Assembly (NCBI RefSeq): GCF_037996645.1
Contig: NZ_JBBMXV010000004.1
Location: 397,684-461,683 of the forward strand
Source: Halalkalicoccus tibetensis
GTDB lineage: Archaea > Halobacteriota > Halobacteria > Halobacteriales > Halalkalicoccaceae
Length of the DNA stretch: 64,000 bases
Direction: 5' to 3'
Positions 1-64,000 of this stretch are shown here, in pieces. The notes under the pieces were generated by a model. That model made no database searches and was not told the origin of the DNA. It saw nothing but the letters and a program-made list of their open reading frames with translations. The position numbers were made by a program, and so were the translations under genes. Position 1 is the stretch's first letter. Each line of letters begins with the position of its first letter.

Positions 1-710
1 CCGTACGAGAGCGATTCGTGGGGGTCGGCCGGCTCGTCGTGTTCGTATATGTACCACTCGACGCCCGCCGACCGGGCGGCCTCGGCGCAGGCCTCGAGAT
101 CGAGGTCGCCCTCGCCGAGCTCGGTCGGGGAGGCCGACGCCGCGTCGGCGTCCGCGAAGTGGACGTGCGAGATCCGCTCGCCGTAGCGATCGAGGAGGGC
201 GACCGGATCCGCGCCGCCGGCGTTCGCCCAGCCCAGATCGAGCTCGAAGCCGATCGACCCGTCGGTTCGTTCGAGCAGCTCGTCCATCGCGCTGTGTCCG
301 CCACAGTCGACGAACTCCTGGTCGTGGTTGTGGTAGTGCAGCGTGAAACCGTCGTCTGCGAGCCGCCCCGCGACGTCGTTTAGGCGTTCCGCGATCTCGG
401 CGACGGCCGCCTCGCTCTCGAAGTGCGGGGGGTCGAGCCACGGGACGACGAGGTCCTCCGCGCCCAGTTCGTCGTAGAGCGCCGTCGTCTCCCCGTAGTC
501 GTCCTCGAGCGCGTCGAGGCCGACGTGGGCCGCGGCGACCTCCAAGCCCGTCCCCTCGAGGGTCGCGAGGACTTCGTTCGTGTCGGCCCCGGCCACCCGG
601 TGGGCGAACTCGACGCCGTCGAGGGACGTCTCGGCGACCGATTCGAGGACGGCCGGGAGGGGGTCGTCGATCCCGCGGAGCGTGTACAGCTGGACGGCGG
701 TCCGTGCCAT
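1..710 (-). CDS. Sugar phosphate isomerase/epimerase (TIM barrel), truncated by window edge
   Basis: Reading from an ATG at 708-710 toward the left edge, about 236 codons are open and the C-terminus lies outside the window. The protein starts MARTAVQLYTLR, the usual first beta strand of xylose-isomerase-like TIM barrels. It carries HYHNHD at about residues 125-130 and FELDLGWANAGG at about 155-166, which match the metal- and substrate-binding strands of the family. Such enzymes isomerise or epimerise sugars, often inositol or hexulose derivatives, in the cytoplasm. The exact substrate cannot be told. A divergent VOC protein starts 97 nt away, and the galactonate dehydratase at 1464 hints at a sugar-acid context. 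Confidence 0.85.
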   Translation of the reverse strand, partial: MARTAVQLYTLRGIDDPLPAVLESVAETSLDGVEFAHRVAGADTNEVLATLEGTGLEVAAAHVGLDALEDDYGETTALYDELGAEDLVVPWLDPPHFESEAAVAEIAERLNDVAGRLADDGFTLHYHNHDQEFVDCGGHSAMDELLERTDGSIGFELDLGWANAGGADPVALLDRYGERISHVHFADADAASASPTELGEGDLDLEACAEAARSAGVEWYIYEHDEPADPHESLSY

Positions 711-806
711 ACCCTGACTCCCACGGCGAGCCACGGTAAAGCTGTCGCGTCGCGACCGGGACCCGCCACTCGAAAGTCATTTGTCGCTGTGTCGACGCCA
801 TCGGGT

Positions 807-1226
807 ATGGCATCCACGCGCGCACACCACGTCGGCGTGACGGTCGCGGACCTCGAAGGAGCCGTCGAGTTCTACCGGGACGTCCTCGGGCTCGACGTGC
901 TGGATCGGTTCACGGTCTCCGGGGAGGCGTTCGCGTCGGCGGTCGGCGTCGAGGGGGCGACCGGGGAGTTCGTCCATCTCGACGCCGACGGCGCTCGGAT
1001 AGAACTGATCGAATACGAGCCCGAGGGCGAGGAGCGAACGGTCCCGAGCGTGAACCAGCCGGGCGCGACCCACGTCGGGCTCGCCGTCTCGGACCTCGAC
1101 GGGTTCCACAAGTCGCTCCCCGACGGCGTCGGGACCCTGAGCGAACCCCGAACGACGGACACCGGATCCCGGATCCTGTTCGTCCGCGACCCCGAGGACA
1201 ACCTCGTCGAGCTCATCGAAGCCTGA
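807..1226 (+). CDS. VOC/glyoxalase family metal-dependent protein
   Basis: A 139-residue protein starting at the ATG at 807. It has the two babababb modules of the vicinal oxygen chelate fold. The four metal-ligand positions are all occupied: His8 in HHVGVTV, a Glu in RIELIEY near residue 72, a His in THVGLAV near 93, and a Glu in NLVELIE near the C-terminus. The length and ligands fit lactoylglutathione lyase or methylmalonyl-CoA epimerase relatives. The N-terminus (HHVGVTVADLE) resembles many haloarchaeal VOC proteins, so the substrate stays open. It is divergent from the sugar epimerase gene. The reading frame stays open further upstream, but the ATG at 807 is the only start giving the canonical fold boundary. 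Confidence 0.8.
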   Translation: MASTRAHHVGVTVADLEGAVEFYRDVLGLDVLDRFTVSGEAFASAVGVEGATGEFVHLDADGARIELIEYEPEGEERTVPSVNQPGATHVGLAVSDLDGFHKSLPDGVGTLSEPRTTDTGSRILFVRDPEDNLVELIEA

Positions 1227-1463
1227 CCGAAGCCGGCGATCGGCCAACCGCCACCGGTAGTTTCATGGTGTAAGGCCGTCAGATCACGTCGAGAGCTGCT
1301 GCTCGGGGATCAGTCGTCTCGGGCCTGAAGGGAGGGAGCGTTCGGTCGTTACCACGCCATCGGCAAGCGGCCGGGCTCGACCTACTGGCCACGACCCTCG
1401 CGGAAACCACGGGACGACCGAAGGACTCATCGAAGCGAAGCGAGAACGCCTCCTCGAGCTCGA

Positions 1464-2618
1464 ATGACCGAACTCGTCGACTACGACCTGTACGAAGTAC
1501 CGCCGCGGTGGCTCTTCCTCCGCCTCGAGACCAGCGACGGCCTGGTCGGCTGGGGCGAACCCGTCGTCGAGGGTCGCGCCAAGACCGTCCGCGCGGCCGT
1601 CGAGGAGCTGCTCGATAGCTACCTGCTCGGCGAGGACCCCTCGCGGATCGAGGACCACTGGCAGACGATGTACCGCGGCGGGTTCTACAGGGGTGGTCCG
1701 ATCCTCATGAGCGCGATCGCCGGGATCGACCAGGCGCTCTGGGACATCAAGGGCAAGCGCTTCGGCGCGCCGGTCCACGAACTGCTGGGCGGCCGCGCCC
1801 GTGATCGAATCAGGGTCTATCAGTGGATCGGCGGCGACCGACCTGGCGAAGTCGGCGAAGCCGCGGCGGAAAAGGTCTCGGAGGGCTTTACGGGCCTGAA
1901 GATGAACGCGACCAGCGAGCTCCGGCGGGTCGACACCCCCGCCGCGGTCCGGGAGGCCGAGGAGCGCCTCGGCGAGGTCCGCGAGGCGGTCGGCCCCGAG
2001 ATCGACATCGGGGTCGACTTCCACGGGCGGGTCACCAAGCCGATGGCCAAACGGCTCGCGGCGGCGCTCGAGCCTTACGAGCCGATGTTCATCGAGGAGC
2101 CCGTCCTCCCCGAGCACAACGACGCCCTGCCGGCGATCGCCGCCCACACGTCGATCCCGATCGCGACGGGTGAGAGGATGTTCTCGCGGTGGGACTTCAA
2201 GGAGGTCTTCGAGGACGGCAGCGTCGACGTCATCCAGCCCGACCTCTCGCACGCCGGCGGGATCACCGAGGTCAAGAAGATCGCCGACATGGCCGAGGCC
2301 TACGACGTGGCGCTTGCCCCGCACTGTCCGCTGGGCCCGATCGCGCTCGCCTCCTGCGTCCAGATCGACGCCTGCTCGCCGAACGCGCTGATCCAGGAAC
2401 AGAGCCTCGACATCCACTACAACCGGGGCGGCGACGTCCTCGATTATCTGGCCGACCCGGGCGTCTTCGAGTACGAGGAGGGCTACGTCGACGTGCCCTC
2501 GGCTCCCGGGCTGGGGATCGAGCTCAACGAGGAGTACATCGAGGAGCAGGCCGAGGGGTCCGTCGACTGGCACAACCCCGTCTGGCGCCACGACGACGGC
2601 AGCGTCGCGGAGTGGTGA
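1464..2618 (+). CDS. dgoD: D-galactonate dehydratase (enolase superfamily)
   Basis: A 384-residue enolase-superfamily protein that dehydrates D-galactonate to 2-keto-3-deoxygalactonate in the cytoplasm. It follows E. coli DgoD nearly end to end: PPRWLFLRLET at the N-terminus, YRGGPILMSAIAGIDQALWD in the capping region, and a C-terminus ending in SVAEW. The Mg ligands and catalytic residues are visible: Asp185 and His187 (VDFHGR), Glu211 (IEEPVL), Glu237 (GERMF) and His287 (APHCPLG), all shifted by two from E. coli. The start codon overlaps the stop of a short upstream open frame as ATGA. The strong similarity to bacterial DgoD suggests ancient gene transfer, which is inference. Confidence 0.92.
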   Translation: MTELVDYDLYEVPPRWLFLRLETSDGLVGWGEPVVEGRAKTVRAAVEELLDSYLLGEDPSRIEDHWQTMYRGGFYRGGPILMSAIAGIDQALWDIKGKRFGAPVHELLGGRARDRIRVYQWIGGDRPGEVGEAAAEKVSEGFTGLKMNATSELRRVDTPAAVREAEERLGEVREAVGPEIDIGVDFHGRVTKPMAKRLAAALEPYEPMFIEEPVLPEHNDALPAIAAHTSIPIATGERMFSRWDFKEVFEDGSVDVIQPDLSHAGGITEVKKIADMAEAYDVALAPHCPLGPIALASCVQIDACSPNALIQEQSLDIHYNRGGDVLDYLADPGVFEYEEGYVDVPSAPGLGIELNEEYIEEQAEGSVDWHNPVWRHDDGSVAEW

Positions 2619-2692
2619 GAACGGGACGGTCCGGAAGACCGCTCGTGATCGATGCGGGTGCCGTGACGATCGACACTCGACGCTGCCGTACG

Positions 2693-2700
2693 TTTAATAT
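2693..2700 (+). promoter_or_regulatory. TATA box for rdfA
   Basis: TTTAATAT lies 24-31 nt upstream of the rdfA ATG at 2724. This is the spacing of an archaeal promoter giving a leaderless or nearly leaderless mRNA. The surrounding DNA is GC-rich, so the AT block stands out. Confidence 0.6.
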
Positions 2701-2723
2701 CCACTAGCTCCGAAGGGCGAGTA

Positions 2724-3341
2724 ATGGCTAGCGAAGGGCGTACCCGAGGAAAGGTCGGGCGGGTCATCGAGAAGTACGGTCTCGACGGGTTCGGCGCGGA
2801 GCTCGAGGCCCGCTGGACCGGCGAGGGCGACCAGCAGTACAGCCTCCGGGCGCTCGCGGACCTGTTCAACCGGCGCGTTCTCGAGGCGGCGATGAGCGAG
2901 GCCGGCGTACGCTCGCTCGAAGGGGAGGTCGAGAACCGGTACCGGCTGCTCACCGACGACGACGTCAGCGCGGGGATGCGCGAACAGACCCGCCGGGAGC
3001 TCGACCGAGCCGGGGTCGACGTCGAGGCGGTCGAGTCCGACTTCGTCTCCCACCAGTCGATCTACACCTACCTGACCGAGCACCGTGAGGCGACCCACCC
3101 CTCGAGCGTCGAGCGCACCCCGGAGGAACGGCGCGAGCGCGAACTCGACAAGATCGGGGCGCTCATCACCCGAACGAGCGCCGTCACCCGTGACTCGATC
3201 GACCGCCTGGCCGGCGGTGATGCGCTGTCGGGCGGGATCTCCGACGTCTTCGTCGACGTTCAGGTGACCTGCGAGGCCTGTGGTCAGTCGATGTCGGCGA
3301 CGGCGTTCCTGGAGAACGGCGGCTGCTCGTGTCGGGACTGA
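2724..3341 (+). CDS. rdfA: Rod-determining factor RdfA family protein
   Basis: A 205-residue protein that I recognise as the haloarchaeal RdfA family. The conserved early segment has KVGRVIEKYGLDG and GAELEARWTG, followed by SLRALADLFNRR and an EVENRYRLLTDDDVS-type block. A central helix carries the FVSHQSIYTYL motif. The C-terminus has Cys pairs (CEACG and, at the very end, CSC) that could bind zinc. RdfA is known from Haloferax volcanii as a factor needed to form rod cells; its mechanism is not settled. The gene has its own TATA box and no obvious operon partner, and shape genes are not otherwise present in the window. Confidence 0.75.
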   Translation: MASEGRTRGKVGRVIEKYGLDGFGAELEARWTGEGDQQYSLRALADLFNRRVLEAAMSEAGVRSLEGEVENRYRLLTDDDVSAGMREQTRRELDRAGVDVEAVESDFVSHQSIYTYLTEHREATHPSSVERTPEERRERELDKIGALITRTSAVTRDSIDRLAGGDALSGGISDVFVDVQVTCEACGQSMSATAFLENGGCSCRD

Positions 3342-3501
3342 GGTTTACGGGAGTACGATCGTAATGAGGATCCCCGATGGTATATGAGGGCTCTCCTCAC
3401 GCGAACCGCGGGACGTACCCGTCGCCGCGTCGCTGCCCGAGGCCGCCGCTACACTCGACGAGGAGCACCTGCGACGTACCGGACACACGGAAGTAGTTGG
3501 A

Positions 3502-3918
3502 CTACAGCTCCTCTCGAAGGAGTCGCCTGACGTGGCCCGTCGAGTACTCGACGCCGTACTCGCGTTCGAGATGTCGGCGAACGAGATCGGGCGTCCATCC
3601 GGCGGCTTCGTAGCCGAACTCGGCCGGCTGGGCGTCGAGATCCGCGTTCAGCCCGTCGCGGGCGTCCTCGTCCAGTTTCGGCGGTCGGCCGGGCCGCGGT
3701 TCGTCGGCGAGCGCCCCATCGATCCCGCGCTCCTCGAACCGGTCGAGCCAGTAGTAGAGCGTCGAGCGCGGGATCCCGTACCGGTCGCTCAGCCGGTCGA
3801 CGGGTTCGCCGTCCTCGTAGGCGAGCGCGACCATCAGACGCCGGACCGCCTTGTGGTCGGTGGCGTCGGCAAGCGCCGCCCGGAGGTCTGCGGCCGCGAT
3901 CCCGTCGAGTTTCCCCAT
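3502..3918 (-). CDS. HTH protein derived from an IS630-type transposase N-terminus
   Basis: A 138-residue protein with a homeodomain-like HTH near residues 38-70 (LSDRYGIPRSTLYYWLDRFEE), a GALADEPRPGRPPKL linker and a second winged-helix segment (GWTPDLVRRHLEREYGVEYS, then GHVRRLLREEL). This is the DNA-binding half of IS630/Tc1-type transposases. The catalytic DDE half is absent: the frame stops at 3502-3504 and nothing DDE-like follows in the 160 nt to RdfA. It is either a domesticated DNA-binding protein, common as a stand-alone ORF in haloarchaea, or the relic of an element. I saw no terminal inverted repeats around it. Confidence 0.7.
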   Translation of the reverse strand: MGKLDGIAAADLRAALADATDHKAVRRLMVALAYEDGEPVDRLSDRYGIPRSTLYYWLDRFEERGIDGALADEPRPGRPPKLDEDARDGLNADLDAQPAEFGYEAAGWTPDLVRRHLEREYGVEYSTGHVRRLLREEL

Positions 3919-3970
3919 GACCGACCATCGGGATCCAATTAGTTATGTCTATCGAGTGGGGAATCTGGTC

Positions 3971-4837
3971 TTACTCGTCGGCCGGGCCGACCGGCTCGCC
4001 GTCTTCCCAGACGTAGAAGCCCTCGCCGGTTTTCTTTCCGAGCTTGCCCGCCCGGACTTTTCGTTTGAGGATCCGGGGCGGGTGAAAGCGCTCGCCGAGC
4101 TCCTCGTGGAGGGCTTCGAGGATGTCGAGGCGGGCGTCGAGTCCGACGACGTCGGTGAGCTCGAGCGGGCCCACGGGGTGGTTGTAGCCCAGCTCCATCG
4201 CCCGGTCGATCGCCCGTGGGCTCGCAACGCCCTGCTCGACCATCCGCATCGCCTCGACCCCGATCGCGACGCCCAGCCGCGAGGTCGCGAACCCGGGCGT
4301 GTCGCGGACGGCGATGGTCTCCTTTCCCAGTCCCTCGACGAACCCCTCGGCGAACTCGACGGTGGCGTCGTCGGTCTGCTCGGCGACTACCACCTCGACG
4401 AGATCCATCAGGTGGACTGGGTTGAAGAAATGCAGTCCGATCGCCCTGCCAGGGGTCTCGAGCGCGCTCGCGATCCCCGTCAGCGACAGCGAGGAGGTGT
4501 TCGAGGCGATGACCGCCCCGTCGGTGACGCGCTCGGCGTCGGCGACCGTCTCCCGTTTGAGCTCCATCTCCTCGGGGACGGCCTCGATCACGAGCTCGGC
4601 GCCCGCGAGGTCCGCGAGATCGGTCGTCCCTGTGATCCGATCGAGCGCCGCCGCGCGTTCCTCGGGTGCGACTGTCCCGCGGTCGACCCCCTCCCGAAGG
4701 GTCTCCCCGATCGATTCGATCCCCCGTTCGACGTACGGGGGCTCGACGTCACGGATCGTCACCTCGTGGCCGGCCGTCGCGCTCGCCCCCGCGATCCCGC
4801 GCCCCATCGTCCCCGCGCCCAGCACTGCGACCTCCAT
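3971..4837 (-). CDS. hbd: 3-hydroxyacyl-CoA dehydrogenase
   Basis: A 288-residue NAD-dependent enzyme of fatty acid beta-oxidation that oxidises 3-hydroxyacyl-CoA to 3-ketoacyl-CoA. The Rossmann motif is GAGTMG at residues 7-12. The active-site segments SNTSSLSLT and LHFFNPVHLM follow, and the C-terminal domain has the DTPGF and PLELTDVVGLD signatures ending at GKKTGEGFY. The length matches stand-alone bacterial and archaeal 3-hydroxybutyryl-CoA dehydrogenases (about 285). Its promoter probably lies in the AT-rich stretch at 4895-4910, next to a nested inverted repeat. It could also supply or drain 3-hydroxybutyryl-CoA for the PHA genes 7 kb away, which is inference. Confidence 0.92.
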   Translation of the reverse strand: MEVAVLGAGTMGRGIAGASATAGHEVTIRDVEPPYVERGIESIGETLREGVDRGTVAPEERAAALDRITGTTDLADLAGAELVIEAVPEEMELKRETVADAERVTDGAVIASNTSSLSLTGIASALETPGRAIGLHFFNPVHLMDLVEVVVAEQTDDATVEFAEGFVEGLGKETIAVRDTPGFATSRLGVAIGVEAMRMVEQGVASPRAIDRAMELGYNHPVGPLELTDVVGLDARLDILEALHEELGERFHPPRILKRKVRAGKLGKKTGEGFYVWEDGEPVGPADE

Positions 4838-4902
4838 GGGAAGGCGCGTGCACGGCGGGGAGTTAACCGTTCGGGACCGGCTCGCTGGTCCCTGTTGTTA
4901 TA

Positions 4903-4957
4903 TGTGTGTTGATATGTATGGCGCCGATCCCCTCAAGGGATGCCCCTTTAACACACA
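4903..4957. repeat. Nested inverted repeat upstream of hbd
   Basis: The outer arms are TGTGTGTT (4903-4910) and AACACACA (4950-4957), perfect reverse complements. Inside lies a second stem, ATCCC (4927-4931) with GGGAT (4937-4941) around a 5-nt loop. The element sits between the hbd start and the stop of the alcohol dehydrogenase gene, both on the minus strand. It could be a terminator for the dehydrogenase, a structured hbd leader or an operator. Confidence 0.45.
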
Positions 4958-4992
4958 CCAATTGAACTCTATATCGCTATACGAAATATCCG

Positions 4993-6051
4993 TCAGGGCC
5001 GTAGCTCGCAGACCTCGATGCCGACGGCGTCGAACTCGTCCATCGCGGCGATCCGGCTCGGGACCTCGTCGAGGGGAACCGTCCGGGTGACGAGTTCGGC
5101 GGGGTCGATCGCGCCGCTCGCGACGAAGTCGAGGAGTTCGTCGTACCGGGTCGGCGGCATCCCCCGCGAGCCGAGGAAGTCGACCTCGCGGCCGACCATC
5201 GAGTCGGTCGGCAACGGGACCTCGCCGCGTTCGGCACCGGTCGTCAGCCCCATCTGGAGGTGTTGGCCGAGGCTCGCGAGACAGTCGACGGAGTTCCGGC
5301 AGGTCTCGGCGATCCCCAGCGCGTCGATAGAGACGTCGGCGCCCCCGTCCGTTCGCTCGCGGATCGCTTTCGAAACGTCCCCCTCGCCGTCGACCGTCGC
5401 GTGGGCGCCGAGCTCGACCGCCTTCTCCAGGGCCGCCTCGCGGATGTCGACGGCGATCACGCGCGCGCCGAGCGCGCCCGCGATCTGGACCGCCGAGAGG
5501 CCGACGCCGCCACAGCCGTGGACCGCGACCCAGTCGCCGGGGGTGAGGTCGGCGCGGTGGGCCAGTCCGTGGTAGGCGGTCATGTACCGACAGCCCAGCG
5601 CCGCGGTCGCCGTCGCCGAGAGCCCGTCGGGGAGCGTCGTGAGGTTGTAGTCGGCGTGGGGCACCGCGACCCGGTCGGCGAACGCGCCCTGTCCGGCGGG
5701 CTCGAACCCGAGGCCGATCCCGTTCTCGCAGACGTTGCCGTGGCCGTTCCGACAGCGCGGGCAGGTGCCGTCGCCGAGGCTGAACGGGACCGCGACCCGG
5801 TCGCCCTCCCGGAGGGTCTCGACGCGCTCGCCGACCTCGACGATGGTGCCGGCGGGCTCGTGACCGAGGATCTGGCCCTCGGGGGGGACGTCGTCGACCC
5901 AGTCGCCGTGGCCCTTCCAGGCGTGCCAGTCGCTTCGACAGATCCCGCAGGCCTCGACGTCGACGACCACCCCATCGGGGTCGGGGTCGGGCACTGGAAC
6001 GTCTCTCACCGCGAGCGGCTCTCCATGCGTTTCGAGGACGACTGCGCGCAT
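4993..6051 (-). CDS. Zinc-dependent alcohol dehydrogenase family protein
   Basis: A 352-residue medium-chain dehydrogenase. The catalytic zinc site is seen in CGICRSDWHAW (Cys near 37) and GHEPAG. Three Cys of the structural zinc lobe sit in CPRCRNGHGNVC. The NAD(P)-binding domain has GCGGVGLSAVQIA around residue 175. ALGCRYMTAYHGL matches the hinge region of the family. The substrate is unknown; haloarchaeal paralogues act on ethanol, butanediol or polyols. It stands alone, transcribed toward hbd, and diverges from the ferredoxin gene at 6133 with an 81-nt gap. Confidence 0.88.
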   Translation of the reverse strand: MRAVVLETHGEPLAVRDVPVPDPDPDGVVVDVEACGICRSDWHAWKGHGDWVDDVPPEGQILGHEPAGTIVEVGERVETLREGDRVAVPFSLGDGTCPRCRNGHGNVCENGIGLGFEPAGQGAFADRVAVPHADYNLTTLPDGLSATATAALGCRYMTAYHGLAHRADLTPGDWVAVHGCGGVGLSAVQIAGALGARVIAVDIREAALEKAVELGAHATVDGEGDVSKAIRERTDGGADVSIDALGIAETCRNSVDCLASLGQHLQMGLTTGAERGEVPLPTDSMVGREVDFLGSRGMPPTRYDELLDFVASGAIDPAELVTRTVPLDEVPSRIAAMDEFDAVGIEVCELRP

Positions 6052-6132
6052 GTCCCCTCCAACGGCCCCGGGTCATACCAACACACCGGTCGTCGGGCCA
6101 ACGGTTTTGCTTTCGGAGGTGGTATGTGAACT

Positions 6133-6453
6133 ATGCCCACTATCGAGTACGAGGGCGAGCGGATCGACTGCGAGGCGGGCGACGAGCTTCGCGAGGCGCT
6201 GCTCGAAGCCGACCGCTCACCGCACAACGGGGCGTCGAACTACGCGAACTGCGGCGGCCGGGCGGTCTGTGGGACCTGTGCGGTCGAGGTCCGCGGACCG
6301 GTCAGCGAGATGGGCGAGGACGAACGCTCGCGGCTCTCGAAGTGGCCCCACGACCTCGAGTCGGGGCTCCGGCTTGCCTGCCAGACCCGCGTCGAGGGCG
6401 ATATCGAGGTGGAAAAACACGGCGGGTTCTGGGGGCAGAAGGGCGACCGGTGA
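6133..6453 (+). CDS. 2Fe-2S plant-type ferredoxin
   Basis: A 106-residue electron carrier. The cluster ligands are Cys40, Cys46 and Cys49 (C-x5-C-x2-C) and Cys83, the plant-type pattern with one extra residue in the first spacing. The loop GASNYANCGGRAVCGTC is typical of haloarchaeal ferredoxin-like proteins that are shorter than the main 129-residue ferredoxin. It lacks the acidic N-terminal insertion of the classical halophilic ferredoxin, so it is a secondary ferredoxin. Its stop is 3 nt from the stop of the convergent iron-transport ATPase gene. The redox partner is unknown. Confidence 0.88.
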   Translation: MPTIEYEGERIDCEAGDELREALLEADRSPHNGASNYANCGGRAVCGTCAVEVRGPVSEMGEDERSRLSKWPHDLESGLRLACQTRVEGDIEVEKHGGFWGQKGDR

Positions 6454-6456
6454 CCG

Positions 6457-7614
6457 TCAGTGGTCCTCGGTCGGGAACCACGCGAGGTCGTGGGTGGCGG
6501 CGAGCTCGACGCCCACGGGCGCCTCGAGCTCGACGCGCTCGGCGTGGTTGTGCATCGCCTCGACGACGTCGCCGTTCTCCAGTTCCACCCGGTAGAGGAC
6601 GGTGGGGCCGAGATAGCGCCGGTAGGTCACCCGGCCGTCGACCCGTCCCTCCTCGGCGGGGCGGATGAGCACGTCGTCGGGACGGACGAGCACGTCGATC
6701 TCGGCGCGGTCGTACTCGGGGGCGAGCCCGTGGATCCGGTCGCGGCCGACCCGGCCGAGCGGGGTCTCGACGATGTCGTCGACGACCGACGCCGAGAGGA
6801 AGCTCGCGTGGCCCAGAAAGCCCGCGACGAAGCGCGATTCGGGGTGTTGAAAGACCTCCTCTGGGCGCCCGACCTGCATCAGCTGTCCGTCGTTCATCAC
6901 GGCGACGCGATCCGAGATCGACATCGCCTCCTCCTGGTCGTGGGTCACCGAGACCCCCGTCACGCCGGCCTCCTTAAGGATCCGGCGTACCTCCTCGCGC
7001 ATCTCGACGCGCAGATCGACGTCGAGGTTCGAGAAGGGCTCGTCGAGCAGGAGGATCTCGGGCTCGGGCGCGAGCGAGCGCGCGAGCGCGACGCGCTGTT
7101 TCTGCCCGCCCGAGAGTTCGTCGGGCGTGCTCGCCGCGTGGTCGGCGAGCCCCACCAGCTCGAGCAGTTCCTCGACGCGGGCCTCGCGGGCCTCGTCGTC
7201 CCAGTCGTCGAGCCCGAACGCGACGTTCTCGGCGGCGCTCATGTGGGGGAAGAGCGCGAAGTCCTGGAAGACGACGCCGACGTCGCGGCGCTCGGGTGCG
7301 ACGAACGAGCGCTCGTCGCCGGCGGCGACCCGCTCCCCGCCGACCCGGATCGACCCGCCGTCGGGTCGTTCGAGCCCCGCGATCAGGCGCAGGGTCGTCG
7401 TCTTCCCGCAGCCCGAGGGGCCGAGCAGCGTCAGCAGCTCGCCCTCGCGGACCGGGAGCGAGAGCTCCTCGACGGCACACTCGCTTCCGAAGCTCTTCGT
7501 GACGCCGTCGAGTTCGAGGACGGCCTCCGCCGTCGACTGCTGGCCTCGCTCGTCTGCGGGCCGGGTCGTCTCGGTCGTCTCGCGTCGGTCGATGTAGTCG
7601 TTTCTGGCGGACAT
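6457..7614 (-). CDS. Fe3+ ABC transporter ATP-binding protein (FbpC/PotA-type)
   Basis: A 385-residue ATPase for the iron importer, acting on the cytoplasmic face. Walker A is GPSGCGKTT, the signature is LSGGQKQRVALARS, and Walker B is ILLLDEPFSNLD, followed by a C-terminal TOBE-like regulatory domain. The N-terminal 35 residues are a polar extension before the ABC domain. The start chosen is the ATG at 7612-7614 (MSARND); another ATG lies 9 nt upstream. The gene is separated from the permease gene by 272 nt holding its own iron-type operator, so it is probably transcribed separately as well as with the permease. Confidence 0.9.
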   Translation of the reverse strand: MSARNDYIDRRETTETTRPADERGQQSTAEAVLELDGVTKSFGSECAVEELSLPVREGELLTLLGPSGCGKTTTLRLIAGLERPDGGSIRVGGERVAAGDERSFVAPERRDVGVVFQDFALFPHMSAAENVAFGLDDWDDEAREARVEELLELVGLADHAASTPDELSGGQKQRVALARSLAPEPEILLLDEPFSNLDVDLRVEMREEVRRILKEAGVTGVSVTHDQEEAMSISDRVAVMNDGQLMQVGRPEEVFQHPESRFVAGFLGHASFLSASVVDDIVETPLGRVGRDRIHGLAPEYDRAEIDVLVRPDDVLIRPAEEGRVDGRVTYRRYLGPTVLYRVELENGDVVEAMHNHAERVELEAPVGVELAATHDLAWFPTEDH

Positions 7615-7844
7615 GGTTCTCATCCCCTCGTCTCACACCGGTCCTCGGGGTCCGAGCCGAAACACGAGGGGGCGGCTCGGTTCGGGCGGCGATATCGGGG
7701 GGCGCGGAGACGGTCGATGGTGGGTGGCGTCGCGGTCCCGTCGCTGGCCGTTCGTTCCTGTGGCGGCCATCCGCGGCCGTTTCCCGTCCCCCCGAGTCGG
7801 TGCGTACCCACGGTCGGTTCGTGGGACGGTTTGACCGGGAGGGA

Positions 7845-7860
7845 TTTAGGCTTTCCTAAA
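7845..7860. promoter_or_regulatory. Iron-type operator upstream of the ATPase gene
   Basis: TTTAGG-CTTT-CCTAAA is a perfect inverted repeat of 6-bp arms. It matches the copies at 10835 and 10926. The form resembles the binding sites of archaeal DtxR-family metal regulators (Idr/SirR type). It lies 231 nt upstream of the ATPase start, inside the gap after the permease stop, implying a second, iron-controlled promoter within the transporter locus. Confidence 0.75.
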
Positions 7861-7886
7861 CCGATTCGGACCGGGCGATCACCGAC

Positions 7887-9506
7887 TCAGCCGACGCCGT
7901 AGCCCTCCTGGCGCAGCAAGACGACCATCGTCAGCCCGGAGATGAGGACGAGCAGCAGGGCCGGGACCGCCGCGTAGCGGTACGCGAGGGCGTTCTGGGC
8001 GCCCCAGATGACGATGACCAGCGTGTCCATCCCGATGGGCTGGAGCATCAGCGTCATCGGCAGCTCCTTCATCGTCGTCAGGAAGACGAGGATCCCGCCG
8101 GCGATCACGCCCGGCAGGATCAGCGGCAGCGTGACCCGGCGGAACGTCTCGAGGGGACCGGCGTTGAGCGTGCGGGCGGCCTCAAGGGTCGCGGTGTCGA
8201 CCTGCAGCACCGACGAGCGGACGGTGCCGACCGCCTGCGGGAGGAAGCGCACGACATAGGCGAAGACGAGCAGCCAGACGCCCTGTCTGTAGAACGAGGG
8301 CAGCGTGCGCGTGCCCAGGAAGACGAGCGCGAGGCCGATGACGACCCCCGGGACGGCGAAGCCGACGTAGGTCGCCCGCTCGAGCACCCGCGCGACCAGC
8401 GAGTTCGACCGCCCGGAGTAGTAGGCGACCGGCAGGGCGAACGCACAGGCGACCAGCGCGGCCAGGAGGGCGAGGTAGACCGAGTTGGCGGCGAACTCCG
8501 CCTGGAACTCCAGTGCGGGGATGGGGTCGCCGACGCTGCGGACCAGCCAGTTCGTGAAGATCGCGACCGGGACGACGAGCGTGACGATCCCGATCAGCGA
8601 GACGAAGCCCATCGCCGGCCACTTCCAGGCCCCGAGCCGGATGGCGCCGCCCGCGCCCGTGGCGCCGCTCGCGTCCTCGTCGCTGCCGATGCCCGCCTCG
8701 ATGACGAGGACGACGGCGACGATCGCGATCAGCTGCAGGGCGAGCAGCGCGGCGTACTCGACGGCGAAGCCGCTGAACTCCCAGTAGATCGTGCTCGTGA
8801 AGACGCCGGCCCCCATGAACGCCGGCGTGCCGAAGTCGGAGATCGCATAGAGGCCGGCCAGCAGCGCGCCGGCGGCGATACCCGGCCTGATCTGCGGGAG
8901 CGTGACCCGGCGAAAGGCGTCGAGACGCCCGGCGTTGAGCGTGCGGGCGGCGTCGACGAGCGAGCTGTCCATCGACAGCAGGGCCGCCCGGGTCGTGAGG
9001 AAGACGTACGGGTAGGTATAGAGGGTGATGATGAACGTCGCCCCCCGCAGCCCGTCGACGCGCGGGATCGTCATCCCGAACAGCGAGTCGATCTGCCCGC
9101 CCGAGCCGAACATCGAGACGAACGCGATCGCGCCGATGTAGCTCGGGATGACCAGCGGGAGCGCGGCGACGACGGTCCAGAAGCGCGGATAGGGGAGGTC
9201 CGTCCGCGTGGTGAGCACGGCGAGCGGGACGCCGAGCAGGATCGAAAACAGGGTGACCGCGAGCATCAGGAGGACGCTGTTGAGCGTGATCGTCGCCGTC
9301 TGCGAGGAGACGATCAGCCCGTAGGCGCGCGCCGGATCGACCGTCGAGGCGCGCCAGAGCAGCCAGAACATCGGGGAGATCACGAGAAAGGCGATGACGG
9401 CGCTGATCGCCGCCAGGGCGAGCGCCGAGCGATCGGTCTCGCCGAGTCGCTCCCCGAGCGACTCGAACCGCCCGTCGCTGTCGAAGTAGGTCGTGATCGG
9501 TTTCAT
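7887..9506 (-). CDS. Fe3+ ABC transporter permease (FbpB-type, two fused permease units)
   Basis: A 539-residue membrane protein with about 12 transmembrane segments. It is an internal duplication: each half has the ATPase-contact (EAA) loop, DAARTLNAGRLDAFRRVTLPQ in the first half and EAARTLNAGPLETFRRVTLPL in the second. This is the layout of ferric iron (FbpB/SfuB) and thiamine (ThiP) permeases, so one polypeptide forms the whole channel. The adjacent binding protein and iron operators favour iron. The start at 9506 (MKPITTYFD) leaves a short cytoplasmic N-terminus before the first helix. It is 134 nt downstream of the binding-protein gene. Confidence 0.92.
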   Translation of the reverse strand: MKPITTYFDSDGRFESLGERLGETDRSALALAAISAVIAFLVISPMFWLLWRASTVDPARAYGLIVSSQTATITLNSVLLMLAVTLFSILLGVPLAVLTTRTDLPYPRFWTVVAALPLVIPSYIGAIAFVSMFGSGGQIDSLFGMTIPRVDGLRGATFIITLYTYPYVFLTTRAALLSMDSSLVDAARTLNAGRLDAFRRVTLPQIRPGIAAGALLAGLYAISDFGTPAFMGAGVFTSTIYWEFSGFAVEYAALLALQLIAIVAVVLVIEAGIGSDEDASGATGAGGAIRLGAWKWPAMGFVSLIGIVTLVVPVAIFTNWLVRSVGDPIPALEFQAEFAANSVYLALLAALVACAFALPVAYYSGRSNSLVARVLERATYVGFAVPGVVIGLALVFLGTRTLPSFYRQGVWLLVFAYVVRFLPQAVGTVRSSVLQVDTATLEAARTLNAGPLETFRRVTLPLILPGVIAGGILVFLTTMKELPMTLMLQPIGMDTLVIVIWGAQNALAYRYAAVPALLLVLISGLTMVVLLRQEGYGVG

Positions 9507-9640
9507 CGCCTCTCGCGTAACCCCCGTCCTGGTCCCAACTGCGCAACCCGTCTGTTTGTGCCTGTTGGTTCGGCTCTAACGGACGGCCTCAAGCGACGGA
9601 GGAGCCGACAGGAACGTCGTACCGTGGTTTTCGGTCGCCG

Positions 9641-10828
9641 TCAGACCGTCATCCCCTCCTCGTCGAGGAGGTTCTGTGCCTCCTGGAGGTCCATGTCGAA
9701 GTCGCTGAGGTCGAACTCCGGCGGGTTGATCTCCTCGAGGTCGGGCAGCTCGCCGACGTAGTCGACGCCCTCGACGACGGGGTACTCGCCGTTGGCCTCC
9801 ATCATGAACTCCTGGCCCTCCGCCGCGAGCAGGTGGCGGACGAACTCCGCGACCAGCTCGGGGTCCTCTAGATCGTTCAGGACGCCGACGCCCGCGACGC
9901 TGAACAGGCAGCCGGCGTCGTTCTCGGTGAACGCCAGGTCGATCGGCGCGTCGGGGTCCTCGTTGAGGATGCGGGCGGCGTAGTAGCTGTTGCCCAGCGC
10001 GACGATCGGGTCGTCGTCGCCCCCGCGGTTGACGGCTTCCGCCTGGTCGGAGCCGCCCTCGAAGAGCTGGACGTCCTGTTCCTCGACCATCGCACGCACC
10101 CACTCGCGGGTCTCCTCCTCGCCCTCGAGCTCGACCATCGCCTGGATGAACCCGCGGAAGGTGCCCGAGTTCGGTCTGGTAGCGATGACCCCCTGGAAGC
10201 GCTCGTCGGTCGCGTACTCCATGATGTCCGTCGGGAAGTCCTCGGCGTCGCCCTCCCAGCGCTCGGTGTTGAACTGGATCGAGCGGGTCCGGCCGGTCAC
10301 GCCGGTCCAGACCCCGTCGGGGTGGCGGTAGCTCTCGGGAACGGCGTCGACGAGGTCTCCCGGCAGCTCCTGAAGGAGCCCCTCCCCTTCGAGCGCGTTC
10401 AGCGCGCCGGGGTCCTGGGAGTAGAACAGGTCGGCCGGCGTGGCCTCGCCCTCCTCGATGAGCTGGTTGACCTGGACGTCGTTGTCGGCGTAGTTCCGGC
10501 TGACGGTGAACCCCTCGTACTCGTCCTCCAGGGCCTCGAAGGCCGCGTCGATCTGGTCGGGCGTTCGGCCCGAGTAGATCGTGAGCTCGCCCTCGAGGTC
10601 GCCGAGGTCGTCCCAGGAGACCGCCGTCGAGTCAACCGGCTCGCCCAGCGGCTCGGCCTCCGCGAGCGCCCCGGCCGCGCCGTCTCCGTTCCCGCCGTCG
10701 GCGCCCTCCCCGTCGCCGTTCTCGTCGTCCGTACAGCCCGCGAGGGCGGCCGTGCCGAACAGTGTCGCCCCCGTGTAGCCGAGGAACCGTCGTCGATCCA
10801 CCATAGCGTCGGATGCCTGATCTGCCAT
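9641..10828 (-). CDS. Fe3+ ABC transporter substrate-binding lipoprotein
   Basis: A 395-residue extracytoplasmic iron-binding protein. The N-terminus carries a Tat motif (DRRRFLGYTG) and a lipobox ending in LAGC, so it is probably exported folded and lipid-anchored. An acidic low-complexity linker (about residues 33-50) follows. The mature part has the FbpA/FutA fold: ELTIYSGRTPDQIDAAFEAL, then NDVQVNQLIEEGEATPADLFYSQD, and a YYAARILNED segment with the Tyr pair that commonly binds iron. The ATG at 10828 is used because it would give a near-leaderless mRNA with the operator at 10835; an ATG at 10804 sits just before the Tat motif and is also possible. Confidence 0.92.
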   Translation of the reverse strand: MADQASDAMVDRRRFLGYTGATLFGTAALAGCTDDENGDGEGADGGNGDGAAGALAEAEPLGEPVDSTAVSWDDLGDLEGELTIYSGRTPDQIDAAFEALEDEYEGFTVSRNYADNDVQVNQLIEEGEATPADLFYSQDPGALNALEGEGLLQELPGDLVDAVPESYRHPDGVWTGVTGRTRSIQFNTERWEGDAEDFPTDIMEYATDERFQGVIATRPNSGTFRGFIQAMVELEGEEETREWVRAMVEEQDVQLFEGGSDQAEAVNRGGDDDPIVALGNSYYAARILNEDPDAPIDLAFTENDAGCLFSVAGVGVLNDLEDPELVAEFVRHLLAAEGQEFMMEANGEYPVVEGVDYVGELPDLEEINPPEFDLSDFDMDLQEAQNLLDEEGMTV

Positions 10829-10834
10829 ATCTGA

Positions 10835-10850
10835 TTTAGGCCGACCTAAA
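10835..10850. promoter_or_regulatory. Iron-type operator at the binding-protein promoter
   Basis: TTTAGG-CCGA-CCTAAA, a perfect inverted repeat, lies 7-22 nt upstream of the ATG at 10828. In this position a bound repressor would block transcription start. It matches the 7845 and 10926 sites in arms and 4-nt spacing. Confidence 0.8.
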
Positions 10851-10925
10851 ACACAAGTAGTTTCCGGTTTCGACGGCCGGGAACGAGGATAGTCGAGGGA
10901 CGGAACCCGGACCTCGTGCAGTCTT

Positions 10926-10941
10926 TTTAGGCCTTCCTAAA
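10926..10941. promoter_or_regulatory. Second iron-type operator between iron and PHA loci
   Basis: TTTAGG-CCTT-CCTAAA, again perfect. It is 98 nt upstream of the iron binding-protein gene and 110 nt upstream of phaR on the other strand. It may strengthen repression of the transporter, or couple the PHA cluster to iron status. Confidence 0.75.
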
Positions 10942-11050
10942 GTATTTGGCGATGGCTCTCGATCCGCTGGGGACGTCTGAAACCATTGAGAACCATACAA
11001 CGGTATCTGAGGGTAAGACTTATCCCGTCGGAGGGCGTTGGTTCGGGTAG

Positions 11051-11386
11051 ATGACGAACGACGCCGACGCTACGTGGTGGCCGCCCGCGATGTTCGCGGA
11101 TCAGATGCAGGAGGCCAGCGAAGAGGCCGTCGAACAGCAGCAGAAGCTGTTCTCGCAGTGGCTGTCGGGGATGAACGCGACCGGACCGCAGTCGATGGGC
11201 GGGCTGTCCCAGCTCTCAGCGATGAGCATGGGCGCGGCGACGTTCAAGACGCGCGTCCAGAGCGGCGGCCGGATCTCGATCCCCGACGCGGAACGAGAGG
11301 CGCTCGGAATCGACGAGGGCGACATCGTTCAGACGATCGTCATCCCCCTCAACGCGACCAACGGAGACACTTCCAACGATGACTGA
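11051..11386 (+). CDS. phaR: PHA regulator PhaR (AbrB/SpoVT-type DNA-binding domain)
   Basis: A 111-residue protein. The first 60 residues are a Trp-, Gln- and Met-rich helical part (MQEASEEAVEQQQKLFSQWL) resembling phasins, and residues 66-98 form an AbrB/SpoVT swapped-hairpin domain (RVQSGGRISIPDAEREALGI, then EGDIVQTIVIPL). The same arrangement is known for PhaR of Haloferax mediterranei, a granule-bound repressor of phaRP. A TATA-like ACTTATCC sits at 11018-11025, 26-33 nt upstream, giving a leaderless mRNA. Its last 8 nt overlap phaP (ATGACTGA). A direct repeat AACCAT (10981, 10991) upstream could be its operator, which is inference. Confidence 0.85.
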   Translation: MTNDADATWWPPAMFADQMQEASEEAVEQQQKLFSQWLSGMNATGPQSMGGLSQLSAMSMGAATFKTRVQSGGRISIPDAEREALGIDEGDIVQTIVIPLNATNGDTSNDD

Positions 11387-11846
11387 CACATTCATGAACC
11401 CGATGTTCGACGCACAGCGCACGATGATCAACCAGAGCAACGAGCTGTTCAAGCAGGGGCTGAAGCTCCAGCACGACGCCTTCGAGGCCTACCGCGACAC
11501 CTTCGACGTCCAGGAGTCGACCCAGCGCCGCAACGTCGAGGCGACCCAGCGGGCGGTCGACGCCTACTTCGAGGCCCTCGAGGACGCCGGCGCCGACGCC
11601 ATGGGCGTCCGGGAGGTCCACGAGGCCGTCGACGAGCAGTTCGCGATGTTCCTCGACCTCCACGAGCAGTCGTGGGACAACCTCGAGCAGCTCGCCGAGG
11701 AGAACGCCGAGACCTACGACACGTTCGTCTCGCAGCTCGAGTCGATGGCCGACGACTCGACCGGAATGGCCGTCGAGGCCAGCCAGCAGGCCGAGGAGCA
11801 GACCGAGATCGCGGTCGAGTCCACCGAGGACGCGCTCGAGCAGTAA
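11379..11846 (+). CDS. phaP: PHA granule phasin PhaP
   Basis: A 155-residue, almost wholly helical, acidic protein without membrane segments. The pattern is an amphipathic coiled coil (QRTMINQSNELFKQGLKLQH, then QRAVDAYFEALEDAG). Phasins coat the surface of PHA granules and control their size. The gene overlaps phaR by 8 nt and is followed by phaE and phaC, the standard haloarchaeal order. The C-terminal tail is rich in Glu and Gln and has no recognised motif. A small hairpin follows the stop codon. Confidence 0.85.
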   Translation: MTDTFMNPMFDAQRTMINQSNELFKQGLKLQHDAFEAYRDTFDVQESTQRRNVEATQRAVDAYFEALEDAGADAMGVREVHEAVDEQFAMFLDLHEQSWDNLEQLAEENAETYDTFVSQLESMADDSTGMAVEASQQAEEQTEIAVESTEDALEQ

Positions 11847-11854
11847 GCAGAGAC

Positions 11855-11869
11855 CTACCTTTTTGGTAG
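11855..11869 (+). terminator. Short T-loop hairpin after phaP
   Basis: CTACC-TTTTT-GGTAG forms a perfect 5-bp stem with an all-T loop, 8 nt after the phaP stop and 20 nt before the phaE start. It could end part of the phaRP transcripts or set the ratio of phasin to synthase. Confidence 0.4.
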
Positions 11870-11889
11870 CGGATCACACAGCATATATC

Positions 11890-12453
11890 ATGACAGATAC
11901 GGAACCCCCGATGGCGGACCCCGAACAGTGGAACGAATTCATGCAGTCGATGAACCAGCAGTTCGCCGAGTCCCTCGAGCAGAACGTCGAGGCCCAGGCC
12001 TCGTTCGTCGAGTCCTGGGTCGAGGCCGTCGAGGAGTCGACCGACCCCCAGCAGTTCGAGGAGGGCGCCGAGGGCTACGCGAACGCCTACACCACCTGGA
12101 TGGACGCCTCCCAGCGCGCCTACGAACGATCGATGGACCTCGCCTCGGGCGAGGACGTTCAACCGGAGGAGTTCCGTGACATCTGGCTGAGCGCCGCCAA
12201 CGAGGCGTTCAAGGACGTCACCGACACGACGGCCTTCGCCGCCGCGACCGGGAAGACCGTCGAGGAGGCCCTCGAGTACCGCCAGGAGATCGACGAGATG
12301 GCCGACGAGACGCTCCACAACCTCGGTTTCGCGACGAAGAACGACGTTCAGGAGGTCGGCGAGCGCCTGATCGAGCTCGAACGGCGCCAGCACGCCGTCG
12401 AGAAGAAGCTCGATACCGTCATCGAGCACCTCGAAGGCGGGGACGAGGAATGA
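11890..12453 (+). CDS. phaE: PHA synthase subunit PhaE
   Basis: A 187-residue protein (ATG at 11890) that partners PhaC in class III PHA synthase. It is mainly helical, with [15 protein letters not shown] near the start, a central aromatic-rich region ([20 protein letters not shown]) and the C-terminal [20 protein letters not shown]-like segment (here [20 protein letters not shown]), typical of haloarchaeal PhaE. It ends in a coiled coil. It is shorter than bacterial PhaE (about 350), as usual in haloarchaea. The stop overlaps phaC as ATGA, which suggests coupled translation of the two subunits. Confidence 0.9.
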
Positions 12454-13949
12454 CCAGCAGTCCCTTCACGGTGGGGTTCGACCTCTACCGCCAGGGCTGG
12501 GAGCGGGCCGCCGAGACGATCGAGAAGGGCACCGACTCGCCCGAGCAGCTCGAACGGATGGCCGAAGTAGAGGTGGGCCAGACGCCGAGCGAGGTCGTCT
12601 ACACCGAGAACAAGCTCGAGCTGCTGTACTACGAGTCCCAGGCCGAGGAGACCCACGACGTCCCGATCCTGATCGTCTACGCGCTGATCAACAAGCCGTA
12701 CATCCTCGACCTCCAGCCCGATCGCAGCGTCATCCGAAACCTGCTCGAGAACGGGTTCGACGTCTACATGATCGACTGGAACGAGCCCTCGACGATGGAC
12801 GCGGCGCTCACCCTCGAGGACTACGTCGATCGATACACCGACAACTGCGTCGACGTCGTCCGCGAGCGCTCGGGCCAGGACGCGATCAACGTGCTCGGCT
12901 ACTGCATGGGCGGGACGATGAGCGTGATGTACGCCGCGCTCCACCCCGAGAAGGTCCGGAATTTAGGGTTGATGGCCGCGGGGCTGTGCTTCACGGGAAC
13001 CGGCGGCGTCCTCGAACAGTGGGGCGACGAGGAGTACTACTCGCCCGAGGCGGTCACCGACGCCTTCGGCAACGTCCCCGCGGACTTCCTCGACATCGGC
13101 TTCGCGACCATGGACCCCGTCCAGAACTTCCTCACGAAGTACGTCCAGCTCTACGACAACATCGAGGACGAGGAGTTCGTCGAGAACTTCGCGCGCATGG
13201 AGCAGTGGATCGGCGACGGGATCGACGTCGCGGGCGCGGCCTACGAGCAGTTCCTGACCGACATCTACCAGGAGAACAAGCTCGCCGAGAACGAGTTCTA
13301 TCTGGGCGAGAAGCACGTCGACCTCTCGGAGGTCGACATGCCGCTGCTCCAGATCGTCGGCGAGTACGACCACCTGATCCCGCCGGAGGCGAGCAAACCG
13401 TTCAACGAGCTCGCCGCCAGCGAGGACACCGAGGTCATGGAGTTCCCGACGGGCCACATCGGCCTGTCGGTCTCCTCGAAGTCCCACGCCGAGCTCTGGC
13501 CGAGCGTCTGTGAGTGGTACGCCGAGCGCTCGGGAACGGACGAGTCCGACGAGCCCGACGCCGAGCCGATCACGGAGCCCGACGAGCCCGACGCCGCCCT
13601 CGCGGAGGACGTCGCGGGCGACGAGGCCGGCACCGACGAGGAGCACGCGGTCGACGAGCCCGACGGCGCAGAAGCGGCGACGCCCGACGGCACGACCGCC
13701 GACGAGGGCGACGTCGACGCGGGGACCGACGACACGGAGATCGACGTCTCCAGCGGCGCGGACGGCGACCTCGAGACGATCTCCGGCATCGGCCCCACCT
13801 TCGCCGAGCGCCTCCGTGACGCGGGGGTCCCGGACGTCGGGGCGCTGGCCGAGGCCGAGCCCGCCGAGATCGCGGACCGCATCGACGTCTCCTCCGACCA
13901 GCTGGTCGAGGGCTGGGTCGACGAGGCGGCCGACCGCACCGGGAACTGA
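12450..13949 (+). CDS. phaC: Class III PHA synthase PhaC with C-terminal helix-hairpin-helix
   Basis: A 499-residue synthase that polymerises 3-hydroxyacyl-CoA at the granule surface. The alpha/beta hydrolase core holds the triad: Cys152 in the lipase-like box GYCMGG, Asp306 in EYDHLI, and His335 in TGHIGLS. The core ends near residue 360. A strongly acidic linker of about 75 residues follows (many D, E, P, A), then a helix-hairpin-helix module at about 438-475 ([20 protein letters not shown]). Haloarchaeal PhaC proteins are known to have long C-terminal extensions; the HhH assignment is my reading of the GIGP pattern. The gene is coupled to phaE by ATGA and stands 107 nt before an SDR ketoreductase gene. 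Confidence 0.93.
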
Positions 13950-14056
13950 ACCGGCTTCGACCCGGACGTCGCGCCCACAGCCCCTGCGGGACAACACTTA
14001 GGAGGTGACGGTAACATATCACACATCGGAGCGGGCCGTCCGTCTCCGGATTCACC

Positions 14057-14800
14057 ATGACACTCGAGGATCGTACCTGTCTGATCACGGGATCATCGAG
14101 GGGTATCGGGCGCGGAATCGCCGAGGAGCTGGCGAGCGAGGGGGCTGACGTCGCGATCAACTACCGGGCCTCGGCGGGCGCGGCCGAGGAGGTCGTCGAC
14201 GGGATCCAGACCGCGGGCGGATCGGCCATAGCGACCCAGGCCGACGTCACCGACGAGGCCGAGGTCGCTGCGATGCACGAGGAGGTCGAGGACCGGTTCG
14301 GCTCCGTCGACGTCCTCGTGAACAACGCCGGCATCAACGTCGACACGCTGTTCTCGGAGATGACCCGCGCCGAGTGGGACCGCGTCATCGAGGTCGACCT
14401 CACGGGCGCGTTCGTCTGCACCAAGGAGTTCTTCGACGACATCGCCGACGCCGACGAGGGCCGGCTCATCAACATCTCCTCGATCGTCGGCAAGCAGGGC
14501 AACCTCGGGCAGGCGAACTACGCCGCCGCCAAGAGCGGAATGTTCGGTCTCACCCGGACGCTCGCGCTCGAGCTCGCCGACAGCGGCTCGACGGCCAACT
14601 GCGTCGCGCCCGGCTTCACCGCGACCGAGATGGTCGAGGGGATCCCCGAACGGGTACGCGAGAAGATCCAGTCGGAGATCCCGCTGGGTCGCTTCGCCAC
14701 CGTCGAGGAGATCGCCTCCACCGTCGCGTTCGTCGCGAGCCCCCCCGCCTCCTACATCACCGGCGAGGTCATCGACGTCAACGGCGGGATGGACCTCTGA
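14057..14800 (+). CDS. phaB: SDR family acetoacetyl-CoA / 3-oxoacyl reductase (PhaB/FabG-type)
   Basis: A 247-residue short-chain dehydrogenase. The cofactor loop is GSSRGIGRGIA, the structural motif NNAG is present, and the catalytic residues are Ser in NISSIVG and Tyr/Lys in YAAAKSG. It ends at ITGEVIDVNGGMDL. Its place just after phaC fits reduction of 3-ketoacyl-CoA to (R)-3-hydroxyacyl-CoA for PHA; haloarchaea also use the name FabG for these. It has its own promoter region (ACATAT at 14014-14019), so it may be expressed apart from phaEC. Confidence 0.88.
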   Translation: MTLEDRTCLITGSSRGIGRGIAEELASEGADVAINYRASAGAAEEVVDGIQTAGGSAIATQADVTDEAEVAAMHEEVEDRFGSVDVLVNNAGINVDTLFSEMTRAEWDRVIEVDLTGAFVCTKEFFDDIADADEGRLINISSIVGKQGNLGQANYAAAKSGMFGLTRTLALELADSGSTANCVAPGFTATEMVEGIPERVREKIQSEIPLGRFATVEEIASTVAFVASPPASYITGEVIDVNGGMDL

Positions 14801-14953
14801 CCCGTCGAGACGGTTCTTTCAGTTTCACCGCTGTTGATCTCCCGGCACGGTCCTTGGATAAATTGTGAACTAGTTGTTTCTCGTTTAGCGGGAATCGTCT
14901 CGCCGGTATATCACCTTCGCCGGCCAACGATCACCTGTAAGAGGTGCAAAACG

Positions 14954-15511
14954 ATGGCCACAACGACCCGACACGAGACGCGCTTCGAGAACCGGACGGC
15001 CGAAGAACCCGTGAGCTGGACGGCAGGTGCCGCGCTCGGGCTCCGGCTGGTGATGGGGCTGGTGTTCCTGACCGCCGGGCTCGGGAAGCTCCTCGGGGAG
15101 TTCTCGGCGGCGGGCTATCTGGCGAACGTCGACCCGACGAGCCCGCTTGCGGGCGTCTACGGCGCGATGGCCGAGATCCCCGCGCTGGTCGCCGTGATCG
15201 ACGTCGCGATCCCGTGGGGCCAGCTCCTGATCGGGCTCGGTCTGCTCGTGGGTGGACTCGTCCGTCTGGCGGCGTTCTTCGGGGGCCTCCAGATGGTCGC
15301 GTTCTACTTCGGCAACTGGGAGATGGCGGGCGCCTACGAGGTCCTCACCGGCTTCGCCACCTCGGATCTGGTCTATCTGATCGTCTTCCTCGCGATCGGC
15401 GCGCTGGCGGCCGGTCGGGTCTACGGGCTCGACGCGGTCCTTGAGCGCTACGAGGTCGACGGCGAACCCCTGGTCGAACGCCACCCGCGCCTGCGGTACG
15501 TCCTCGGGTGA
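14954..15511 (+). CDS. DoxX family membrane protein
   Basis: A 185-residue protein with four predicted transmembrane helices of the DoxX/TQO-small-subunit type: LRLVMGLVFLTAGLGKLLG, AIPWGQLLIGLGLLVGGLVR, LAAFFGGLQMVAFYFGNW and DLVYLIVFLAIGALAAG. DoxX-like proteins are linked to quinone-dependent sulfur or redox chemistry, but the role of most haloarchaeal members is unknown. An unusual Shine-Dalgarno-like GAGGTG (14941-14946) lies 7 nt before the ATG at 14954 and supports this start, in contrast to the mostly leaderless neighbours. Confidence 0.85.
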   Translation: MATTTRHETRFENRTAEEPVSWTAGAALGLRLVMGLVFLTAGLGKLLGEFSAAGYLANVDPTSPLAGVYGAMAEIPALVAVIDVAIPWGQLLIGLGLLVGGLVRLAAFFGGLQMVAFYFGNWEMAGAYEVLTGFATSDLVYLIVFLAIGALAAGRVYGLDAVLERYEVDGEPLVERHPRLRYVLG

Positions 15512-15548
15512 CCGGGGACGTCCTCGGCGTCGGAACGAAGCCACACGA

Positions 15549-15555
15549 ATTATAT
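15549..15555 (+). promoter_or_regulatory. TATA box of the HTH/membrane protein pair
   Basis: ATTATAT, 25-31 nt before the ATG at 15580, sets this ATG as the start of a leaderless mRNA and argues against the upstream in-frame GTG at 15508. Confidence 0.6.
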
Positions 15556-15579
15556 CACTCATCGATAAACGTAACCCGA

Positions 15580-15957
15580 ATGGTCCGGAACTCGTTCGCC
15601 GACCCGAAGCCCCCCGGGGTCGACACCGTCCTCAAGGCGCTCTACGACGAGGACTGTCGAACGATCGTCCGGCATCTGGAGGAACCGATGACCGCAAGCG
15701 AGATCTCCGAACGCTGTGACATCCCTCTCTCGACGACCTACCGGAAGCTCGAGGCGCTGACCGAGGCGACGCTGCTCGAGGAGCTGACCGAGATCCGCTC
15801 GGACGGCCGCCACACCGCCCGCTATCGGCTCCGCTTCGAGGAGGTGTTGCTCACCCTCGCCGAGGAGCGGGAGCTCGATATGGCGATCGTCCGCCCCTCG
15901 CGAACCACTGATGAACGGCTCGCGGACCTCTGGTCCGAGGTCCGCAAGGGGGTCTGA
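15580..15957 (+). CDS. Winged-helix transcriptional regulator (ArsR-like)
   Basis: A 125-residue protein starting MVRNSFADPKPPG. The winged HTH covers about residues 15-85: TVLKALYDEDCRTIVRHLEE, MTASEISERCDIPLSTTYRK as the recognition helix, and a RHTARYRLRFEEV wing. It resembles the many haloarchaeal regulators paired with a small DUF7521-like membrane protein, as here: the next gene starts 2 nt after its stop. The effector is unknown. Its job may be sensing a membrane or redox signal through its partner, which is inference from gene order. Confidence 0.82.
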   Translation: MVRNSFADPKPPGVDTVLKALYDEDCRTIVRHLEEPMTASEISERCDIPLSTTYRKLEALTEATLLEELTEIRSDGRHTARYRLRFEEVLLTLAEERELDMAIVRPSRTTDERLADLWSEVRKGV

Positions 15958-15958
15958 G

Positions 15959-16252
15959 ATGGTCCACGAGACCGCCCCCGAGTGGGTGACGATCGCGCTG
16001 ATCGTGGTGAAGACGCTGGTCGCGGTCGTCGGCGGCCTGGTGACCTACTTCGCGTTCAAGGCCTACCGACGGACCGGAAGCCGTCCGCTCGGGCTGCTGG
16101 CCGGCGGGTTCGGGCTCGTCGTGCTGGGCTCCGTGCTCGGCGGGACCGCCTACGAGCTGCTCGGCGTCTGGCTCGCGCTGGGCGTGGTCATCGAGGGGCT
16201 GTTCGTCCTCGCGGGCTTCTGTCTGATCGCCTACTCGCTGAAGGCCCAGTGA
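15959..16252 (+). CDS. Small three-helix membrane protein (DUF7521-like) paired with HTH regulator
   Basis: A 97-residue protein with three hydrophobic segments: VTIALIVVKTLVAVVGGLVT, LGLLAGGFGLVVLGSVLGG and LALGVVIEGLFVLAGFCLIA. It has a short basic loop (KAYRRTGSRP) after the first helix. The start ATG at 15959 lies next to the stop of the regulator gene, so the two are almost certainly co-translated. The family is found in haloarchaea next to winged-helix regulators; the function is unknown. Confidence 0.75.
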   Translation: MVHETAPEWVTIALIVVKTLVAVVGGLVTYFAFKAYRRTGSRPLGLLAGGFGLVVLGSVLGGTAYELLGVWLALGVVIEGLFVLAGFCLIAYSLKAQ

Positions 16253-16272
16253 ACGGGTCACGACAACACAGC

Positions 16273-16280
16273 ACATAAAT
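16273..16280 (+). promoter_or_regulatory. TATA box of the beta-ketothiolase operon
   Basis: ACATAAAT lies 23-30 nt before the ATG at 16303, consistent with a leaderless transcript for the thiolase and OB-fold gene pair. Confidence 0.55.
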
Positions 16281-16302
16281 CCCTGCCGCGTGAGTGGGGG
16301 CT

Positions 16303-17457
16303 ATGGAACGCGTAGCGATCATCGGCGCGTCGATGACCCAGTTCGGAAAGCGGGAGGGGTGGCTCAGCGACCTCCTCGCCGAGGCCGCGCTCGACTGTCT
16401 CGACGACGCGAACGTGGAACCGAGCGAGCTCGAGCACCTCTACACCTCGAACATGGCGAGCGGGGAGTTCGAGGGACAGACGGGCATCATGAACATGCTG
16501 GCCCACGATCTCGGGGCGATGCCCGCCTACACCCAGCGCATCGACCAGACGAGCTCGAGCGGGGCCGCGGGTGCGTACGCCGCCTGGCAGTCGGTCGCGA
16601 GCGGGGCGAGCGATCTCACCCTTCTGGTGGGCGGCGAGAAGATGACCCACCGCTCGACGGGCGAGTCGACCGACGTGATCGCCTCGATCACCCACCCAGT
16701 CGAGTACAAACACGGCGTGACGCTGCCCTCGTTCGCGGGGCTCACCGCCCGGCTCTACCTCGACACGTACGACGCTCCCCGCGAGAGCCTCGGGAAGGTC
16801 GCCGTGAAGAACCACAAGAACGGCGTCGATAACCCCCACGCGCAGTTCCAGAAGGAGGTAAGCCTAGAGGAGGTACTGGAGTCGCCGATCGTGGCCGATC
16901 CCCTCAGGCTCTATGACTTCTGTCCGATCACCGACGGCTCGGGGGCGCTGCTCATGTGTCCCGAGTCGAAGGCCGAGGAGTACACCGACGACTACGTGCT
17001 GCTCACGGGCATCGCGGGCGCGACCGACACCCAGGTCGTCCACGAGCGCGACGACCCGACCGTGATGGGCGGGGTCGTCGAGAGCAGCCGCGAGGCCTAC
17101 GAGATGAGCGGTCGGGATCCCGACGACATCGACGTGGCCGAGCTCCACGACATGTTCACGATCCTCGAGTTCCTCCAGAGCGAGGACTTGGGCTTCTTCG
17201 AGAAGGGCGAGGGCTGGAAGGCCGTCGAGGAGGGCGTTACCGACAGGGACGGCGAGCTACCGATCAACACCTCGGGCGGCCTCAAGTCGAAGGGCCACCC
17301 GCTGGGTGCGAGCGGCGTCGCACAGATCTACGAGATATACCAGCAGATCCGCGGCGAGGCGGGTCCCCGACAGGTCGAGGCCGACGTCGGCCTCGCGTGT
17401 AACGTCGGTGGCTTTGGTAACTGCGTCCTCACCGCGATCATGGAGGGTCCACAATGA
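16303..17457 (+). CDS. bktB: Beta-ketothiolase catalytic subunit, serine at the nucleophile position
   Basis: A 384-residue SCP-x type thiolase. In most thiolases the nucleophile is Cys in a (A)CASG context; here the aligned stretch is DQTSSSGAAGAY, with Ser84 in place of Cys. The other catalytic segments are present: His in AELHDMF, His in GHPLGASG, and Cys in ACNVGGFGN. Haloarchaeal PHA-linked ketothiolases (BktB/PhaA of Haloferax mediterranei) are reported as two-subunit enzymes with non-standard triads, which fits. It would condense acetyl-CoA units for the PHA genes at 11-14.8 kb. It overlaps the OB-fold gene by ATGA. The choice between BktB and PhaA is uncertain. Confidence 0.8.
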   Translation: MERVAIIGASMTQFGKREGWLSDLLAEAALDCLDDANVEPSELEHLYTSNMASGEFEGQTGIMNMLAHDLGAMPAYTQRIDQTSSSGAAGAYAAWQSVASGASDLTLLVGGEKMTHRSTGESTDVIASITHPVEYKHGVTLPSFAGLTARLYLDTYDAPRESLGKVAVKNHKNGVDNPHAQFQKEVSLEEVLESPIVADPLRLYDFCPITDGSGALLMCPESKAEEYTDDYVLLTGIAGATDTQVVHERDDPTVMGGVVESSREAYEMSGRDPDDIDVAELHDMFTILEFLQSEDLGFFEKGEGWKAVEEGVTDRDGELPINTSGGLKSKGHPLGASGVAQIYEIYQQIRGEAGPRQVEADVGLACNVGGFGNCVLTAIMEGPQ

Positions 17458-17816
17458 CACTGAAAGCAACCAAGTACGACGACGGCACGATCACGTACCC
17501 CGGACACCCGGTGGGGCCGGAGGGCGGCGAACCGGAAGAGGAGATCGACCTGAGCGAGGAGACCGCGACGGTGATCACCTGGACCACCTCGCAGGCGACG
17601 CCGCCGGGCGTGCGCCAACCGAACCACCTGGCGATCGTCGAGCTCGACGTGGAGGACCAACCGGTCAGGGTCCTCGGCCAGCTCACGACCGACGAGATCG
17701 AAATCGGCGACGAGGTCCGGCCGACCTACGTCGAGGAGCTGCGCGAACCCGGCGCGGGGATCCGAGAGCCCGAGAGTCAGGACTGGGACGGCTATCGGTT
17801 CGAACCGACCCGGTAA
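17454..17816 (+). CDS. OB-fold (DUF35-type) subunit of the beta-ketothiolase
   Basis: A 120-residue acidic protein. A central segment ATVITWTTSQATPPGVRQPN leads into an OB-fold core (LAIVELDVEDQPVRVLGQLT, then IEIGDEVRPTYVEEL). It is the partner seen beside haloarchaeal and archaeal thiolases, in which an OB-fold protein bridges thiolase and downstream enzymes. The N-terminal zinc ribbon common in DUF35 proteins is absent: there are no Cys residues. It overlaps the thiolase gene by ATGA, so the two should be made in equal amounts. Confidence 0.82.
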   Translation: MTLKATKYDDGTITYPGHPVGPEGGEPEEEIDLSEETATVITWTTSQATPPGVRQPNHLAIVELDVEDQPVRVLGQLTTDEIEIGDEVRPTYVEELREPGAGIREPESQDWDGYRFEPTR

Positions 17817-18004
17817 GGAGTCCCCGACCGGTCGGTTCGAACCGAACGGAGAGCCGGTTCGCCCGGCGTCGCTTCGCTTTCTCGGGTGGCCGCCGCCCGG
17901 CTATCCCCGGCCCCGTCACATACCGAAAACACAATATCCCGTCTAGATATAATTATCTACCCAGGAAAATCTTATTCGTACGATATACGATTCTACGCCG
18001 TCGC

Positions 18005-19123
18005 ATGGATATTGAAAGGCGAGACTTTCTGAAAGCAATGGGCGGAGTGGCGGCGGCGATGGCCGGTACCGGCGCGGCATCGGCGAACGTCGGCGGCTCC
18101 TCCGAGGTCGACGTCGGCCTCGGGTTCGTCGAGAAGGCGGACGTCATCACCAACGAGCAGATCCTCGACGTTCTGGAGTACATCCAGGGCGCCTCGGACC
18201 GAGAGGTCGAGATCTCCTGTCCGGGGACCTCGAAACAGGGCCGGCCGATCTGGGAGGCGATCGTCGGCGACGGCGACACGTCCGTGATCGTTCACGCCGA
18301 ACAGCACGCCGACGAGGTGCTGCTCACGGAGGGGGTGCTGGCGGGCCTGCACCACCTCGCGGTCGGCGAGAGCGAGGCGGCCGAGCGGGTGCTCGATAAC
18401 GTGGCGCTGCACCTGTTCCCGCGGCTCAACCCCGACGGCCACGTCCAGCGCACGCGGGTCAACCACGATCCGGACGCACCCGAGGACGACCCCGACGCGG
18501 ACATCGACGCCGACGGGACGGGCATCTTCGCCGTCGAGGGCCAGGGCTGGGACTCGAACCGGTATCACTTCTTCGACTGGGAGGAGAGCCCGCTCTACGA
18601 GAACTTCCCCGAGGAGTACCCCGAGAACCCGGTCCCCGAGACCCAGCTCCTGATCGACCGCTCGAAGGAGATCGACAACGAGTGGATCCTCGACTTCCAC
18701 AACAAACAGAGCCCGCTGACGGAGTACCCCGAGAACGAGTCCGTCTCGGCCTCGACGTTCTGGCCGATCGCCGAGGGGGTGCCCGACGACGCCCAGGAGC
18801 TCTCCCAGCAGATGTGTATCGCGATCCACGAGCACCTGGAGGACGTGATGGACGACGACCTCGTCCACGTCTCGCAGTACCCCGGCGGCACCTACCGCGG
18901 GATCGGGCGCAACGGCCACGGGCTCGCCGGCCGCGGGAGCGTGCTGTTCGAGAACGCCGGCGGGACCCTCGGCGACAGCGAGTTCCGCTCCCGGCAGATC
19001 TTCGAGGCGATGCTGGTCGTCCTCGCTCGAACCGCCGACGGATCGCTCTACGGGATCGACCGCGAGCGCGCGGACGCCGAGATCCCGTCCGACTGGGACT
19101 TCGAGGACCAGGTCCGGATGTAA
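18005..19123 (+). CDS. Secreted M14-family zinc carboxypeptidase (Tat substrate)
   Basis: A 372-residue protein. The Tat signal is ERRDFLKAMGG with a hydrophobic stretch ending ASANVGG, so it is exported. The zinc site of M14 peptidases is readable: His101 and Glu104 (HADE), His232 (LDFHNK), substrate Arg residues in QRTRVN, and the catalytic Glu316 in LFENAGG. The length suits a single-domain carboxypeptidase with no prodomain. It probably trims peptides outside the cell. The promoter is in an AT-rich stretch (CTTATT 17971-17976, CGATATAC 17981-17988). The start ATG at 18005 is fixed by the signal peptide; the open frame upstream is not coding. Confidence 0.87.
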   Translation: MDIERRDFLKAMGGVAAAMAGTGAASANVGGSSEVDVGLGFVEKADVITNEQILDVLEYIQGASDREVEISCPGTSKQGRPIWEAIVGDGDTSVIVHAEQHADEVLLTEGVLAGLHHLAVGESEAAERVLDNVALHLFPRLNPDGHVQRTRVNHDPDAPEDDPDADIDADGTGIFAVEGQGWDSNRYHFFDWEESPLYENFPEEYPENPVPETQLLIDRSKEIDNEWILDFHNKQSPLTEYPENESVSASTFWPIAEGVPDDAQELSQQMCIAIHEHLEDVMDDDLVHVSQYPGGTYRGIGRNGHGLAGRGSVLFENAGGTLGDSEFRSRQIFEAMLVVLARTADGSLYGIDRERADAEIPSDWDFEDQVRM

Positions 19124-19139
19124 CCGCGTCGGCCCGACG

Positions 19140-19814
19140 TCACGTATCGTTCTCCGATCCGCCGTTGTCGTCGCTGTCGTTTTCGTCGTCCGGGTCGTTC
19201 GTCGTGGTCCCGTCGTCCTCCTCGCCGTCCTCGAGCTCCGCGCGGATCGAGTCGAGCTCGTCCTCGACGTCGATCTCGACGCCGCCGTCGGCGGTCGATC
19301 CCTCGGACTCGGCCCCCGAGCCGCGCGACCCGCTCGATCGGGACCGCGAACGCTGGCGCTCGCGGTCGGCCTCGCCGATCCGCTCGGCGATCTCCTCGCG
19401 CAGGTCGCGGGCCTCCTGGAGGATGTCGCGGGCGTCGCCGCCCTCGGGAAGGGTGTCCCCGCGGGTGGCCTCCTGGAGGTCCTCGAGGACGGCGTCGAGC
19501 CGGTCGAGGCTCCGGCGGCTCACGTCCTCGGCGCGCCTGCGGGTCCGGTCGGCCTCCTCGCCGGCGGCGCGCCCGGAATCGGCGAGGCGAAGCGCTCCCT
19601 GCAGCAGTTCGAGCGCCCGGACGTTGGCCTCGAGCACCGCGATGGCGGTCGGGATCGCCTGCTGGTCGGCGAAGCGGACGAGCTCGCCCGGCGTCGGCGG
19701 CCGGGGAAGCCCGCCGGGGCCGCGGGGCGGTCGGGGCTCGATCTCCCGGCGCAGCTCCTCGAGCGAGCGCTGGAGCTCGTCGACCCGTTCCTCGAGGTCG
19801 TCGTCGCGTGTCAT
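19140..19814 (-). CDS. Coiled-coil protein, haloarchaeal (DUF7547-like)
   Basis: A 224-residue protein with no transmembrane segment. The first 30 residues are a coiled coil (DLEERVDELQRSLEELRREI), followed by a Pro-rich stretch and a conserved-looking block PTPGELVRFADQQAIPTAIAVL with LEANVRALELLQGALRL. The centre is Arg/Glu-rich helix. The last 80 residues are low complexity: Ser/Arg, then Asp/Glu/Asn. I recall this layout from a haloarchaea-only DUF family of unknown function. It is convergent with the carboxypeptidase (17 nt between stops) and upstream of nothing in its own direction. Confidence 0.7.
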   Translation of the reverse strand: MTRDDDLEERVDELQRSLEELRREIEPRPPRGPGGLPRPPTPGELVRFADQQAIPTAIAVLEANVRALELLQGALRLADSGRAAGEEADRTRRRAEDVSRRSLDRLDAVLEDLQEATRGDTLPEGGDARDILQEARDLREEIAERIGEADRERQRSRSRSSGSRGSGAESEGSTADGGVEIDVEDELDSIRAELEDGEEDDGTTTNDPDDENDSDDNGGSENDT

Positions 19815-19852
19815 ACGCCCCCCTTGGACGGGCGACCGGAAAAAGGCTCGAG

Positions 19853-20968
19853 TTAGAACCCGCGCTGGTACTGCGGCGGCGTCTCGACGCGATCCGCGGC
19901 GTCGAGCTCCCGGGCGGCGTGCAGCGTGAAGTAGGGGTCCCGGAGGTGTTTCCGGCCGATGATCGCGAGGTCGGCCCGCCCCTCGCGGATCAGCGAGTCG
20001 GCCTGCTCGGCCTCGGTGATCCCGCCGACCGCGCCCACGGCGATGTCGGAGTCGGTCTCCTCGCGGATCCGCTCGGCGAGCGGGAGCTGGCCGACCGACC
20101 CCTCCTCGGGCAGCTGCTGGGTGGGGTCGAGCCCGCCGCTGGAGACGTCGATCAGGTCCGCGCCGAGCTCGTGGAGCTCGTCGGCCAGTTCTATCGACTC
20201 CTCGATCGTCCAGGAGTCCTGGTCGGGCAGCCAGTCGGTGCCCGAGATCCGGACGAAGACGGGCTTCTCGTCGGGCCAGACCTCCCGAACCGTCTGGGTG
20301 ACCTCCCGGGTCAGCCGGGTGCGGTTCTCGAAGTCACCTCCGTATTCGTCGTCGCGGTCGTTGGTCGCCGGCGAGAGGAACTCGTGGAGCAGGTAGCCGT
20401 GGGCGGCGTGGACCTCCGCGACCTCGAAGCCGATCTCCAGGGCCCGTTCGGCGGCCCGCCGGAAGTCCTCGACGAACCCCTCGATATCGCTCTGGCTCAT
20501 CGCGCGCTGCTCGGGTGCCTTGCCGTCGTAGGGCCAGGACGTCTCGCTCGGGGCGACCACCTCCCAACCGCCGTCCTCGGGGTGGACGGGCTCGCTGCCC
20601 TCCCACGGACGGGACTTGCTCGCCTTCCGGCCGGCGTGGGCGAGCTGGATCGCCGGGACGCTTCCCTGCTCGCGGACGAACCCGGTGATCGGGGCGAGCG
20701 CCTCGGCGTGCTCGTCGCTCCAGATCCCCAGGTCCTCGGGGGTGATCCGGCCCTCGGGCGAGACGGCCATCGCCTCGGTCATGACGACGCCGGCGCCGCC
20801 CACCGCCCGCGAGTTCAGGTGGGTCCGGTGCCACTCGGTGGCGATCCCGTCCCTCTCCTCGCAGGAGTACTGACACATCGGCGAGACCATCACGCGGTTG
20901 GGAAGCTCCGTCCCGCGGATCGCGAGCGGGCTGAGGAGGTCCGGGTCCTCGTCCTCGGTTTCGGTCAT
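19853..20968 (-). CDS. NADH:flavin oxidoreductase, old yellow enzyme YqjM type
   Basis: A 371-residue FMN enzyme. The start is the ATG at 20966-20968 (MTETEDEDPDLLSPLAI). NRVMVSPMCQYS and the HRTHLNSRAVGGAGVV segment bind FMN. QLAHAGRK and the long HAAHGYLLHEFLSPATN signature hold the paired His that bind the substrate carbonyl. YGGDFENRTR follows. This matches the YqjM-like class of old yellow enzymes that reduce the C=C bond of enones with NAD(P)H, often in oxidative or electrophile stress. The same frame stays open far upstream, but that part lies over other genes and is not coding. Confidence 0.92.
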   Translation of the reverse strand: MTETEDEDPDLLSPLAIRGTELPNRVMVSPMCQYSCEERDGIATEWHRTHLNSRAVGGAGVVMTEAMAVSPEGRITPEDLGIWSDEHAEALAPITGFVREQGSVPAIQLAHAGRKASKSRPWEGSEPVHPEDGGWEVVAPSETSWPYDGKAPEQRAMSQSDIEGFVEDFRRAAERALEIGFEVAEVHAAHGYLLHEFLSPATNDRDDEYGGDFENRTRLTREVTQTVREVWPDEKPVFVRISGTDWLPDQDSWTIEESIELADELHELGADLIDVSSGGLDPTQQLPEEGSVGQLPLAERIREETDSDIAVGAVGGITEAEQADSLIREGRADLAIIGRKHLRDPYFTLHAARELDAADRVETPPQYQRGF

Positions 20969-21073
20969 CGCGCTCGCTACGGGGAGGAGGGGAAAAGCCG
21001 TGGCGACCCCCGAGGGCCTTGCCGGGGTTGGAACTACCGAAAGGGCTTCGAGAGGCGGCGATCTACCGCGGCC

Positions 21074-21709
21074 ATGGCAGATGGTTCGCGGTCGGCGCTG
21101 TGGAAGTGGTTCGTCAAGGGGATCGCGATCACGATCCCGCTGGTCCTGACGCTTGCGATCCTGCTGTTCGTCCTCCAGTTCATCCTGGGGATGCTCTCGC
21201 CGGTCGTCGGGGCCGTCGAGCTGCTCTGGCCGGGCAACTCCCTGCCCGCGGTGGTGATCCAGCTGGCGACGCTCGCCTCGCTGCTCGGGCTGTTCGTCCT
21301 CGTCGGGTTCGTCGCCGAGCGCACCACCGGCTCGTCGTTCGCCGCGGGCTTCCACGAGCGCATGGAGGACCTGCCGCTGATCGGCTCGCTCTACACCAGC
21401 GTTCATCAGGCGAGCGAGGTCCTCTTCGAGGACGAGAACGACCAGTTCCAGGACGTGAAGCTCGTCGAGTTCCCCCACCAGGACTCCTACATGCTGGGCT
21501 TCCTGACGGCCGAGACGCCGCCGGAGATCCGCGAGGGTGCCGACGTCGAGGAGATGCTGACGGTCATGATCCCGCTGGGGCCGAACCCGACGTCCAACGG
21601 GTTCGTGATGCACGTCCCCGCCGAGCGCGTCCGCGACGTCGACCTGACCGTCGAGGACGCCGTCCACGCCATCGCGACCCTCGGGGTGGCCGAAGACCCC
21701 GAGGAGTAA
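21074..21709 (+). CDS. DUF502 family membrane protein
   Basis: A 211-residue protein (ATG at 21074). Two N-terminal transmembrane segments (AITIPLVLTLAILLFVLQFI, then VVIQLATLASLLGLFVLVGF) are followed by the family hallmark PLIGSLYTSVHQ and a beta-rich cytoplasmic part with VEFPHQDSYMLGFLT and PLGPNPTSNGF. DUF502 proteins are widespread in bacteria and haloarchaea and in plants (LCV/COV-like); their function is not known. The start is 105 nt from the divergent oxidoreductase start, and the nif3-like gene follows 69 nt after the stop. Confidence 0.85.
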   Translation: MADGSRSALWKWFVKGIAITIPLVLTLAILLFVLQFILGMLSPVVGAVELLWPGNSLPAVVIQLATLASLLGLFVLVGFVAERTTGSSFAAGFHERMEDLPLIGSLYTSVHQASEVLFEDENDQFQDVKLVEFPHQDSYMLGFLTAETPPEIREGADVEEMLTVMIPLGPNPTSNGFVMHVPAERVRDVDLTVEDAVHAIATLGVAEDPEE

Positions 21710-21778
21710 CCCTGCGGGACCCCGCCTTTCCCTTGCCGGTTTCCGGGGGTACAGGAGCGTGGGACGACGCCCGGGGAT

Positions 21779-22609
21779 ATGGGACTTTCCACGCAGGAGA
21801 TCATGCAGCTCAGCCTCGACCTCGTCGACTGGGGCGCGGTTCCCGCCGACAGCCAGATCTACGTCCCCGGCGAGAGGATCGAAAGCGCGCTCGTCGGGAT
21901 CGACCTCGAGAGCCCCGAGGTCCAGCTCGCCGAGCGCGAGGGCTACGACCTGGCGCTGGCCCACCACCCCGTCGGCGAGGGCGCGCGCCTCGAGTTCACC
22001 GACGTGCTCGATCGCCAGATCGAGTTCATGACCGTCCACGGCGTCCCCGAGAGCGAGGCCGAGGCGGCGATCGCCGACCTGCGCGAGGACGTCGAGCTCG
22101 GCGCGCACAGCTCGAACTACCGCCACGACCCCAGCGTCGCGGAGCTGCTCGAACAGCCCTATATGAACATTCACCTCGCGCCCGACGAGATCGGCCGCCG
22201 GCGGTTCGTCGAGATCGCGGAGGACATGGACGATGGGAGTTCGGTCGGCGAGTTCGTCGACGCGCTCGCGGGGATCCCCGAGCTCGGGGAGGCGGCGACC
22301 GACGTCGAGGTCCGAGTGGGCGAGGAGGGCAACGACCTCGGCGAGGTCGCGGTCCACCACGCCGCCGGCACCAACGGCGGGGCCGACGTCGCCCGCGCGT
22401 ACTTCGAGAACGAGATCGACACCGTCCTCTACATCCACGTCGGCGCAGGCGACGCCCGCGAGCTGCGCGGGGAGTTCGAGGACAAGAACCTCGTCGTGAC
22501 GGGTCACATCGCGAGCGACGCGATCGGGCTGAACGTCCTGATCGACGCCCTCGAGGAACGGGGCGTCGACTGCACCCCGATCTCGGGCTGCGGGATCGGC
22601 CGTCCTTAG
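21779..22609 (+). CDS. Nif3-like dinuclear metal centre protein
   Basis: A 276-residue member of the Nif3/YbgI family, which forms hexameric toroids with a dimetal site. The metal-binding motifs are AHHPVGEG near residue 62, TVHGV, HSSNYRHD, and the C-terminal GHIASD. The middle segment GNDLGEVAVHHAAGTNGGAD replaces the usual PII-like insertion. The role is unsettled; GTP cyclohydrolase and metal-handling roles have been proposed. Its stop codon TAG (22607-22609) falls inside the left half of the iron-type operator pair that controls the next gene. Confidence 0.88.
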   Translation: MGLSTQEIMQLSLDLVDWGAVPADSQIYVPGERIESALVGIDLESPEVQLAEREGYDLALAHHPVGEGARLEFTDVLDRQIEFMTVHGVPESEAEAAIADLREDVELGAHSSNYRHDPSVAELLEQPYMNIHLAPDEIGRRRFVEIAEDMDDGSSVGEFVDALAGIPELGEAATDVEVRVGEEGNDLGEVAVHHAAGTNGGADVARAYFENEIDTVLYIHVGAGDARELRGEFEDKNLVVTGHIASDAIGLNVLIDALEERGVDCTPISGCGIGRP

Positions 22610-22646
22610 GTCGACCAAAACCTATATGCGTTTAGGCCCACCTAAG
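22605..22646 (+). promoter_or_regulatory. Promoter flanked by two iron-type operators
   Basis: A TATA element CTATAT (22622-22627) stands 27-32 nt before the ATG at 22654. Directly downstream is TTTAGG-CCCA-CCTAAG (22631-22646), one mismatch from the perfect iron operators at 7845, 10835 and 10926. Directly upstream is a weaker copy, CTTAGG-TCGA-CCAAAA (22605-22620). The geometry predicts tight repression when iron is sufficient. Confidence 0.75.
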
Positions 22647-22653
22647 TCGATAC

Positions 22654-22818
22654 ATGGCAGTCACGGACGGACACGACGTCGAGCCGACCGACGAGCAGGA
22701 GGAGCCCGCCGCCACCGTCTCCGCTCTCCGGACATCGCCCGACAGAACCGTCTTCACCGAGGACGGCAACAGCGACGGCTGGATCGCGACCGACCACACC
22801 GTCTCGCTCTCCCGGTAA
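22654..22818 (+). CDS. Iron-regulated 54-aa protein (DUF7331-like)
   Basis: An acidic 54-residue protein, MAVTDGHDVEPTDEQEEP at the start and WIATDHTVSLSR at the end. It has no transmembrane segment and no Cys. The C-terminal pattern (T-E-D-G-N-x-x-GWIATDxTVSL) resembles a haloarchaeal family of very small proteins that I recall as DUF7331; this is from memory. The start is set by a TATA box 27 nt upstream, and the promoter is flanked by iron-type operators. It may be an adaptor or regulator made in iron starvation. It ends 88 nt before the convergent dpsA stop. Confidence 0.7.
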   Translation: MAVTDGHDVEPTDEQEEPAATVSALRTSPDRTVFTEDGNSDGWIATDHTVSLSR

Positions 22819-22905
22819 CGCGATCGCTCTCGGACGGAGCTCACGGAGTCCCGACTAACGGCGTTTCTCGCTCGCGAAAAAGAAACGAATACCGAAGCAG
22901 CCGGA

Positions 22906-23454
22906 TTACTCGTGGACCGCTTCCTCGGTGACGAGGGTGTCGTCCTCGAGGTAGTGGTGGAAGTGATGGGCGTCGTCCTCGATGATCACGAGCGTCTCGC
23001 GCAGGACCTCCTCGCTACCGTAATCGCCCAGGTCGCCCGCCAGCTGGACGTGCTCGCGCATCCGCTCGATCGTCTCGGCGTAGATCTCCAGATCGTTCGA
23101 CAGCGAGGTGCGCACGTCGTAGACGTCCTCGCCCTCGAACTCGACGGTCGCGCGCTCCTCGAGGTTCGAGGGACCCGAGACCGGAACGCCGCCGATGGCC
23201 TGGGCGCGCTCGGCGATGATGTCCGCGCGCTCCTCGGCGTGCTCGTAGGCCTCCTCCAGGAACAGGTGCAGGTCGCGGAACTCCGCGCCCTCGACGTTCC
23301 AGTGGTGCTTCTTGAGCTGGTGGTAGATCACGTAGAGGTTGGCAAGATCGGTGTTCAGCGCGTCGATCACCTGCTCTGCCTTCTCCTTGTCGAGCCGGAT
23401 CGGGTTCTCCTCGACGGTATCGGCCTGCTGTCGGACGGATTTCTGGGTGCTCAT
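22906..23454 (-). CDS. dpsA: DNA protection/ferritin-like protein DpsA
   Basis: A 182-residue Dps ferritin that stores iron and protects DNA from peroxide. The intersubunit ferroxidase site is clear: KKHHWNVEGAEFRDLHLFL, followed by YEHAEERADIIAERAQAIGG. The N-terminus (MSTQKSVRQQADTVEENPIRL) and the His-rich end (DDAHHFHHYLEDD) match Halobacterium DpsA. An imperfect iron-type operator lies 55-72 nt upstream of the start at 23454, so it may share control with the iron importer and the small protein on the other side. Confidence 0.95.
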   Translation of the reverse strand: MSTQKSVRQQADTVEENPIRLDKEKAEQVIDALNTDLANLYVIYHQLKKHHWNVEGAEFRDLHLFLEEAYEHAEERADIIAERAQAIGGVPVSGPSNLEERATVEFEGEDVYDVRTSLSNDLEIYAETIERMREHVQLAGDLGDYGSEEVLRETLVIIEDDAHHFHHYLEDDTLVTEEAVHE

Positions 23455-23508
23455 CTCACTTCCGTCTACGACGCCCTTCCACTTAAAGATTGCTTTGTGA
23501 AAAACTTG

Positions 23509-23526
23509 TTTTCGGGTTTCCTAAAA
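23509..23526. promoter_or_regulatory. Imperfect iron-type operator upstream of dpsA
   Basis: TTTTCGGGTTTCCTAAAA matches an 18-bp form of the operator (TTTTAGG-N4-CCTAAAA) with one mismatch. It is 55-72 nt upstream of the dpsA ATG, in an AT-rich stretch, and 123 nt upstream of the divergent kinase gene. Confidence 0.5.
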
Positions 23527-23648
23527 TACTGTTTCCGGTTAGCTACTCATTATCGCTCGATCGGGAATCGAGGCCCCGATCGTCCCGCGCGGCTCGACGG
23601 GTCGGCCCCGACCGCTACGTCTTTGGTCGTGTCGTCTGGAGGTGGGGT

Positions 23649-24614
23649 ATGGCGGACCCGAATATCCTCGTGGCGGGCGAGACGCTGATCGATTTCCTTC
23701 CCGACCGGCCCGGCTCGCTCCGGGAGGTCGAGACGTTCACCCGTCGCCCGGGCGGCGCCCCCGCGAACGTCGCCGTCGGGCTCGCCGCGCTCGGCGAGGT
23801 GCCCTGGTTCTGGACACGGGTCGGGGGCGACCCCTTCGGCGAGGACCTCATCGAGACCCTCGAATCACACGACCTCCCCCAGCGCCTCGTCGAGCGCGAC
23901 CCCGACGCGAAGACGACGCTGGCGTTCGTCTCCCACGACGAGGAGGCCGACCGCGAGTTCAGCTTCTACCGGGACCGCACGGCCGACACGCGCATGGAGC
24001 CCGGAACGATCGACGACGCCCTCTTGGAACGCGTCTCGTGGGTCCACCTGGGCGGCGTCACCCTCGCGAGCGATCCCTCCCGGGCTGCGACCCTCGAACT
24101 CGCGGAACGCGCGGGCGAGTTCGGCTGTACCGTCTCGTTCGACCCCAACGCCCGCCCCGAGCTGTGGGACGACCGAGAGGAGTTCGAGGCGCTGGTCGGG
24201 GAGATCCTCCCGCAGGTGGACGTGCTGAAGGCGACCCCCGAGGACCTCGCGGAGGCGGGGATCGAGGGCGAGGGAACGGACCTCGCGCGCGCGGCCTGCG
24301 ACCGGGGCCCGCACACGACGCTGGTGACGCTGGGCGGCGAGGGCGCGCTCGCGGTCGGGACCGACGAATCCCCCTGGAACGACGAGGCGTCCCACCCGGG
24401 CTACCGGGTCGATCCCGTCGACACGACGGGGGCGGGCGACGCCTTCACTGCGGGGGCGATCGCGGCACTCGCGGGCGGCGAAGGGCTGGCGGAGGCGCTC
24501 GCGTTCGGGAACGCCGTCGCGGCGACGACGACCACCGCGGAGGGTGCGATGACCGCCCTGCCCGACGGGGAACGTGTCGAGCGCTTTCGCGCCGAGACCC
24601 CGACCGGCGAGTGA
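23649..24614 (+). CDS. PfkB-family carbohydrate kinase (fructokinase-like)
   Basis: A 321-residue ribokinase-fold sugar kinase. GGAPANVAVGLAALGE is the first PfkB signature and DTTGAGDAFTAG the second, with the catalytic Asp in GAGDAF. The segment ADREFSFYRDRTAD is typical of fructokinases and of some archaeal KDG or ribose kinases. The substrate is probably fructose or a related sugar, but cannot be fixed from sequence. It is distinct from the 1-phosphofructokinase at 43.6 kb. Start at ATG 23649 (MADPNILVAGETLIDF). The YbaK-like gene follows 35 nt after. Confidence 0.85.
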   Translation: MADPNILVAGETLIDFLPDRPGSLREVETFTRRPGGAPANVAVGLAALGEVPWFWTRVGGDPFGEDLIETLESHDLPQRLVERDPDAKTTLAFVSHDEEADREFSFYRDRTADTRMEPGTIDDALLERVSWVHLGGVTLASDPSRAATLELAERAGEFGCTVSFDPNARPELWDDREEFEALVGEILPQVDVLKATPEDLAEAGIEGEGTDLARAACDRGPHTTLVTLGGEGALAVGTDESPWNDEASHPGYRVDPVDTTGAGDAFTAGAIAALAGGEGLAEALAFGNAVAATTTTAEGAMTALPDGERVERFRAETPTGE

Positions 24615-24649
24615 GCACGCTTTTGCCGGCGCAGTACGCAGCCGGCGCC

Positions 24650-25129
24650 ATGCATCCACGCGCGGCCGAGTTCCGCAAGCGCGCGGCCGAGGAGTACGGA
24701 CTCGAGATCGAGGTCGAGGAGTTCTCGGAGGGGACGAAGACCGCCGCCGCCGCGGCCGACGCGGTCGGTTGCGACGTCGCCCAGATCGCGAGCAGCCTCG
24801 TCTTCGACGCGGACGGCGAGCCCGTGGTGGTCGTCACCAGCGGCGCGAACCGTGTCGACGAGGACCGAGTCGCCGAGGCGGTGGGCGCCGACTCGGTCGG
24901 GATGGCCGACGCCGGCCGGATCAAGGAGCTGCTTGGCTGGTCGATCGGCGGCGTCCCGCCGATCTGTCACGATACCGAAATCCCTGCCCTGTTCGATCCC
25001 ACCCTCGGGGAGTTCGACACCGTCTGGGCGGCCGCCGGCACGCCGGAGGCGCTGTTCCCGATCGATCCCGCCCGGCTGAAACGCCTCGCAAATGCCGAGG
25101 AGCGTCCCGTCGCCGGCGATCCATCATAG
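24650..25129 (+). CDS. YbaK/EbsC family aminoacyl-tRNA deacylase-like protein
   Basis: A 159-residue protein of the YbaK/ProX fold, which removes wrongly attached amino acids from tRNA. Visible landmarks are KTAAAAADAVGCDVAQIASSLVF near residues 30-52, VVVTSGANRVDE, and the GGVPPICH loop near residue 105. The length matches free-standing deacylases. No editing domain specific to Cys or Ala can be chosen from this alone. It may be co-transcribed with the kinase 35 nt upstream. Confidence 0.87.
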   Translation: MHPRAAEFRKRAAEEYGLEIEVEEFSEGTKTAAAAADAVGCDVAQIASSLVFDADGEPVVVVTSGANRVDEDRVAEAVGADSVGMADAGRIKELLGWSIGGVPPICHDTEIPALFDPTLGEFDTVWAAAGTPEALFPIDPARLKRLANAEERPVAGDPS

Positions 25130-25222
25130 GTTATCAATACTGACGGATCAGGTACGGTCAATCTATTAACTGAGGGACAGTAGATAACAACACTTTTGTC
25201 CCCGTTACCGCTTGTGGTGGGT

Positions 25223-25909
25223 ATGGCACGTACGCGCAGAGAGCTGCTGAAGCTGAGTGGGGGAGTACTGGCGGCCGCGGCGGTCGCCGGCTGTACCGAC
25301 GGCGGCGAGGAGGGGGAGGCCGAAGAGGGCGAACCCGAGGACGAGGGTGAGGACGATCACGACGACGAGGAGGACGACCACGACGATGACGATCACGACC
25401 ACGTCGAGGTCGAGGGGCTCGAGATCGTCGACGGGGACGGCGAGGAGGTCGCCTACATTCACGGCGACCACTGGCACGGCGAGCTCCAGGTCCCGATCGA
25501 CGAGACGGTCGAGTACGGGGCCGTCTTCGTCGACGAGGAGGGCGAGGAGATCCCGCTGGGCGAGGACGAGGAGTACGAGCTCGACGCCGAGGTCGCCGAG
25601 GGGGCCCAGGAGGGGATCGTCGGGATCGAGCCCCACGGCGACCACGTCGACGTCACGGGCGAGGAGGAGGGCCTGACCGAGGTCGTCTTCCTGCTCTGGC
25701 ACGACGACCACGCCGACTACGAGTCACCCCCGATCGACGCCGAGGTCGCAGAGGAGTTCGACGACGAGGACGACCACGGTCACGATCACGACGACGAGGA
25801 TGACCACGGTCATGACGACGAGCACGATCACGATGACGATCATGACCACGGTCACGACGATGACGATCACGGGCATGACGACGACCACGACCACGACGAC
25901 GATCACTGA
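25223..25909 (+). CDS. His-rich Tat lipoprotein carrying the ZnuA accessory domain
   Basis: A 228-residue protein. A Tat signal (RTRRELLKLSGG) leads to a lipobox ending at Cys24. His46-His60 lie in a D/H/E run. Residues about 61-175 form a compact beta-like domain with HGDHWHG at 80-86, VPIDETVEYGAVFVDEEG, PLGEDEEYELDAEVAEG and HGDHVDV at 138-144. The last 44 residues hold 15 His within Asp/Glu repeats. The same domain is inserted in ZnuA (26021-27406). It is probably an extracellular zinc-capture or zinc-donor protein for the ABC importer; this is inference from shared domain and position. The ATG at 25223 is fixed by the signal peptide. I know no named function for this architecture. Confidence 0.82.
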   Translation: MARTRRELLKLSGGVLAAAAVAGCTDGGEEGEAEEGEPEDEGEDDHDDEEDDHDDDDHDHVEVEGLEIVDGDGEEVAYIHGDHWHGELQVPIDETVEYGAVFVDEEGEEIPLGEDEEYELDAEVAEGAQEGIVGIEPHGDHVDVTGEEEGLTEVVFLLWHDDHADYESPPIDAEVAEEFDDEDDHGHDHDDEDDHGHDDEHDHDDDHDHGHDDDDHGHDDDHDHDDDH

Positions 25910-26020
25910 CTGATCGAGTCTCCGGACCGTCGGATCACGGGCTTCGTTCCCGGCCACGGACTTATTAAGAATCTGTTTTGGAATAATAACTCTTTTCATC
26001 GGGGAGCCCATCTCCCCGAT

Positions 26021-27406
26021 ATGGATCTGACACGGCGGTCGCTGCTGCGTGGCGGCGCGGGGGCGCTCGGCGCCTCGGCGCTCGCGGGCTGTCTCAGCGA
26101 CGTCGAGGGGGACGGCGGGGGAGAGGGATCCGGCTACGCCGCGTTCTTCGCGATCTGGGACTGGACCCAGCACGTCGGCGGCGAGGAGTTCGACTTCGAA
26201 AACCCGGTCGACGTCGGCGAGATGGGCCACGGCTGGGAGCCGGGCGGCGACCTCGCCCGGGAGATCGCCGGGACGGATGCCTTCGTCTACCTCGACACGC
26301 CGGAGTTCGCGTGGGCCCAGGACGTCGCCGCCCAGCTCGAGGCCGACTACGACGACGTCGCCGTCATCGACGGGATGGCGGGGCTGGAAGGTGAGCTCCT
26401 CCCGTGGGACGGTGGAGACCAGGGGGATCACGATCACGGGGAGGACGAGGTCGAGCCCGTCGACCACGAGTTCGATCCTGCGACCGTCGAGGTCGCCGAG
26501 CTCGACGTCATCGACCGGCGGACGGGCGAGGTCACGGCCTATCTCCACGGCGATCACTGGCACGGCGGCGTCCCCGACGTGCCCCTCGACGAGACGATTC
26601 CCGTGGGCGCGGTCTTCGAGGACGAGGAGGGGCGGGTGCTCCCGCTGGGCGAGGACGAGCAGTTCCAGCTCGACGCGACGATCGCCGAGGGCGCCCAGGA
26701 GATCATCGGGATCGAGTCGAGCGGCGACGAAGTGGCGATGGCCGGGCTCGAGGAGGGCCGCACGCAGGTCGTCTTCGAGCTCCTGAGCGACGGCGAGGTG
26801 GTCTTCGATACGAGCACCGACGGGCTCGACGCCGAGGTCGTCGAGGCCGCCCCCGAGGAGGCCCCCGAGTTCTACGACCCGCACGTCTGGGTCGACCCCG
26901 TCCTCGTGGGCGAGATGGTCGACACCATCGCCGAGGCGCTCGCCGAGATCGACCCCGACAACGCCGGGACCTACGAGGAGAACGCCGCGGCCTACGGGGA
27001 GGAGCTCGACGCGATCGACGGGGAGTTCGAGCGGATCGCCGAGGAGGCGGAACGCGACGTCGCGGTGCTCGCGGGCCACGACTCCTTCCAGTACATCGAG
27101 GAGCGCTACGGCTTCGATCTGCACACGCCGGTCGGGGCCTCGCCAGACGAGACGCCGAGCTCGGGCGACATCGGCGACACCATCGAGTTCGTGAACGAGA
27201 ACGGGATCGAGGTGATCCTCTACGACCACTTCGAGTCGCCGAACCTCGCCGAGACGATCGTCGAGAACAGCGAGGCGAGCGAGATCGAGTCGGTCAGCCC
27301 CGCCGAGGGCACCACGAGCGAGTGGAACGACGAGGGCTGGGGCTGGATCGAGCAGATGGAGGAGATCAACGTTCCCGCGTTCGCGAAGGCCCTCGGGGCG
27401 GAGTGA
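26021..27406 (+). CDS. znuA: Zinc ABC transporter substrate-binding lipoprotein ZnuA with inserted domain
   Basis: A 461-residue cluster A-I binding protein. Tat motif TRRSLLRGG, lipobox Cys24. The N-lobe has the ligand His70 in GHGWEP. The C-lobe has His288 in YDPHVWVDP and His353 in AGHDSFQYIE, both standard zinc ligands. Between the lobes, where bacterial ZnuA has a His-rich loop, residues about 158-275 form a full extra domain with YLHGDHWHGG at 174-183, VPLDETIPVGAVFEDEEG and PLGEDEQFQLDATIAEGAQE. This domain is closely similar to the upstream lipoprotein. A short HDHGEDE stretch precedes it. The gene is 111 nt from the lipoprotein gene and heads znuA-znuC-znuB. Confidence 0.92.
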   Translation: MDLTRRSLLRGGAGALGASALAGCLSDVEGDGGGEGSGYAAFFAIWDWTQHVGGEEFDFENPVDVGEMGHGWEPGGDLAREIAGTDAFVYLDTPEFAWAQDVAAQLEADYDDVAVIDGMAGLEGELLPWDGGDQGDHDHGEDEVEPVDHEFDPATVEVAELDVIDRRTGEVTAYLHGDHWHGGVPDVPLDETIPVGAVFEDEEGRVLPLGEDEQFQLDATIAEGAQEIIGIESSGDEVAMAGLEEGRTQVVFELLSDGEVVFDTSTDGLDAEVVEAAPEEAPEFYDPHVWVDPVLVGEMVDTIAEALAEIDPDNAGTYEENAAAYGEELDAIDGEFERIAEEAERDVAVLAGHDSFQYIEERYGFDLHTPVGASPDETPSSGDIGDTIEFVNENGIEVILYDHFESPNLAETIVENSEASEIESVSPAEGTTSEWNDEGWGWIEQMEEINVPAFAKALGAE

Positions 27407-27409
27407 TGG

Positions 27410-27457
27410 GACCGTTCTTCCCAGCTCCGACGGGCCGCAGAATCGCCAGGAACGGTC
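27410..27457 (+). repeat. Intercistronic inverted repeat between znuA and znuC
   Basis: GACCGTTC (27410-27417) and GAACGGTC (27450-27457) are perfect 8-bp arms around a 32-nt spacer, starting just after the znuA stop. Such a hairpin could stabilise or partly end the znuA message, so that more binding protein than transporter is made. Confidence 0.4.
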
Positions 27458-27515
27458 GCCGGGCATCAGTCGAAGCACTGAACCCCGCTGCGGGCGAACC
27501 GGGGGACGAACCACG

Positions 27516-28256
27516 ATGAGCGCGGTCGTCGACCTCGATGGCGTGACGTTCTCCTACGGCGACAGCGTCGCCGTCCGGGACGTCTCGCTGACCATCGGGA
27601 GCGGGGAGTTCCTCGGGCTCGTCGGGCCCAACGGCTCGGGCAAGACCACCCTACTACACCTGATGCTCGGGCTGCACAGCCCCGACAGCGGGTCGATCGA
27701 GCTGTTCGGGCAGCCCGTCGAGGAGTTCGACCAGGGCGAGCGCATCGGCTACGTCTCCCAGCAGTCGACCAACCGCGGGGGGACGATGCCGGTCACGGTC
27801 CGCGAGGCGGTGACGATGGGGCGCTTCGCCCACGCGGGACGGTCGCGCCTGAGCGACGAGGACGGCGAGATCGTCGAGCAGGCCCTGGAGACGGTCGGGA
27901 TCACCGATCTGGCCGACCGGCGGATCAACCAGCTCTCGGGCGGGCAGCGTCAGCGCGCGTACATCGCCCGCGCGGTCGCGAGCGAGGCCGACCTGCTCGC
28001 GCTCGACGAGCCCACCGTGGGCGTCGACGCCGAATCGCGCGACGCCTTCTACCGGTTGCTCGACTCGCTCAACGACAGGGGGATCACCATCGTGCTGATC
28101 GAACACGACATCGGCGTCGTCACGGATCGCGCCGAGCGGATCGCCTGCATCAACACCGAACTGTTCCATCACGGCGACACCGAGTCGTTCGTCGAGAGCG
28201 ACGCCCTCGAGGAGGCGTACGGCTCGACGGGCCGGGTCGTCCACCACCACCACTGA
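27516..28256 (+). CDS. znuC: Zinc ABC transporter ATP-binding protein ZnuC
   Basis: A 246-residue ATPase of the metal (Mn/Zn/Fe) importer class. Walker A is GPNGSGKTT, the signature LSGGQRQRAYIARAV, Walker B LLALDEPTVGVD, with the switch His in VLIEHDIGVV. The C-terminus ends in four consecutive His (VVHHHH), unusual for an ATPase and possibly a zinc sensor or an accident of composition. The stop overlaps the znuB start by one base (TGATG). Confidence 0.92.
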   Translation: MSAVVDLDGVTFSYGDSVAVRDVSLTIGSGEFLGLVGPNGSGKTTLLHLMLGLHSPDSGSIELFGQPVEEFDQGERIGYVSQQSTNRGGTMPVTVREAVTMGRFAHAGRSRLSDEDGEIVEQALETVGITDLADRRINQLSGGQRQRAYIARAVASEADLLALDEPTVGVDAESRDAFYRLLDSLNDRGITIVLIEHDIGVVTDRAERIACINTELFHHGDTESFVESDALEEAYGSTGRVVHHHH

Positions 28257-29269
28257 TGGGGCGATCGACCAGACGCCGGCTCGAGCTCGCCGGGATCGCC
28301 CTCACCGGTGCCCTCGCGGCGGTGATGATCGCCTTCGTCCTGCTCTACTGGCTCCGCGACGTCCCCTACTTCGCCGCCGCCTACGAGCAGTTCCGCATCG
28401 CGGGCCGGTTGCTCGACTTCTATCTGGGGACGAACGTCTTCCAGCATCCGTTCATGTGGCAGTCGATGGCCACGGGCGTGTTGATCGGGATCGTCGCTCC
28501 CTTGGTCGGCACGTATCTCGTCCACCGGGAGATGGCGCTGATCGGCGAGACGCTCGCCCACACCGCCTTCGCGGGCGTGGCCTTCGGCTTCCTGTTCAGC
28601 GCCGTGACCGGCTGGGACGGCTCGCTGCTGCTGATCGCGCTGATCGTCGGGATCCTCGGGGCGCTCTGTGTCCAGTGGCTGACCGAGCACACGAACGCCT
28701 ACGGCGACGTCCCCATCGCGATCATGCTCACCGGCAGTTTCGCGGTCGGCACGCTGATCATCAGCTACGGCCGGGGTCAGACCGGCATCGACATCGAGGG
28801 TTACCTGTTCGGGAGCCTCGCGGTCGTCACCGTCGAGGGCGCGCGGCTGATGGCCGTCCTCAGCGTCCTGGTCGTCGGGCTGGTCGCGATCACCTACAAG
28901 CAGCTGCTGTTCATCACGTTCGACGAGCAGGCCGCCCGCGTCGCCCGGCTGAACGTCGACGCCTACAACACCCTGCTGATCGTGATGACGGCCGTCGTCG
29001 TCGTCGGCGCGATGCAGGTTCTGGGCGTGATCCTCGTCGCCGCGATGCTGGTCGTGCCCGTCGCCGCGGCCTCCCAGATCGCCGGCAGCTTCCGGGAGAC
29101 GCTCTACCTCTCGATCGTCTTCGGCCAGCTCTCGATCGTCGGCGGGTTCGCGTTCTCGATCCACCAGGGGCTTCCCTCCGGTGGGTCGATCGTCGTCGTC
29201 GCGATCGCCATCTACCTGCTCGCGGTCGCCCTCTCGAACCGGTCTGCGACCGCGCTCTCGACGCACTGA
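28256..29269 (+). CDS. znuB: Zinc ABC transporter permease ZnuB
   Basis: A 337-residue permease of the ABC-3 family with about eight transmembrane helices. LVGTYLVHREMALIGETLAH and HTAFAGVAFGFL are the family signatures, and the GDVPIAIMLTGSFAVGTLII and VTYKQLLFITFDEQAAR-like (here AITYKQLLFITFDEQAAR) segments match ZnuB/MntB. The membrane domain is complete. The zinc assignment rests on ZnuA and the His-rich lipoprotein; manganese is the main alternative for the family. Confidence 0.92.
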   Translation: MGRSTRRRLELAGIALTGALAAVMIAFVLLYWLRDVPYFAAAYEQFRIAGRLLDFYLGTNVFQHPFMWQSMATGVLIGIVAPLVGTYLVHREMALIGETLAHTAFAGVAFGFLFSAVTGWDGSLLLIALIVGILGALCVQWLTEHTNAYGDVPIAIMLTGSFAVGTLIISYGRGQTGIDIEGYLFGSLAVVTVEGARLMAVLSVLVVGLVAITYKQLLFITFDEQAARVARLNVDAYNTLLIVMTAVVVVGAMQVLGVILVAAMLVVPVAAASQIAGSFRETLYLSIVFGQLSIVGGFAFSIHQGLPSGGSIVVVAIAIYLLAVALSNRSATALSTH

Positions 29270-29306
29270 TCCGTATCCCTAAGTACCCGCTCGGGCTATC
29301 GCGTGT

Positions 29307-30215
29307 ATGGCGTGGCATGCGCTGCGGGCGGCCGGCGAGTCGGTGACGGCGACGCGGCGGCTGCTCGCGAACGCGACGATGGCGGCGTGGCTTCGGCTCT
29401 CGGTGCTCGCGCTGTTCGTCGGCACGCTCGTCACGCCCTTTCTCGTCGATTTCAACCGGGGAGCGACGCTGCTCGGGTCCCTGCCCGACCCCACGCTGCT
29501 GCTCGTGGCGGGACTGTTCGTCGGGCTGGCGGCGCTCTGTGTCGGGACCGTCTTCGAGTTCGTCTTCCTCGAGGCGCTGCGCGGCGAGCGGGTCCGCCTC
29601 GTCACGGACAGCGGTCGCCGGTTCCGGGCCGGGATGGAGGTGTTCGCGTTCCGTACCGCTCTGGCGCTCGTCCTCGGGCTCGCGGTCGGTGCGTTCGTAC
29701 TGTTCGATCTCCCGCCCGCGATCGGTCCCCTCGCTTCCCTCGTGGTCGTGCTTGCGGTCCTCGACCGGCTGACGGTCGCGTTCGTGGTCCCGATCATGCT
29801 CGTCGACGGCCGTTCGCTCCCCGACGGGTGGCGGGCGTTCTCGCCAACGCTTCGTCGCGAGTGGCGCGAGTACGCGCTCTATCTGCTGGTCGCGACGCTC
29901 CTCTGGTCGGCGGTGGCTGTCGTCGGCGGGTTCGCGGGCGCGCTGCTCGCGGGTCTGTTGCTCGTGCCCTTCGTGGTCCTCGGGGGAGCGGTCGGCGGGA
30001 CGCTGCTCGCCCAGGGGCTCTCCGAGGCGACCGTCGGGCAGGCGGTGATCGGCACGCTCGCGGTGCCGTATCTGCTGGCGTTCGTCACGCTGGTCCTGCT
30101 CGCCCACGTCCCCGCCGTCGCCTACCTCCGGTATATCGCCCTGTTCGTCCTCGGCGACACGGCCGAGCGCTACGACCCGATCCCGCGGCTGCGCGCGGCG
30201 ATCCGGCGCGGCTGA
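29307..30215 (+). CDS. Polytopic membrane protein, haloarchaeal (DUF7544-like)
   Basis: A 302-residue protein with about seven hydrophobic segments, including LSVLALFVGTLVTPFLVDF, LLLVAGLFVGLAALCVGTVF, LAVPYLLAFVTLVLLAHVPA. Between helices 2 and 3 lies a short soluble loop with FLEALRGERVRLVTDSGRRF. The C-terminus (LGDTAERYDPIPRLRAAIRR) resembles the end of glycerophosphoryl-diester or DUF7544-type membrane proteins in haloarchaea. No function can be assigned. It starts 37 nt after znuB on the same strand, so it could be read through from the zinc operon. Confidence 0.75.
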   Translation: MAWHALRAAGESVTATRRLLANATMAAWLRLSVLALFVGTLVTPFLVDFNRGATLLGSLPDPTLLLVAGLFVGLAALCVGTVFEFVFLEALRGERVRLVTDSGRRFRAGMEVFAFRTALALVLGLAVGAFVLFDLPPAIGPLASLVVVLAVLDRLTVAFVVPIMLVDGRSLPDGWRAFSPTLRREWREYALYLLVATLLWSAVAVVGGFAGALLAGLLLVPFVVLGGAVGGTLLAQGLSEATVGQAVIGTLAVPYLLAFVTLVLLAHVPAVAYLRYIALFVLGDTAERYDPIPRLRAAIRRG

Positions 30216-30499
30216 TCGACGCCGCCGCTCGTCGGTCGACGTCGGCGAGAACTGACGGATCGTCGGCTGTCGCTGAAACGGCCGGTCCCGGGCAAGGACG
30301 GCCACTATTGCCGGTGTTGTCAGAGGCACCCGGCACCCGGCGGTATGTGGGGAGCCGGCTTTACCTCATCGGGTGTGGATCCGCACCGTGGCTGTAGAAC
30401 AGTACAAAAGCGTTTTGGCCATTTATATACGATCGGGCGCTCGGCGACGGGTCGAGCGAAGCCGCCAACAGTTAATACCCCGCCGTTCGACGTGCGGGT

Positions 30500-30799
30500 A
30501 TGGATCAGGAGCGAACGCCCCAGGAGATCACGTCGCTCGTCGGCCGCGAAGTCTACTCGGCAAACGGCGTGTTCGTCGGCGAGATCGAGGACATCAAGCT
30601 GGATCTCGGGACCGAGATCGTCACCGGCCTCGCGTTGCGCGAGCCCAACGAGGAGCTGTTCGGCGCACAGGCCCGCGGAACCCGCGGGATCCTCATCCCC
30701 TACCGCTGGGTCCGTGCCGTCGGCGACGTGGTGCTCGTCAACGACGTGGTCGAGCGCCTCGAAACCCCCGAGGAGGAGGGCGAAGAGGTAGTCGCCTAA
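30500..30799 (+). CDS. PRC-barrel domain protein
   Basis: A 99-residue single PRC-barrel. The opening ITSLVGREVYSANGVFVGEI and the IKLDLGTEIVTGLAL strand are the family core, and the end (YRWVRAVGDVVLVNDVVERL) matches archaeal PRC proteins linked to RNA metabolism and, in haloarchaea, to cell division (CdpB-type). No CdpB symbol is given because several paralogues exist per genome. A TTAATA box lies 23-28 nt upstream. Its stop overlaps the stop of the convergent DHH gene. Confidence 0.87.
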   Translation: MDQERTPQEITSLVGREVYSANGVFVGEIEDIKLDLGTEIVTGLALREPNEELFGAQARGTRGILIPYRWVRAVGDVVLVNDVVERLETPEEEGEEVVA

Positions 30800-32271
30800 G
30801 AACCGTTCGACCCCTCGCTCTCGACGCCCATCGCGGCGAACAGTTTTCTGCGGACGGCTTCCTCGGTGAGATGCAACAGCGTCTCGCGGTTGTCCTCGTT
30901 GGTCTCGATCCCCGTGAAGATGCCCAGCGGGATCTCGACGCGGGCCTGCGTCGAGTGACCCATCGTCTCGCCGATCTCCTCGAAGGCGTCGAGCAGCACG
31001 CGCCCGATGTTCAGGCGGATGTCCTTCGAGCGCGCGGCCAGGTAGATCGTGTTGTCCGCGATGCCGAAGACGGCGGTCGTGGTGATCCCCTCCAGATTGA
31101 GGAGGTGCTGGGCGGCCTGTTCGAGCGCCTCCCGATCCCGGATGAACCCCGCGTTCGAGACCAGGTGGCTGCCCTGGACCTCGCGGTTCGTGATCGCCTC
31201 CGCGAGCACGTCGAGCGTCTCGGGGCTCATCGAGGGCGACTCGACCTGTTCTAAGGTGTCGTGGTTCGCGAAGGGATAGAGGTAGGCGGCCGCCGTCAGG
31301 TCCGCCGGGGTCGTATCACGTTTGAAGTCCAGCGTCTCGGCGCGGATGCCGTAGAGCAGCGCGGTCGCGACCGACTCCTCGAGGCCCAGATCGAACTCCT
31401 GGACGTATTTCGTGAGGATCGTCGACGTGGAGTTCATCTGGGGTCGGATGTCGATGAACGGGAGGTCGTCGGGAATGTCCCGGTCGATGTCGATGTCGTG
31501 GTGGTCGATGAGGACGTCGACCGGCTGGTCGAACTCCTCGTTGGTGTCGGTCAGCATCGCGTGATCGACCAGCGCGACCGTGTCGTACTCCACGAAGGCG
31601 TTCTCGTCGTCCCGCGAGGCCGATTTCATGTCGACGTCGAGCAGGTTGACGAACGCCCGGTTCTCCTGGTGGCCCATGTCGCCGAAGTAGAAGATGTCGG
31701 CCTCCACGTCGAGATGCTCGGTGATCGCCCGCAGCGCGACGGCGCTGGCGATCGCGTCGGGGTCCGGGTTGTCGTGGGTGACGATCGCGAGCTTGCGCTC
31801 GGTGGCGGTGATGATCTCCGAGAGGTGCTGGGCGCGGTGTTCGAGCTCGCCCGATTCGAGCAGGCGGAGGGCGGACTCGGCGATCACCGACGAGGGGTTG
31901 ATCACCGTGTCGGCACCCAGCTCGGCCAGTTCGTCGCCCGAGACCGGGTCGCTCGCCCGTGCGATGACGAAGACGTCCTCTTCGAGCTCGCGGACGTTCG
32001 AGACGGCGGCCTTGTTCGCCTCGACGTCCGAGGAGAGGATCAGGACGACGTCCCGGTTCGCGACGCTCCCGGCGACGTCCTGCTCGCGGATGTCCCCGAC
32101 CTGTGCGTTCATGTCGCGGTCCCGCAGGGTCTCGACGCGGTCGTCGTCCCGGTCGACGATCAGCACGTCCTTGCCCTGATCGATCAGCTCGTCGGCGACC
32201 GCGTGGCCGACGCTACCGCAGCCGAGAATCGCATATCGGGACATCGAGGAGATCGTCACGCCGGTACTCAT
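30796..32271 (-). CDS. NAD-binding (TrkA-N) plus DHH/DHHA1 phosphoesterase fusion
   Basis: A 491-residue three-part protein. Residues about 12-130 are a Rossmann RCK-type domain (YAILGCGSVGHAVADELI). The DHH phosphoesterase domain follows with metal motifs THDNPDPDAIASAVAL, LVDHAML and the eponymous DHH in LIDHHDID. The C-terminal DHHA1 domain has GETMGHSTQARVEIPLG. Such fusions are conserved across haloarchaea and may hydrolyse cyclic or linear dinucleotides under control of a nucleotide-sensing domain. The start at 32271 (MSTGVTISS) matches the family; ATG 32244 is an alternative. Confidence 0.9.
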   Translation of the reverse strand: MSTGVTISSMSRYAILGCGSVGHAVADELIDQGKDVLIVDRDDDRVETLRDRDMNAQVGDIREQDVAGSVANRDVVLILSSDVEANKAAVSNVRELEEDVFVIARASDPVSGDELAELGADTVINPSSVIAESALRLLESGELEHRAQHLSEIITATERKLAIVTHDNPDPDAIASAVALRAITEHLDVEADIFYFGDMGHQENRAFVNLLDVDMKSASRDDENAFVEYDTVALVDHAMLTDTNEEFDQPVDVLIDHHDIDIDRDIPDDLPFIDIRPQMNSTSTILTKYVQEFDLGLEESVATALLYGIRAETLDFKRDTTPADLTAAAYLYPFANHDTLEQVESPSMSPETLDVLAEAITNREVQGSHLVSNAGFIRDREALEQAAQHLLNLEGITTTAVFGIADNTIYLAARSKDIRLNIGRVLLDAFEEIGETMGHSTQARVEIPLGIFTGIETNEDNRETLLHLTEEAVRRKLFAAMGVESEGSNGS

Positions 32272-32445
32272 CCCTCGACCCTTGCTCCGGACCGTACTTA
32301 ATCCCCTGCTTTTCCCGATATCAGCTGAGACGGCGTCCCCCCGCCGCCCCTCCCGTGTGCCCCGTTCCTGCGGGCCGTGCCGGCGGATTCTTCGCCGTCT
32401 CGCCAGGGGATCGGCGGTGCCGATCCCCCGCGAGAAGGGAAAGTC

Positions 32446-32453
32446 TCTTTATG
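32446..32453 (+). promoter_or_regulatory. TATA box for tRNA-Lys
   Basis: TCTTTATG lies 23-30 nt before the first base of the tRNA, the usual archaeal spacing for tRNA genes. Confidence 0.55.
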
Positions 32454-32475
32454 GACTCGCCGGAACTGAAGGCAA

Positions 32476-32527
<52 letters not shown>

Positions 32528-32549
<22 letters not shown>

Positions 32550-32917
32550 TTTTCGCCACGAGCACGTGAGGAGCGAAGCGACGAACCGCGAGTGGTAGAA
32601 CACCCACCAGCGATTCGAATCGCAGGGAGTGTAGCGAGCGAAGCGAGCGGAACGACCGTGTGTTCGAATCGCGCCCGGCCCGCTCTCGCTCCGAGCGTTC
32701 ACGCGAGGAGCGAAGCGGCCACCAGCGATCGGGACGCAGCGAGCAGCTTTGCTGCGAGTGAGTGTTCGAATCGCGCCCGGCCCGTCTTCGCGCTGCGAGT
32801 AGTTCACGAGCGGTGCGAAACGGATCCAAAGCGATTCGGGCCAGCGAGCCGCAGCCCGGGAGCGAGCGGGGCAAGCGACCCGGAGCGGCTCGCCCTGTTC
32901 GAATCGCGCCCGGCCCG
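32528..32917 (+). repeat. Array of four copies of the tRNA-Lys 3' end
   Basis: The last 22 nt of the tRNA (T loop, T stem 3' side and acceptor strand) occur without mismatch at 32528-32549 (in the tRNA), 32661-32682, 32763-32784 and 32896-32917. Start-to-start steps are 133, 102 and 133 nt. The spacers are related but diverged: each begins with a TTCGCCACGAGC-like stretch, most carry a GAGGAGCGAAGCG-like block, and each contains a CCACCAGCGATTCG-like block. The first spacer holds a perfect 14-bp palindrome, GCGATTCGAATCGC (32610-32623). No integrase or protein-coding gene lies within. After 32917 nothing is seen until the gene at 33010. Confidence 0.85.
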
Positions 32918-33009
32918 TCTTCGCCACGAGCGCGCGAGCTACGGCAGCGAGGTTTCACCTACGTCCATCACCAATAACTGTTATCATAGTTCGTCCGAAA
33001 CGACCGTCG

Positions 33010-34260
33010 ATGGCCGAAACACGGATCACGTGGCCGCGGCGGACGGTCCTCGCGGCGCTCGGCGCCGCCGGAACGGGCTCAATCGTCGGGCAGGGATCGG
33101 TCGGTTCGACCGCCGACGAACCGTCCCGTTCGGAGGACTCGTTCGTCTCCCATGGGATCGAACGGATCGAGGACCTCTTCGAGCATCACCTCGAACTGGG
33201 GCTCCACCACGGGGCACAGCTGGCGGTCTACCGGGGCGACGAACTGGTGGTGGACCTCGCGGGCGGAACCCTCGGCCCCGAGCGGGAGGCCGTCACGCCC
33301 GACTCGCGCTTCCTGCTGTTCTCCTGTACGAAGCCGTACGCCGCCGCCTGTCTCCATCATCTGGCCGACCGCGGTCGGCTCGACTTCGACGACCGGGTGG
33401 TCGATCACTGGCCGGCGTTCGCTGCGGAGGGGACCGGGAAGGCATCGACCACCGTCCGCCACGTGCTCACCCACCAGGCCGGACTGCCCGAGACGCCAGC
33501 CGACGACCGACCGGAGATCTGGGACGACCCGGATTCCCTAGCCGGGAGCATGGAGGCGGTTGACCCCGAGTTCCCGCCCGGATCGACCGCCCAGTACCAC
33601 ACGCTCAGCTTCGGTTGGCTGACGGGCGAGCTCGTCCGTCAGGTCACCGGCCAACGGATCGACGAGTACGCCTGCGAGCACGTCTTCGAGCCCCTGGGAA
33701 TGGACCGGACCCACATCGGCCTCCCGGACGACGAGCCCCACGACGTCGCGACCCTGACCGGCTTCGACGCCTCGGACACGCTCGTCGAGACCGACGTGAG
33801 CATCGGCTCGACCAACCAGGAGGTGGCGGAGACCTTCAATCAAGAATCGATCCGGCGGAGCCTCGTCCCCGGCGCGAACGGCGTGGGCCCGGCGCGCGAG
33901 CTCGCCCGGTTCTACGCCTGCTACCTGAACGGCGGGGGGCTCGACGGCACCCGCCTGCTCGGGCCGGAAACGGTCGAGGAAGCGCCCAGCGTGCAGGTCG
34001 AGGTCGAACCCGACGAAACGGTGGGTTCGGGCCAGCGCTACGGGCTCGGTTTCCAGCTCGGCGGCGCCCTGCCGGATCGCCACGGGATCGGCGCCCCGCT
34101 CGCCAACTACGGGCACGCGGGGCTCGGGAGCAGCATCTCGTGGGCCGACCCCGAGGCCGACATCGCCTTCGCGTACGTGACCAACGGCATCCGCGACGAC
34201 TTCCAGAACAACGCGCGGATGGCCGTGATGGGCGAGACCGTCCGCCGGGAGCTCGCCTGA
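33010..34260 (+). CDS. Beta-lactamase/esterase family serine hydrolase (Tat substrate)
   Basis: A 416-residue class C beta-lactamase-like hydrolase. The N-terminus (WPRRTVLAALGAAGTGSIVG) is a Tat-like signal without a lipobox. The catalytic SxxK is SCTK in LLFSCTKPYAAAC near residue 105; the Tyr motif is YHTLSFGWLTGE, and the last motif is GHAGLGSS, standing for the KTG box. These features fit EstB-type esterases and penicillin-binding-protein-like hydrolases. The substrate is unknown; archaea lack murein, so peptides or esters are more likely. It starts 93 nt after the tRNA repeat array. Confidence 0.87.
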   Translation: MAETRITWPRRTVLAALGAAGTGSIVGQGSVGSTADEPSRSEDSFVSHGIERIEDLFEHHLELGLHHGAQLAVYRGDELVVDLAGGTLGPEREAVTPDSRFLLFSCTKPYAAACLHHLADRGRLDFDDRVVDHWPAFAAEGTGKASTTVRHVLTHQAGLPETPADDRPEIWDDPDSLAGSMEAVDPEFPPGSTAQYHTLSFGWLTGELVRQVTGQRIDEYACEHVFEPLGMDRTHIGLPDDEPHDVATLTGFDASDTLVETDVSIGSTNQEVAETFNQESIRRSLVPGANGVGPARELARFYACYLNGGGLDGTRLLGPETVEEAPSVQVEVEPDETVGSGQRYGLGFQLGGALPDRHGIGAPLANYGHAGLGSSISWADPEADIAFAYVTNGIRDDFQNNARMAVMGETVRRELA

Positions 34261-34277
34261 CCTACGGACACGGGCGC

Positions 34278-35585
34278 TCAGACGTAGCCCAACAGCGGCA
34301 TCGCGATCCCGACGACCCACCCCAGAAGGCCGACGCCGAGCAAGCCGCGACCCTCGGCGTCGACCCGGGTAGCGCCGGCCGCGACCAGCCCGAGCGCGAT
34401 CAGCAGCCCGAAGCGATGAAGCAGCAGCTCGATCGGCAGTGCGGTGACCCCCAGCCCGGCGAAGTCGAGCCCGAACGCCGTCCCGAGGCCGACGACCGTG
34501 AAGAGGAACGCCGGCTGTGGCTCCAGCGGCCGTCCGATCCAGCTCACGCCACGCTGTAGCCGCAGGAACCGGCTGGCCGCCTCCAGGGGCTGTGTCAGGA
34601 CGATCGTGAGGATCGGCAGCCCGGCCACCAGGATCGGGTAGAGGATCGGGACGAACGCCTGTGGCGTGATCCCGGAGACGGCGGCCTCCAGCACGAGCCC
34701 GGCGCTCCGGATCCCGAGGAACAGCCCCGCGAGCGCCCCCGCCAGGAGGAACCCCCGGACGTTCGCGAGTACCCACCCCAGAAGCCGCCGAGTCCCGCGC
34801 AGGACCGTCCGGGTCGTATCGCCGGCGCTCCCCCCGCCGAGTCCCAGGAGGCCGAACAGGACGACCGGGCCGACGGCCGCGAGCTCGATGACCGAGAGCC
34901 AGCCGTCGTTCCAGCCCCGCTCGACGCCGTGGTACTCGCGGCGGATCTCGTCGACGTAGGGCTGTTCGAGGAAGTCGGCCTCGAGGGTGTTCCGGGAGTC
35001 CTGGATGTCGGTCACCGTGTGGCGGAGGCTGAACCAGTCCCAGTACTCCTGGTGGGTCTGGATCGCGGTCCAGTCGTCGTTCGGCGGCGTGTACGCCCGG
35101 ATGTGGTGACGGCTGCCGAGATACGTGCCGGCGTGGAGCTGATAGCTCTCCTCGACCCATATCGCCCCGCCGCCCCGGGGCTCCGTATCCAAGTAGGTGT
35201 AGCGGGTCGATCCGTGGGCGTCGTCCCACTCGATCGTCCCCTCCTCCGCGGTCACCTCGTAGGCGTCGGCCTCGGCCTCCTCCTCCTCGGGGTCGGTCTC
35301 CTCCCATTCGAGCTCGGACTGATCGATCAACGCCTGCTGGACCCGCTCGTCGGGCCCGTGGATGATGACGTTGATCGCGAGCGTCCGCCCGTCGGTCGAG
35401 CGCTCGCGGCTCGTGTAGGGCCAGACATAGCTCCCCCCGTCCTCGGGCTGGACCAGCTGGTCACGGTCGAGGGTCTCGCCCTCGGCTGGGTCGTCCCCGA
35501 TCGGCACCCCGAGGAACCCGCCGGCTACCAGATAGCTGACGCCGAGAACGACGAGCCCGAGCAGAAGGAGCCGGCGACGTCTCAT
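34278..35585 (-). CDS. Membrane protein with extracytoplasmic N-terminal domain, unknown function
   Basis: A 435-residue protein. One N-terminal helix (LLLLGLVVLGVSYLVAGGFL) is followed by an acidic soluble part of about 190 residues with VWPYTSRERSTDGRTLAINV and an aromatic EYWDWFSLRHTVTD segment. Five or six further helices fill the C-terminal half, ending LLGWVVGIAMPLLGYV. The soluble part is presumably outside the cell. I do not recognise the family, though parts of the soluble domain recall LssY-type envelope proteins. It sits next to a pilin-like gene on the same strand, 91 nt downstream of it. Confidence 0.75.
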   Translation of the reverse strand: MRRRRLLLLGLVVLGVSYLVAGGFLGVPIGDDPAEGETLDRDQLVQPEDGGSYVWPYTSRERSTDGRTLAINVIIHGPDERVQQALIDQSELEWEETDPEEEEAEADAYEVTAEEGTIEWDDAHGSTRYTYLDTEPRGGGAIWVEESYQLHAGTYLGSRHHIRAYTPPNDDWTAIQTHQEYWDWFSLRHTVTDIQDSRNTLEADFLEQPYVDEIRREYHGVERGWNDGWLSVIELAAVGPVVLFGLLGLGGGSAGDTTRTVLRGTRRLLGWVLANVRGFLLAGALAGLFLGIRSAGLVLEAAVSGITPQAFVPILYPILVAGLPILTIVLTQPLEAASRFLRLQRGVSWIGRPLEPQPAFLFTVVGLGTAFGLDFAGLGVTALPIELLLHRFGLLIALGLVAAGATRVDAEGRGLLGVGLLGWVVGIAMPLLGYV

Positions 35586-35675
35586 CGATGGCTTCTAGGA
35601 CCGACCACGGTCCCATATCCCTTCCGTTGTCACCGTACCGCACCGAAGGGCTCCAGAGACGGCACGACGACCGGC

Positions 35676-36107
35676 TCAGACCTCGACCGGGACCGTCTCC
35701 GACAGCATCGTCGAGCTGCTCGAGTCGTGGCGGAGCTCGATCTCGTAGGCCGCCGGACCGTCGCCATCGAAGTCGGTGATGCCCGTCGCCAGCGACCGAC
35801 TCTCGCCGGCGCTCAGCTCGCCCGACAGCGACGCCCCGGTCGCGCTCCCGTCGACGATGACGCTGAAGTCCTCCAGATCGATCGTCTCGCCGCCGTCGTG
35901 ATGGAGCGTGACGGTCCCCTCGTCGTCGTCCTCCCCGGCCTCGGAGAACGACAGCTGTGCGTCCGGCGCGGTCCCGACGGTGATCGTAAAGACGCCGACG
36001 ACCGTCGCGAGGAGGACGGCGATCGCGACCATCATGCCGACCCCGATCATCGGCGAGACGCCCCGATCCGACCCGCCTTCCGACCCGCGAAACCGTGGCT
36101 CGTTCAT
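35676..36107 (-). CDS. Type IV pilin-like protein
   Basis: A 143-residue prepilin. After a short charged leader comes a PibD processing site, SDRGVSPMIGVG, cut before VSPMIG, then a hydrophobic helix MVAIAVLLATVVGVFTITVG that builds the filament core. The mature domain is beta-rich and acidic, with LHHDGGETIDLEDFSVIVDG and a C-terminal conserved-looking LSETVPVEV. This is the standard plan of haloarchaeal pilins. The gene is solitary, with a strong AT-rich promoter (36130-36170). The start at the ATG 36107 is preferred over the upstream TTG. Confidence 0.87.
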   Translation of the reverse strand: MNEPRFRGSEGGSDRGVSPMIGVGMMVAIAVLLATVVGVFTITVGTAPDAQLSFSEAGEDDDEGTVTLHHDGGETIDLEDFSVIVDGSATGASLSGELSAGESRSLATGITDFDGDGPAAYEIELRHDSSSSTMLSETVPVEV

Positions 36108-36184
36108 CAACCGGTATACGATGGCCAGTGCTATAAGTATTCATATATTTATATATCGACATTATTCGCGCCCGACACCGCTTC

Positions 36185-36502
36185 TCAGAGCAGCCCGCGG
36201 AGGAGGACGACGGCGGCGATCCCGGCACACAGCGCCGCGAGGATGCTCCCGGTGCGCCAGGTCACGAGCAACACGACGCCCGCGGCACCCCACTCGGCCG
36301 GGCCGCCGTCCGCGAGCTCCGGGCCCAGGATGGCGATCACGATCGCGCCCGGCAGGACCGACAGCCCGGCCTCGGCCCGCTCGCTCACTTCGATCCGGCT
36401 CAGCAGCCACAGCCCCCCGACCTTCGTGAGGGCGGTGACGAGGGCCATCGCGAGGATCACGCCGACGACGAGCGGGTCGAGCGAGAGCGCGCCCTCAGTC
36501 AT
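36185..36502 (-). CDS. azlD: AzlD-like branched-chain amino acid exporter subunit
   Basis: A 105-residue protein with four hydrophobic helices, the small partner of AzlC. VVGVILAMALVTALTKVGGL and GLSVLPGAIVIAILGPELAD are recognisable, the second resembling the AzlD core (VPPAVLAAIV-like). The pair exports branched-chain amino acids or their analogues. The start at 36502 overlaps the end of azlC by 8 nt. A shift in composition is not seen. Confidence 0.88.
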   Translation of the reverse strand: MTEGALSLDPLVVGVILAMALVTALTKVGGLWLLSRIEVSERAEAGLSVLPGAIVIAILGPELADGGPAEWGAAGVVLLVTWRTGSILAALCAGIAAVVLLRGLL

Positions 36503-37256
36503 GGCGGGCCACCTCGATGGCGGCCGCGGCGAACCCCCCGACCAGAATGTACCACTGGCCCGGAACCAGGTGGGCGGTCACCAGCGCCGTCCCGAGCGCG
36601 ACGCCCCACGGGACGAGCGTCGCGGCTCCCTCCCAGAGCTCGACCGCGAGCGCGACGAAGACGGCCGCGAGGACGAAGTCGATCCCATAGGAGGCGGGAT
36701 CGCCGATGGCGCCGCCCGCGAGCGTCCCGAGGACCGTCGACCCGACCCAGAACGTCCAGACGGCGATGCCGCTGCCCAGCAGGAACGCCCCCCGCCCGCT
36801 GCCGGACCGGAGGTCGCGCATCGTCAGCGCCCAGTTCTCGTCGGCCATCAGGAACAGGCTCCCGTAGGCCTGCTTCGCCGAGAGCTGGCCGAACCATGGC
36901 TGCAGCGCCGCCCCCATCAGCGAGTAGCGCAGGTTGATCGCCGCGGTCGCGAGCAGGATCGTCGCGACCGGGATCGGCTCGGCCCACAGCTCGACCGCGA
37001 CGATCTGCGAGGCGCCGGCGATCACCGTCGCGCTCATCAGCGCCGCCTCCGCGGCGCTCAGTCCGACCTGGTCGGCGAGGACGCCGAACGCGATCCCGTA
37101 GCCGGCGACGCCGAAGGCGATCGGGATCGTCGTGAGGAACCCCGCCCGGACGCCCCGCCGACTGAAGGAGACCGACTCGCCGTCGGGACCGTCGTCTCCC
37201 GGCCCGTCCGCCGTCGCTTCTCGATCCGCCCGCTCGTCCGCCTCGTTTCCTCTCAC
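36495..37256 (-). CDS. azlC: AzlC family branched-chain amino acid exporter subunit
   Basis: A 253-residue membrane protein. GFLTTIPIAFGVAGYGIAFG opens the family; SATVIAGASQIVAVELW and AAINLRYSLMGAALQPWF are the conserved signature blocks, and MADENWALTMR is the usual DE(x)-containing loop. The N-terminal 28 residues are charged. The start is a GTG at 37254-37256, with no ATG in the frame before the first helix. It is 95 nt after dhaM on the same strand, so it may be partly read through from the PTS operon. Confidence 0.9.
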   Translation of the reverse strand: MRGNEADERADREATADGPGDDGPDGESVSFSRRGVRAGFLTTIPIAFGVAGYGIAFGVLADQVGLSAAEAALMSATVIAGASQIVAVELWAEPIPVATILLATAAINLRYSLMGAALQPWFGQLSAKQAYGSLFLMADENWALTMRDLRSGSGRGAFLLGSGIAVWTFWVGSTVLGTLAGGAIGDPASYGIDFVLAAVFVALAVELWEGAATLVPWGVALGTALVTAHLVPGQWYILVGGFAAAAIEVARHD

Positions 37257-37351
37257 GCGTGGCTCCGTCTGTTCGTGCTCGACGAACGCACCAGGCGCCT
37301 AAAGCGATCCCGGAATCGATCCGGTGGGACGGGACCCGCCCCGCCCTCGGC

Positions 37352-37735
37352 TCACGTCTTGTCCATGTAGCGGGCATCCTCGGCGGCCTCCCGGACCGAC
37401 TCGAGGGTGGCCTTCGTGCCCGTCGCGCTCACGGCGGCGTTGAGCGCCCCCTCGACCAGGGGTGCGTCGGCGATCACCGCCTCGACGTCGCTTTCCTCGA
37501 GGGCCATCTCGGCGTTCATCACCGCGCTGCCCAGATCCGCGAGCACGACCACTCCATCGGTTCCCTCGCCCGCGGCCTCGACGGCCTCGCCGATCCGGTC
37601 GACGCTCGTCCCGATCCGGCCGTCCTCGATGCCGCCCGCGGCGATCACGGTGGCGTCGCTCGCCATGTCCGTCGCGACTTCGACGACCCCCTCCGCGAGG
37701 GTCTCGCTGTGGGAGACGACGACGATCCCGATCAT
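37352..37735 (-). CDS. dhaM: PTS-dependent dihydroxyacetone kinase subunit DhaM
   Basis: A 127-residue EIIA-Man-like phosphocarrier. His9 in VVVSHS is the phosphorylated residue, and GVVVLADLGSAVMNAEMALE is the dimer/active-site signature of DhaM. It takes phosphate from HPr and passes it to ADP bound in DhaL. Only the EIIA-like domain is present, unlike E. coli DhaM, which carries fused HPr and EI-like parts, so it depends on the HPr of the same operon. It overlaps dhaL by ATGA. Confidence 0.93.
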   Translation of the reverse strand: MIGIVVVSHSETLAEGVVEVATDMASDATVIAAGGIEDGRIGTSVDRIGEAVEAAGEGTDGVVVLADLGSAVMNAEMALEESDVEAVIADAPLVEGALNAAVSATGTKATLESVREAAEDARYMDKT

Positions 37736-38457
37736 TTCGCCCCCTCCCCATCCTCGCCTTCATCCCCTTCCTCGCCCTCGACCCGCAGCTCGGCGTCGGT
37801 CTCGCCCTCGAGGTACTCGCTCGCGACCCCGAGCAGCTCCTCGAGCATGTAGAGCGTGCTGGTCGCGCCCGGGTCGGGATGGCCCACGGAGCGCCAGCCC
37901 AGATACGACGCCCGGCCCTTGTTCGCGCGGATCGCCGTCGTGAACTCGACCCCCCGCTCGGCGGCGTCGACGGCCCTCGAGAGGGCGGTCAGCGGCGCGA
38001 CCTCGTCCTCCTCGATCGCGCGCTTGTAGGTGTGGACCGCCGGCGTCAGCGCGTCGACCATCGTCTTGTCGCCCACGGACGCCCCGCCGCGATCCTTCGT
38101 CTTCTCGAGGTACGACTCGGCGAACGCCACCGACGATTCGGCGTCGATCCCGCCCTCGAACGCGGTGCTCGCGTGGGCGAGCGACCCGCCGTAGAGCGGC
38201 CCCGAGGCCCCGCCGACCTTCGAGACCAGTGCCATCCCCACGCCCTTGACGAACTCGTCGGGCGCGGCCTCGGGGTCGGCCCCCTCTAGAGCCGCCTGGA
38301 ACCCTCGGTCGAGGTTCGCGCCGTGGTCGGCGTCACCGATCGCCGAGTCGAGGTCGGTGAGATGGCCCTTCTCCGCTTCGACCCGTTCCGCGACGGCCTC
38401 CAGGGCCGCCATCAGCGCCTCGCGTTGGGTGTCCTCGTTCATTCGTGTCTCACCCAT
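37732..38457 (-). CDS. dhaL: Dihydroxyacetone kinase ADP-binding subunit DhaL
   Basis: A 241-residue all-helical subunit that holds the ADP/ATP cofactor. The Mg-ADP Asp cluster is in TDLDSAIGDADHGANLDRG; VSKVGGASGPLYGG and DKTMVDALTPA are family signatures. ARANKGRASYLGWRS-like (here AIRANKGRASYLGWRSVGH) and DPGATST complete the fold. An acidic tail of about 25 residues follows. An alternative GTG start at 38463 would overlap the dhaK stop (GTGA), and an ATG at 38442 is also possible. Confidence 0.93.
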   Translation of the reverse strand: MGETRMNEDTQREALMAALEAVAERVEAEKGHLTDLDSAIGDADHGANLDRGFQAALEGADPEAAPDEFVKGVGMALVSKVGGASGPLYGGSLAHASTAFEGGIDAESSVAFAESYLEKTKDRGGASVGDKTMVDALTPAVHTYKRAIEEDEVAPLTALSRAVDAAERGVEFTTAIRANKGRASYLGWRSVGHPDPGATSTLYMLEELLGVASEYLEGETDAELRVEGEEGDEGEDGEGAK

Positions 38458-38459
38458 CG

Positions 38460-39464
38460 TCACTCCCGCACCGTCAGTGCCGGGGTGTCGGCAGGCGCTC
38501 CGAGCAGCTCCTTGAACTCCGCGTCGAGTTCGAGCACGGTGATCGAACAGCCCGCCATGTCGAGCGAGGTCATGTAGTCGCTGATCCAGCCGTCCCAGAC
38601 CTCGATCTCCCGTTCGGAGAGCAGCTCCTGGAGCCGGCGGTTGACGACGTACAGCTCCATCAGCGGCGTCGCGCCCATCCCGTTGACGATCGTCATCACC
38701 TCCGCACCCTCCTCGAGCGCGAGATCGTCGAGCACCCGCTCGGTCAGGTGGTCGGTGATCGCGTCGGCGCTCATCACGTCCACTCGCTCGACGCCGGGCT
38801 CGCCGTGGATGCCGATCCCGAGCTCGATCTCGTCGTCGTCCAGGTCGAACGTCGGCTCGCCCTTCTCGGGGGTGGTGCAGGAGGTCAGCGCGGTCCCCAT
38901 CGTGGCGACCCGCTCGACGGTCTTCTCGGCGAGGCGTTTGACCTCCGCGAGGTCGTCGCCGCGGGCGGCGGCCGCACCCGCGACCTTGTGAACGAGGATC
39001 GTCCCGCAGACGCCCCGCCGGCCCGACGTGTACAGCGAGTCCTCGACGGCGACGTCGTCGTCGACGACGACGTGATCGATCTCGGTGTCCCCTTCCATCT
39101 CCGCGAACTCGATCGCCGTCTCGAAGTTCATCACGTCGCCCTCGTAGTTCTTCACGACACAGAGCACGCCCTCGCCGCCGTCGCAGGCGTCGATCATCCC
39201 CTGGAGTTGGTCGGCGGTCGGCGAGGTGAACACCTCGCCCGCGGCCGCGCCGTCGAGCATCCCCGCGCCCAGGTAGCCCGCGTGGGTCGGCTCGTGGCCG
39301 CTACCACCACCGGAAACGATCCCGACCTTCCCGTCGACCGGCGCGTCGGCCCGAGTGAGTACGTTCGTCCCCTCCAGCCGGCGGACGTACTCGGGGTGGG
39401 CCATGACCATGCCATCGAGCATCTCGTCGACGACGTCGCCGGGCTCGTTGATCAGCTTCTTCAT
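38460..39464 (-). CDS. dhaK: Dihydroxyacetone kinase substrate-binding subunit DhaK
   Basis: A 334-residue subunit that binds dihydroxyacetone covalently at His220 (GIGIHGEPG). His57 in GSGHEPTHAG and Asp110 in YEGDVMNF complete the active site. The product, DHAP, enters glycolysis. The ATG at 39464 (MKKLINEPGD) is the family start. It follows the IIB gene by 65 nt, with dhaL and dhaM overlapping downstream. Dihydroxyacetone use is known in several haloarchaea. Confidence 0.95.
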   Translation of the reverse strand: MKKLINEPGDVVDEMLDGMVMAHPEYVRRLEGTNVLTRADAPVDGKVGIVSGGGSGHEPTHAGYLGAGMLDGAAAGEVFTSPTADQLQGMIDACDGGEGVLCVVKNYEGDVMNFETAIEFAEMEGDTEIDHVVVDDDVAVEDSLYTSGRRGVCGTILVHKVAGAAAARGDDLAEVKRLAEKTVERVATMGTALTSCTTPEKGEPTFDLDDDEIELGIGIHGEPGVERVDVMSADAITDHLTERVLDDLALEEGAEVMTIVNGMGATPLMELYVVNRRLQELLSEREIEVWDGWISDYMTSLDMAGCSITVLELDAEFKELLGAPADTPALTVRE

Positions 39465-39529
39465 GTGTGTACCCGTACCATTCGCCGAGCCGAGCATAAA
39501 CGTTGGTTCGCCCGCTCCCCTTCGAGGGG

Positions 39530-39994
39530 TCAGGAGAAGAGGCGCTTCAGTCGCCTGAACAGCCCCTTCTCGGGGTCGCCGCCGCGCTTCTTCGGCCCGT
39601 CGTCGTCGGTGGCCGGGCCCGCATCGTCGCCGTCGCCGGCGGTGGTCGTATCGGCCTCGGCAGCTCCCGACGCGGCCGTTTCGGCCGATCCGCCGGCCTT
39701 CTCGACGGCCTGCTCGATCAGCGCCTCGGCGTCGTTGACCGCGTCCTTCACGGTGCCCTTGACGAGGGGTACCCCCTCGAAGCGGTCGCGGTTCACCGAG
39801 GTGTCGGCCGCGACGATGACGGCGTCGGCCTCGTCGATCTCCGCGGCGGTGAGCTCGTCCTCGGCGCCCATCGCGCCCTGGATCTCGACGCGGATCTCGT
39901 GGCCGAGCTTCTCGGCGGTCTGTTCGAGGTTCTCCGCGGCCATCTGGCTGTGTGCGATACCCGTCGGACAGGACGTGATCGCTACGAGTTTCAT
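39530..39994 (-). CDS. ptfA: Fructose PTS IIB component with basic C-terminal tail
   Basis: A 154-residue protein. Residues 1-100 are a IIB-Fru domain: MKLVAITSCPTGIAHSQMAA, with the phosphorylated Cys9, and the DADAVIVAADTSVN strand (here EADAVIVAADTSVN). It passes phosphate from IIA to fructose in IIC. Residues about 103-136 are a low-complexity Ala/Asp/Thr linker, and the last 20 are basic and amphipathic (GLFRRLKRLFS), which is odd in an acidic proteome and could hold the protein at the membrane near IIC. It overlaps ptsI by ATGA. In bacteria IIB is usually fused to IIC; here it is split off and placed after ptsI. Confidence 0.9.
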   Translation of the reverse strand: MKLVAITSCPTGIAHSQMAAENLEQTAEKLGHEIRVEIQGAMGAEDELTAAEIDEADAVIVAADTSVNRDRFEGVPLVKGTVKDAVNDAEALIEQAVEKAGGSAETAASGAAEADTTTAGDGDDAGPATDDDGPKKRGGDPEKGLFRRLKRLFS

Positions 39995-41670
39995 TGGTCT
40001 ATGGTCTCCGTGATCTCGTTTCGCGTCGATGCATCGAGCGCCCGCGAGGCCACCCGATCGGCCGCGTCGGTCTCGCAGTCGACGATCCGCCCCTTCACCG
40101 CGGGGATCGTCACGGCGCTCATGCTGAGTTCGTCGAGCCCGAGCCCGACGAGCAGCTCCGTGTAGTCGGGGTCGCCCGCCATCTCGCCACACATCCCGAT
40201 CCAGGCGTCGTTCGCGTGGGCGGCCTCGACGCTCCGGGCGATCGCGCGCAGCACGGGCGGGTGCAGCGGGTCGTGCAGGTCGGCCACGCGCTCGTCGTCG
40301 CGCGCGGCGGCCATCACGTACTGCGCGAGGTCGTTGGTGCCGATGCTGAGGAAGTCCACGCGCGCGGCCAGCTCCTCGGCGAGGAACACCGCGCCGGGCG
40401 TCTCGACCATCACGCCGAGCTCCGGGATCGCGTGCTTGACGCCCTCGCTCTCGAGGTCGGCGGCGACCCGCTCGACGGCCGCCAGCGCTCCTTCGAGCTC
40501 CTCGACGGTCGAGACCAGCGGGAACATCACCGCGAGCCGGCCCTCGCCCGCTGCGGCGCGAAGCAGCGCGCGCAGCTGGGTCTCGAACAGCTCCCGGTCG
40601 GGTCCCAGCGACCGGCGGATCCCCCGCTCGCCGAGGAACGGGTTCTCGCTTTCCGGCAGGTCGAGGTAGGGGATCGGCTTGTCACCGCCGACGTCGAGGG
40701 TGCGCACGACGACCCGCCCGTCGGGAAACGCCGAGAGCGCCTCCCGATACGTCTCGTACTGCTCGTCCTCGTCGGGCGGCGACTCCCGATCCAGAAAGAG
40801 GAACTCGGTACGGAACAGCCCGATCCCGTCGGCACCCTGCTCGACGGCGCCCTCCAGCTCGGCGAGCGTTCCGAGGTTCGCCGCGACCTCGATCTCCCGG
40901 CCGTCGGCCGTCTCCACGGGCTCGCTTCTGGTCTCGACCTCGCGGGCTGCCGTCGCGCGTTCGCGGGCTCCGGCATCGGGTTCGACGATCACCTCGCCGG
41001 CCTCGCCGTCGACGACGACCTCGTTGCCCTCCTCGATCCCTTTCAGTTCCTCGCCCACGCCGACGACCGCCGGCAGGCCGAGCGAGCGCGCGAAGATCGC
41101 GGCGTGCGAGGTCCGCCCGCCGAGGGCGGTCGCGAAGCCCGCGACCCGCTCGGGGTCGAGCTTCGCGGTGTCGCTGGGGGTGAGGCGCTCGGCTACTACT
41201 ACTGAGCCCTCGGGCAGGTCGGCGAGGTCAGTCCCCGCCGACCCGCTCAACACCCGGACGAGCCGGTCGCGGACGTCCCGAAGGTCGTCCGCCCGCTCGG
41301 CCATCCGCCCCTCCATCCCCTCGAACTGCTCGATGGAGTCGGCGAACGCCTCGTGGACGGCGTGTTCGGCGGGCAGCCCCTCGCCGATCGCGCTCTCGAC
41401 GCCGTCCGCGATCTGCGGGTCGTTGAGGAACTGGACGTGCGCGCCGAACACCTCGGCCTCCTCCTCGCCGACCCGCTCGCGGGCGCGTTCGCGCTCCGAT
41501 TCGAGGTCGGCCTCGGCCGTCTCGCGGGCCGACTCGAAGCGCTCGCGCTCGGCGTCGGGGTCGACCTCGGAGGGTTCGGGCGGGTCGTCCAGCTCCACCG
41601 TCTCGGCGTACCATACCACTTCCCCGAGCCCCGTGAGCGGCGTGACGCCGGTGCCGGTGTAGGTCCGCAT
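39991..41670 (-). CDS. ptsI: PTS enzyme I (phosphoenolpyruvate-protein phosphotransferase)
   Basis: A 559-residue enzyme I that autophosphorylates from PEP and charges HPr. The active His lies in GGRTSHAAIFARS. The PEP-binding barrel holds RTLDVGGDKPIPYL, FRTEFLFLDR, FLSIGTNDLAQYV and a catalytic Cys in WIGMCGEMAGDP. The length is near the bacterial norm (about 570). It lies 2 nt downstream of ptsH. It must serve both the fructose PTS and DhaM, as no second enzyme I is seen here. Confidence 0.96.
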   Translation of the reverse strand: MRTYTGTGVTPLTGLGEVVWYAETVELDDPPEPSEVDPDAERERFESARETAEADLESERERARERVGEEEAEVFGAHVQFLNDPQIADGVESAIGEGLPAEHAVHEAFADSIEQFEGMEGRMAERADDLRDVRDRLVRVLSGSAGTDLADLPEGSVVVAERLTPSDTAKLDPERVAGFATALGGRTSHAAIFARSLGLPAVVGVGEELKGIEEGNEVVVDGEAGEVIVEPDAGARERATAAREVETRSEPVETADGREIEVAANLGTLAELEGAVEQGADGIGLFRTEFLFLDRESPPDEDEQYETYREALSAFPDGRVVVRTLDVGGDKPIPYLDLPESENPFLGERGIRRSLGPDRELFETQLRALLRAAAGEGRLAVMFPLVSTVEELEGALAAVERVAADLESEGVKHAIPELGVMVETPGAVFLAEELAARVDFLSIGTNDLAQYVMAAARDDERVADLHDPLHPPVLRAIARSVEAAHANDAWIGMCGEMAGDPDYTELLVGLGLDELSMSAVTIPAVKGRIVDCETDAADRVASRALDASTRNEITETIDQ

Positions 41671-41672
41671 GG

Positions 41673-41954
41673 CTACTCCCCGTCGCCCTCCTCCGGCGTC
41701 GAGAGCACCTCCTCGAGCGCGTCGAGGGCCGCCTCCGCGTCCTCGCCCTCCGCGCTCAGCCGGACCTCCTCGCCGCCCTTGACGCCGAGGCTCGTCACCG
41801 CGATCATGCTGCTCGCGGCGACCCCCTCGCCCTCCCCGTCCTCGACGGGCGCGACGGTGACCTCGGCGTCGTACTCGTTGGCGGTCTCGACGAACTTCGC
41901 CGCCGGGCGGGCGTGCAGCCCCGCCTCGGGGACGATCTCGACGACGCGCTCCAT
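41673..41954 (-). CDS. ptsH: PTS phosphocarrier HPr
   Basis: A 93-residue HPr. The phosphorylated His is His14 in AGLHARPAAKFV. Around the bacterial regulatory Ser46 it has AASSMIAVTSLGV, so Ser48/Ser49 are present, but no HPr kinase is visible nearby. It has a short acidic C-terminal tail. It overlaps the IIA gene by ATGA and is followed by ptsI after 2 nt. Confidence 0.95.
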   Translation of the reverse strand: MERVVEIVPEAGLHARPAAKFVETANEYDAEVTVAPVEDGEGEGVAASSMIAVTSLGVKGGEEVRLSAEGEDAEAALDALEEVLSTPEEGDGE

Positions 41955-42418
41955 CAGGCGACCGCCTCCTTCAGCGTTCCTCTGACTTCCTCGGGCGATT
42001 CGGCCTCGTGCAGCGAATCGCGCGTCTCCTCGTGCATGAGCGCGCGCGACAGGGTGCTGAGCATGTTCAGGTGTTCCTCCTCCCCACCTTCGGGGACCAG
42101 CAACATGAAGATCAGCGTCGCGGGCTGGTCGTCCATCGCGTCGAAGTCGACCCCCCGATCGGAGCGGACGAACGCGACGGTCGGCTCGGTCACCGCGTCG
42201 GTCTGGGCGTGCGGGATGCCGATTCCCAGCCCGACCCCGGTGGTCGTCTCCTCCTCGCGGGCCAACAGCGCCTCGAGGGCGGCCTCGCGGTCCTCGATCC
42301 GGCCGGCCTCGACGGCCATGTCGAGCAGGTGCTCGATGCAGGCCTCCTTCTCGGCGGGCGGTTCCTCGAGCGATACGAGCTCTCGCGGCAGCAGCGTGTC
42401 GATGTCTTCCGGTTCCAT
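41954..42418 (-). CDS. ptfB: Fructose PTS IIA component
   Basis: A 154-residue IIA of the fructose/mannitol class. The phosphorylated His70 is in GVGLGIGIPHAQTD. The DDQPATLIFMLLVPEGGEEEHL segment is the standard second half (read here in two parts). It takes phosphate from HPr and passes it to Cys9 of IIB. The spacing to IIC is 9 nt, and it overlaps ptsH. Confidence 0.93.
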   Translation of the reverse strand: MEPEDIDTLLPRELVSLEEPPAEKEACIEHLLDMAVEAGRIEDREAALEALLAREEETTTGVGLGIGIPHAQTDAVTEPTVAFVRSDRGVDFDAMDDQPATLIFMLLVPEGGEEEHLNMLSTLSRALMHEETRDSLHEAESPEEVRGTLKEAVA

Positions 42419-42427
42419 TGTGGTGTG

Positions 42428-43561
42428 TCAGTCCGCGGTCGGTTCGTCGGCGATCCGGTCCTCGAAGTCGGGTTTGATCAGCGTCGCGATCGTCGCGGTG
42501 ACGACGGTGCCCAGAGCGATACAGCCCAAAAAGAGCAGCGCGCTGCTCGAGAGGAAGACGACGAAGATCCCGCCGTGGGGCGCGGGCATCGTCACGCCGA
42601 GCGCCATCGCGGCGGCCCCGGCGGCGGCGCTGCCGGCGATCGCGCTCGGGATCACCCGAAGCGGGTCGGCGGCCGCGTAGGGAATCGCACCCTCCGTGAT
42701 GAACGCCAGCCCCAGGGGGACCGCGGCCTTCGCGTTCTCGTACATCTCGGCGGCGTACTTCTCGGGCGCGATGAAGTTCGACAGCGCGAGCCCCAGCGGC
42801 GGGACCATGCCCGCGATCATCACGGCGGCCATCGGCGCGTAGATCTGGTCGGCGACCAGGACGGTGCCGAAGACGTACGCGACCTTGTTGATCGGGCCGC
42901 CCATGTCGGTGGCCATCATCGCCCCGAGGATCGCACCCAGCAGCAGCGCGTTGCTCCCCTCGAGCCCCGAGAGGTAGCTCGTCAGCGCGTCGTCGACGAT
43001 GGCGATCGGCACGCCGAGGCCGACGATCACGACGGGCATCAGCACCAGCGTCGTCACGACGGGGATCACGAGGACGGGCATCATCGGCTCGATCATGCTC
43101 GGCACGTTCCGCCGTTTCAGCCACCGAGCGACGTAGCCCGCCAGCAGCCCGGCGACGATCGCGCCCAGGAAGCCCGCGACCGCGCCCTCGGCGTCGAACC
43201 CGACGAGCGTGCCGGCGGCCTCGATCAGCGGCTCCTGCTGGACGGCGTACGAAAGGATAAAGCCCGGCGCGAGCCCCGGCCGGTCCGCGATCGCGTACGC
43301 GATATATCCCCCCAGAATGGGAATCATGATCGTCAGCCCGAGGTCGCCGATCTGCGCGAAGTACCACCCGAGCGTCCCCGTCTGTTCGAACACGTCCTCC
43401 GTGTCGCCGATCGCGAACCCGATCGCGAGGAAGATCCCGCCGATGGTCACGAAGGGGATCATGAACGAGACCCCCGTCATGAGGTCCTCCTTGACCGAGG
43501 TCAGGTAGGATTGTGCGCGGTCTTCCGCCGTGTCTCGTGATGCCATAACCCGTTCTGCCAT
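42428..43561 (-). CDS. ptfC: Fructose PTS IIC permease component
   Basis: A 377-residue membrane component that transports fructose and phosphorylates it to fructose 1-phosphate together with IIB. About nine helices are visible. Landmarks are GVSFMIPFVTIGGIFLAIGF, YIAYAIADRPGLAPGF, the DMGGPINKVAYVFG loop, FITEGAIPYAAADPLRVIP (substrate region, with the Glu of EGAIPF-type motifs) and MPAPHGGIFV. It has no fused IIB or IIA domain. It heads the 8-gene run ptfC-ptfB-ptsH-ptsI-ptfA-dhaK-dhaL-dhaM. Confidence 0.95.
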   Translation of the reverse strand: MAERVMASRDTAEDRAQSYLTSVKEDLMTGVSFMIPFVTIGGIFLAIGFAIGDTEDVFEQTGTLGWYFAQIGDLGLTIMIPILGGYIAYAIADRPGLAPGFILSYAVQQEPLIEAAGTLVGFDAEGAVAGFLGAIVAGLLAGYVARWLKRRNVPSMIEPMMPVLVIPVVTTLVLMPVVIVGLGVPIAIVDDALTSYLSGLEGSNALLLGAILGAMMATDMGGPINKVAYVFGTVLVADQIYAPMAAVMIAGMVPPLGLALSNFIAPEKYAAEMYENAKAAVPLGLAFITEGAIPYAAADPLRVIPSAIAGSAAAGAAAMALGVTMPAPHGGIFVVFLSSSALLFLGCIALGTVVTATIATLIKPDFEDRIADEPTAD

Positions 43562-43581
43562 GATCGTTTCTGTTACTGCAT

Positions 43582-43591
43582 GATAATACTT
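43582..43591 (-). promoter_or_regulatory. TATA box of the PTS operon
   Basis: On the minus strand AAGTATTATC lies 21-30 nt upstream of the ptfC ATG at 43561, so the PTS run has its own promoter apart from glpR-pfkB. The sequence between this and pfkB (43592-43642) holds a CGTATCGTATCGAAT run that could carry a regulator site. Confidence 0.55.
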
Positions 43592-43642
43592 TCGAGATTG
43601 AGCGTTCGTGATCGTATCGTATCGAATCCCGTTCGGGGGATC

Positions 43643-44554
43643 TCAATCACGGGCAGCGACCGACACCCGATCGGAGAGCGACCGAATCCCCTTGAGCGAG
43701 GGAACCCGGGTCCCCGAAACATCGACGACGCGCGCCGAGACGGCGATCCCGTGCTTGAGTGCCGCCTCGGGCGACTCGCCCCGATCCATCGCGCCGAGGA
43801 CGCCGGCCAGCAGGGCGTCGCCGGCCCCGACGGTGTCCGCGACCTCGACGTCGAGCGCCGGCGCGTGCAGCGCCCGCTCGTCGGTGACCGAGACGGCGCC
43901 GTCGGGGCCCAGCGAGGCGACGACCCGGTCGAACCCGCGATCGCACAGCTCCCGGGCGGCCACGATCGCCGACTCGACGGAGTCGACGGGCCGGCCGGTC
44001 GCTTCAGCGAGCTCGACGTGGTTGGGCTTGCAGAGCGCGTACTGCCCCGAGAGCTCCCCGAGGACGTCGCCGGTGCAGTCGACGGCGGTCGCCCAGTCGC
44101 CGGCCGCGGCGATCCGGTCGATCGTCCCGGGGTCGACCCCCGGCGGGAGGCTCCCGGCGACGACGACGGTGTCGGGCTCTCGGTCGGACAGCGACTCGAC
44201 GAGCGCGTCGATCGCCGCCGGCTCGATCGCCGGCCCGAGCTGGTTGATCTTGTACTCCTCGTCGGGCGCGAGCAGCGTCGTGTTCAGCCGCGTCGTCCCA
44301 TCGACGTCGACGAACGCCGCGGGGAGCTCCGTTTCGGCCAACCGGCCCTCGAGATACTCGCCGACGAAGCCGCCGAGAAAGCCCGTCGCGAACGCCTCGG
44401 TGCCGAGCGCGTCGAGGTACTTCGCGACGTTGATCCCCTTCCCGCCGGCGTCGTAGCGCGTCCGGTCGGTCCGCAGCACCTCGCCCGACACCGGCGGCTC
44501 GGACAGCGAGACGGTGTAATCGACCGCGGGGTTCGGGGTGACGGTGGCAATCAT
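43643..44554 (-). CDS. pfkB: 1-phosphofructokinase (PfkB family)
   Basis: A 303-residue kinase that phosphorylates fructose 1-phosphate to fructose 1,6-bisphosphate. MIATVTPNPAVDYTVSLSEP is diagnostic of FruK/LacC kinases, with GGKGINVAKYL, KPNHVELAEATG and the catalytic DTVGAGDALLAG. The start ATG at 44554 overlaps the glpR stop (ATGA). The gene is 81 nt upstream of ptfC and in the same direction, giving the complete route fructose to F1P to FBP. Confidence 0.95.
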   Translation of the reverse strand: MIATVTPNPAVDYTVSLSEPPVSGEVLRTDRTRYDAGGKGINVAKYLDALGTEAFATGFLGGFVGEYLEGRLAETELPAAFVDVDGTTRLNTTLLAPDEEYKINQLGPAIEPAAIDALVESLSDREPDTVVVAGSLPPGVDPGTIDRIAAAGDWATAVDCTGDVLGELSGQYALCKPNHVELAEATGRPVDSVESAIVAARELCDRGFDRVVASLGPDGAVSVTDERALHAPALDVEVADTVGAGDALLAGVLGAMDRGESPEAALKHGIAVSARVVDVSGTRVPSLKGIRSLSDRVSVAARD

Positions 44555-45312
44555 TCGGTGGCCCCCGTGACCGTGACGCCCAGCCCGGCGTTCGCACACG
44601 CTTCACGGATCGCCTCCGGCGGCTCGCCGTCGGTCACCAGCTCGTCGACCTCCCCGAGGTCGGCAAAGCGGAGGAAGCTGCGTTCGCCGAACTTCGTCGC
44701 GTCGGCGACCGCGACCGTGCGCGCGGCCTTCGAGACCATCAGCGACTTGATCCGGGCCTCGTCCTCGTCGGGCGTCATGAACCCGTCGGCGTCGATCCCG
44801 TTCGTCCCCAGAAAGAGGAGATCGAAGTTCATGCGCTCCATGAACGTCTCCGCGCTCGGCCCGACCAGCGACCGCGAGCGGTGTCTGAGCCGGCCGCCGG
44901 TCAGCTTGACGTCGCTGTCGGTCCCCTCGAGTTCGAGGGCGATCACCGGCGAGTTGGTGACCGCCACGATCGGCTCGTCGACCCGTTTTGCGACCTCGAG
45001 GGTCGTCGTCCCCGAGTCGAAGAAGACGACCGCGTCCTCCTCGATCCCCTCGATGGCTCGCTCGGCGATCGCTACCTTCGCGTCGAGCCGCTGGACCTCG
45101 CGCTGTCCGTAGGGCGCCTCGCTTCCGACGGCCGTGGCAGGAACCGCCCCGCCGTGGGAGCGCTCGATCAACGACTGGTCCTCGAGGTCCTGGAGGTCGC
45201 GCCGTATCGTCGGCTTCGAGACCCCGAGCTCCGCGGCGAGGTCGGCGACCGAACAGCCGTCCCGTTCGGTGACGAGCGCGACGATCCTCCGTTTGCGCTG
45301 TTCTGGTAACAT
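44551..45312 (-). CDS. glpR: DeoR/GlpR-family transcriptional repressor
   Basis: A 253-residue regulator. The HTH is MLPEQRKRRIVALVTERDGC with VADLAAELGVSKPTIRRDL; the sugar-binding DeoR C-terminal domain has FFDSGTTTLEVAKRV and FLGTNGIDADGFMTPDEDEA. It matches haloarchaeal GlpR, which represses fructose- and glucose-linked kinase genes and responds to sugar phosphates. It is co-transcribed with pfkB (ATGA). The start is the ATG at 45312, before the HTH; the 18 codons upstream are not needed. Confidence 0.93.
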   Translation of the reverse strand: MLPEQRKRRIVALVTERDGCSVADLAAELGVSKPTIRRDLQDLEDQSLIERSHGGAVPATAVGSEAPYGQREVQRLDAKVAIAERAIEGIEEDAVVFFDSGTTTLEVAKRVDEPIVAVTNSPVIALELEGTDSDVKLTGGRLRHRSRSLVGPSAETFMERMNFDLLFLGTNGIDADGFMTPDEDEARIKSLMVSKAARTVAVADATKFGERSFLRFADLGEVDELVTDGEPPEAIREACANAGLGVTVTGATE

Positions 45313-45424
45313 CGGCCCTACCGCGTGATCGTCCGTGCACGTTTGTAACTGTTCGTGTTCGGACAAGGCCGAGGGACGGTAGAACGGCGGTTCGGATCCG
45401 GACGGAGGCGCGGCGGGAAGGGCG

Positions 45425-45646
45425 TTACGAGGGCTTTGCCACGTCGCCGCGGTCGGCGGAGTTCGGGTCGTCCCAGAGCTTATCGGGGTCGATATCGAAG
45501 TCGAACGCCTCGTTGGGGACCGACACCGTCACGCAGCTGTTCGGAACGTCGACGACGCCGGCGAGCCGGCTCTCGACGGGCACGGTCGAGAGGACGTCGA
45601 CCGAGTAGCCCTCGAAGACGACGTACTCCGAGAAGGCGGGATCCTG
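45425..45646 (-). pseudogene. Decayed formamidase/acetamidase C-terminus
   Basis: On the minus strand, in frame to a TAA at 45425-45427, the peptide runs QDPAFSEYVVFEGYSVD, then VLSTVPVESRLAGVVDVPNS, then EAFDFDID and ADRGDVAKPS. Both parts match the C-terminal region of formamidase/acetamidase (FmdA), but about 35 residues normally lying between them are missing, and there is no N-terminal part upstream. So it is a doubly damaged relic. The rest of the 45313-45728 gap between glpR and the UspA gene holds only the glpR promoter and nothing else I can identify. Confidence 0.6.
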
Positions 45647-45728
45647 ATGTGAACACCCGGGACGACCGCGGTGCGGGTCGTCTGGCCTCTGCTACGAAGC
45701 GGACGCCACGCCGCCGGGGTCGGCCGAG

Positions 45729-46178
45729 CTATCCCTCCTCGGCGGGCGCCACGATCACGGGCCGGTCGCTGTCCAGGATGACGCCCTGGACGACGCTGCC
45801 GAACAGGACCTTCCCGACGGGCGAGCGCTGGCGGACGCCGACGACGAGCGCGTCGACGGCAAGCTCGTCGGCGACCTCGAGGATCGCCGGGCCGGGGTCG
45901 CCGGTCACCGAGTGGACCTCCGCCTCGATGCCCGCCTCGGCGAGCCCGTCGACGACCGTGTCGACGGCCTGGGGGAGCTGCCGGGCGTCCTCGATCTCCC
46001 TGCTGAGCTCCTCGATGTAGCCCTCGCCGGCCTCCTCGGTCGGCATGTCGATCCGCTCGAAGACGTGGAGGACGTCGACGTGGACGTTCTCGGCCGCCTC
46101 CGGGAGGTCGAGGATCGCCTCGACCTGGCCTCGTGCGCGCGCCTTGTCGATGTCGACCGGCACCAGAACGCGGTACAT
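45729..46178 (-). CDS. Universal stress protein UspA family
   Basis: A 149-residue single Usp domain. MYRVLVPVDIDKARARGQVE forms the first strand and helix. The ATP-binding pattern near the end, VGVRQRSPVGKVLFGSVVQG, keeps the G-x2-G-x(n)-G-S form but with a K and V, and DRPVIVAP is the last strand. The role is stress-linked nucleotide binding, otherwise unknown. The upstream region to 46465 (287 nt) shows a possible TATA (TTGATATTCC) but no other gene. Confidence 0.88.
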   Translation of the reverse strand: MYRVLVPVDIDKARARGQVEAILDLPEAAENVHVDVLHVFERIDMPTEEAGEGYIEELSREIEDARQLPQAVDTVVDGLAEAGIEAEVHSVTGDPGPAILEVADELAVDALVVGVRQRSPVGKVLFGSVVQGVILDSDRPVIVAPAEEG

Positions 46179-46465
46179 ATACTGGCCTAAAAGCCGAGGA
46201 ATATCAAACCGATCGGTCGGCGATCGGGATCGCTATCGGACCCCGAAGCGTTCCGCACCATCCATACCGATCGCGGCCCCGATTACGCTGGTCGGTTGGG
46301 ATGTCCCGTTGCCGACGAACGCCGGCGGTTGTGGCGTCATACGTCAGGATTTCGCTGGCTCGAAGGGAGTGGTCGTCGCACGAGCTCGGCGGGATGGGAA
46401 TCGGAGTCGGAGCCGCGGGCGGGGCGGGGGTCGAATCGAGCGCCCGGTCGGACGGAACTAGCGGA

Positions 46466-46708
46466 TCAGTCGTCGGCGAGCAGGTCGGCGATGTCCCGGC
46501 AGATGGCCGCCACCCGGACCGCGCTCGACGGCGGCGACTCCGAGGCCGGCGCGAACAGCGACCCGTCCGCCGATTCGGCGTGAATCAGATCGTGCTCGTC
46601 GGTCAGGTCGCGCGAAAGGGTCCGTAGATCGTCGTGCTCCATCCCCGTGAGGATCTCCTGGATCGGTTCGGGGGCCGTCAGATCGGGCGGTGAATCGGTG
46701 TCAGTCAT
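46466..46708 (-). CDS. Small acidic protein, unknown function
   Basis: An 80-residue acidic protein starting MTDTDSPPDLTAPEPIQEIL and ending VAAICRDIADLLADD. It appears helical at both ends, with a middle ESADGSLFAPASESPPSS loop, and has no metal-binding pattern or membrane segment. A CTTATCCGTATCC stretch about 30-40 nt upstream could be the promoter. I do not recognise the family. It lies between UspA and a zinc-ribbon protein on the same strand. Confidence 0.55.
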   Translation of the reverse strand: MTDTDSPPDLTAPEPIQEILTGMEHDDLRTLSRDLTDEHDLIHAESADGSLFAPASESPPSSAVRVAAICRDIADLLADD

Positions 46709-46896
46709 CGACGGGTATGGAGCTATGGACGTCGGATACGGATAAGGGATGCCCATGGGCGCGGCGGAACTGAAACTGGCCATCATCGTGGGCGAGACGA
46801 CCACCGCGTTGGTGACCAACAGGACGAACCACCCATCACGACGTCGCCGGGAGGGGCGCGACGCCTTCGGGAGCCGGGAGATCGCCATCGACCCGC

Positions 46897-47295
46897 TTAC
46901 AGCCACCCCCTCGTCCGGAGGTAGTTCGCCCCCCAGTCGAAGAAGGCGGCCAGCCGGCCGGTGTTCTCCGTCCACTCGCGCCGGCATTCCTGACACCGGT
47001 GGCGGACCCACTCCTCGTCCTCGGGCGTCCAGGAGGTGACCCGCTCGCACTCGCAGTAGCGACACTGCTCCGGGACGTCGATGTGGTCCGTCTCGCTCTC
47101 CCAGTCGGCGAACTGGACGAGCGTCTCGCTGCTGTCGGTCTGTTTCAGCAGGATCCGACACCGGGGACAGTGCCACTCGATCGGCGCCTCCGATTGGATC
47201 GGGTGGGAATCGCCACACGACGGGCAGTTGAGCTGCGTTCTATCGGCCGTTTCGTCCCTGCTCCGCGTTTCACCGTTCTCTGATCCTCGCGACAC
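46897..47295 (-). CDS. Zinc-ribbon protein, unknown function
   Basis: A 132-residue protein with two zinc-binding ribbons: CPSCGD near residue 24 with CPRC near 43, and CRYCECE near 78 with CQEC near 100. The middle has FADWESETDHIDVPEQ. The C-terminus is aromatic (RLAAFFDWGANYLRTRGWL). There are no catalytic signatures; zinc-ribbon pairs like this often bind nucleic acid or act as adaptors. The start is a GTG at 47293-47295, as no ATG occurs before the first ribbon. Confidence 0.65.
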   Translation of the reverse strand: MSRGSENGETRSRDETADRTQLNCPSCGDSHPIQSEAPIEWHCPRCRILLKQTDSSETLVQFADWESETDHIDVPEQCRYCECERVTSWTPEDEEWVRHRCQECRREWTENTGRLAAFFDWGANYLRTRGWL

Positions 47296-47365
47296 GTTCG
47301 TACCGACCGACTACGGGCCCGATGGTCGTAGTCTTGTTGACCGACGCCGGCCGCCGGCGCCGCGC

Positions 47366-47710
47366 CTACTCCAGATAGGGCAGCAGCGGCGTGAGGTCCC
47401 TCGTCGACGTGACCCGCTCGCGGGCCGGGTCGTACTCGATGACGTCGTGGTCCTCGAGCTTCGGGAGGTGGTTGTGGTGGAGCTGGATCCGGATCCGGTC
47501 GTCGGCGTCGTCCGCCGACCCCGTCGACGCCCCCTCCGCGGAGACCCGATCGACGAGCGTCCCGATCCCGACCGGCTCGCTCCCGCTGTGGGTGGCGAGG
47601 TATCGCAACACGGAGCGGCGACGGTGGTCCGAGAGGAGACCGAACAGGTCGTCCTTCGAGAGGGCCGCCGAGGACCCGTCCGACTCCTCGAGCAGCGTAG
47701 AGTGATACAT
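47366..47710 (-). CDS. Winged-helix regulator (DUF7344-like)
   Basis: A 114-residue haloarchaeal DNA-binding protein. KDDLFGLLSDHRRRSVLRYL is the first helix pair, GIGTLVDRVSAE the second, and IQLHHNHLPKLEDHDVIEYD the recognition helix and wing; these match the DUF7344 type. Targets are unknown. A perfect CTAG-rich palindrome lies just upstream (47723-47736), overlapping where its promoter should be, and suggests self-regulation. Confidence 0.8.
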   Translation of the reverse strand: MYHSTLLEESDGSSAALSKDDLFGLLSDHRRRSVLRYLATHSGSEPVGIGTLVDRVSAEGASTGSADDADDRIRIQLHHNHLPKLEDHDVIEYDPARERVTSTRDLTPLLPYLE

Positions 47711-47722
47711 TCGATGATCAGT

Positions 47723-47736
47723 ATCTAGTACTAGAT
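47723..47736. promoter_or_regulatory. Perfect 14-bp palindrome, probable operator
   Basis: ATCTAGTACTAGAT is its own reverse complement. It lies 13-26 nt upstream of the winged-helix gene start (47710, minus) and 113 nt upstream of the MobA-like ATG at 47849. CTAG is generally rare in haloarchaeal DNA, so two in one palindrome is notable. Confidence 0.5.
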
Positions 47737-47848
47737 GGAGACCACCTTAAGAAGAATCCCTGCAGTGGCCGCTTCGGCACGGATCGGTCGTCGGACCGAT
47801 TCCGGCGAAGACGGTAAACGGTCCGGCGGCGTCGATGGTCGTAGAGCC

Positions 47849-48508
47849 ATGACCCGCGGTACGCTGCCGGTCGTCGAGCCGCCGTTCCCCGGTCGGGAGC
47901 GCCGGGCGGCGACGGTCCGAGGGGTCGTGTTGGCCGCCGGAACCAGCAGCCGGTACGGCGACCGGAACAAGCTCCTCGAACCGGTCGACGGCGAACCCCT
48001 CGTTCGGCGCGCGGTCGCGTCGCTCCTCGGCGCTCCCCTCGCGGGCGTGACCGTCGTCCTCGGACACGAACACGAGCGCGTCCGGACCGCCCTCGCGGAG
48101 TGTGGCGTGGAGTTCCGGTACAACGACGCCTACGCGCGTGGCCAGAGCGGCTCGCTCCGGACGGGAGTCGAGGCGGTACGGGACGCCGGCGCGGACGCCG
48201 CGGTCTTCGCCCTCGGGGACATGCCGGCCGTCTCCAGAGGGACGATCGAAACGCTGGTCGAGGCCCACCGCCGGACCGGGCGGTCCGCGCTCGCGGCGGG
48301 CCACGACGGCCGGCGGGGGAACCCGGTCCTCTTCGATGCCGTCCACTTCGACGCCCTCACTCGCGTCTCGGGCGACGTCGGCGGGCGCGACGTGCTCCGA
48401 GGGGCGCCCGACGCCGCCGTGGTCGAGACGGGGGACCCGGGCGTCCTCCGGGACGTCGACCGACCCGGCGATCTGGAGGGTGTCGAGGAGCCGTCGGGGC
48501 GGGAGTGA
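47849..48508 (+). CDS. MobA-like NTP transferase (molybdenum cofactor cytidylyltransferase type)
   Basis: A 219-residue nucleotidyltransferase. The signature VRGVVLAAGTSSRYGDRNKL (LAAGxSxRxG...K) binds the nucleotide; FALGDMPAVSRGTIE holds the metal-binding Asp, and RRGNPVLFDAVHF is typical of MocA/YgfJ-like enzymes that finish the molybdenum cofactor of xanthine dehydrogenase-type enzymes. The start ATG at 47849 is chosen; an in-frame ATG at 47735 lies inside a palindrome. The neighbours are a purine-type amidohydrolase and a purine permease. Confidence 0.78.
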   Translation: MTRGTLPVVEPPFPGRERRAATVRGVVLAAGTSSRYGDRNKLLEPVDGEPLVRRAVASLLGAPLAGVTVVLGHEHERVRTALAECGVEFRYNDAYARGQSGSLRTGVEAVRDAGADAAVFALGDMPAVSRGTIETLVEAHRRTGRSALAAGHDGRRGNPVLFDAVHFDALTRVSGDVGGRDVLRGAPDAAVVETGDPGVLRDVDRPGDLEGVEEPSGRE

Positions 48509-48565
48509 GGAGCCCGGTCCACACGGTAGCAACCGTTTTACCCCCGGCTCCTGAGTAGCGGACGT

Positions 48566-49894
48566 ATGATGCTTTCCGGGACGGTCATCGTCGACGCCGG
48601 GACCGTCCTCGACGACGGGTGCGTGGTCGTCGAGGGCTCGCACATCGAGGCGGTCGGGCCCCGCGAGGAGCTGCTCGACCGGTATCCGAACCACGAGCGG
48701 CGGGCGTACGACCTGCTCATGCCGGGGCTGGTCGGCGCGCACGTCCACTCGGTCCAGAGCCTCGGACGCGGGATCGCCGACGACCTCGAGCTGCTCGACT
48801 GGCTGTTCGAGTACGTCCTCCCGATGGAGGCGTCGCTTTCGGCCGAGGAGATGGAGGTCGCCGCGAAGCTGGGCTACCTCGAGATGATCGAGAGCGGCAC
48901 GACGACCTGCATCGATCACCTCTCGGTCAACCACGCCGACCGGGCGTTCGAGGCCGCCGGCGAGCTCGGGATCCGCGGCGTGCTGGGCAAGGTGCTGATG
49001 GACCAGCGTTCACCGGCGGGCCTGCTCGAAGGGGCCGACGAGGGCCTCGCCGAGAGCGAACGGCTGATCGAGCGGTATCACGGCGCGTTCGACGACCGGA
49101 TCCGCTACGCCGTGACCCCGCGCTTCGCCGTCTCCTGTACCGAGGAGTGTCTGCGCGGCGCCCGCGAGCTCGCCGACGCCCACGAGGGCGTTCGGATCCA
49201 CACCCACGCGAGCGAGAACAGAAGCGAGATCGCGACCGTCGAGGGCGAGACGGGCCTGCGGAACATCCACTGGCTCGACGAGGTCGGCCTCACCGGCGAG
49301 GACGTGGTGCTCGCCCACTGCGTCCACACCGACGAGTCCGAACGCGAGGTGCTCGCCGAGACGGGCACGCACGTCACCCACTGCCCGTCCTCGAACATGA
49401 AGCTCGCGAGCGGGATCGCGCCGATCGAGGACTACCGCGAGCGGGGGATCAACGTCGCCATCGGCAACGACGGCCCGCCGTGTAACAACACGCTCGATCC
49501 CTTCACCGAAATGCGCCAGGGCAGCCTGCTCCAGAAGGTCGACCGGCTCGACCCGGTCGCGGCTTCCGCGTCCCAGCTGTTCGAGATGGCGACGATCAAC
49601 GGCGCGCGCGCCGCCGGCTTCGAGGAGCTCGGGGCGCTACGCGAGGGCTGGCGGGCCGACATCGTCGGCCTCACGACCGACCTCACGCGGGCGACGCCGC
49701 TGCACGATCCCCTCTCGCATCTGGTCTACGGCGCCCACGGCGACGACGTCGTCCTCTCGATGGTCGACGGCAGGGTACTTCTGGAGGACGGCGAACTCAC
49801 GACGGCCGACGCCGACGCGATCCGCGAGGACGCCCGCGAGGTCGTCCTCTCGCTCGACGAGCACCGCGAGGCCGCCGATCGGGTCCGTCCCTGA
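48566..49894 (+). CDS. Amidohydrolase (TrzA/ATZ, deaminase class)
   Basis: A 442-residue metal-dependent hydrolase. The metal ligands are His-x-His in GAHVHSVQ, His in HTHASENR, His in AHCVHTD and Asp in AIGNDGPPCNN. The FEMATINGARAAGFEELG block is the common end of the barrel. The class contains guanine, 5'-deoxyadenosine, S-adenosylhomocysteine and cytosine deaminases. A purine base or nucleoside is likely here given the AzgA-type permease 88 nt downstream and the MobA-like gene upstream, but the exact substrate is inference. Confidence 0.85.
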   Translation: MMLSGTVIVDAGTVLDDGCVVVEGSHIEAVGPREELLDRYPNHERRAYDLLMPGLVGAHVHSVQSLGRGIADDLELLDWLFEYVLPMEASLSAEEMEVAAKLGYLEMIESGTTTCIDHLSVNHADRAFEAAGELGIRGVLGKVLMDQRSPAGLLEGADEGLAESERLIERYHGAFDDRIRYAVTPRFAVSCTEECLRGARELADAHEGVRIHTHASENRSEIATVEGETGLRNIHWLDEVGLTGEDVVLAHCVHTDESEREVLAETGTHVTHCPSSNMKLASGIAPIEDYRERGINVAIGNDGPPCNNTLDPFTEMRQGSLLQKVDRLDPVAASASQLFEMATINGARAAGFEELGALREGWRADIVGLTTDLTRATPLHDPLSHLVYGAHGDDVVLSMVDGRVLLEDGELTTADADAIREDAREVVLSLDEHREAADRVRP

Positions 49895-49950
49895 GGCGGT
49901 TTTCGGGCCGTCCGGACGGGCTGATGGGCGGGGAGCGCGAACCCTGTGTA

Positions 49951-49960
49951 GTTATATAAC
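49951..49960 (+). promoter_or_regulatory. TATA box of the purine permease gene
   Basis: GTTATATAAC, itself palindromic, lies 23-32 nt before the ATG at 49983. The mRNA should be leaderless. Confidence 0.6.
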
Positions 49961-49982
49961 GACCCCAGCTATACCGTCACGA

Positions 49983-51380
49983 ATGTCCAGCGCAAGCGGC
50001 CCGAAATCGAAGATCGGGGGGTACTTCGGCTTCGAGGAGGCGGGGACCGACCTGCGGACCGAACTCATCGCGGGGACGACGACGTTCCTCACGATGGCGT
50101 ACATCATCGTCGTGAACCCCGCGATCCTCTCGGAGGCGATACAGATCGAGGGCTACACCCAGGGAGAAGTCTATCAGATGATCGCGATCGCGACCATCCT
50201 GGCGTCGATCGCGGCCATCCTCGTGATGGCCTTCCACGCGAACCGGCCGTTCGGCCTGGCGCCGGGGATGGGGCTGAACGCCTACTTCGCGTTCACGGTC
50301 GTGATCCTCCTGGGAGTGCCGTGGCAGACGGCGCTCGCGGCCGTCTTCGTCGAGGGCGTGATCTTCGTCCTGCTGACGGCGGTCGGGGCGCGCCGGTACG
50401 TCATCGAGCTGTTCCCCGAGCCGGTGAAGTTCGCCGTCGGCGCCGGCATCGGGCTGTTCCTGCTCCTGTTGGGGCTGATCGAGATGAACGTCATCGTCGC
50501 CTACGAGGCGACGCTGGTCCAGCTGAACGACGTCGCCGCCGACCCGGTCGCGCTGGTCGCGCTCGCGGGGCTCGCGCTGACGTTCGTCCTCTATGCCCGC
50601 GGCACGACGGGCGCGATCATCATCGGGATCCTGACGACCGCGGCCGCCGGCTGGGCGCTGACCCTCGCCGGCGTCGTCGAGCGGGGCGTGCTGACGCCGG
50701 CGGAGCTGCCCTCGGCCCAGTACGACATCACGCCGCTGGCGGGCGCCTTCGTCGACGGGTTCTACGGGATCGATCCCGTGACGTTCGTGTTGGTCGTGTT
50801 CACGTTCTTCTTCGTCGACTTCTTCGACACCGCGGGGACGCTGATCGGCGTCTCGCAGTTCGGCGGCTTCCTCGACGAGGAGGGGAACCTCCCGGAGATG
50901 GAAAAACCCCTGATGGCCGACGCGGTCGGCACGACCGTCGGCGCGATGGTCGGCACCTCGACGGTGACGACGTTCATCGAGTCCTCGACGGGGATCGAGG
51001 AGGGCGGACGCACCGGCATGACGGCACTGACCGTCGGCGTGCTGTTCGCGCTCTCGCTGGTCTTCGTCCCGGTCATCGCGGCGATCCCGGACTACGCCTC
51101 CTATCTGGCGCTGGTCGTCGTCGGCATCATCATGCTGCAGGGGGTAAGCGACATCGACTGGGACCACCCCGCCTGGCTCATCTCGGGCGGGCTGACGATC
51201 ACCGTGATGCCCCTGACCGCGTCGATCGCCGACGGGCTGGCCGCGGGGATCGTCAGCTACCCGGTGATCAAGGCGGCGGTCGGCGAGGGCGACGACGTCC
51301 ACCCCGGCCAGTGGCTCCTCGCCGCGGCGTTCGTCGTCTACTACTACGTCTCTGCGGGCGGCGTGCTCGGCGGGACGTAA
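49983..51380 (+). CDS. NCS2 (AzgA-type) adenine/guanine/hypoxanthine permease
   Basis: A 465-residue membrane protein with about 12-13 helices. TDLRTELIAGTTTFLTMAYI and NPAILSEA open the AzgA family, GLAPGMGLNAYFAFTVV is the substrate region, FFVDFFDTAGTLIGVS carries the conserved FDTxGTL, and GTSTVTTFIESSTGIEEGGR completes the signature. It imports purine bases with protons or sodium. It probably feeds the deaminase gene just upstream. Confidence 0.93.
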   Translation: MSSASGPKSKIGGYFGFEEAGTDLRTELIAGTTTFLTMAYIIVVNPAILSEAIQIEGYTQGEVYQMIAIATILASIAAILVMAFHANRPFGLAPGMGLNAYFAFTVVILLGVPWQTALAAVFVEGVIFVLLTAVGARRYVIELFPEPVKFAVGAGIGLFLLLLGLIEMNVIVAYEATLVQLNDVAADPVALVALAGLALTFVLYARGTTGAIIIGILTTAAAGWALTLAGVVERGVLTPAELPSAQYDITPLAGAFVDGFYGIDPVTFVLVVFTFFFVDFFDTAGTLIGVSQFGGFLDEEGNLPEMEKPLMADAVGTTVGAMVGTSTVTTFIESSTGIEEGGRTGMTALTVGVLFALSLVFVPVIAAIPDYASYLALVVVGIIMLQGVSDIDWDHPAWLISGGLTITVMPLTASIADGLAAGIVSYPVIKAAVGEGDDVHPGQWLLAAAFVVYYYVSAGGVLGGT

Positions 51381-51505
51381 CCGACGACTCCCTCTTCCTA
51401 TACGCGCGGACCGTCACGGAGGCTCAGAGCGGCAGATAATCGCCCATATGGCCTTATTTCGACTATAACTTGGACGTTCAGGGAATTTTACAACCATCTG
51501 GGCAA

Positions 51506-51515
51506 CCTATATACA
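51506..51515 (+). promoter_or_regulatory. TATA box of the zinc-ribbon membrane protein
   Basis: CCTATATACA is 24-33 nt before the ATG at 51539, fixing that start over an in-frame upstream codon at 51470. Confidence 0.55.
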
Positions 51516-51538
51516 GATCCATCGCCACGGTCCGTGGT

Positions 51539-51820
51539 ATGCGGGATCAGGCCACGGGACGGGCGACCTGCCAGCGATGTCGCCACGACCTCGCCCCCGA
51601 CGAGGAGGCGTGTCCCGAGTGTCGGTTCTCCCCGCGGCGCGACTGCCGGCGCGTCGGAACCGTCGTCCTGGCGGTCGCCGTCGCGGGTTCGCCGGCCGCG
51701 CCCCTCCATCCGTGGGTCCTGTTGGCGGTGTCGATTGCGTGGGCGATCGCCCTCTGCTTGTTGGTGCTCTCGCTCCGGACGTCGCCGGGGGCGAACGGAC
51801 GAGCGCCGTTCTTCTCGTGA
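51539..51820 (+). CDS. Zinc-ribbon plus two-helix membrane protein
   Basis: A 93-residue protein. Residues about 8-30 hold a zinc ribbon (CQRCRHDLAPDEEACPEC). Two hydrophobic segments follow: VVLAVAVAGSPAAPLHPWVL and LAVSIAWAIALCLLVLSL. The ribbon would lie on the cytoplasmic side. The family is a common but unstudied haloarchaeal type. It is convergent with the lipoprotein gene at 51845. Confidence 0.7.
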   Translation: MRDQATGRATCQRCRHDLAPDEEACPECRFSPRRDCRRVGTVVLAVAVAGSPAAPLHPWVLLAVSIAWAIALCLLVLSLRTSPGANGRAPFFS

Positions 51821-51844
51821 ACCGATCGGTCGCCCGGGGCCGGG

Positions 51845-52399
51845 CTACCAGCTGAAGTCGACCGTTTCGAGGACCGCCGTGTCGAACTCCTGATCGTCCC
51901 ACTCCCCCTCGGCACGGCGCTCGGCCCACTCGTGCTCGACGCGGTAGCTCGCGAACTCCTCGGGGCTCGAGAACGAGTCGATGACCTGTGCCGAGAGGTC
52001 GCCGACCTCGAACCCCTCGTCGACCACCCTGCGGTACCGATCCGCGACCTCGAGGAGCTCCTCCATGATCTCCCCGCCGCCGGGGTCCTCCCGGACGTTC
52101 GGGGCGGTCGTGGTGTGGGTGGCGCCGAGCTCGTCGGCCGTGAGGAGGGTCCCGTCGACGGCGACCTCGATCCGGAGGTCGGTGCCGTCCTCGACGAGCG
52201 CGTCGAGCGTCGCCGCGGCCGTCTCCGCGTCACAGCCCCGCCCGTCGGTCGCACACGCCCGGTCGTCCTCGGCCCCGCCGTCGTCGGTACAGCCGGCGAC
52301 CCCCGCGAGTGCGACGCTCGACAGCGCGAGCAGCCGTCGGCGCGAGAACGGATGGGAGTGGCGGGTGCCGTCGGGCAGGGATCGGTCGGCGGCGGTCAC
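51845..52399 (-). CDS. Tat lipoprotein of unknown function
   Basis: A 184-residue exported lipoprotein. The Tat motif SRRRLLALSS leads to a lipobox ending GVAGC. The mature part is acidic, with LDALVEDGTDLRIEVAVDGT, a helix EIMEELLEVADRYRRVVDEG and an end YRVEHEWAERRAEGEW. I do not recognise the family. The GTG start at 52399 overlaps the stop of the PadR-type gene (GTGA), which argues for co-translation; longer upstream starts would lie inside that gene. Confidence 0.72.
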   Translation of the reverse strand: MTAADRSLPDGTRHSHPFSRRRLLALSSVALAGVAGCTDDGGAEDDRACATDGRGCDAETAAATLDALVEDGTDLRIEVAVDGTLLTADELGATHTTTAPNVREDPGGGEIMEELLEVADRYRRVVDEGFEVGDLSAQVIDSFSSPEEFASYRVEHEWAERRAEGEWDDQEFDTAVLETVDFSW

Positions 52400-52686
52400 C
52401 CCGAGAGCGCCATCTCGCCCATGAACTGGTCCTCCCACTCGCGGCGGGCCTCGAGCTCGCGGCGCCCGCGGGCGGTGACGGTGTAGAGGTTCGTCCGCCG
52501 GTCCATCGCCTCCTTCTCGACGAGCCCCTTGTCGACGAGCGTGTCGAGGTTCGGATAGAGCCGCCCGTGGTGGACCTCCTTCCCGTAGTACTCCTCGAGC
52601 TCGTCCTTCAGCGCGAGCCCGTGGGGCTCGTCGAGCCCGGCGATCGTGTACAGTAGATCCCGCTGAAACCCCGTGAGGTCGTTCAT
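52396..52686 (-). CDS. PadR-family transcriptional regulator
   Basis: A 96-residue winged-helix regulator. GFQRDLLYTIAGLDEPHGLA is the first PadR helix, EYYGKEVHHGRLYPNLDTLV the recognition part, and KGLVEKEAMDRRTNLYTVTA the wing. It lacks the long C-terminal helix of larger PadR proteins. It is coupled to the lipoprotein gene by GTGA. PadR repressors usually control their own operon, so the lipoprotein is probably its regulated partner. Confidence 0.87.
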   Translation of the reverse strand: MNDLTGFQRDLLYTIAGLDEPHGLALKDELEEYYGKEVHHGRLYPNLDTLVDKGLVEKEAMDRRTNLYTVTARGRRELEARREWEDQFMGEMALSG

Positions 52687-53203
52687 GGAGCAGATAGGGG
52701 CCGAACCGTTGTCAATCTGCTGTATCAAATTCCGTATGTGAAACTCGAACGAGAGCGGGTTCTCGACCCGTACCACAGGAGGAGGGTCACCGAGGCCCCG
52801 GTCCGCCAGCGTGCGCACGGTAGCGTGTGGCTTCCCGCGCCGACGGGCTGTCGTCGACCGGAACCAGTATCCGCTCGTACATGCCGTCCCGTCCCCGCCG
52901 CCCGTCATACCCCCACGAAGTCGGCGCGTACTCTGCCGGATCGGCCCGTCGTCCCGCCGCTCACGGTTCCGACCGGCGCGGTCGATAGCTTCATAACCGT
53001 TCGTGTCCTGTGATATCATGGACCAGTACACATACGCGTCATTCGGCGGGCTGGTCCGGGCCACGTGCGACTGGGCACCGTCGCCCCCGCGCAGGGGCCA
53101 CGTGGCTCCGTCGTTTTCGCCCCGTCAGTTCGCGTGAGCGGTTCGTTCGTCAGGAAGAGGGGTATGACTGATACAGCGGCGTCAGTGGTGGCGACGGCGA
53201 TGC
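52687..53203 (-). other. Intergenic region upstream of padR
   Basis: 517 nt without a confident gene. The right end follows the stop of the CoA-transferase gene; the left end carries the padR promoter, with an AT-rich ATTTGATACAG stretch on the minus strand (52717-52730). On the plus strand a 39-codon ORF (53018-53137, MDQYTYASFGGLVR at its start) has a TATA-like TTCATAAC 21-28 nt upstream; its composition is not typical of halophile proteins, so I do not call it a gene. Confidence 0.5.
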
Positions 53204-54391
53204 TCAGATCACGCCGTCGCTGCGGAGCCGTTCGATCTCGTCGTCCGAGAGGCCCAGCCGGTCACGGTAGACCTCGACGTTGTCCTCGCCCTTCGTCGGC
53301 GAGGGCTCGATGTCGGGGGCCTTCGAGTCCGAGAGCCGGATCGGGCTGCCGGGGACGCGGATCTCGCCCTCGGTCGGGTGGTCGATCTCGACGACCATCT
53401 CCCGTCGTTCGAGATGCGGGTCGTGGATCACCTCCTCGACGCTCTGGACCGAGCCACAGGGGACGCCGGCCGCCGAGAGGACCGAGCCGACCTCCTCGCG
53501 GGAATGCTCGCGGGTCCACTCCTCGATGGCATCATCGATCGTCTCCATGTGCTCGACGCGGCCGACGTTGCTCGCGAAGCGCTCGTCGTCGGCGAGCTCC
53601 TCGCGGTCGATCGCCCCACAGAGGCTCTCCCAGTGCTCGTCGGAGGTACAGAGGATCGCCACGTAGCCGTCCTCGGCCTCGTAGGCGTTGTAGGGAGCCT
53701 TCGCCAGGCTGCTGTGGCGGTTGCCCGTCCGCGGGGGGGTGTCGGAGTCGTCGTAGTAGTTCGCCAGCTGGGACATCAGCGAGGGGTAGACCGCGTCCTG
53801 CATGCTCGCCTCGACGAACTGGCCCTCGCCGGTGCGCTCGCGCTGGTAGAGCGCCGCCATGACGCCGGCCGCGAGGTGGATCCCCCCGAGGAAGTCGCCG
53901 GGCGCGATGCCGGTCTTCGTCGGCGGGTCCTCGGGGTTGCCGGTCACGTCCATGACGCCGCTCTCGGCCTGGACGATCAGGTCCATCGCCAGCCGGTCGC
54001 TCTTCGGGCCGTCCTCGCCGAAGCCGCTGCCGTGGGCGTAGATCAGCTCGGGGTTGACCTCCGAGAGGGTGTCGTAGCCCAGCCCGAACTCCTCCATGGT
54101 GCCCGTCGCGAAGTTCTCGACGAGGACGTCCGCGTCCCGCACCAGGTCCTTGAACAGCTCCTTGCCCCGTTCCTCCTTGAGGTTGAGCGTGATCCCGTCC
54201 TTGGTGGAGTTGAGCATCACCAGTTCGGCGGGTTCGCCCTCCTCGACGCGCGAGCGAAGCGGCTCGCCGAAGGGGGGCTCGACCTTCGTCACGTCGGCCC
54301 CCAGATACGAGAGCATCAGCGAGCTGTACGCGCCGTTGTAGATCTGTCCGAGGTCGATGACGTCGACGTCCTCCAGTGCCTGTTGGTCCAT
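53204..54391 (-). CDS. Class III CoA-transferase (CaiB/BaiF family)
   Basis: A 395-residue family III CoA-transferase, which moves CoA between carboxylic acids through an aspartyl-CoA intermediate. Asp137 in AMDLIVQAESGVMD is the catalytic residue. GQIYNGAYSSLMLSYLGADV, KVEPPFGEP and the LNLKEERGKELFKDLVRDAD region match CaiB/FRC proteins. The C-terminal part has IEEWTREHSREEVGSVLSAA and the AGVPCGSVQSVEEV motif. It follows the aldehyde dehydrogenase gene by 53 nt, so it may recycle CoA from that enzyme product. Confidence 0.92.
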   Translation of the reverse strand: MDQQALEDVDVIDLGQIYNGAYSSLMLSYLGADVTKVEPPFGEPLRSRVEEGEPAELVMLNSTKDGITLNLKEERGKELFKDLVRDADVLVENFATGTMEEFGLGYDTLSEVNPELIYAHGSGFGEDGPKSDRLAMDLIVQAESGVMDVTGNPEDPPTKTGIAPGDFLGGIHLAAGVMAALYQRERTGEGQFVEASMQDAVYPSLMSQLANYYDDSDTPPRTGNRHSSLAKAPYNAYEAEDGYVAILCTSDEHWESLCGAIDREELADDERFASNVGRVEHMETIDDAIEEWTREHSREEVGSVLSAAGVPCGSVQSVEEVIHDPHLERREMVVEIDHPTEGEIRVPGSPIRLSDSKAPDIEPSPTKGEDNVEVYRDRLGLSDDEIERLRSDGVI

Positions 54392-54444
54392 GTATGTCGT
54401 AGTGAAAACGGTGATTGGGTGTGGTGGGCGGTCTGTACTCGTCG

Positions 54445-55875
54445 CTAGTCGTCGTAGCCGCGATAGGAGCCGAACAGCTCCTCCTCGCTGGGCTCGTCGG
54501 GTTCGACGGTCTCTGCGACCGTCGTGGTGTTGAGGAAGTGGGTGTAGCTGAGGTTCTCGTCGGTCTGGTTGCCGCCCCACGTCCCGGCGCCCATCGAGAG
54601 GGTGAAGTTCAGCCCGTTGTCGAAGCTCCCGCCGTTGCCGTAACACTGGGGCTGGTTGATCAGCAGCCGGGCGACGTCCATCTCGTGGCCGATCCGCTCT
54701 GTATGGTCGTCGTCGGTCGTGTGGAGCCCACAGGAGTGGCCGCTGCCCTCGAAGGCGAGGATCTCGTTCGTCGTCTCGAGGGCCGCGTCGAAGTCGTCGG
54801 CCTCGTACAGCGTCAGGACGACCGAGAGCTTCTCGCCCGAGAGGGGGTGCTCCTCGCCGATCCCCTGGCCCTCGACCATGAAGAACTCGGCTTCCTCGGC
54901 TTCCGCCGGGAGGTCGGCGGCCTCGGCGATCGCCTCGGGGGGCTGGGCGGTGACCTCGCCCGACAGCGAGCCGTGGCCCTCGGGGAACATCGTCTCCTGG
55001 AGGCGTTCTCGCTCCGCGTCGTCACAGAGGTAGCCGCCCTCGCCTTCGAGCGCCGCGACGGCGTCGTCGTAGACCGACTCGACGATCACGGCGGAGTTGT
55101 CGCTCGAACAGCTGGTCGCGTAGTCGAAGGTCTTGCTCTTCTTGATCCGTTCGGCGGCCGCATCGAGCTCGGCCGTCGAGTCGACGATCGAGACGACGTT
55201 GCCCTCGCCGACGTTGTAGTTTGGCGTTCCCGACCGTTCGCCGCGCTCGACGTTGCTCGCCGATCCCGTCACCTGCAGCAGGTCACAGCGGTCCATCAGC
55301 TCGTAGGTCTTCTCCTTCTCGACGGGCGCCGGGAGCATCTGGACCAGGTCGCGGGGTGCGCCGACCCGCTCGAGCTCGTCGCGGATGTAGCCGACGACGA
55401 GCTCGCAGGTCGACAGCCCCGCGGGCGAGGGCGAGACGACCACCGCGTTGCGCCCCTTCAGCGCCATCATCGCGATGTTGGCGGGCGTCGCCCCCGGGTT
55501 CGTCGAGGGGACGACCGCGCCGACGACCCCGACCGGTTTGGCGATCTCGGTGATCCCGGCCTCGGGGTCCTCGTCGATCACGCCGACCGACGGCGCGCCC
55601 AGCAGGTCGTCGAGAGTGCCCTTGGTCTTGCGGCGTTTCTTGGTGATCTTGTCCTCGACGTTGCCGAAGCCGGTGTCCCGGACGGCGACCTCCGAGATCT
55701 CCCGGGCGCGGTCCTCCTGGTAGACCGCCCAGGCGACCGCCTGGACGAGCTCGTCGACTGCCGCCTGGTCGTAGTCGGCGATCTCCGCCATCGCCGCCTC
55801 GGCGCGTTCCAGGCAGGTCCCGACGTCGCCCGTCGCGTCGGACTCGCGTTCGACCTGTGAAGCGTCTACACTCAT
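54445..55875 (-). CDS. CoA-acylating aldehyde dehydrogenase (SauS/EutE-like)
   Basis: A 476-residue aldehyde dehydrogenase. The catalytic Cys256 lies in KTFDYATSCSSDNS. The motif LQVTGSASNVERGERSGTPN with NVGEGNVVSIVD is that of CoA-acylating dehydrogenases such as sulfoacetaldehyde (SauS) and acetaldehyde (EutE) types, not the classical NAD-dependent glucose or betaine forms, which have an FTGS and a Glu general base. So the product is probably an acyl-CoA. The substrate could be sulfoacetaldehyde, succinate semialdehyde or another C2-C4 aldehyde. It lies in the tctCBA-aldh-caiB group. Confidence 0.85.
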   Translation of the reverse strand: MSVDASQVERESDATGDVGTCLERAEAAMAEIADYDQAAVDELVQAVAWAVYQEDRAREISEVAVRDTGFGNVEDKITKKRRKTKGTLDDLLGAPSVGVIDEDPEAGITEIAKPVGVVGAVVPSTNPGATPANIAMMALKGRNAVVVSPSPAGLSTCELVVGYIRDELERVGAPRDLVQMLPAPVEKEKTYELMDRCDLLQVTGSASNVERGERSGTPNYNVGEGNVVSIVDSTAELDAAAERIKKSKTFDYATSCSSDNSAVIVESVYDDAVAALEGEGGYLCDDAERERLQETMFPEGHGSLSGEVTAQPPEAIAEAADLPAEAEEAEFFMVEGQGIGEEHPLSGEKLSVVLTLYEADDFDAALETTNEILAFEGSGHSCGLHTTDDDHTERIGHEMDVARLLINQPQCYGNGGSFDNGLNFTLSMGAGTWGGNQTDENLSYTHFLNTTTVAETVEPDEPSEEELFGSYRGYDD

Positions 55876-55942
55876 GCTCAGTAGGTGGCGGGGCCGAACG
55901 TAAAGGCGTGTTGCCGGCAGTGTGCGCCGGCGCTGCTCGCGC

Positions 55943-57439
55943 TCAGTTCTTGAGCGCGGTGACGACCAACGAGAGCGCGATGAGGACCAACAGCCCCACC
56001 GCGATGTAGCTGTTGAACAGGAACGCCGTCGCGCTCTCGCCGGTCAGCAGCCAGCCGGTGACGAAGCCCGACTCGGCGATGTCGCCGAGAATCACCCCCA
56101 GCACGAGGCTCACCAGCGGGTAGTCGTACTTCACGAACAGCAGACCGACCAGCCCGAATATCAGGACGATATACAGGTCGATCGGGGCGTTCCGTACCGC
56201 GAAGCCGCCGACGATCGCGAGCACGGCCACCGCGGGGATGATGTAGCGCGCCGGGAGATACGCCAGCTTCCCGAAGTGTCGCGAGCCGTAGATCCCGTAG
56301 GCGAGGATGAGGACGTTGCCGATGAACAACGAGAGCACCATCGCGTAGACGATCTCCCCGGAGGCGTCGAACAGCCCGGGGCCGGGGTTCAGCCCGTGGA
56401 GCGCGATCGCGCCGAGCAGCGCCGCGGTCGCGCCGCTGCCGGGGATCCCGAGGGTGAGCGTCGGGATCAGCGCGCCGCCCTGGGTCGCGTTGTTGCTCGA
56501 GTCGGCCGCGATGACCCCCTCGATGACCCCGGTTCCGAACTTCTCGGCGAGCTCGTCGTCGGCCCACCGCTGGGCCTCGTTGTACGAGACGAAGTTCGCG
56601 ACGTCCGCGCCCGCGCCGGGCAGCGATCCGACGAAGGTGCCGATGAGCATCCCGCGGAGGAACTCGACGGGCTTCGAGGCCACCGTCCGGGCGGCCTCGT
56701 AGACCTCCGAGACCCCGCCCTCGACCTGCTTGTCCCGGGTGACGACCGTCCCCCGGTAGGCGAGGCGGAACACCTCCGTGAGGACGAACAGCCCGATCAG
56801 CACGACGACGAAGTCGACGCCGGCGAGCAGCGTCGTCTGGCCGAAGGTGGCCCGCGACTGCGAGAGCTGTGGGTCGTTGCCGATCGTCCCGATCAGCAGC
56901 CCGAACGCCCCCGCGAGCAGCGCCTTCGAGAGCGACGAGCCCTTCGCGGCGGGGATGATCGTCAGGGCGAACACCGCCAGCAGGAACATCTCCGGCGGGC
57001 CGAAGTCCAGCGCGAACTCCGAGATCGGCGGGGCGAACACCAGCAGGAAGACCGCGGCGAACAGCCCCGCGAACCCCGAAACGATCGCCGAGACCGCGAG
57101 CGTGTAGACGGCCCGGCCCTGCTTGGTGAGCTCGTAGCCGTCCCAGCAGGTGACGACCGAGCCCGGCGCGCCGGGCGTGTTGATGAGGATCGCCGGGATC
57201 GACCCGCCGTAGACCGCACCCCCGTAGGCCGCGATCAGGAAGATCAACGCCGTCGTCGGCTCGAACGGGATCGTCACCGGGGTGAACAGCACGATCGTCA
57301 TCGTCGCCGAGAAGCCGGGGATCGCCCCGAAGACGACGCCGACGCCGGTCCCGAGCAGGATCGCCAGCAGGATATAGGGGCTCGCGAGCGTCCCGAGGGC
57401 CCCCTCGATGGTCGCGGGCGCGAACAGCGTCCCGATCAT
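55943..57439 (-). CDS. tctA: Tripartite tricarboxylate transporter, large membrane subunit TctA
   Basis: A 498-residue permease with about 11-12 helices. GTGVGVVFGAIPGFSATMTI is the TctA signature (G-x3-G-x-x-P-G), repeated in the second half as MLIGTFVGSLPGAGADVANF. DSSNNATQGGALIPTLTLGI is the conserved substrate loop. The start ATG at 57439 overlaps the tctB stop (ATGA). It imports a carboxylate-type solute with TctB and the binding protein TctC. Confidence 0.93.
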   Translation of the reverse strand: MIGTLFAPATIEGALGTLASPYILLAILLGTGVGVVFGAIPGFSATMTIVLFTPVTIPFEPTTALIFLIAAYGGAVYGGSIPAILINTPGAPGSVVTCWDGYELTKQGRAVYTLAVSAIVSGFAGLFAAVFLLVFAPPISEFALDFGPPEMFLLAVFALTIIPAAKGSSLSKALLAGAFGLLIGTIGNDPQLSQSRATFGQTTLLAGVDFVVVLIGLFVLTEVFRLAYRGTVVTRDKQVEGGVSEVYEAARTVASKPVEFLRGMLIGTFVGSLPGAGADVANFVSYNEAQRWADDELAEKFGTGVIEGVIAADSSNNATQGGALIPTLTLGIPGSGATAALLGAIALHGLNPGPGLFDASGEIVYAMVLSLFIGNVLILAYGIYGSRHFGKLAYLPARYIIPAVAVLAIVGGFAVRNAPIDLYIVLIFGLVGLLFVKYDYPLVSLVLGVILGDIAESGFVTGWLLTGESATAFLFNSYIAVGLLVLIALSLVVTALKN

Positions 57440-58002
57440 AGCGGCACCATCAGCCACTGGACGAACACCAGCCAGACCACGAACGCGAACCCGATCGAGT
57501 AGGCCGCGAGCCGGAGCGGGCTCCGCTCGCCGAACAGGTACAGCGCGAACGCGAGATAGCCGATCGTCGTGGGGAGGAACCCGATCGGTTCGATCGCGAC
57601 GATGTAGGCGGCCGTCGCGGCGGCCAGCAGCGCCGCGTTGCGGATCGTGAAGTGGGGCCCGCTCGAGGCCTGTGTGCCGCTCTCGATCCCGGCTCCGTGT
57701 TCGGCCCCAGGGTCAGCTTCCGGCTCGGCAGGCTCGGGTGCGGCCTCGTCGGCCCCGCGCTTGCCCGGGCGGTCGTCGACGGAGACGGCCTGTCCGAGGA
57801 GGGTGACGACGGCGAGGGCCGCCGTCGTGTACAGCAGCGGCCCCGCATACAGCATCGAGAGGTCCGGCAGGGCGTGCGTGTCCCAGTAATAAACCAGACA
57901 GAACGCGAGGACGAGCGCCGGGAACAGCAACTCGCCCGTGTCGATCTCGATCGTTCTGGAGCCGGCCGAGACGGTGACGACCGGCGGCGTGATCCCTGCC
58001 AT
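57436..58002 (-). CDS. tctB: Tripartite tricarboxylate transporter, small membrane subunit TctB
   Basis: A 188-residue subunit with four hydrophobic segments (LLFPALVLAFCLVYYW, LLYTTAALAVVTLLG, ALLAAATAAYIVAIEPIGFL, AAYSIGFAFVVWLVFVQW). Between helices 2 and 3 is an acidic loop rich in Glu, Pro and Ala, longer than in bacterial TctB. The ending IGFLPTTIGYLAFALYLFGE is typical. It is 2 nt from tctC and overlaps tctA. Confidence 0.88.
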   Translation of the reverse strand: MAGITPPVVTVSAGSRTIEIDTGELLFPALVLAFCLVYYWDTHALPDLSMLYAGPLLYTTAALAVVTLLGQAVSVDDRPGKRGADEAAPEPAEPEADPGAEHGAGIESGTQASSGPHFTIRNAALLAAATAAYIVAIEPIGFLPTTIGYLAFALYLFGERSPLRLAAYSIGFAFVVWLVFVQWLMVPL

Positions 58003-58004
58003 GG

Positions 58005-59033
58005 CTACCCCCGATCGTAGATGAAGTCCTCGATCACGTCGGCGTACTCCGACATGAACTCGGAGGTCTCCTCGACCTCCCGTGCGGTCTCCTCGGGGCC
58101 CCGATAGTCGACGATCCGATCGAGGCCGCCCTGTTCCTCCGTTCTGGTCCGAAAGCCCTCGTCCTCGAAGACGGCGGCGTAGCTCTCGGCGAGCTCCTCG
58201 AACCAGTCGGGGTGTTGCTCGCGAACCCCGCCGGGGGCGACCATCAGCTTCCACTGTCCGAGCCCCTCCTCGACTAGCGGGACTTCATCCATCCCGAGTT
58301 CGCCGAAGGAGGGGACGTCGGGCCACAGCTCCTGGGGCTCGTCGGTGTGCGAACCGAGCGCGGTCACGTCGCCCGCGTGGTCCGGGTCGAACGCCCACGG
58401 CTGGTTGACCCCCGCGTCGACGTCGCCCGCGAGGACGGCCTGCCGGAGCTCCGATCCACCCTCCATGTTGACGACCGTCAGATCGAGGTCGTAGGCGTCC
58501 TCGACGAGCAGCGCCGACAGCGCCGTGTTGCCGATCGCCGCGGTGATGCCGACGGTCGCCCCGTCCTCCCGGGCGTACTCGATGAACCCCTCGATGTCCT
58601 CGTAGGGGCTGTCGAGCGGGGCGAACCACATCGTCGGATCCCAGTGGTGGGTCCCTAGGTAGTCGAAGTCGTCGGCCGTGTAGGGTGCGTCTTGGAACAG
58701 CCACGTCGCCTGCATCTGGGGCATGTTCCACATCCCGAGCGTGAGCCCGTCCGGCTCGGCGTTGTAGATCTGCTCGCCCCCGACCTGGGTCGACCCGCCG
58801 GGGTAGTTCTCGACGACGAACTCGACGTCCAGCAGGTCGGACCACGTCGGCGTCGTCACCCGCATCGCCCGGTCGGTCCCGCCGCCCTGTGCCCACGGGA
58901 CGATCGCGGTGATCTGGTCCCGGTCGAGTTCGCCCAGTACGTCCGGCGCCCGCTCGGCACAGCCCGCGGTACCCGCCAAGCCGGCGGCCCCCAGCGCCAG
59001 AACCTCCCGTCGGGTCGTAGTCGTGCGTGTCAT
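58005..59033 (-). CDS. tctC: Tripartite tricarboxylate transporter, solute-binding lipoprotein TctC
   Basis: A 342-residue binding protein (BugT/TctC family). Tat motif TRREVLALGAAGLAG with a lipobox TAGC. The mature protein has ITAIVPWAQGGGTDRAMRV, which holds the PWAAGGxxD-type loop that binds carboxylates, then VENYPGGSTQVGGEQIYNAE and NTALSALLVEDAYD. The BugT loop here has Gln-Gly-Gly. The ATG at 59033 starts the signal. The ligand may be a dicarboxylate, a sulfonate or a similar small anion. Confidence 0.92.
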   Translation of the reverse strand: MTRTTTTRREVLALGAAGLAGTAGCAERAPDVLGELDRDQITAIVPWAQGGGTDRAMRVTTPTWSDLLDVEFVVENYPGGSTQVGGEQIYNAEPDGLTLGMWNMPQMQATWLFQDAPYTADDFDYLGTHHWDPTMWFAPLDSPYEDIEGFIEYAREDGATVGITAAIGNTALSALLVEDAYDLDLTVVNMEGGSELRQAVLAGDVDAGVNQPWAFDPDHAGDVTALGSHTDEPQELWPDVPSFGELGMDEVPLVEEGLGQWKLMVAPGGVREQHPDWFEELAESYAAVFEDEGFRTRTEEQGGLDRIVDYRGPEETAREVEETSEFMSEYADVIEDFIYDRG

Positions 59034-59580
59034 GGGTAGTGGTCCGCTCCGGGCTCGGGGACGAACGTGCCCGTCCTCCCTGCCCAATCGGCGTCCGGTC
59101 TGTCGTGCGGTTCCCCGGTTCGACGGCCCTCCCTGCGTGTCACTGTTGATGTCATTACGGAATGTGAGACGGATCGACGACTCGGTTCGACCTTATATCG
59201 AACCGTACACCATCTTATCAGCGATTCAGATATTAATCTACATCCAGAGGGAGGACGCTTTCCCGGTTACTGGTTGTGCTTGCGCTTGCAAAGTCCATCC
59301 CTTTCAACGGGCGTTCGTGAGACCTAGAACGAACACGCCGCGGCGTTCGGAGAGGGATTCTCTACTGGAGCCGTATCGTGCACGCGATCCGCTATCGATC
59401 GGGGAGCGAACGGAATCGACGCACGAACGCCGCCGGTCGGTAGGTCCCGATCGTCATCGGCGACATCGATCGGCCCCGGCCCGACGGACCTGCTACACTA
59501 CTCGTCCGTGCGACCATTCCTTCGGCGTATCGAAGGGTAGGAACGTTTAATCCGGGAACGAGTGTAGGCTCCCGCAACGA
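59034..59580. other. Intergenic region between tctC and the hypothetical gene at 59581
   Basis: 547 nt. It holds a symmetric operator around a TATA box (59183-59205), a further AT-rich part (59205-59240) and a TTTAAT box at 59543-59548 about 33-38 nt upstream of the next gene. I see no RNA gene or repeat. Plus-strand open frames that cross it have non-halophilic composition and are not called. Confidence 0.5.
59183..59205. promoter_or_regulatory. Perfect inverted repeat around a TATA box, probable operator
   Basis: CGGTTCGA (59183-59190) and TCGAACCG (59198-59205) are perfect 8-bp arms. The 7-nt spacer CCTTATA together with the arms makes a TATA-like GATATAAGG on the minus strand. It lies about 150-172 nt upstream of tctC, so the operon mRNA would have a leader of some 130 nt, or the site may serve the opposite strand. 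Confidence 0.55.
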
Positions 59581-60156
59581 ATGCCCGGTATCAGATCGGC
59601 CATCACAGCCATAGCGCGCTTCCTCCCCGACGTCCGTCGCTACCGACCGCGGCCGTACTCCTCCCCGATCTCGGTCGACGACCTCACCGGCGAGTATCTC
59701 CTGCTCGAGATCCCGGACGCGCCGTCGCCGGAGACCGATGCGGCCGTGGCCACGCTGCTGACGGGAACGAACCGCAACGGGCTCGCCACCGGCCTGACCG
59801 ACTGCGAGGGCTACCCGTCGCTGTTCCCGCCGGGGGCGAGCCTCTTCGACGCGGACGGGTCGTCGAGCCGGCTGCAGGACGTCGTCTCCGCCATCGACCG
59901 GGTCACGCACGTGTTCCGCCGGAGCGGGACGGAGGTCGTCGTGATCAACGCCGCACGGATCGAGGAGAACGTCCGTATCGCGGAGCACGACCCGGGCAGG
60001 AGCGGCGAGATCGCGCGCCGGAACGTCGAGGCGCTCGCGGACTGTCTGTCGGCGCTGCCGGCGGAGCACAGCACGTTCGTCGACGGCGACGCGATCCCGG
60101 CCGACGTCCGCGACAGACATCTCGTCAACTTCCAGGAGTCGGTCCTCTACCGGTAG
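59581..60156 (+). CDS. Hypothetical protein, unknown function
   Basis: A 191-residue acidic protein starting MPGIRSAITAIARFLPDVRR. Visible features are a strand-rich segment YLLLEIPDAPSPETDAAVAT, a middle GYPSLFPPGASLFDADGSSS and a helical end (RIEENVRIAEHDPGRSGEIA). No transmembrane segment or metal motif. I do not recognise a family. It is divergent from tctC across a 547-nt gap and stands alone; a TTTAAT box lies upstream. Confidence 0.6.
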   Translation: MPGIRSAITAIARFLPDVRRYRPRPYSSPISVDDLTGEYLLLEIPDAPSPETDAAVATLLTGTNRNGLATGLTDCEGYPSLFPPGASLFDADGSSSRLQDVVSAIDRVTHVFRRSGTEVVVINAARIEENVRIAEHDPGRSGEIARRNVEALADCLSALPAEHSTFVDGDAIPADVRDRHLVNFQESVLYR

Positions 60157-60585
60157 TCCGGGCCGGACCTGATCCGTTCACTACATGTTAATGAAAGGAT
60201 AACTAATACGGCTACCCGCCTACCGTAGGGTATCCCGCTCGCGTGTGTGTCGGGCGGGGTCGATCGGTCGACGCGGCGCTCGGTCCCGATCCGGCGAAGA
60301 CCGCCGGAACGTCGGGTTTTCGTCCGACGAGGACCGACGGGTCGTGCGACGATACTCGCGCGGAATTCGTTTCGACGACCGTCAGGTATCCGTCCGCGCT
60401 CGGGGCGTTTCCCGGCTATTATCACGCGGTGGACGGATACGAATAACTAAGTGAATCCGCATCGGAACTGAAACTGCACCCGGAGGAAACCGACGCTCGG
60501 TACGCGCTCATGGTCACGGCCGTCCGGCGATCCCCCTCCGGTGCCTCTGACAGTTCTTCCGTACCCAACTCCCGTGCCGACGTGC
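60157..60585. other. Intergenic region without a supported gene
   Basis: 429 nt between the hypothetical gene and the convergent CopD-like stop. Plus-strand ORFs in several frames overlap one another at 60243-60454, have Arg-rich composition and no promoter fit, so they are artefacts of high GC. A small palindrome CCTAC-C-GTAGG lies at 60219-60229, with AT-rich DNA just before it (60180-60210). Confidence 0.5.
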
Positions 60586-61713
60586 CTAGCGGGCGGTCCC
60601 GAGCTTGCCGACCTCGTAGCCCAGCGCGAGCGATCCGGTGAGGGCGATCCCCACGGCGCCGAGTTTGAGGAGGTTCGCGAACCCGAGGAGCACGCCCCCG
60701 AAGACGCCGCCGGAGGCCGCCACCGTGGGTCCGAGCAGCTCGTAGGACGGCGTCATCGCCGTCGTGAGCACGACCGAGAGGGCCGTCGCGACGAGCAGGA
60801 TCGCCAGCTCGACCCGAACCGACCGGGTGATCGTCGGGACGGCGTCGGTCGCCACGATCGGATCGGCGATCGTCAACAGCCCCGGCAGAACCGTCCGGTC
60901 GGTCGTCTCGCGGACCGAGCGGTCGATCCGCTCGTGGACGATCAGGCGGTTGAACCCGCCGATCGCGGCCGCGATCAGCACCAGCCCCACCTTCGCCGAG
61001 AGGAGCAGGCCGTACGGCGTCGTCGCGAGCGCGGTGGGCGTCGGGACGTGCCAGGCGGCGATGACGACGCCGGTCGCGAACGCGACGGTGACGCCCGCGA
61101 CGGCGACGACCGAGAACCGCCGAACGACCGCGAGGGCGACTCTCGCCGGCTCGTCGTCGGCATCGAGCGAGCGGGGCAACAGCGTCGGCAGCGCGGCCAA
61201 CACGACGAGGCCGCCCACCCACAGCCCGGCCCCGGTCATGTGCCCGACCTTCACGATCAGTGCTACGGCGGAGCTCTCGATGGCCACGGAGTAGCGCGTC
61301 GCACAGAACGCCACCAGCATTGCGAGCGCGCCGACGGTCGCCGCCGCGAGCCAGTGGTCCCGCGGAACCGAACGGGGGCGGAGATACCGGGTGACGGTCA
61401 GCGCACCGAGCATCGACGCGACGGCGACGAGGCCCGTCCATGCCATCCCTGGCTGGGTCGTGCTCGCCCAGGCGGCGAACGAGCCGGGATCGGTCGGCCG
61501 TACGTCGCCGATCGCGATCGCGGTCGCGGTGAAGGCCGCCCCGATCAGGGCCGTCCCGACGACCGTCAGGACTGTGTCGTTCGCCCGCGTGGTGTCGATA
61601 CCACGGCGCTCGAGGGCGGGGAACACGACGAGCCGAAACGTCGGGGGCACGCCCACGAGGAGCATCAGCGTCGCCACTAACACGCCTCGGAGGGCTGGAT
61701 TCAGCGGATCCAT
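60586..61713 (-). CDS. CopD-family copper resistance membrane protein
   Basis: A 375-residue protein with eight or nine helices. The CopD core is seen in IVKVGHMTGAGLWVGGLVVL, a paired-His/Trp region, followed by RFSVVAVAGVTVAFATGVV and LLSAKVGLVLIAAAIGGFNR, which are the family signatures. The first half (LRGVLVATLMLLVGVPPTF) corresponds to the YebZ/CopD N-terminus. CopD brings copper across the membrane, often with CopC, but no CopC is seen beside it. The start is ATG 61713. Confidence 0.83.
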   Translation of the reverse strand: MDPLNPALRGVLVATLMLLVGVPPTFRLVVFPALERRGIDTTRANDTVLTVVGTALIGAAFTATAIAIGDVRPTDPGSFAAWASTTQPGMAWTGLVAVASMLGALTVTRYLRPRSVPRDHWLAAATVGALAMLVAFCATRYSVAIESSAVALIVKVGHMTGAGLWVGGLVVLAALPTLLPRSLDADDEPARVALAVVRRFSVVAVAGVTVAFATGVVIAAWHVPTPTALATTPYGLLLSAKVGLVLIAAAIGGFNRLIVHERIDRSVRETTDRTVLPGLLTIADPIVATDAVPTITRSVRVELAILLVATALSVVLTTAMTPSYELLGPTVAASGGVFGGVLLGFANLLKLGAVGIALTGSLALGYEVGKLGTAR

Positions 61714-62209
61714 CGTCAGTTCCCGTCGTGCCTCCACCCGGTCGTCGCCAAGCGAGGAGTGCCCACGACGAGGTCCGTTCGTCCCGATCGTCTAGCGATC
61801 CACACTCCCGCCGGGCGCCCCGTCGATGCCCGTCGCGGCGAGCGGCGGGGGCCACTGCCCGTCCCTACCGGGAGTCGGTCGGTCATCCACATCGGTACTG
61901 CGCTCATGGTCAGCTTAGTCGCGGCCGAGAACGGTATTAACCGTTGTGATGGCTTTTTTCGGCCGATAACGTTGTTCAAATCCGACCACTGTCAGTACTT
62001 CGAAAGTTATGCTCTATAGATGGTTCCGTTCGGGATCGTGGGATCGTTGGGGCGGTTTCTGGAACCTCCCGACAGTGCCGGTCAGTTATCAGCCATGTAT
62101 TCAAATATCGACATATAGATCGCGGGGAAGGGGTCGTTCGGTAAAGAGGTGGTCGATCGAAACGAACACTGGATCTCCGGCGGATCGGCAGCGCCCGCTC
62201 GGGTCCGCC
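61714..62209. other. Intergenic region between copD and the SprT-like gene
   Basis: 496 nt. Only the 16-bp palindrome at 61930-61945 stands out, with AT-rich blocks near 61935-61980 and 62090-62120 that could hold promoters. The short open frames crossing it are Arg-rich and unsupported. The part next to copD (61714-61900) is GC-rich without a clear signal. Confidence 0.5.
61930..61945. promoter_or_regulatory. 16-bp perfect palindromic site
   Basis: AACGGT-ATTA-ACCGTT: perfect 6-bp arms around ATTA, whose minus strand reads as a TTAAT-type box. It lies 217 nt upstream of the copD start. It may be the operator of a metal-responsive or other regulator. Confidence 0.45.
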
Positions 62210-62776
62210 TCAGTTCCCGGGCCGAACGGCGATCGGCCCGCCACAGCGCCCACAGGAGTAGCGTTCGGGCCGTTCGACGACTTTCGACCGACGGTAGCGC
62301 GGGTTGCGGTCCCCACAGTCCTCACAGACGATCCAGTAGCGCGGTTCGGCGTACCGTTCGCAGTGGCGATCCGTATCGAGGGGGTCGAGCCACTGGCGGA
62401 AGGTCGGGCCGTGATCGGCCGTGCCGCGCTCGTAGTACTGCCAGGCGTGGATCAGCTCGTGGCGCACGGTCCGGGCGAACTCCTCCCAGCCGTAGGCCTC
62501 GTAGGCGTCCCACGAGAGGCGGATCGTCACCTGCTCGGCGTCGCGGTCGTAGACCGCGATCCCCGCCGAGCGCTTCATGCGCGTCGAGACCTCCCACTCG
62601 ATCTCCTCGACGGGCACCAGTGGGAAGTGCTCGGCGCCGACCGCCGCCGCGTGGGCGGCCGCGCGCTCGCGGAGCGCGCCCTTCGTCCGTGGGTGGTGTG
62701 TCCCGTCGTCGATCGTATCGCCCCTCCGAGCTACCGCCGGCTCGTCGGTGGACACGGGCCTCGTCTCGTCGCTCAA
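62210..62776 (-). CDS. SprT-like zinc protein
   Basis: A 188-residue protein. The metalloprotease motif HELIHAWQY has His106, Glu107 and His110, with a third ligand probably His122 in DHGPTFRQWL. A zinc ribbon follows at the C-terminus: Cys151 and Cys154 (CEDC), Cys175 and Cys178 (CGRC). This is the SprT/Spartan catalytic module, known in eukaryotes for cleaving DNA-protein crosslinks; the archaeal role is not known. The TTG at 62774-62776 starts LSDETRPVST, a typical halophile N-terminus; GTG 62755 is possible. Confidence 0.85.
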   Translation of the reverse strand: MSDETRPVSTDEPAVARRGDTIDDGTHHPRTKGALRERAAAHAAAVGAEHFPLVPVEEIEWEVSTRMKRSAGIAVYDRDAEQVTIRLSWDAYEAYGWEEFARTVRHELIHAWQYYERGTADHGPTFRQWLDPLDTDRHCERYAEPRYWIVCEDCGDRNPRYRRSKVVERPERYSCGRCGGPIAVRPGN

Positions 62777-63006
62777 GCCTGTCCCCCCGTTGGGAACGAA
62801 CGCCCGAATACCTTTCTCGATGCGGTCGGCGGCCGCACCGTCGCGCCGTCGCCATCCCGATGTGGTCGGCGAATCCAGTATCCATCCAGTATATGGGAAT
62901 TTATTACCAGAAGATGGATTCTCATACCGAACAGAAGGACATACTAGGTATTATATCAGTATAAACGGAACACCTATGTAGCGTTAATTGATAACACAGT
63001 TCATCC

Positions 63007-63486
63007 ATGATAGAGACGATGGTCGAAACGGTCGTGTCGGAGGACGCGCGGACCGTCGAGCCCGAAACGCCGGTCACGGAGGCCGCACAGCGGCTCCGCG
63101 ACCCGACGGTTCCGGCGTTGGTCGTCCTCGGCGGGGACCGGGCCGTGATCGGGATCGTGACCGAGTCCGACTTCGTCGTCCACGTCGCCGAGGAGGAGGG
63201 GGCCGCCACGGTGGGGGAGATCATGTCGACGCCGGTCGTCACCGTCCCGCCGGGCACGCCGATCGGCTTCGCGGCCGACCGGATGAACGAGGCCGGCGTC
63301 AGACACCTCCCCGTCGTCGAGGACGGGGCGTACGCCGGGCTCGTCTCGCTGGGCTCGCTCACGCCGTTCCTCTCGCGGACCCGCTTCGACATCACCTGGA
63401 AGGGTACCCCCGACCGAGCCGGGAGCGCCGAGGACTCCGAGCCCGTAGTCCCCGAGCGAAAGCTCGACCGGGCGGTGAACGGCTGA
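63007..63486 (+). CDS. Two-CBS-domain protein
   Basis: A 159-residue protein of two CBS motifs, which bind adenosyl nucleotides. Motif 1: MVETVVSEDARTVEPETPVT with IGIVTESDFV. Motif 2: IMSTPVVTVPPGTPIGFAAD with RHLPVVEDGAYAGLVSLGSL. After residue 120 there is a tail of about 40 residues (FDITWKGTPDRAGSAEDSEP). It is probably a sensor or adaptor of energy state. It stands 125 nt before the UspA gene on the same strand. Confidence 0.88.
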   Translation: MIETMVETVVSEDARTVEPETPVTEAAQRLRDPTVPALVVLGGDRAVIGIVTESDFVVHVAEEEGAATVGEIMSTPVVTVPPGTPIGFAADRMNEAGVRHLPVVEDGAYAGLVSLGSLTPFLSRTRFDITWKGTPDRAGSAEDSEPVVPERKLDRAVNG

Positions 63487-63611
63487 CGGGATCGGGCTCC
63501 GTCGCCTGTCCCGACTGACCCTCTCAGTAGGTTGAAGTCCGTAGCCGTATCCCGATCGGCGGGGATGCGCTCGATCGTTCACATATATGCCCGTGTGCTG
63601 TACTGTCACGC

Positions 63612-64000
63612 ATGAGCGCCCTGATCGCGATCGACGGGTCGGACCCGGCACGGAAAGCCCTGGAGCACGCGTTCAGCGAGCACTCGGACGAGGAGCTGAC
63701 CGTCCTGCACGTCCTCAGCCCGACGGAGTCGGCGTCCATCGGCGAAGCGCGTATGTATGTCGACCGGGACGAGGTGATGGAGAACCAGCGCGAGCGCGCC
63801 GAAGAGCTGTTCGAGGAGGCCGAAGAGCTCGCGGCGACGCGCGGCGCGACGATCGAGACCGAAACGACCGTCGGGCGCCCCGACCGCGCGATCGTCGACT
63901 ACGCCCGGGACCACGACGTCGACCACGTGATCCTCGGGAGCCACGGCCGATCGGGCGTCTCGCGCGTGTTGCTCGGCAGCGTTCGAAAATCCACTGGATT
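63612..64000 (+). CDS. Universal stress protein UspA family, truncated by window edge
   Basis: The first 129 codons of a Usp protein starting MSALIAIDGSDPARKALEHA. The ATP-binding loop ILGSHGRSGVSRVLLGSV is of the complete G-x2-G-x(n)-G-S type, unlike the Usp at 45.7 kb, so this one probably binds ATP. The stop lies just beyond the window. It may be co-expressed with the CBS gene upstream, a common pairing of nucleotide sensors. Confidence 0.9.
   Translation, partial: MSALIAIDGSDPARKALEHAFSEHSDEELTVLHVLSPTESASIGEARMYVDRDEVMENQRERAEELFEEAEELAATRGATIETETTVGRPDRAIVDYARDHDVDHVILGSHGRSGVSRVLLGSVRKSTG

Follow-up and report, generated by a model that had tools for sequence, protein, structure and literature searches.

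In AdcA, an accessory metal domain and a His-rich loop lie beside the zinc cleft and have been described as aiding zinc uptake, and its ZinT domain also accepts cobalt and nickel (PMC7858048). Transfer of zinc from the surface protein PhtD to AdcAII has been demonstrated in vitro, and in PhtD the metal is bound by an HxxHxH triad together with one acid (PMC3842936). AztD has two zinc sites and passes the metal directly to AztC (PMC6689063). Here we describe a domain, referred to below as D, which occurs in the window (the whole stretch of 64,000 nucleotides analysed here) in a lipoprotein and also in the neighboring ZnuA, and which compares with each of these systems. As in AdcA with its ZinT domain, a zinc-type binding protein of cluster A-I carries a putative accessory metal domain that is found as a protein of its own as well; D is, however, unrelated to ZinT in sequence, is a predicted beta-sandwich of ~111 residues and mostly sits between the lobes at the site of the His-rich loop, whereas the ZinT domain of AdcA is C-terminal. 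As for PhtD and AdcAII, a surface protein with HxxHxH motifs is encoded beside a ZnuA-type protein, although Pht proteins consist of short three-strand units and D of a full beta-sandwich with two triads. With AztABCD the locus shares an extra, chaperone-like component beside a zinc ABC importer, but AztD is a beta-propeller, D is a separate domain, and the znu genes of the window have no adjoining AztD. The His-rich loop of bacterial ZnuA occupies the same position in the protein and D probably likewise gathers zinc for the cleft, yet D is folded with fixed His triads whereas the loop is disordered. It is the parallel to the accessory metal domain of AdcA that leads us to read D as a capture domain. 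With a probability of roughly 0.7, D would be an extracellular domain for the capture of transition metals that has spread as a module and feeds the importers of haloalkaline microbes, the route at this locus leading from the lipoprotein to D-containing ZnuA (D-ZnuA) and on to ZnuBC.

A domain common to the lipoprotein and ZnuA

The locus comprises the following features (window positions):

25163-25191, + strand: operator-like element in the lipoprotein promoter, CTATTAA-N14-ATAACAAC, with two mismatches to TTATTAA-N14-ATAATAAC
25223-25909, + strand: D lipoprotein gene, 228 aa (from the list of open reading frames)
25223-25294, + strand: twin-arginine signal with lipobox (MARTRRELLKLSGGVLAAAAVAGC) of the D lipoprotein, from the sequence and a weak Pfam TAT_signal match
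25406-25735, + strand: D domain of the lipoprotein, site A (HGDHWH) complete, site B HGDHVD plus HDDH
25775-25906, + strand: His/Asp-rich tail of the D lipoprotein, 44 residues, 15 of them His
25962-25990, + strand: operator-like element in the znuA promoter, TTATTAAGAATCTGTTTTGGAATAATAAC, an exact match, with a TATA-like CTTTT behind it
26021-27406, + strand: znuA with inserted D, 461 aa, Tat/lipobox signal at 26021-26092
26489-26821, + strand: D inserted between the ZnuA lobes at the position of the His-rich loop, site A present, site B lost (SSGDEVAMAG)
27516-28256, + strand: znuC, ABC ATPase (PF00005, E 2.9e-34)
28256-29269, + strand: znuB, ABC-3 permease (PF00950, E 8.7e-59)

The original prediction had described the lipoprotein as a single copy of the domain followed by a 44-residue tail with 15 His, and had placed an extra domain between the two lobes of ZnuA. 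Both descriptions hold: the product of 25223-25909 consists of a Tat/lipobox signal, an acidic His-containing linker, one D and the His/Asp tail, with 26 His in total, 15 of them in the last 44 residues, and the insert in ZnuA covers residues ~157-267 (about 111 residues), solved homologues such as AdcA matching the two lobes only and skipping residues ~154-284. ZnuA itself belongs to PF01297 (161.8 bits in the Pfam scan against a curated cut-off of 29, E 2.9e-47), and the His ligands of zinc-type proteins are kept in its lobes (H47, H265 and H330 of the mature form, aligned to AdcA). H47 and H330 are invariant in 43 ZnuA sequences, while H265 of the window protein lies within DPHVW. In a side clade of D-ZnuA proteins (L059, L069, L071, L075, L076 and L111) AKFF or VKFF replaces PHVW, with one His ligand gone, extra His-rich linkers and usually ZnuB alone adjoining.

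An ABC-3 permease and an ATPase adjoin the binding protein on the same strand, which makes this a ZnuABC operon. The best NCBIfam match of znuC is AztA, below the AztA cut-off; all the AztA, AztB and AztC models match below their cut-offs, and no AztD was found among the window genes at the znu locus. A gene for a DUF7544 membrane protein follows znuB (29307-30215) and recurs near D genes in L039, L108 and L109, and ~2 kb upstream of the lipoprotein gene a ferritin-like (Dps-type) protein is encoded on the opposite strand (22906-23454, -).

The D of the lipoprotein is 52% identical to the ZnuA insert, and their match extends over 122 residues with 56% identity (E 3.3e-30); no other significant copy is present in the genome. 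That the two proteins have in common a domain outside any named family, as had been proposed, thus proved correct: 74 D sequences had only chance-level matches in Pfam and NCBIfam (and none to ZinT), the D region of whole D proteins had no match above chance in the same two collections, profile searches of PDB sequences returned nothing over chance level, and literature on the motif and on haloarchaeal zinc transport yielded no description of D. Assignment to the streptococcal histidine triad family PF04270 was rejected, the matches being sub-threshold strays (E 0.0094 in one of 74 sequences, 0.12 in one of eight). D shares with PF04270 proteins the HxxHxH motif, of which each D has two, at columns 19/22/24 and 77/80/82.

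AlphaFold2 modelled the lipoprotein D, with 74 aligned sequences, confidently and entirely as beta strands (mean pLDDT 96.9, pTM 0.89), and in the ZnuA model D is a beta unit of its own, set between the lobes after a disordered linker. D is thus a small, His-rich, predicted beta-sandwich domain and represents a new family, probably with a known kind of job. Foldseek matches of the predicted D in the PDB are generic Ig-like, Rib and S-layer (SbsC) domains (best E 1.1e-3, TM ~0.5), and no Pht chain is among the top 50 matches listed. Neighbors of this kind, and the presence of D in large haloarchaeal surface proteins, would also suit a structural or docking Ig-like domain, contacting for instance the S-layer or a partner D, whose His residues serve adaptation to salt or pH instead of metal binding. 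We consider this quite improbable, since the best-conserved positions are two HxxHxH triads, the zinc motif of Pht proteins (PMC3842936), and the genes around D encode metal transporters of different classes.

Conservation and pairwise association (phi) were analysed in 252 distinct D domains. The best-conserved polar positions are H19, H22, W23 and H24 (site A) and H77, G78, D79, H80 and H82 (site B), both of HxxHxH form. In ZnuA inserts the His residues of site A are kept in 93-100% of sequences (H19 0.96, H22 1.00 and H24 0.93 in 96 inserts) and those of site B in 41-62%, the corresponding ranges for lipoproteins being 72-90% and 70-89%. Phi values, which are inflated by relatedness, reach 0.30-0.60 within site A and 0.55-0.64 within site B against ~0-0.16 between the sites, and judging from this pattern the two triads are kept or lost independently. 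Direct-coupling analysis gave no signal for a contact between sites A and B, for the exclusion of which 252 sequences are too few. The window lipoprotein has site A and most of site B, its ZnuA insert site A alone. Degradation of site B in about half of all ZnuA inserts, that of the window included, could be taken to mean that the insert is an inherited neutral decoration and that only the lipoprotein works; but site A is near-invariant in the inserts, more so than in the lipoproteins, which makes such a reading very improbable.

Gene order and a common promoter element

The usual haloarchaeal order is D lipoprotein, D-ZnuA, ZnuC, ZnuB. In the whole-genome locus set a D lipoprotein lies directly upstream on the same strand for 28 of the 46 D-ZnuA genes and is not adjacent to the other 18. 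As the pair recurs in dozens of genomes, with this share of adjacent copies, it is not a product of chance. The domain search and the neighbor counts therefore agree with the two-part arrangement of lipoprotein and ZnuA envisaged in the original prediction, which is conserved in gene order and also in a promoter element, and its link to a zinc-type ABC importer is borne out by znuC, znuB and the conserved neighbors. At one locus (L089) a D lipoprotein precedes a ZnuA which lacks D and has an ordinary His-rich loop exactly where D is inserted elsewhere; to judge from this case, D and the loop appear to substitute for each other in this position.

The element has the consensus TTANTAA-N14-WTANTAAC and lies upstream of both window genes. 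In znuA promoters it stands directly before the TATA-like CTTTT(A), ~27 nt ahead of the start codon. With up to two mismatches it is found in 38 of 48 znuA promoters and 29 of 41 promoters of D genes, against 0.3 in dinucleotide shuffles, and a spacing of 14 is a clear optimum for its halves. Among eight further genomes scanned, six, all haloarchaeal, have the element 32-34 nt before a gene for a CobW/COG0523 GTPase (L250, L252, L253, L256, L257 and L261). A subset of COG0523 has links to zinc homeostasis in Bacteria and Archaea, and from haloarchaea no recognisable Zur or Fur homologue was known (PMC2770081). We regard the element as a candidate zinc-shortage operator, and the genes behind it as a candidate zinc regulon of haloarchaea, as far as promoter sequences can suggest. 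Upstream of the COG0523 genes of the window genome itself the element was looked for and is absent. In the whole window genome the count of sites with three mismatches is no higher than that of a reversed control pattern, and therefore only promoter sites with few mismatches were used. No convincing bacterial Zur box was seen upstream of the bacterial D genes. The element also precedes genes for FAD/NAD(P) oxidoreductases (flavoproteins; L250, L253, L260, L261 and L263) and, in the window genome, a pyridine-nucleotide oxidoreductase gene (C4:332933).

According to our main reading, the Tat-exported lipoprotein would hold D and its His/Asp tail at the cell surface, gather zinc there and hand it, either directly or via a high local concentration, to the D grafted into ZnuA; site A of this D would then load the three-His site between the lobes, and ZnuBC would import the zinc. 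The lipoprotein gene and znuA might be switched on together via their common operator, the simplest trigger being a lack of zinc. A missing piece of archaeal metal uptake would be supplied by D as accessory capture domain together with this candidate zinc-shortage operator.

D in other proteins and other metal importers

In haloarchaea D occurs as the ZnuA insert, in lipoproteins with one or two copies, in proteins of ~900 residues where it stands beside another repeated His-containing domain, and, at L091, in a fusion with a membrane protein that resembles NicO (a weak Pfam match, E 0.0068). The second repeated domain (VDHAHACxHG...RTPL...WNVTY...GYVxFD...) has no Pfam match and is found in D proteins of up to ~950 aa (L055:5816-8641, L056, L057, L058, L054, L066 and L077). 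Tandem D domains were seen at L119, L123, L128, L130, L158 and L170, a set that includes one ZnuA with two copies (L119) and triple-D single lipoproteins or ZnuA-like proteins.

A ZnuA that contains D and adjoins ZnuC and ZnuB is found in Thermoplasmata, Spirochaetaceae, Izimaplasma and other Mollicutes (Pfam ZnuA was confirmed for L145 and L130), and the cultured Natroniella acetigena likewise has a D-ZnuA with ZnuC and ZnuB behind it. Fusions of D with AztD occur in Nitriliruptoria and Trueperaceae (NCBIfam AztD, E 5e-28 to 5.5e-51; PDB 6cmk) and adjoin an AztC-like protein; this occurrence of the same domain lends support to the analogy with zinc chaperones from which the original prediction had started. 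In Syntrophomonadaceae, Tindallia and Natroniella, D lipoproteins belong to operons of the type CbiQ-CbiO-D-CbiM-NikL-like near cobalamin genes. Because these lipoproteins of Bacillota sit in cobalt operons, D as such cannot be specific for zinc. The zinc role that had been proposed is too narrow, a role in zinc uptake alone being ruled out by the CbiMQO operons and the NicO-like fusion. In these other operons D might collect cobalt or nickel outside the membrane and load the binding protein of the importer.

D is also found in large stand-alone surface proteins and in lipoproteins away from importers (L055, L056, L062 and L064). Such proteins, and a His/Asp tail typical of a low-affinity metal sponge, would fit a surface buffer or store, or a sink against excess, which raises the local metal concentration with no transfer to ZnuA by direct contact. 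This is in our view an unlikely explanation, given that D is built into ZnuA and AztD themselves, that it occurs within operons for uptake and not for efflux, and that the operator also marks COG0523, a gene of the zinc-starvation type.

Distribution and habitat

With the ZnuA insert as query, D was found in 71 of 391 sampled genomes of the haloarchaeal class, representing 30 of 86 genera, and was not found in the five other sampled species of the window genus. A search at the level of the phylum added one further genus outside the class. A scan of 84,980 species, for which a close alignment of eight D sequences served as query, returned 77 named loci, one of them in Methanocalculus chunghsingensis. 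The original prediction had taken the system to be specific to haloarchaea or their relatives, and this has to be given up: beyond the haloarchaea D is present in Methanocalculus and Thermoplasmata and in some ten groups of bacteria, the loci including Syntrophomonadaceae, Natroniella, Tindallia, Izimaplasma and other Mollicutes, Spirochaetaceae, Trueperaceae, Nitriliruptoria, Myxococcales, Lujinxingia, Gemmatimonadetes and Ignavibacteriales.

By record title, soda-lake MAGs account for 58 of the 77 named loci, a plain count that carries no enrichment factor; of the 32 bacterial loci, 30 are such MAGs. The sample codes CSBr, Tc-Br and MSAO presumably also denote soda-lake samples, and most of the named isolates with D are haloalkaliphiles (Natrarchaeobius, Natronococcus, Natrialba chahannaoensis, Halorubrum vacuolatum, Natroniella and others). 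The codes DLM and GEM we take to be the Canadian soda lakes of PMC6748926. CSSed, T1Sed, T3Sed and B1Sed stand for Kulunda soda lakes with a pH of about 10 (PMC6146748). On chemical reasoning, carbonate and high pH would keep transition metals undissolved, and D may be favored in such places. The main surprises are this spread over archaea and bacteria of one habitat and the use of D by unrelated metal importers. We find it fairly probable that there is one horizontally mobile, hitherto undescribed D family common to soda-lake archaea and bacteria, employed in the unrelated ZnuABC, AztABCD, CbiMQO and NicO-like machines as a habitat-level answer to metal scarcity in carbonate-rich water of high pH, and that in haloarchaea D is under a likewise undescribed operator of zinc type which it shares with COG0523. 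The scarcity of dissolved metal in soda lakes might then have selected one portable domain across many phyla, and D, with its about 115 residues, could serve as a habitat marker or be used as a compact binder of metals where salt and pH are high.

Among relatives D is patchy (one of 13 genomes in the order of Natroniella, seven of 248 in the spirochaete class and nine of 395 in the class of Izimaplasma), and two collections of plasmids and phages gave no match. The D tree is poorly resolved, with Bacteria and Archaea interleaving and at least 12 changes. The ZnuA lobes of Natroniella acetigena score 192 bits against streptococcal AdcA and 175 against Bacillus YcdH, but 80-137 against haloarchaeal ZnuAs, while its D has up to 59% identity with a haloarchaeal D. 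Since the lobes are nearer to bacterial ZnuAs and D is near haloarchaeal copies, it seems from these comparisons that the D module rather than the whole znuA gene crossed the boundary between archaea and bacteria. In methanogens of the Methanocalculus type (L102-L106) the D proteins have C-terminal membrane anchors, and two of them are fused to an N-terminal domain of uncertain kind (PHIGCCMVVTYRAF).
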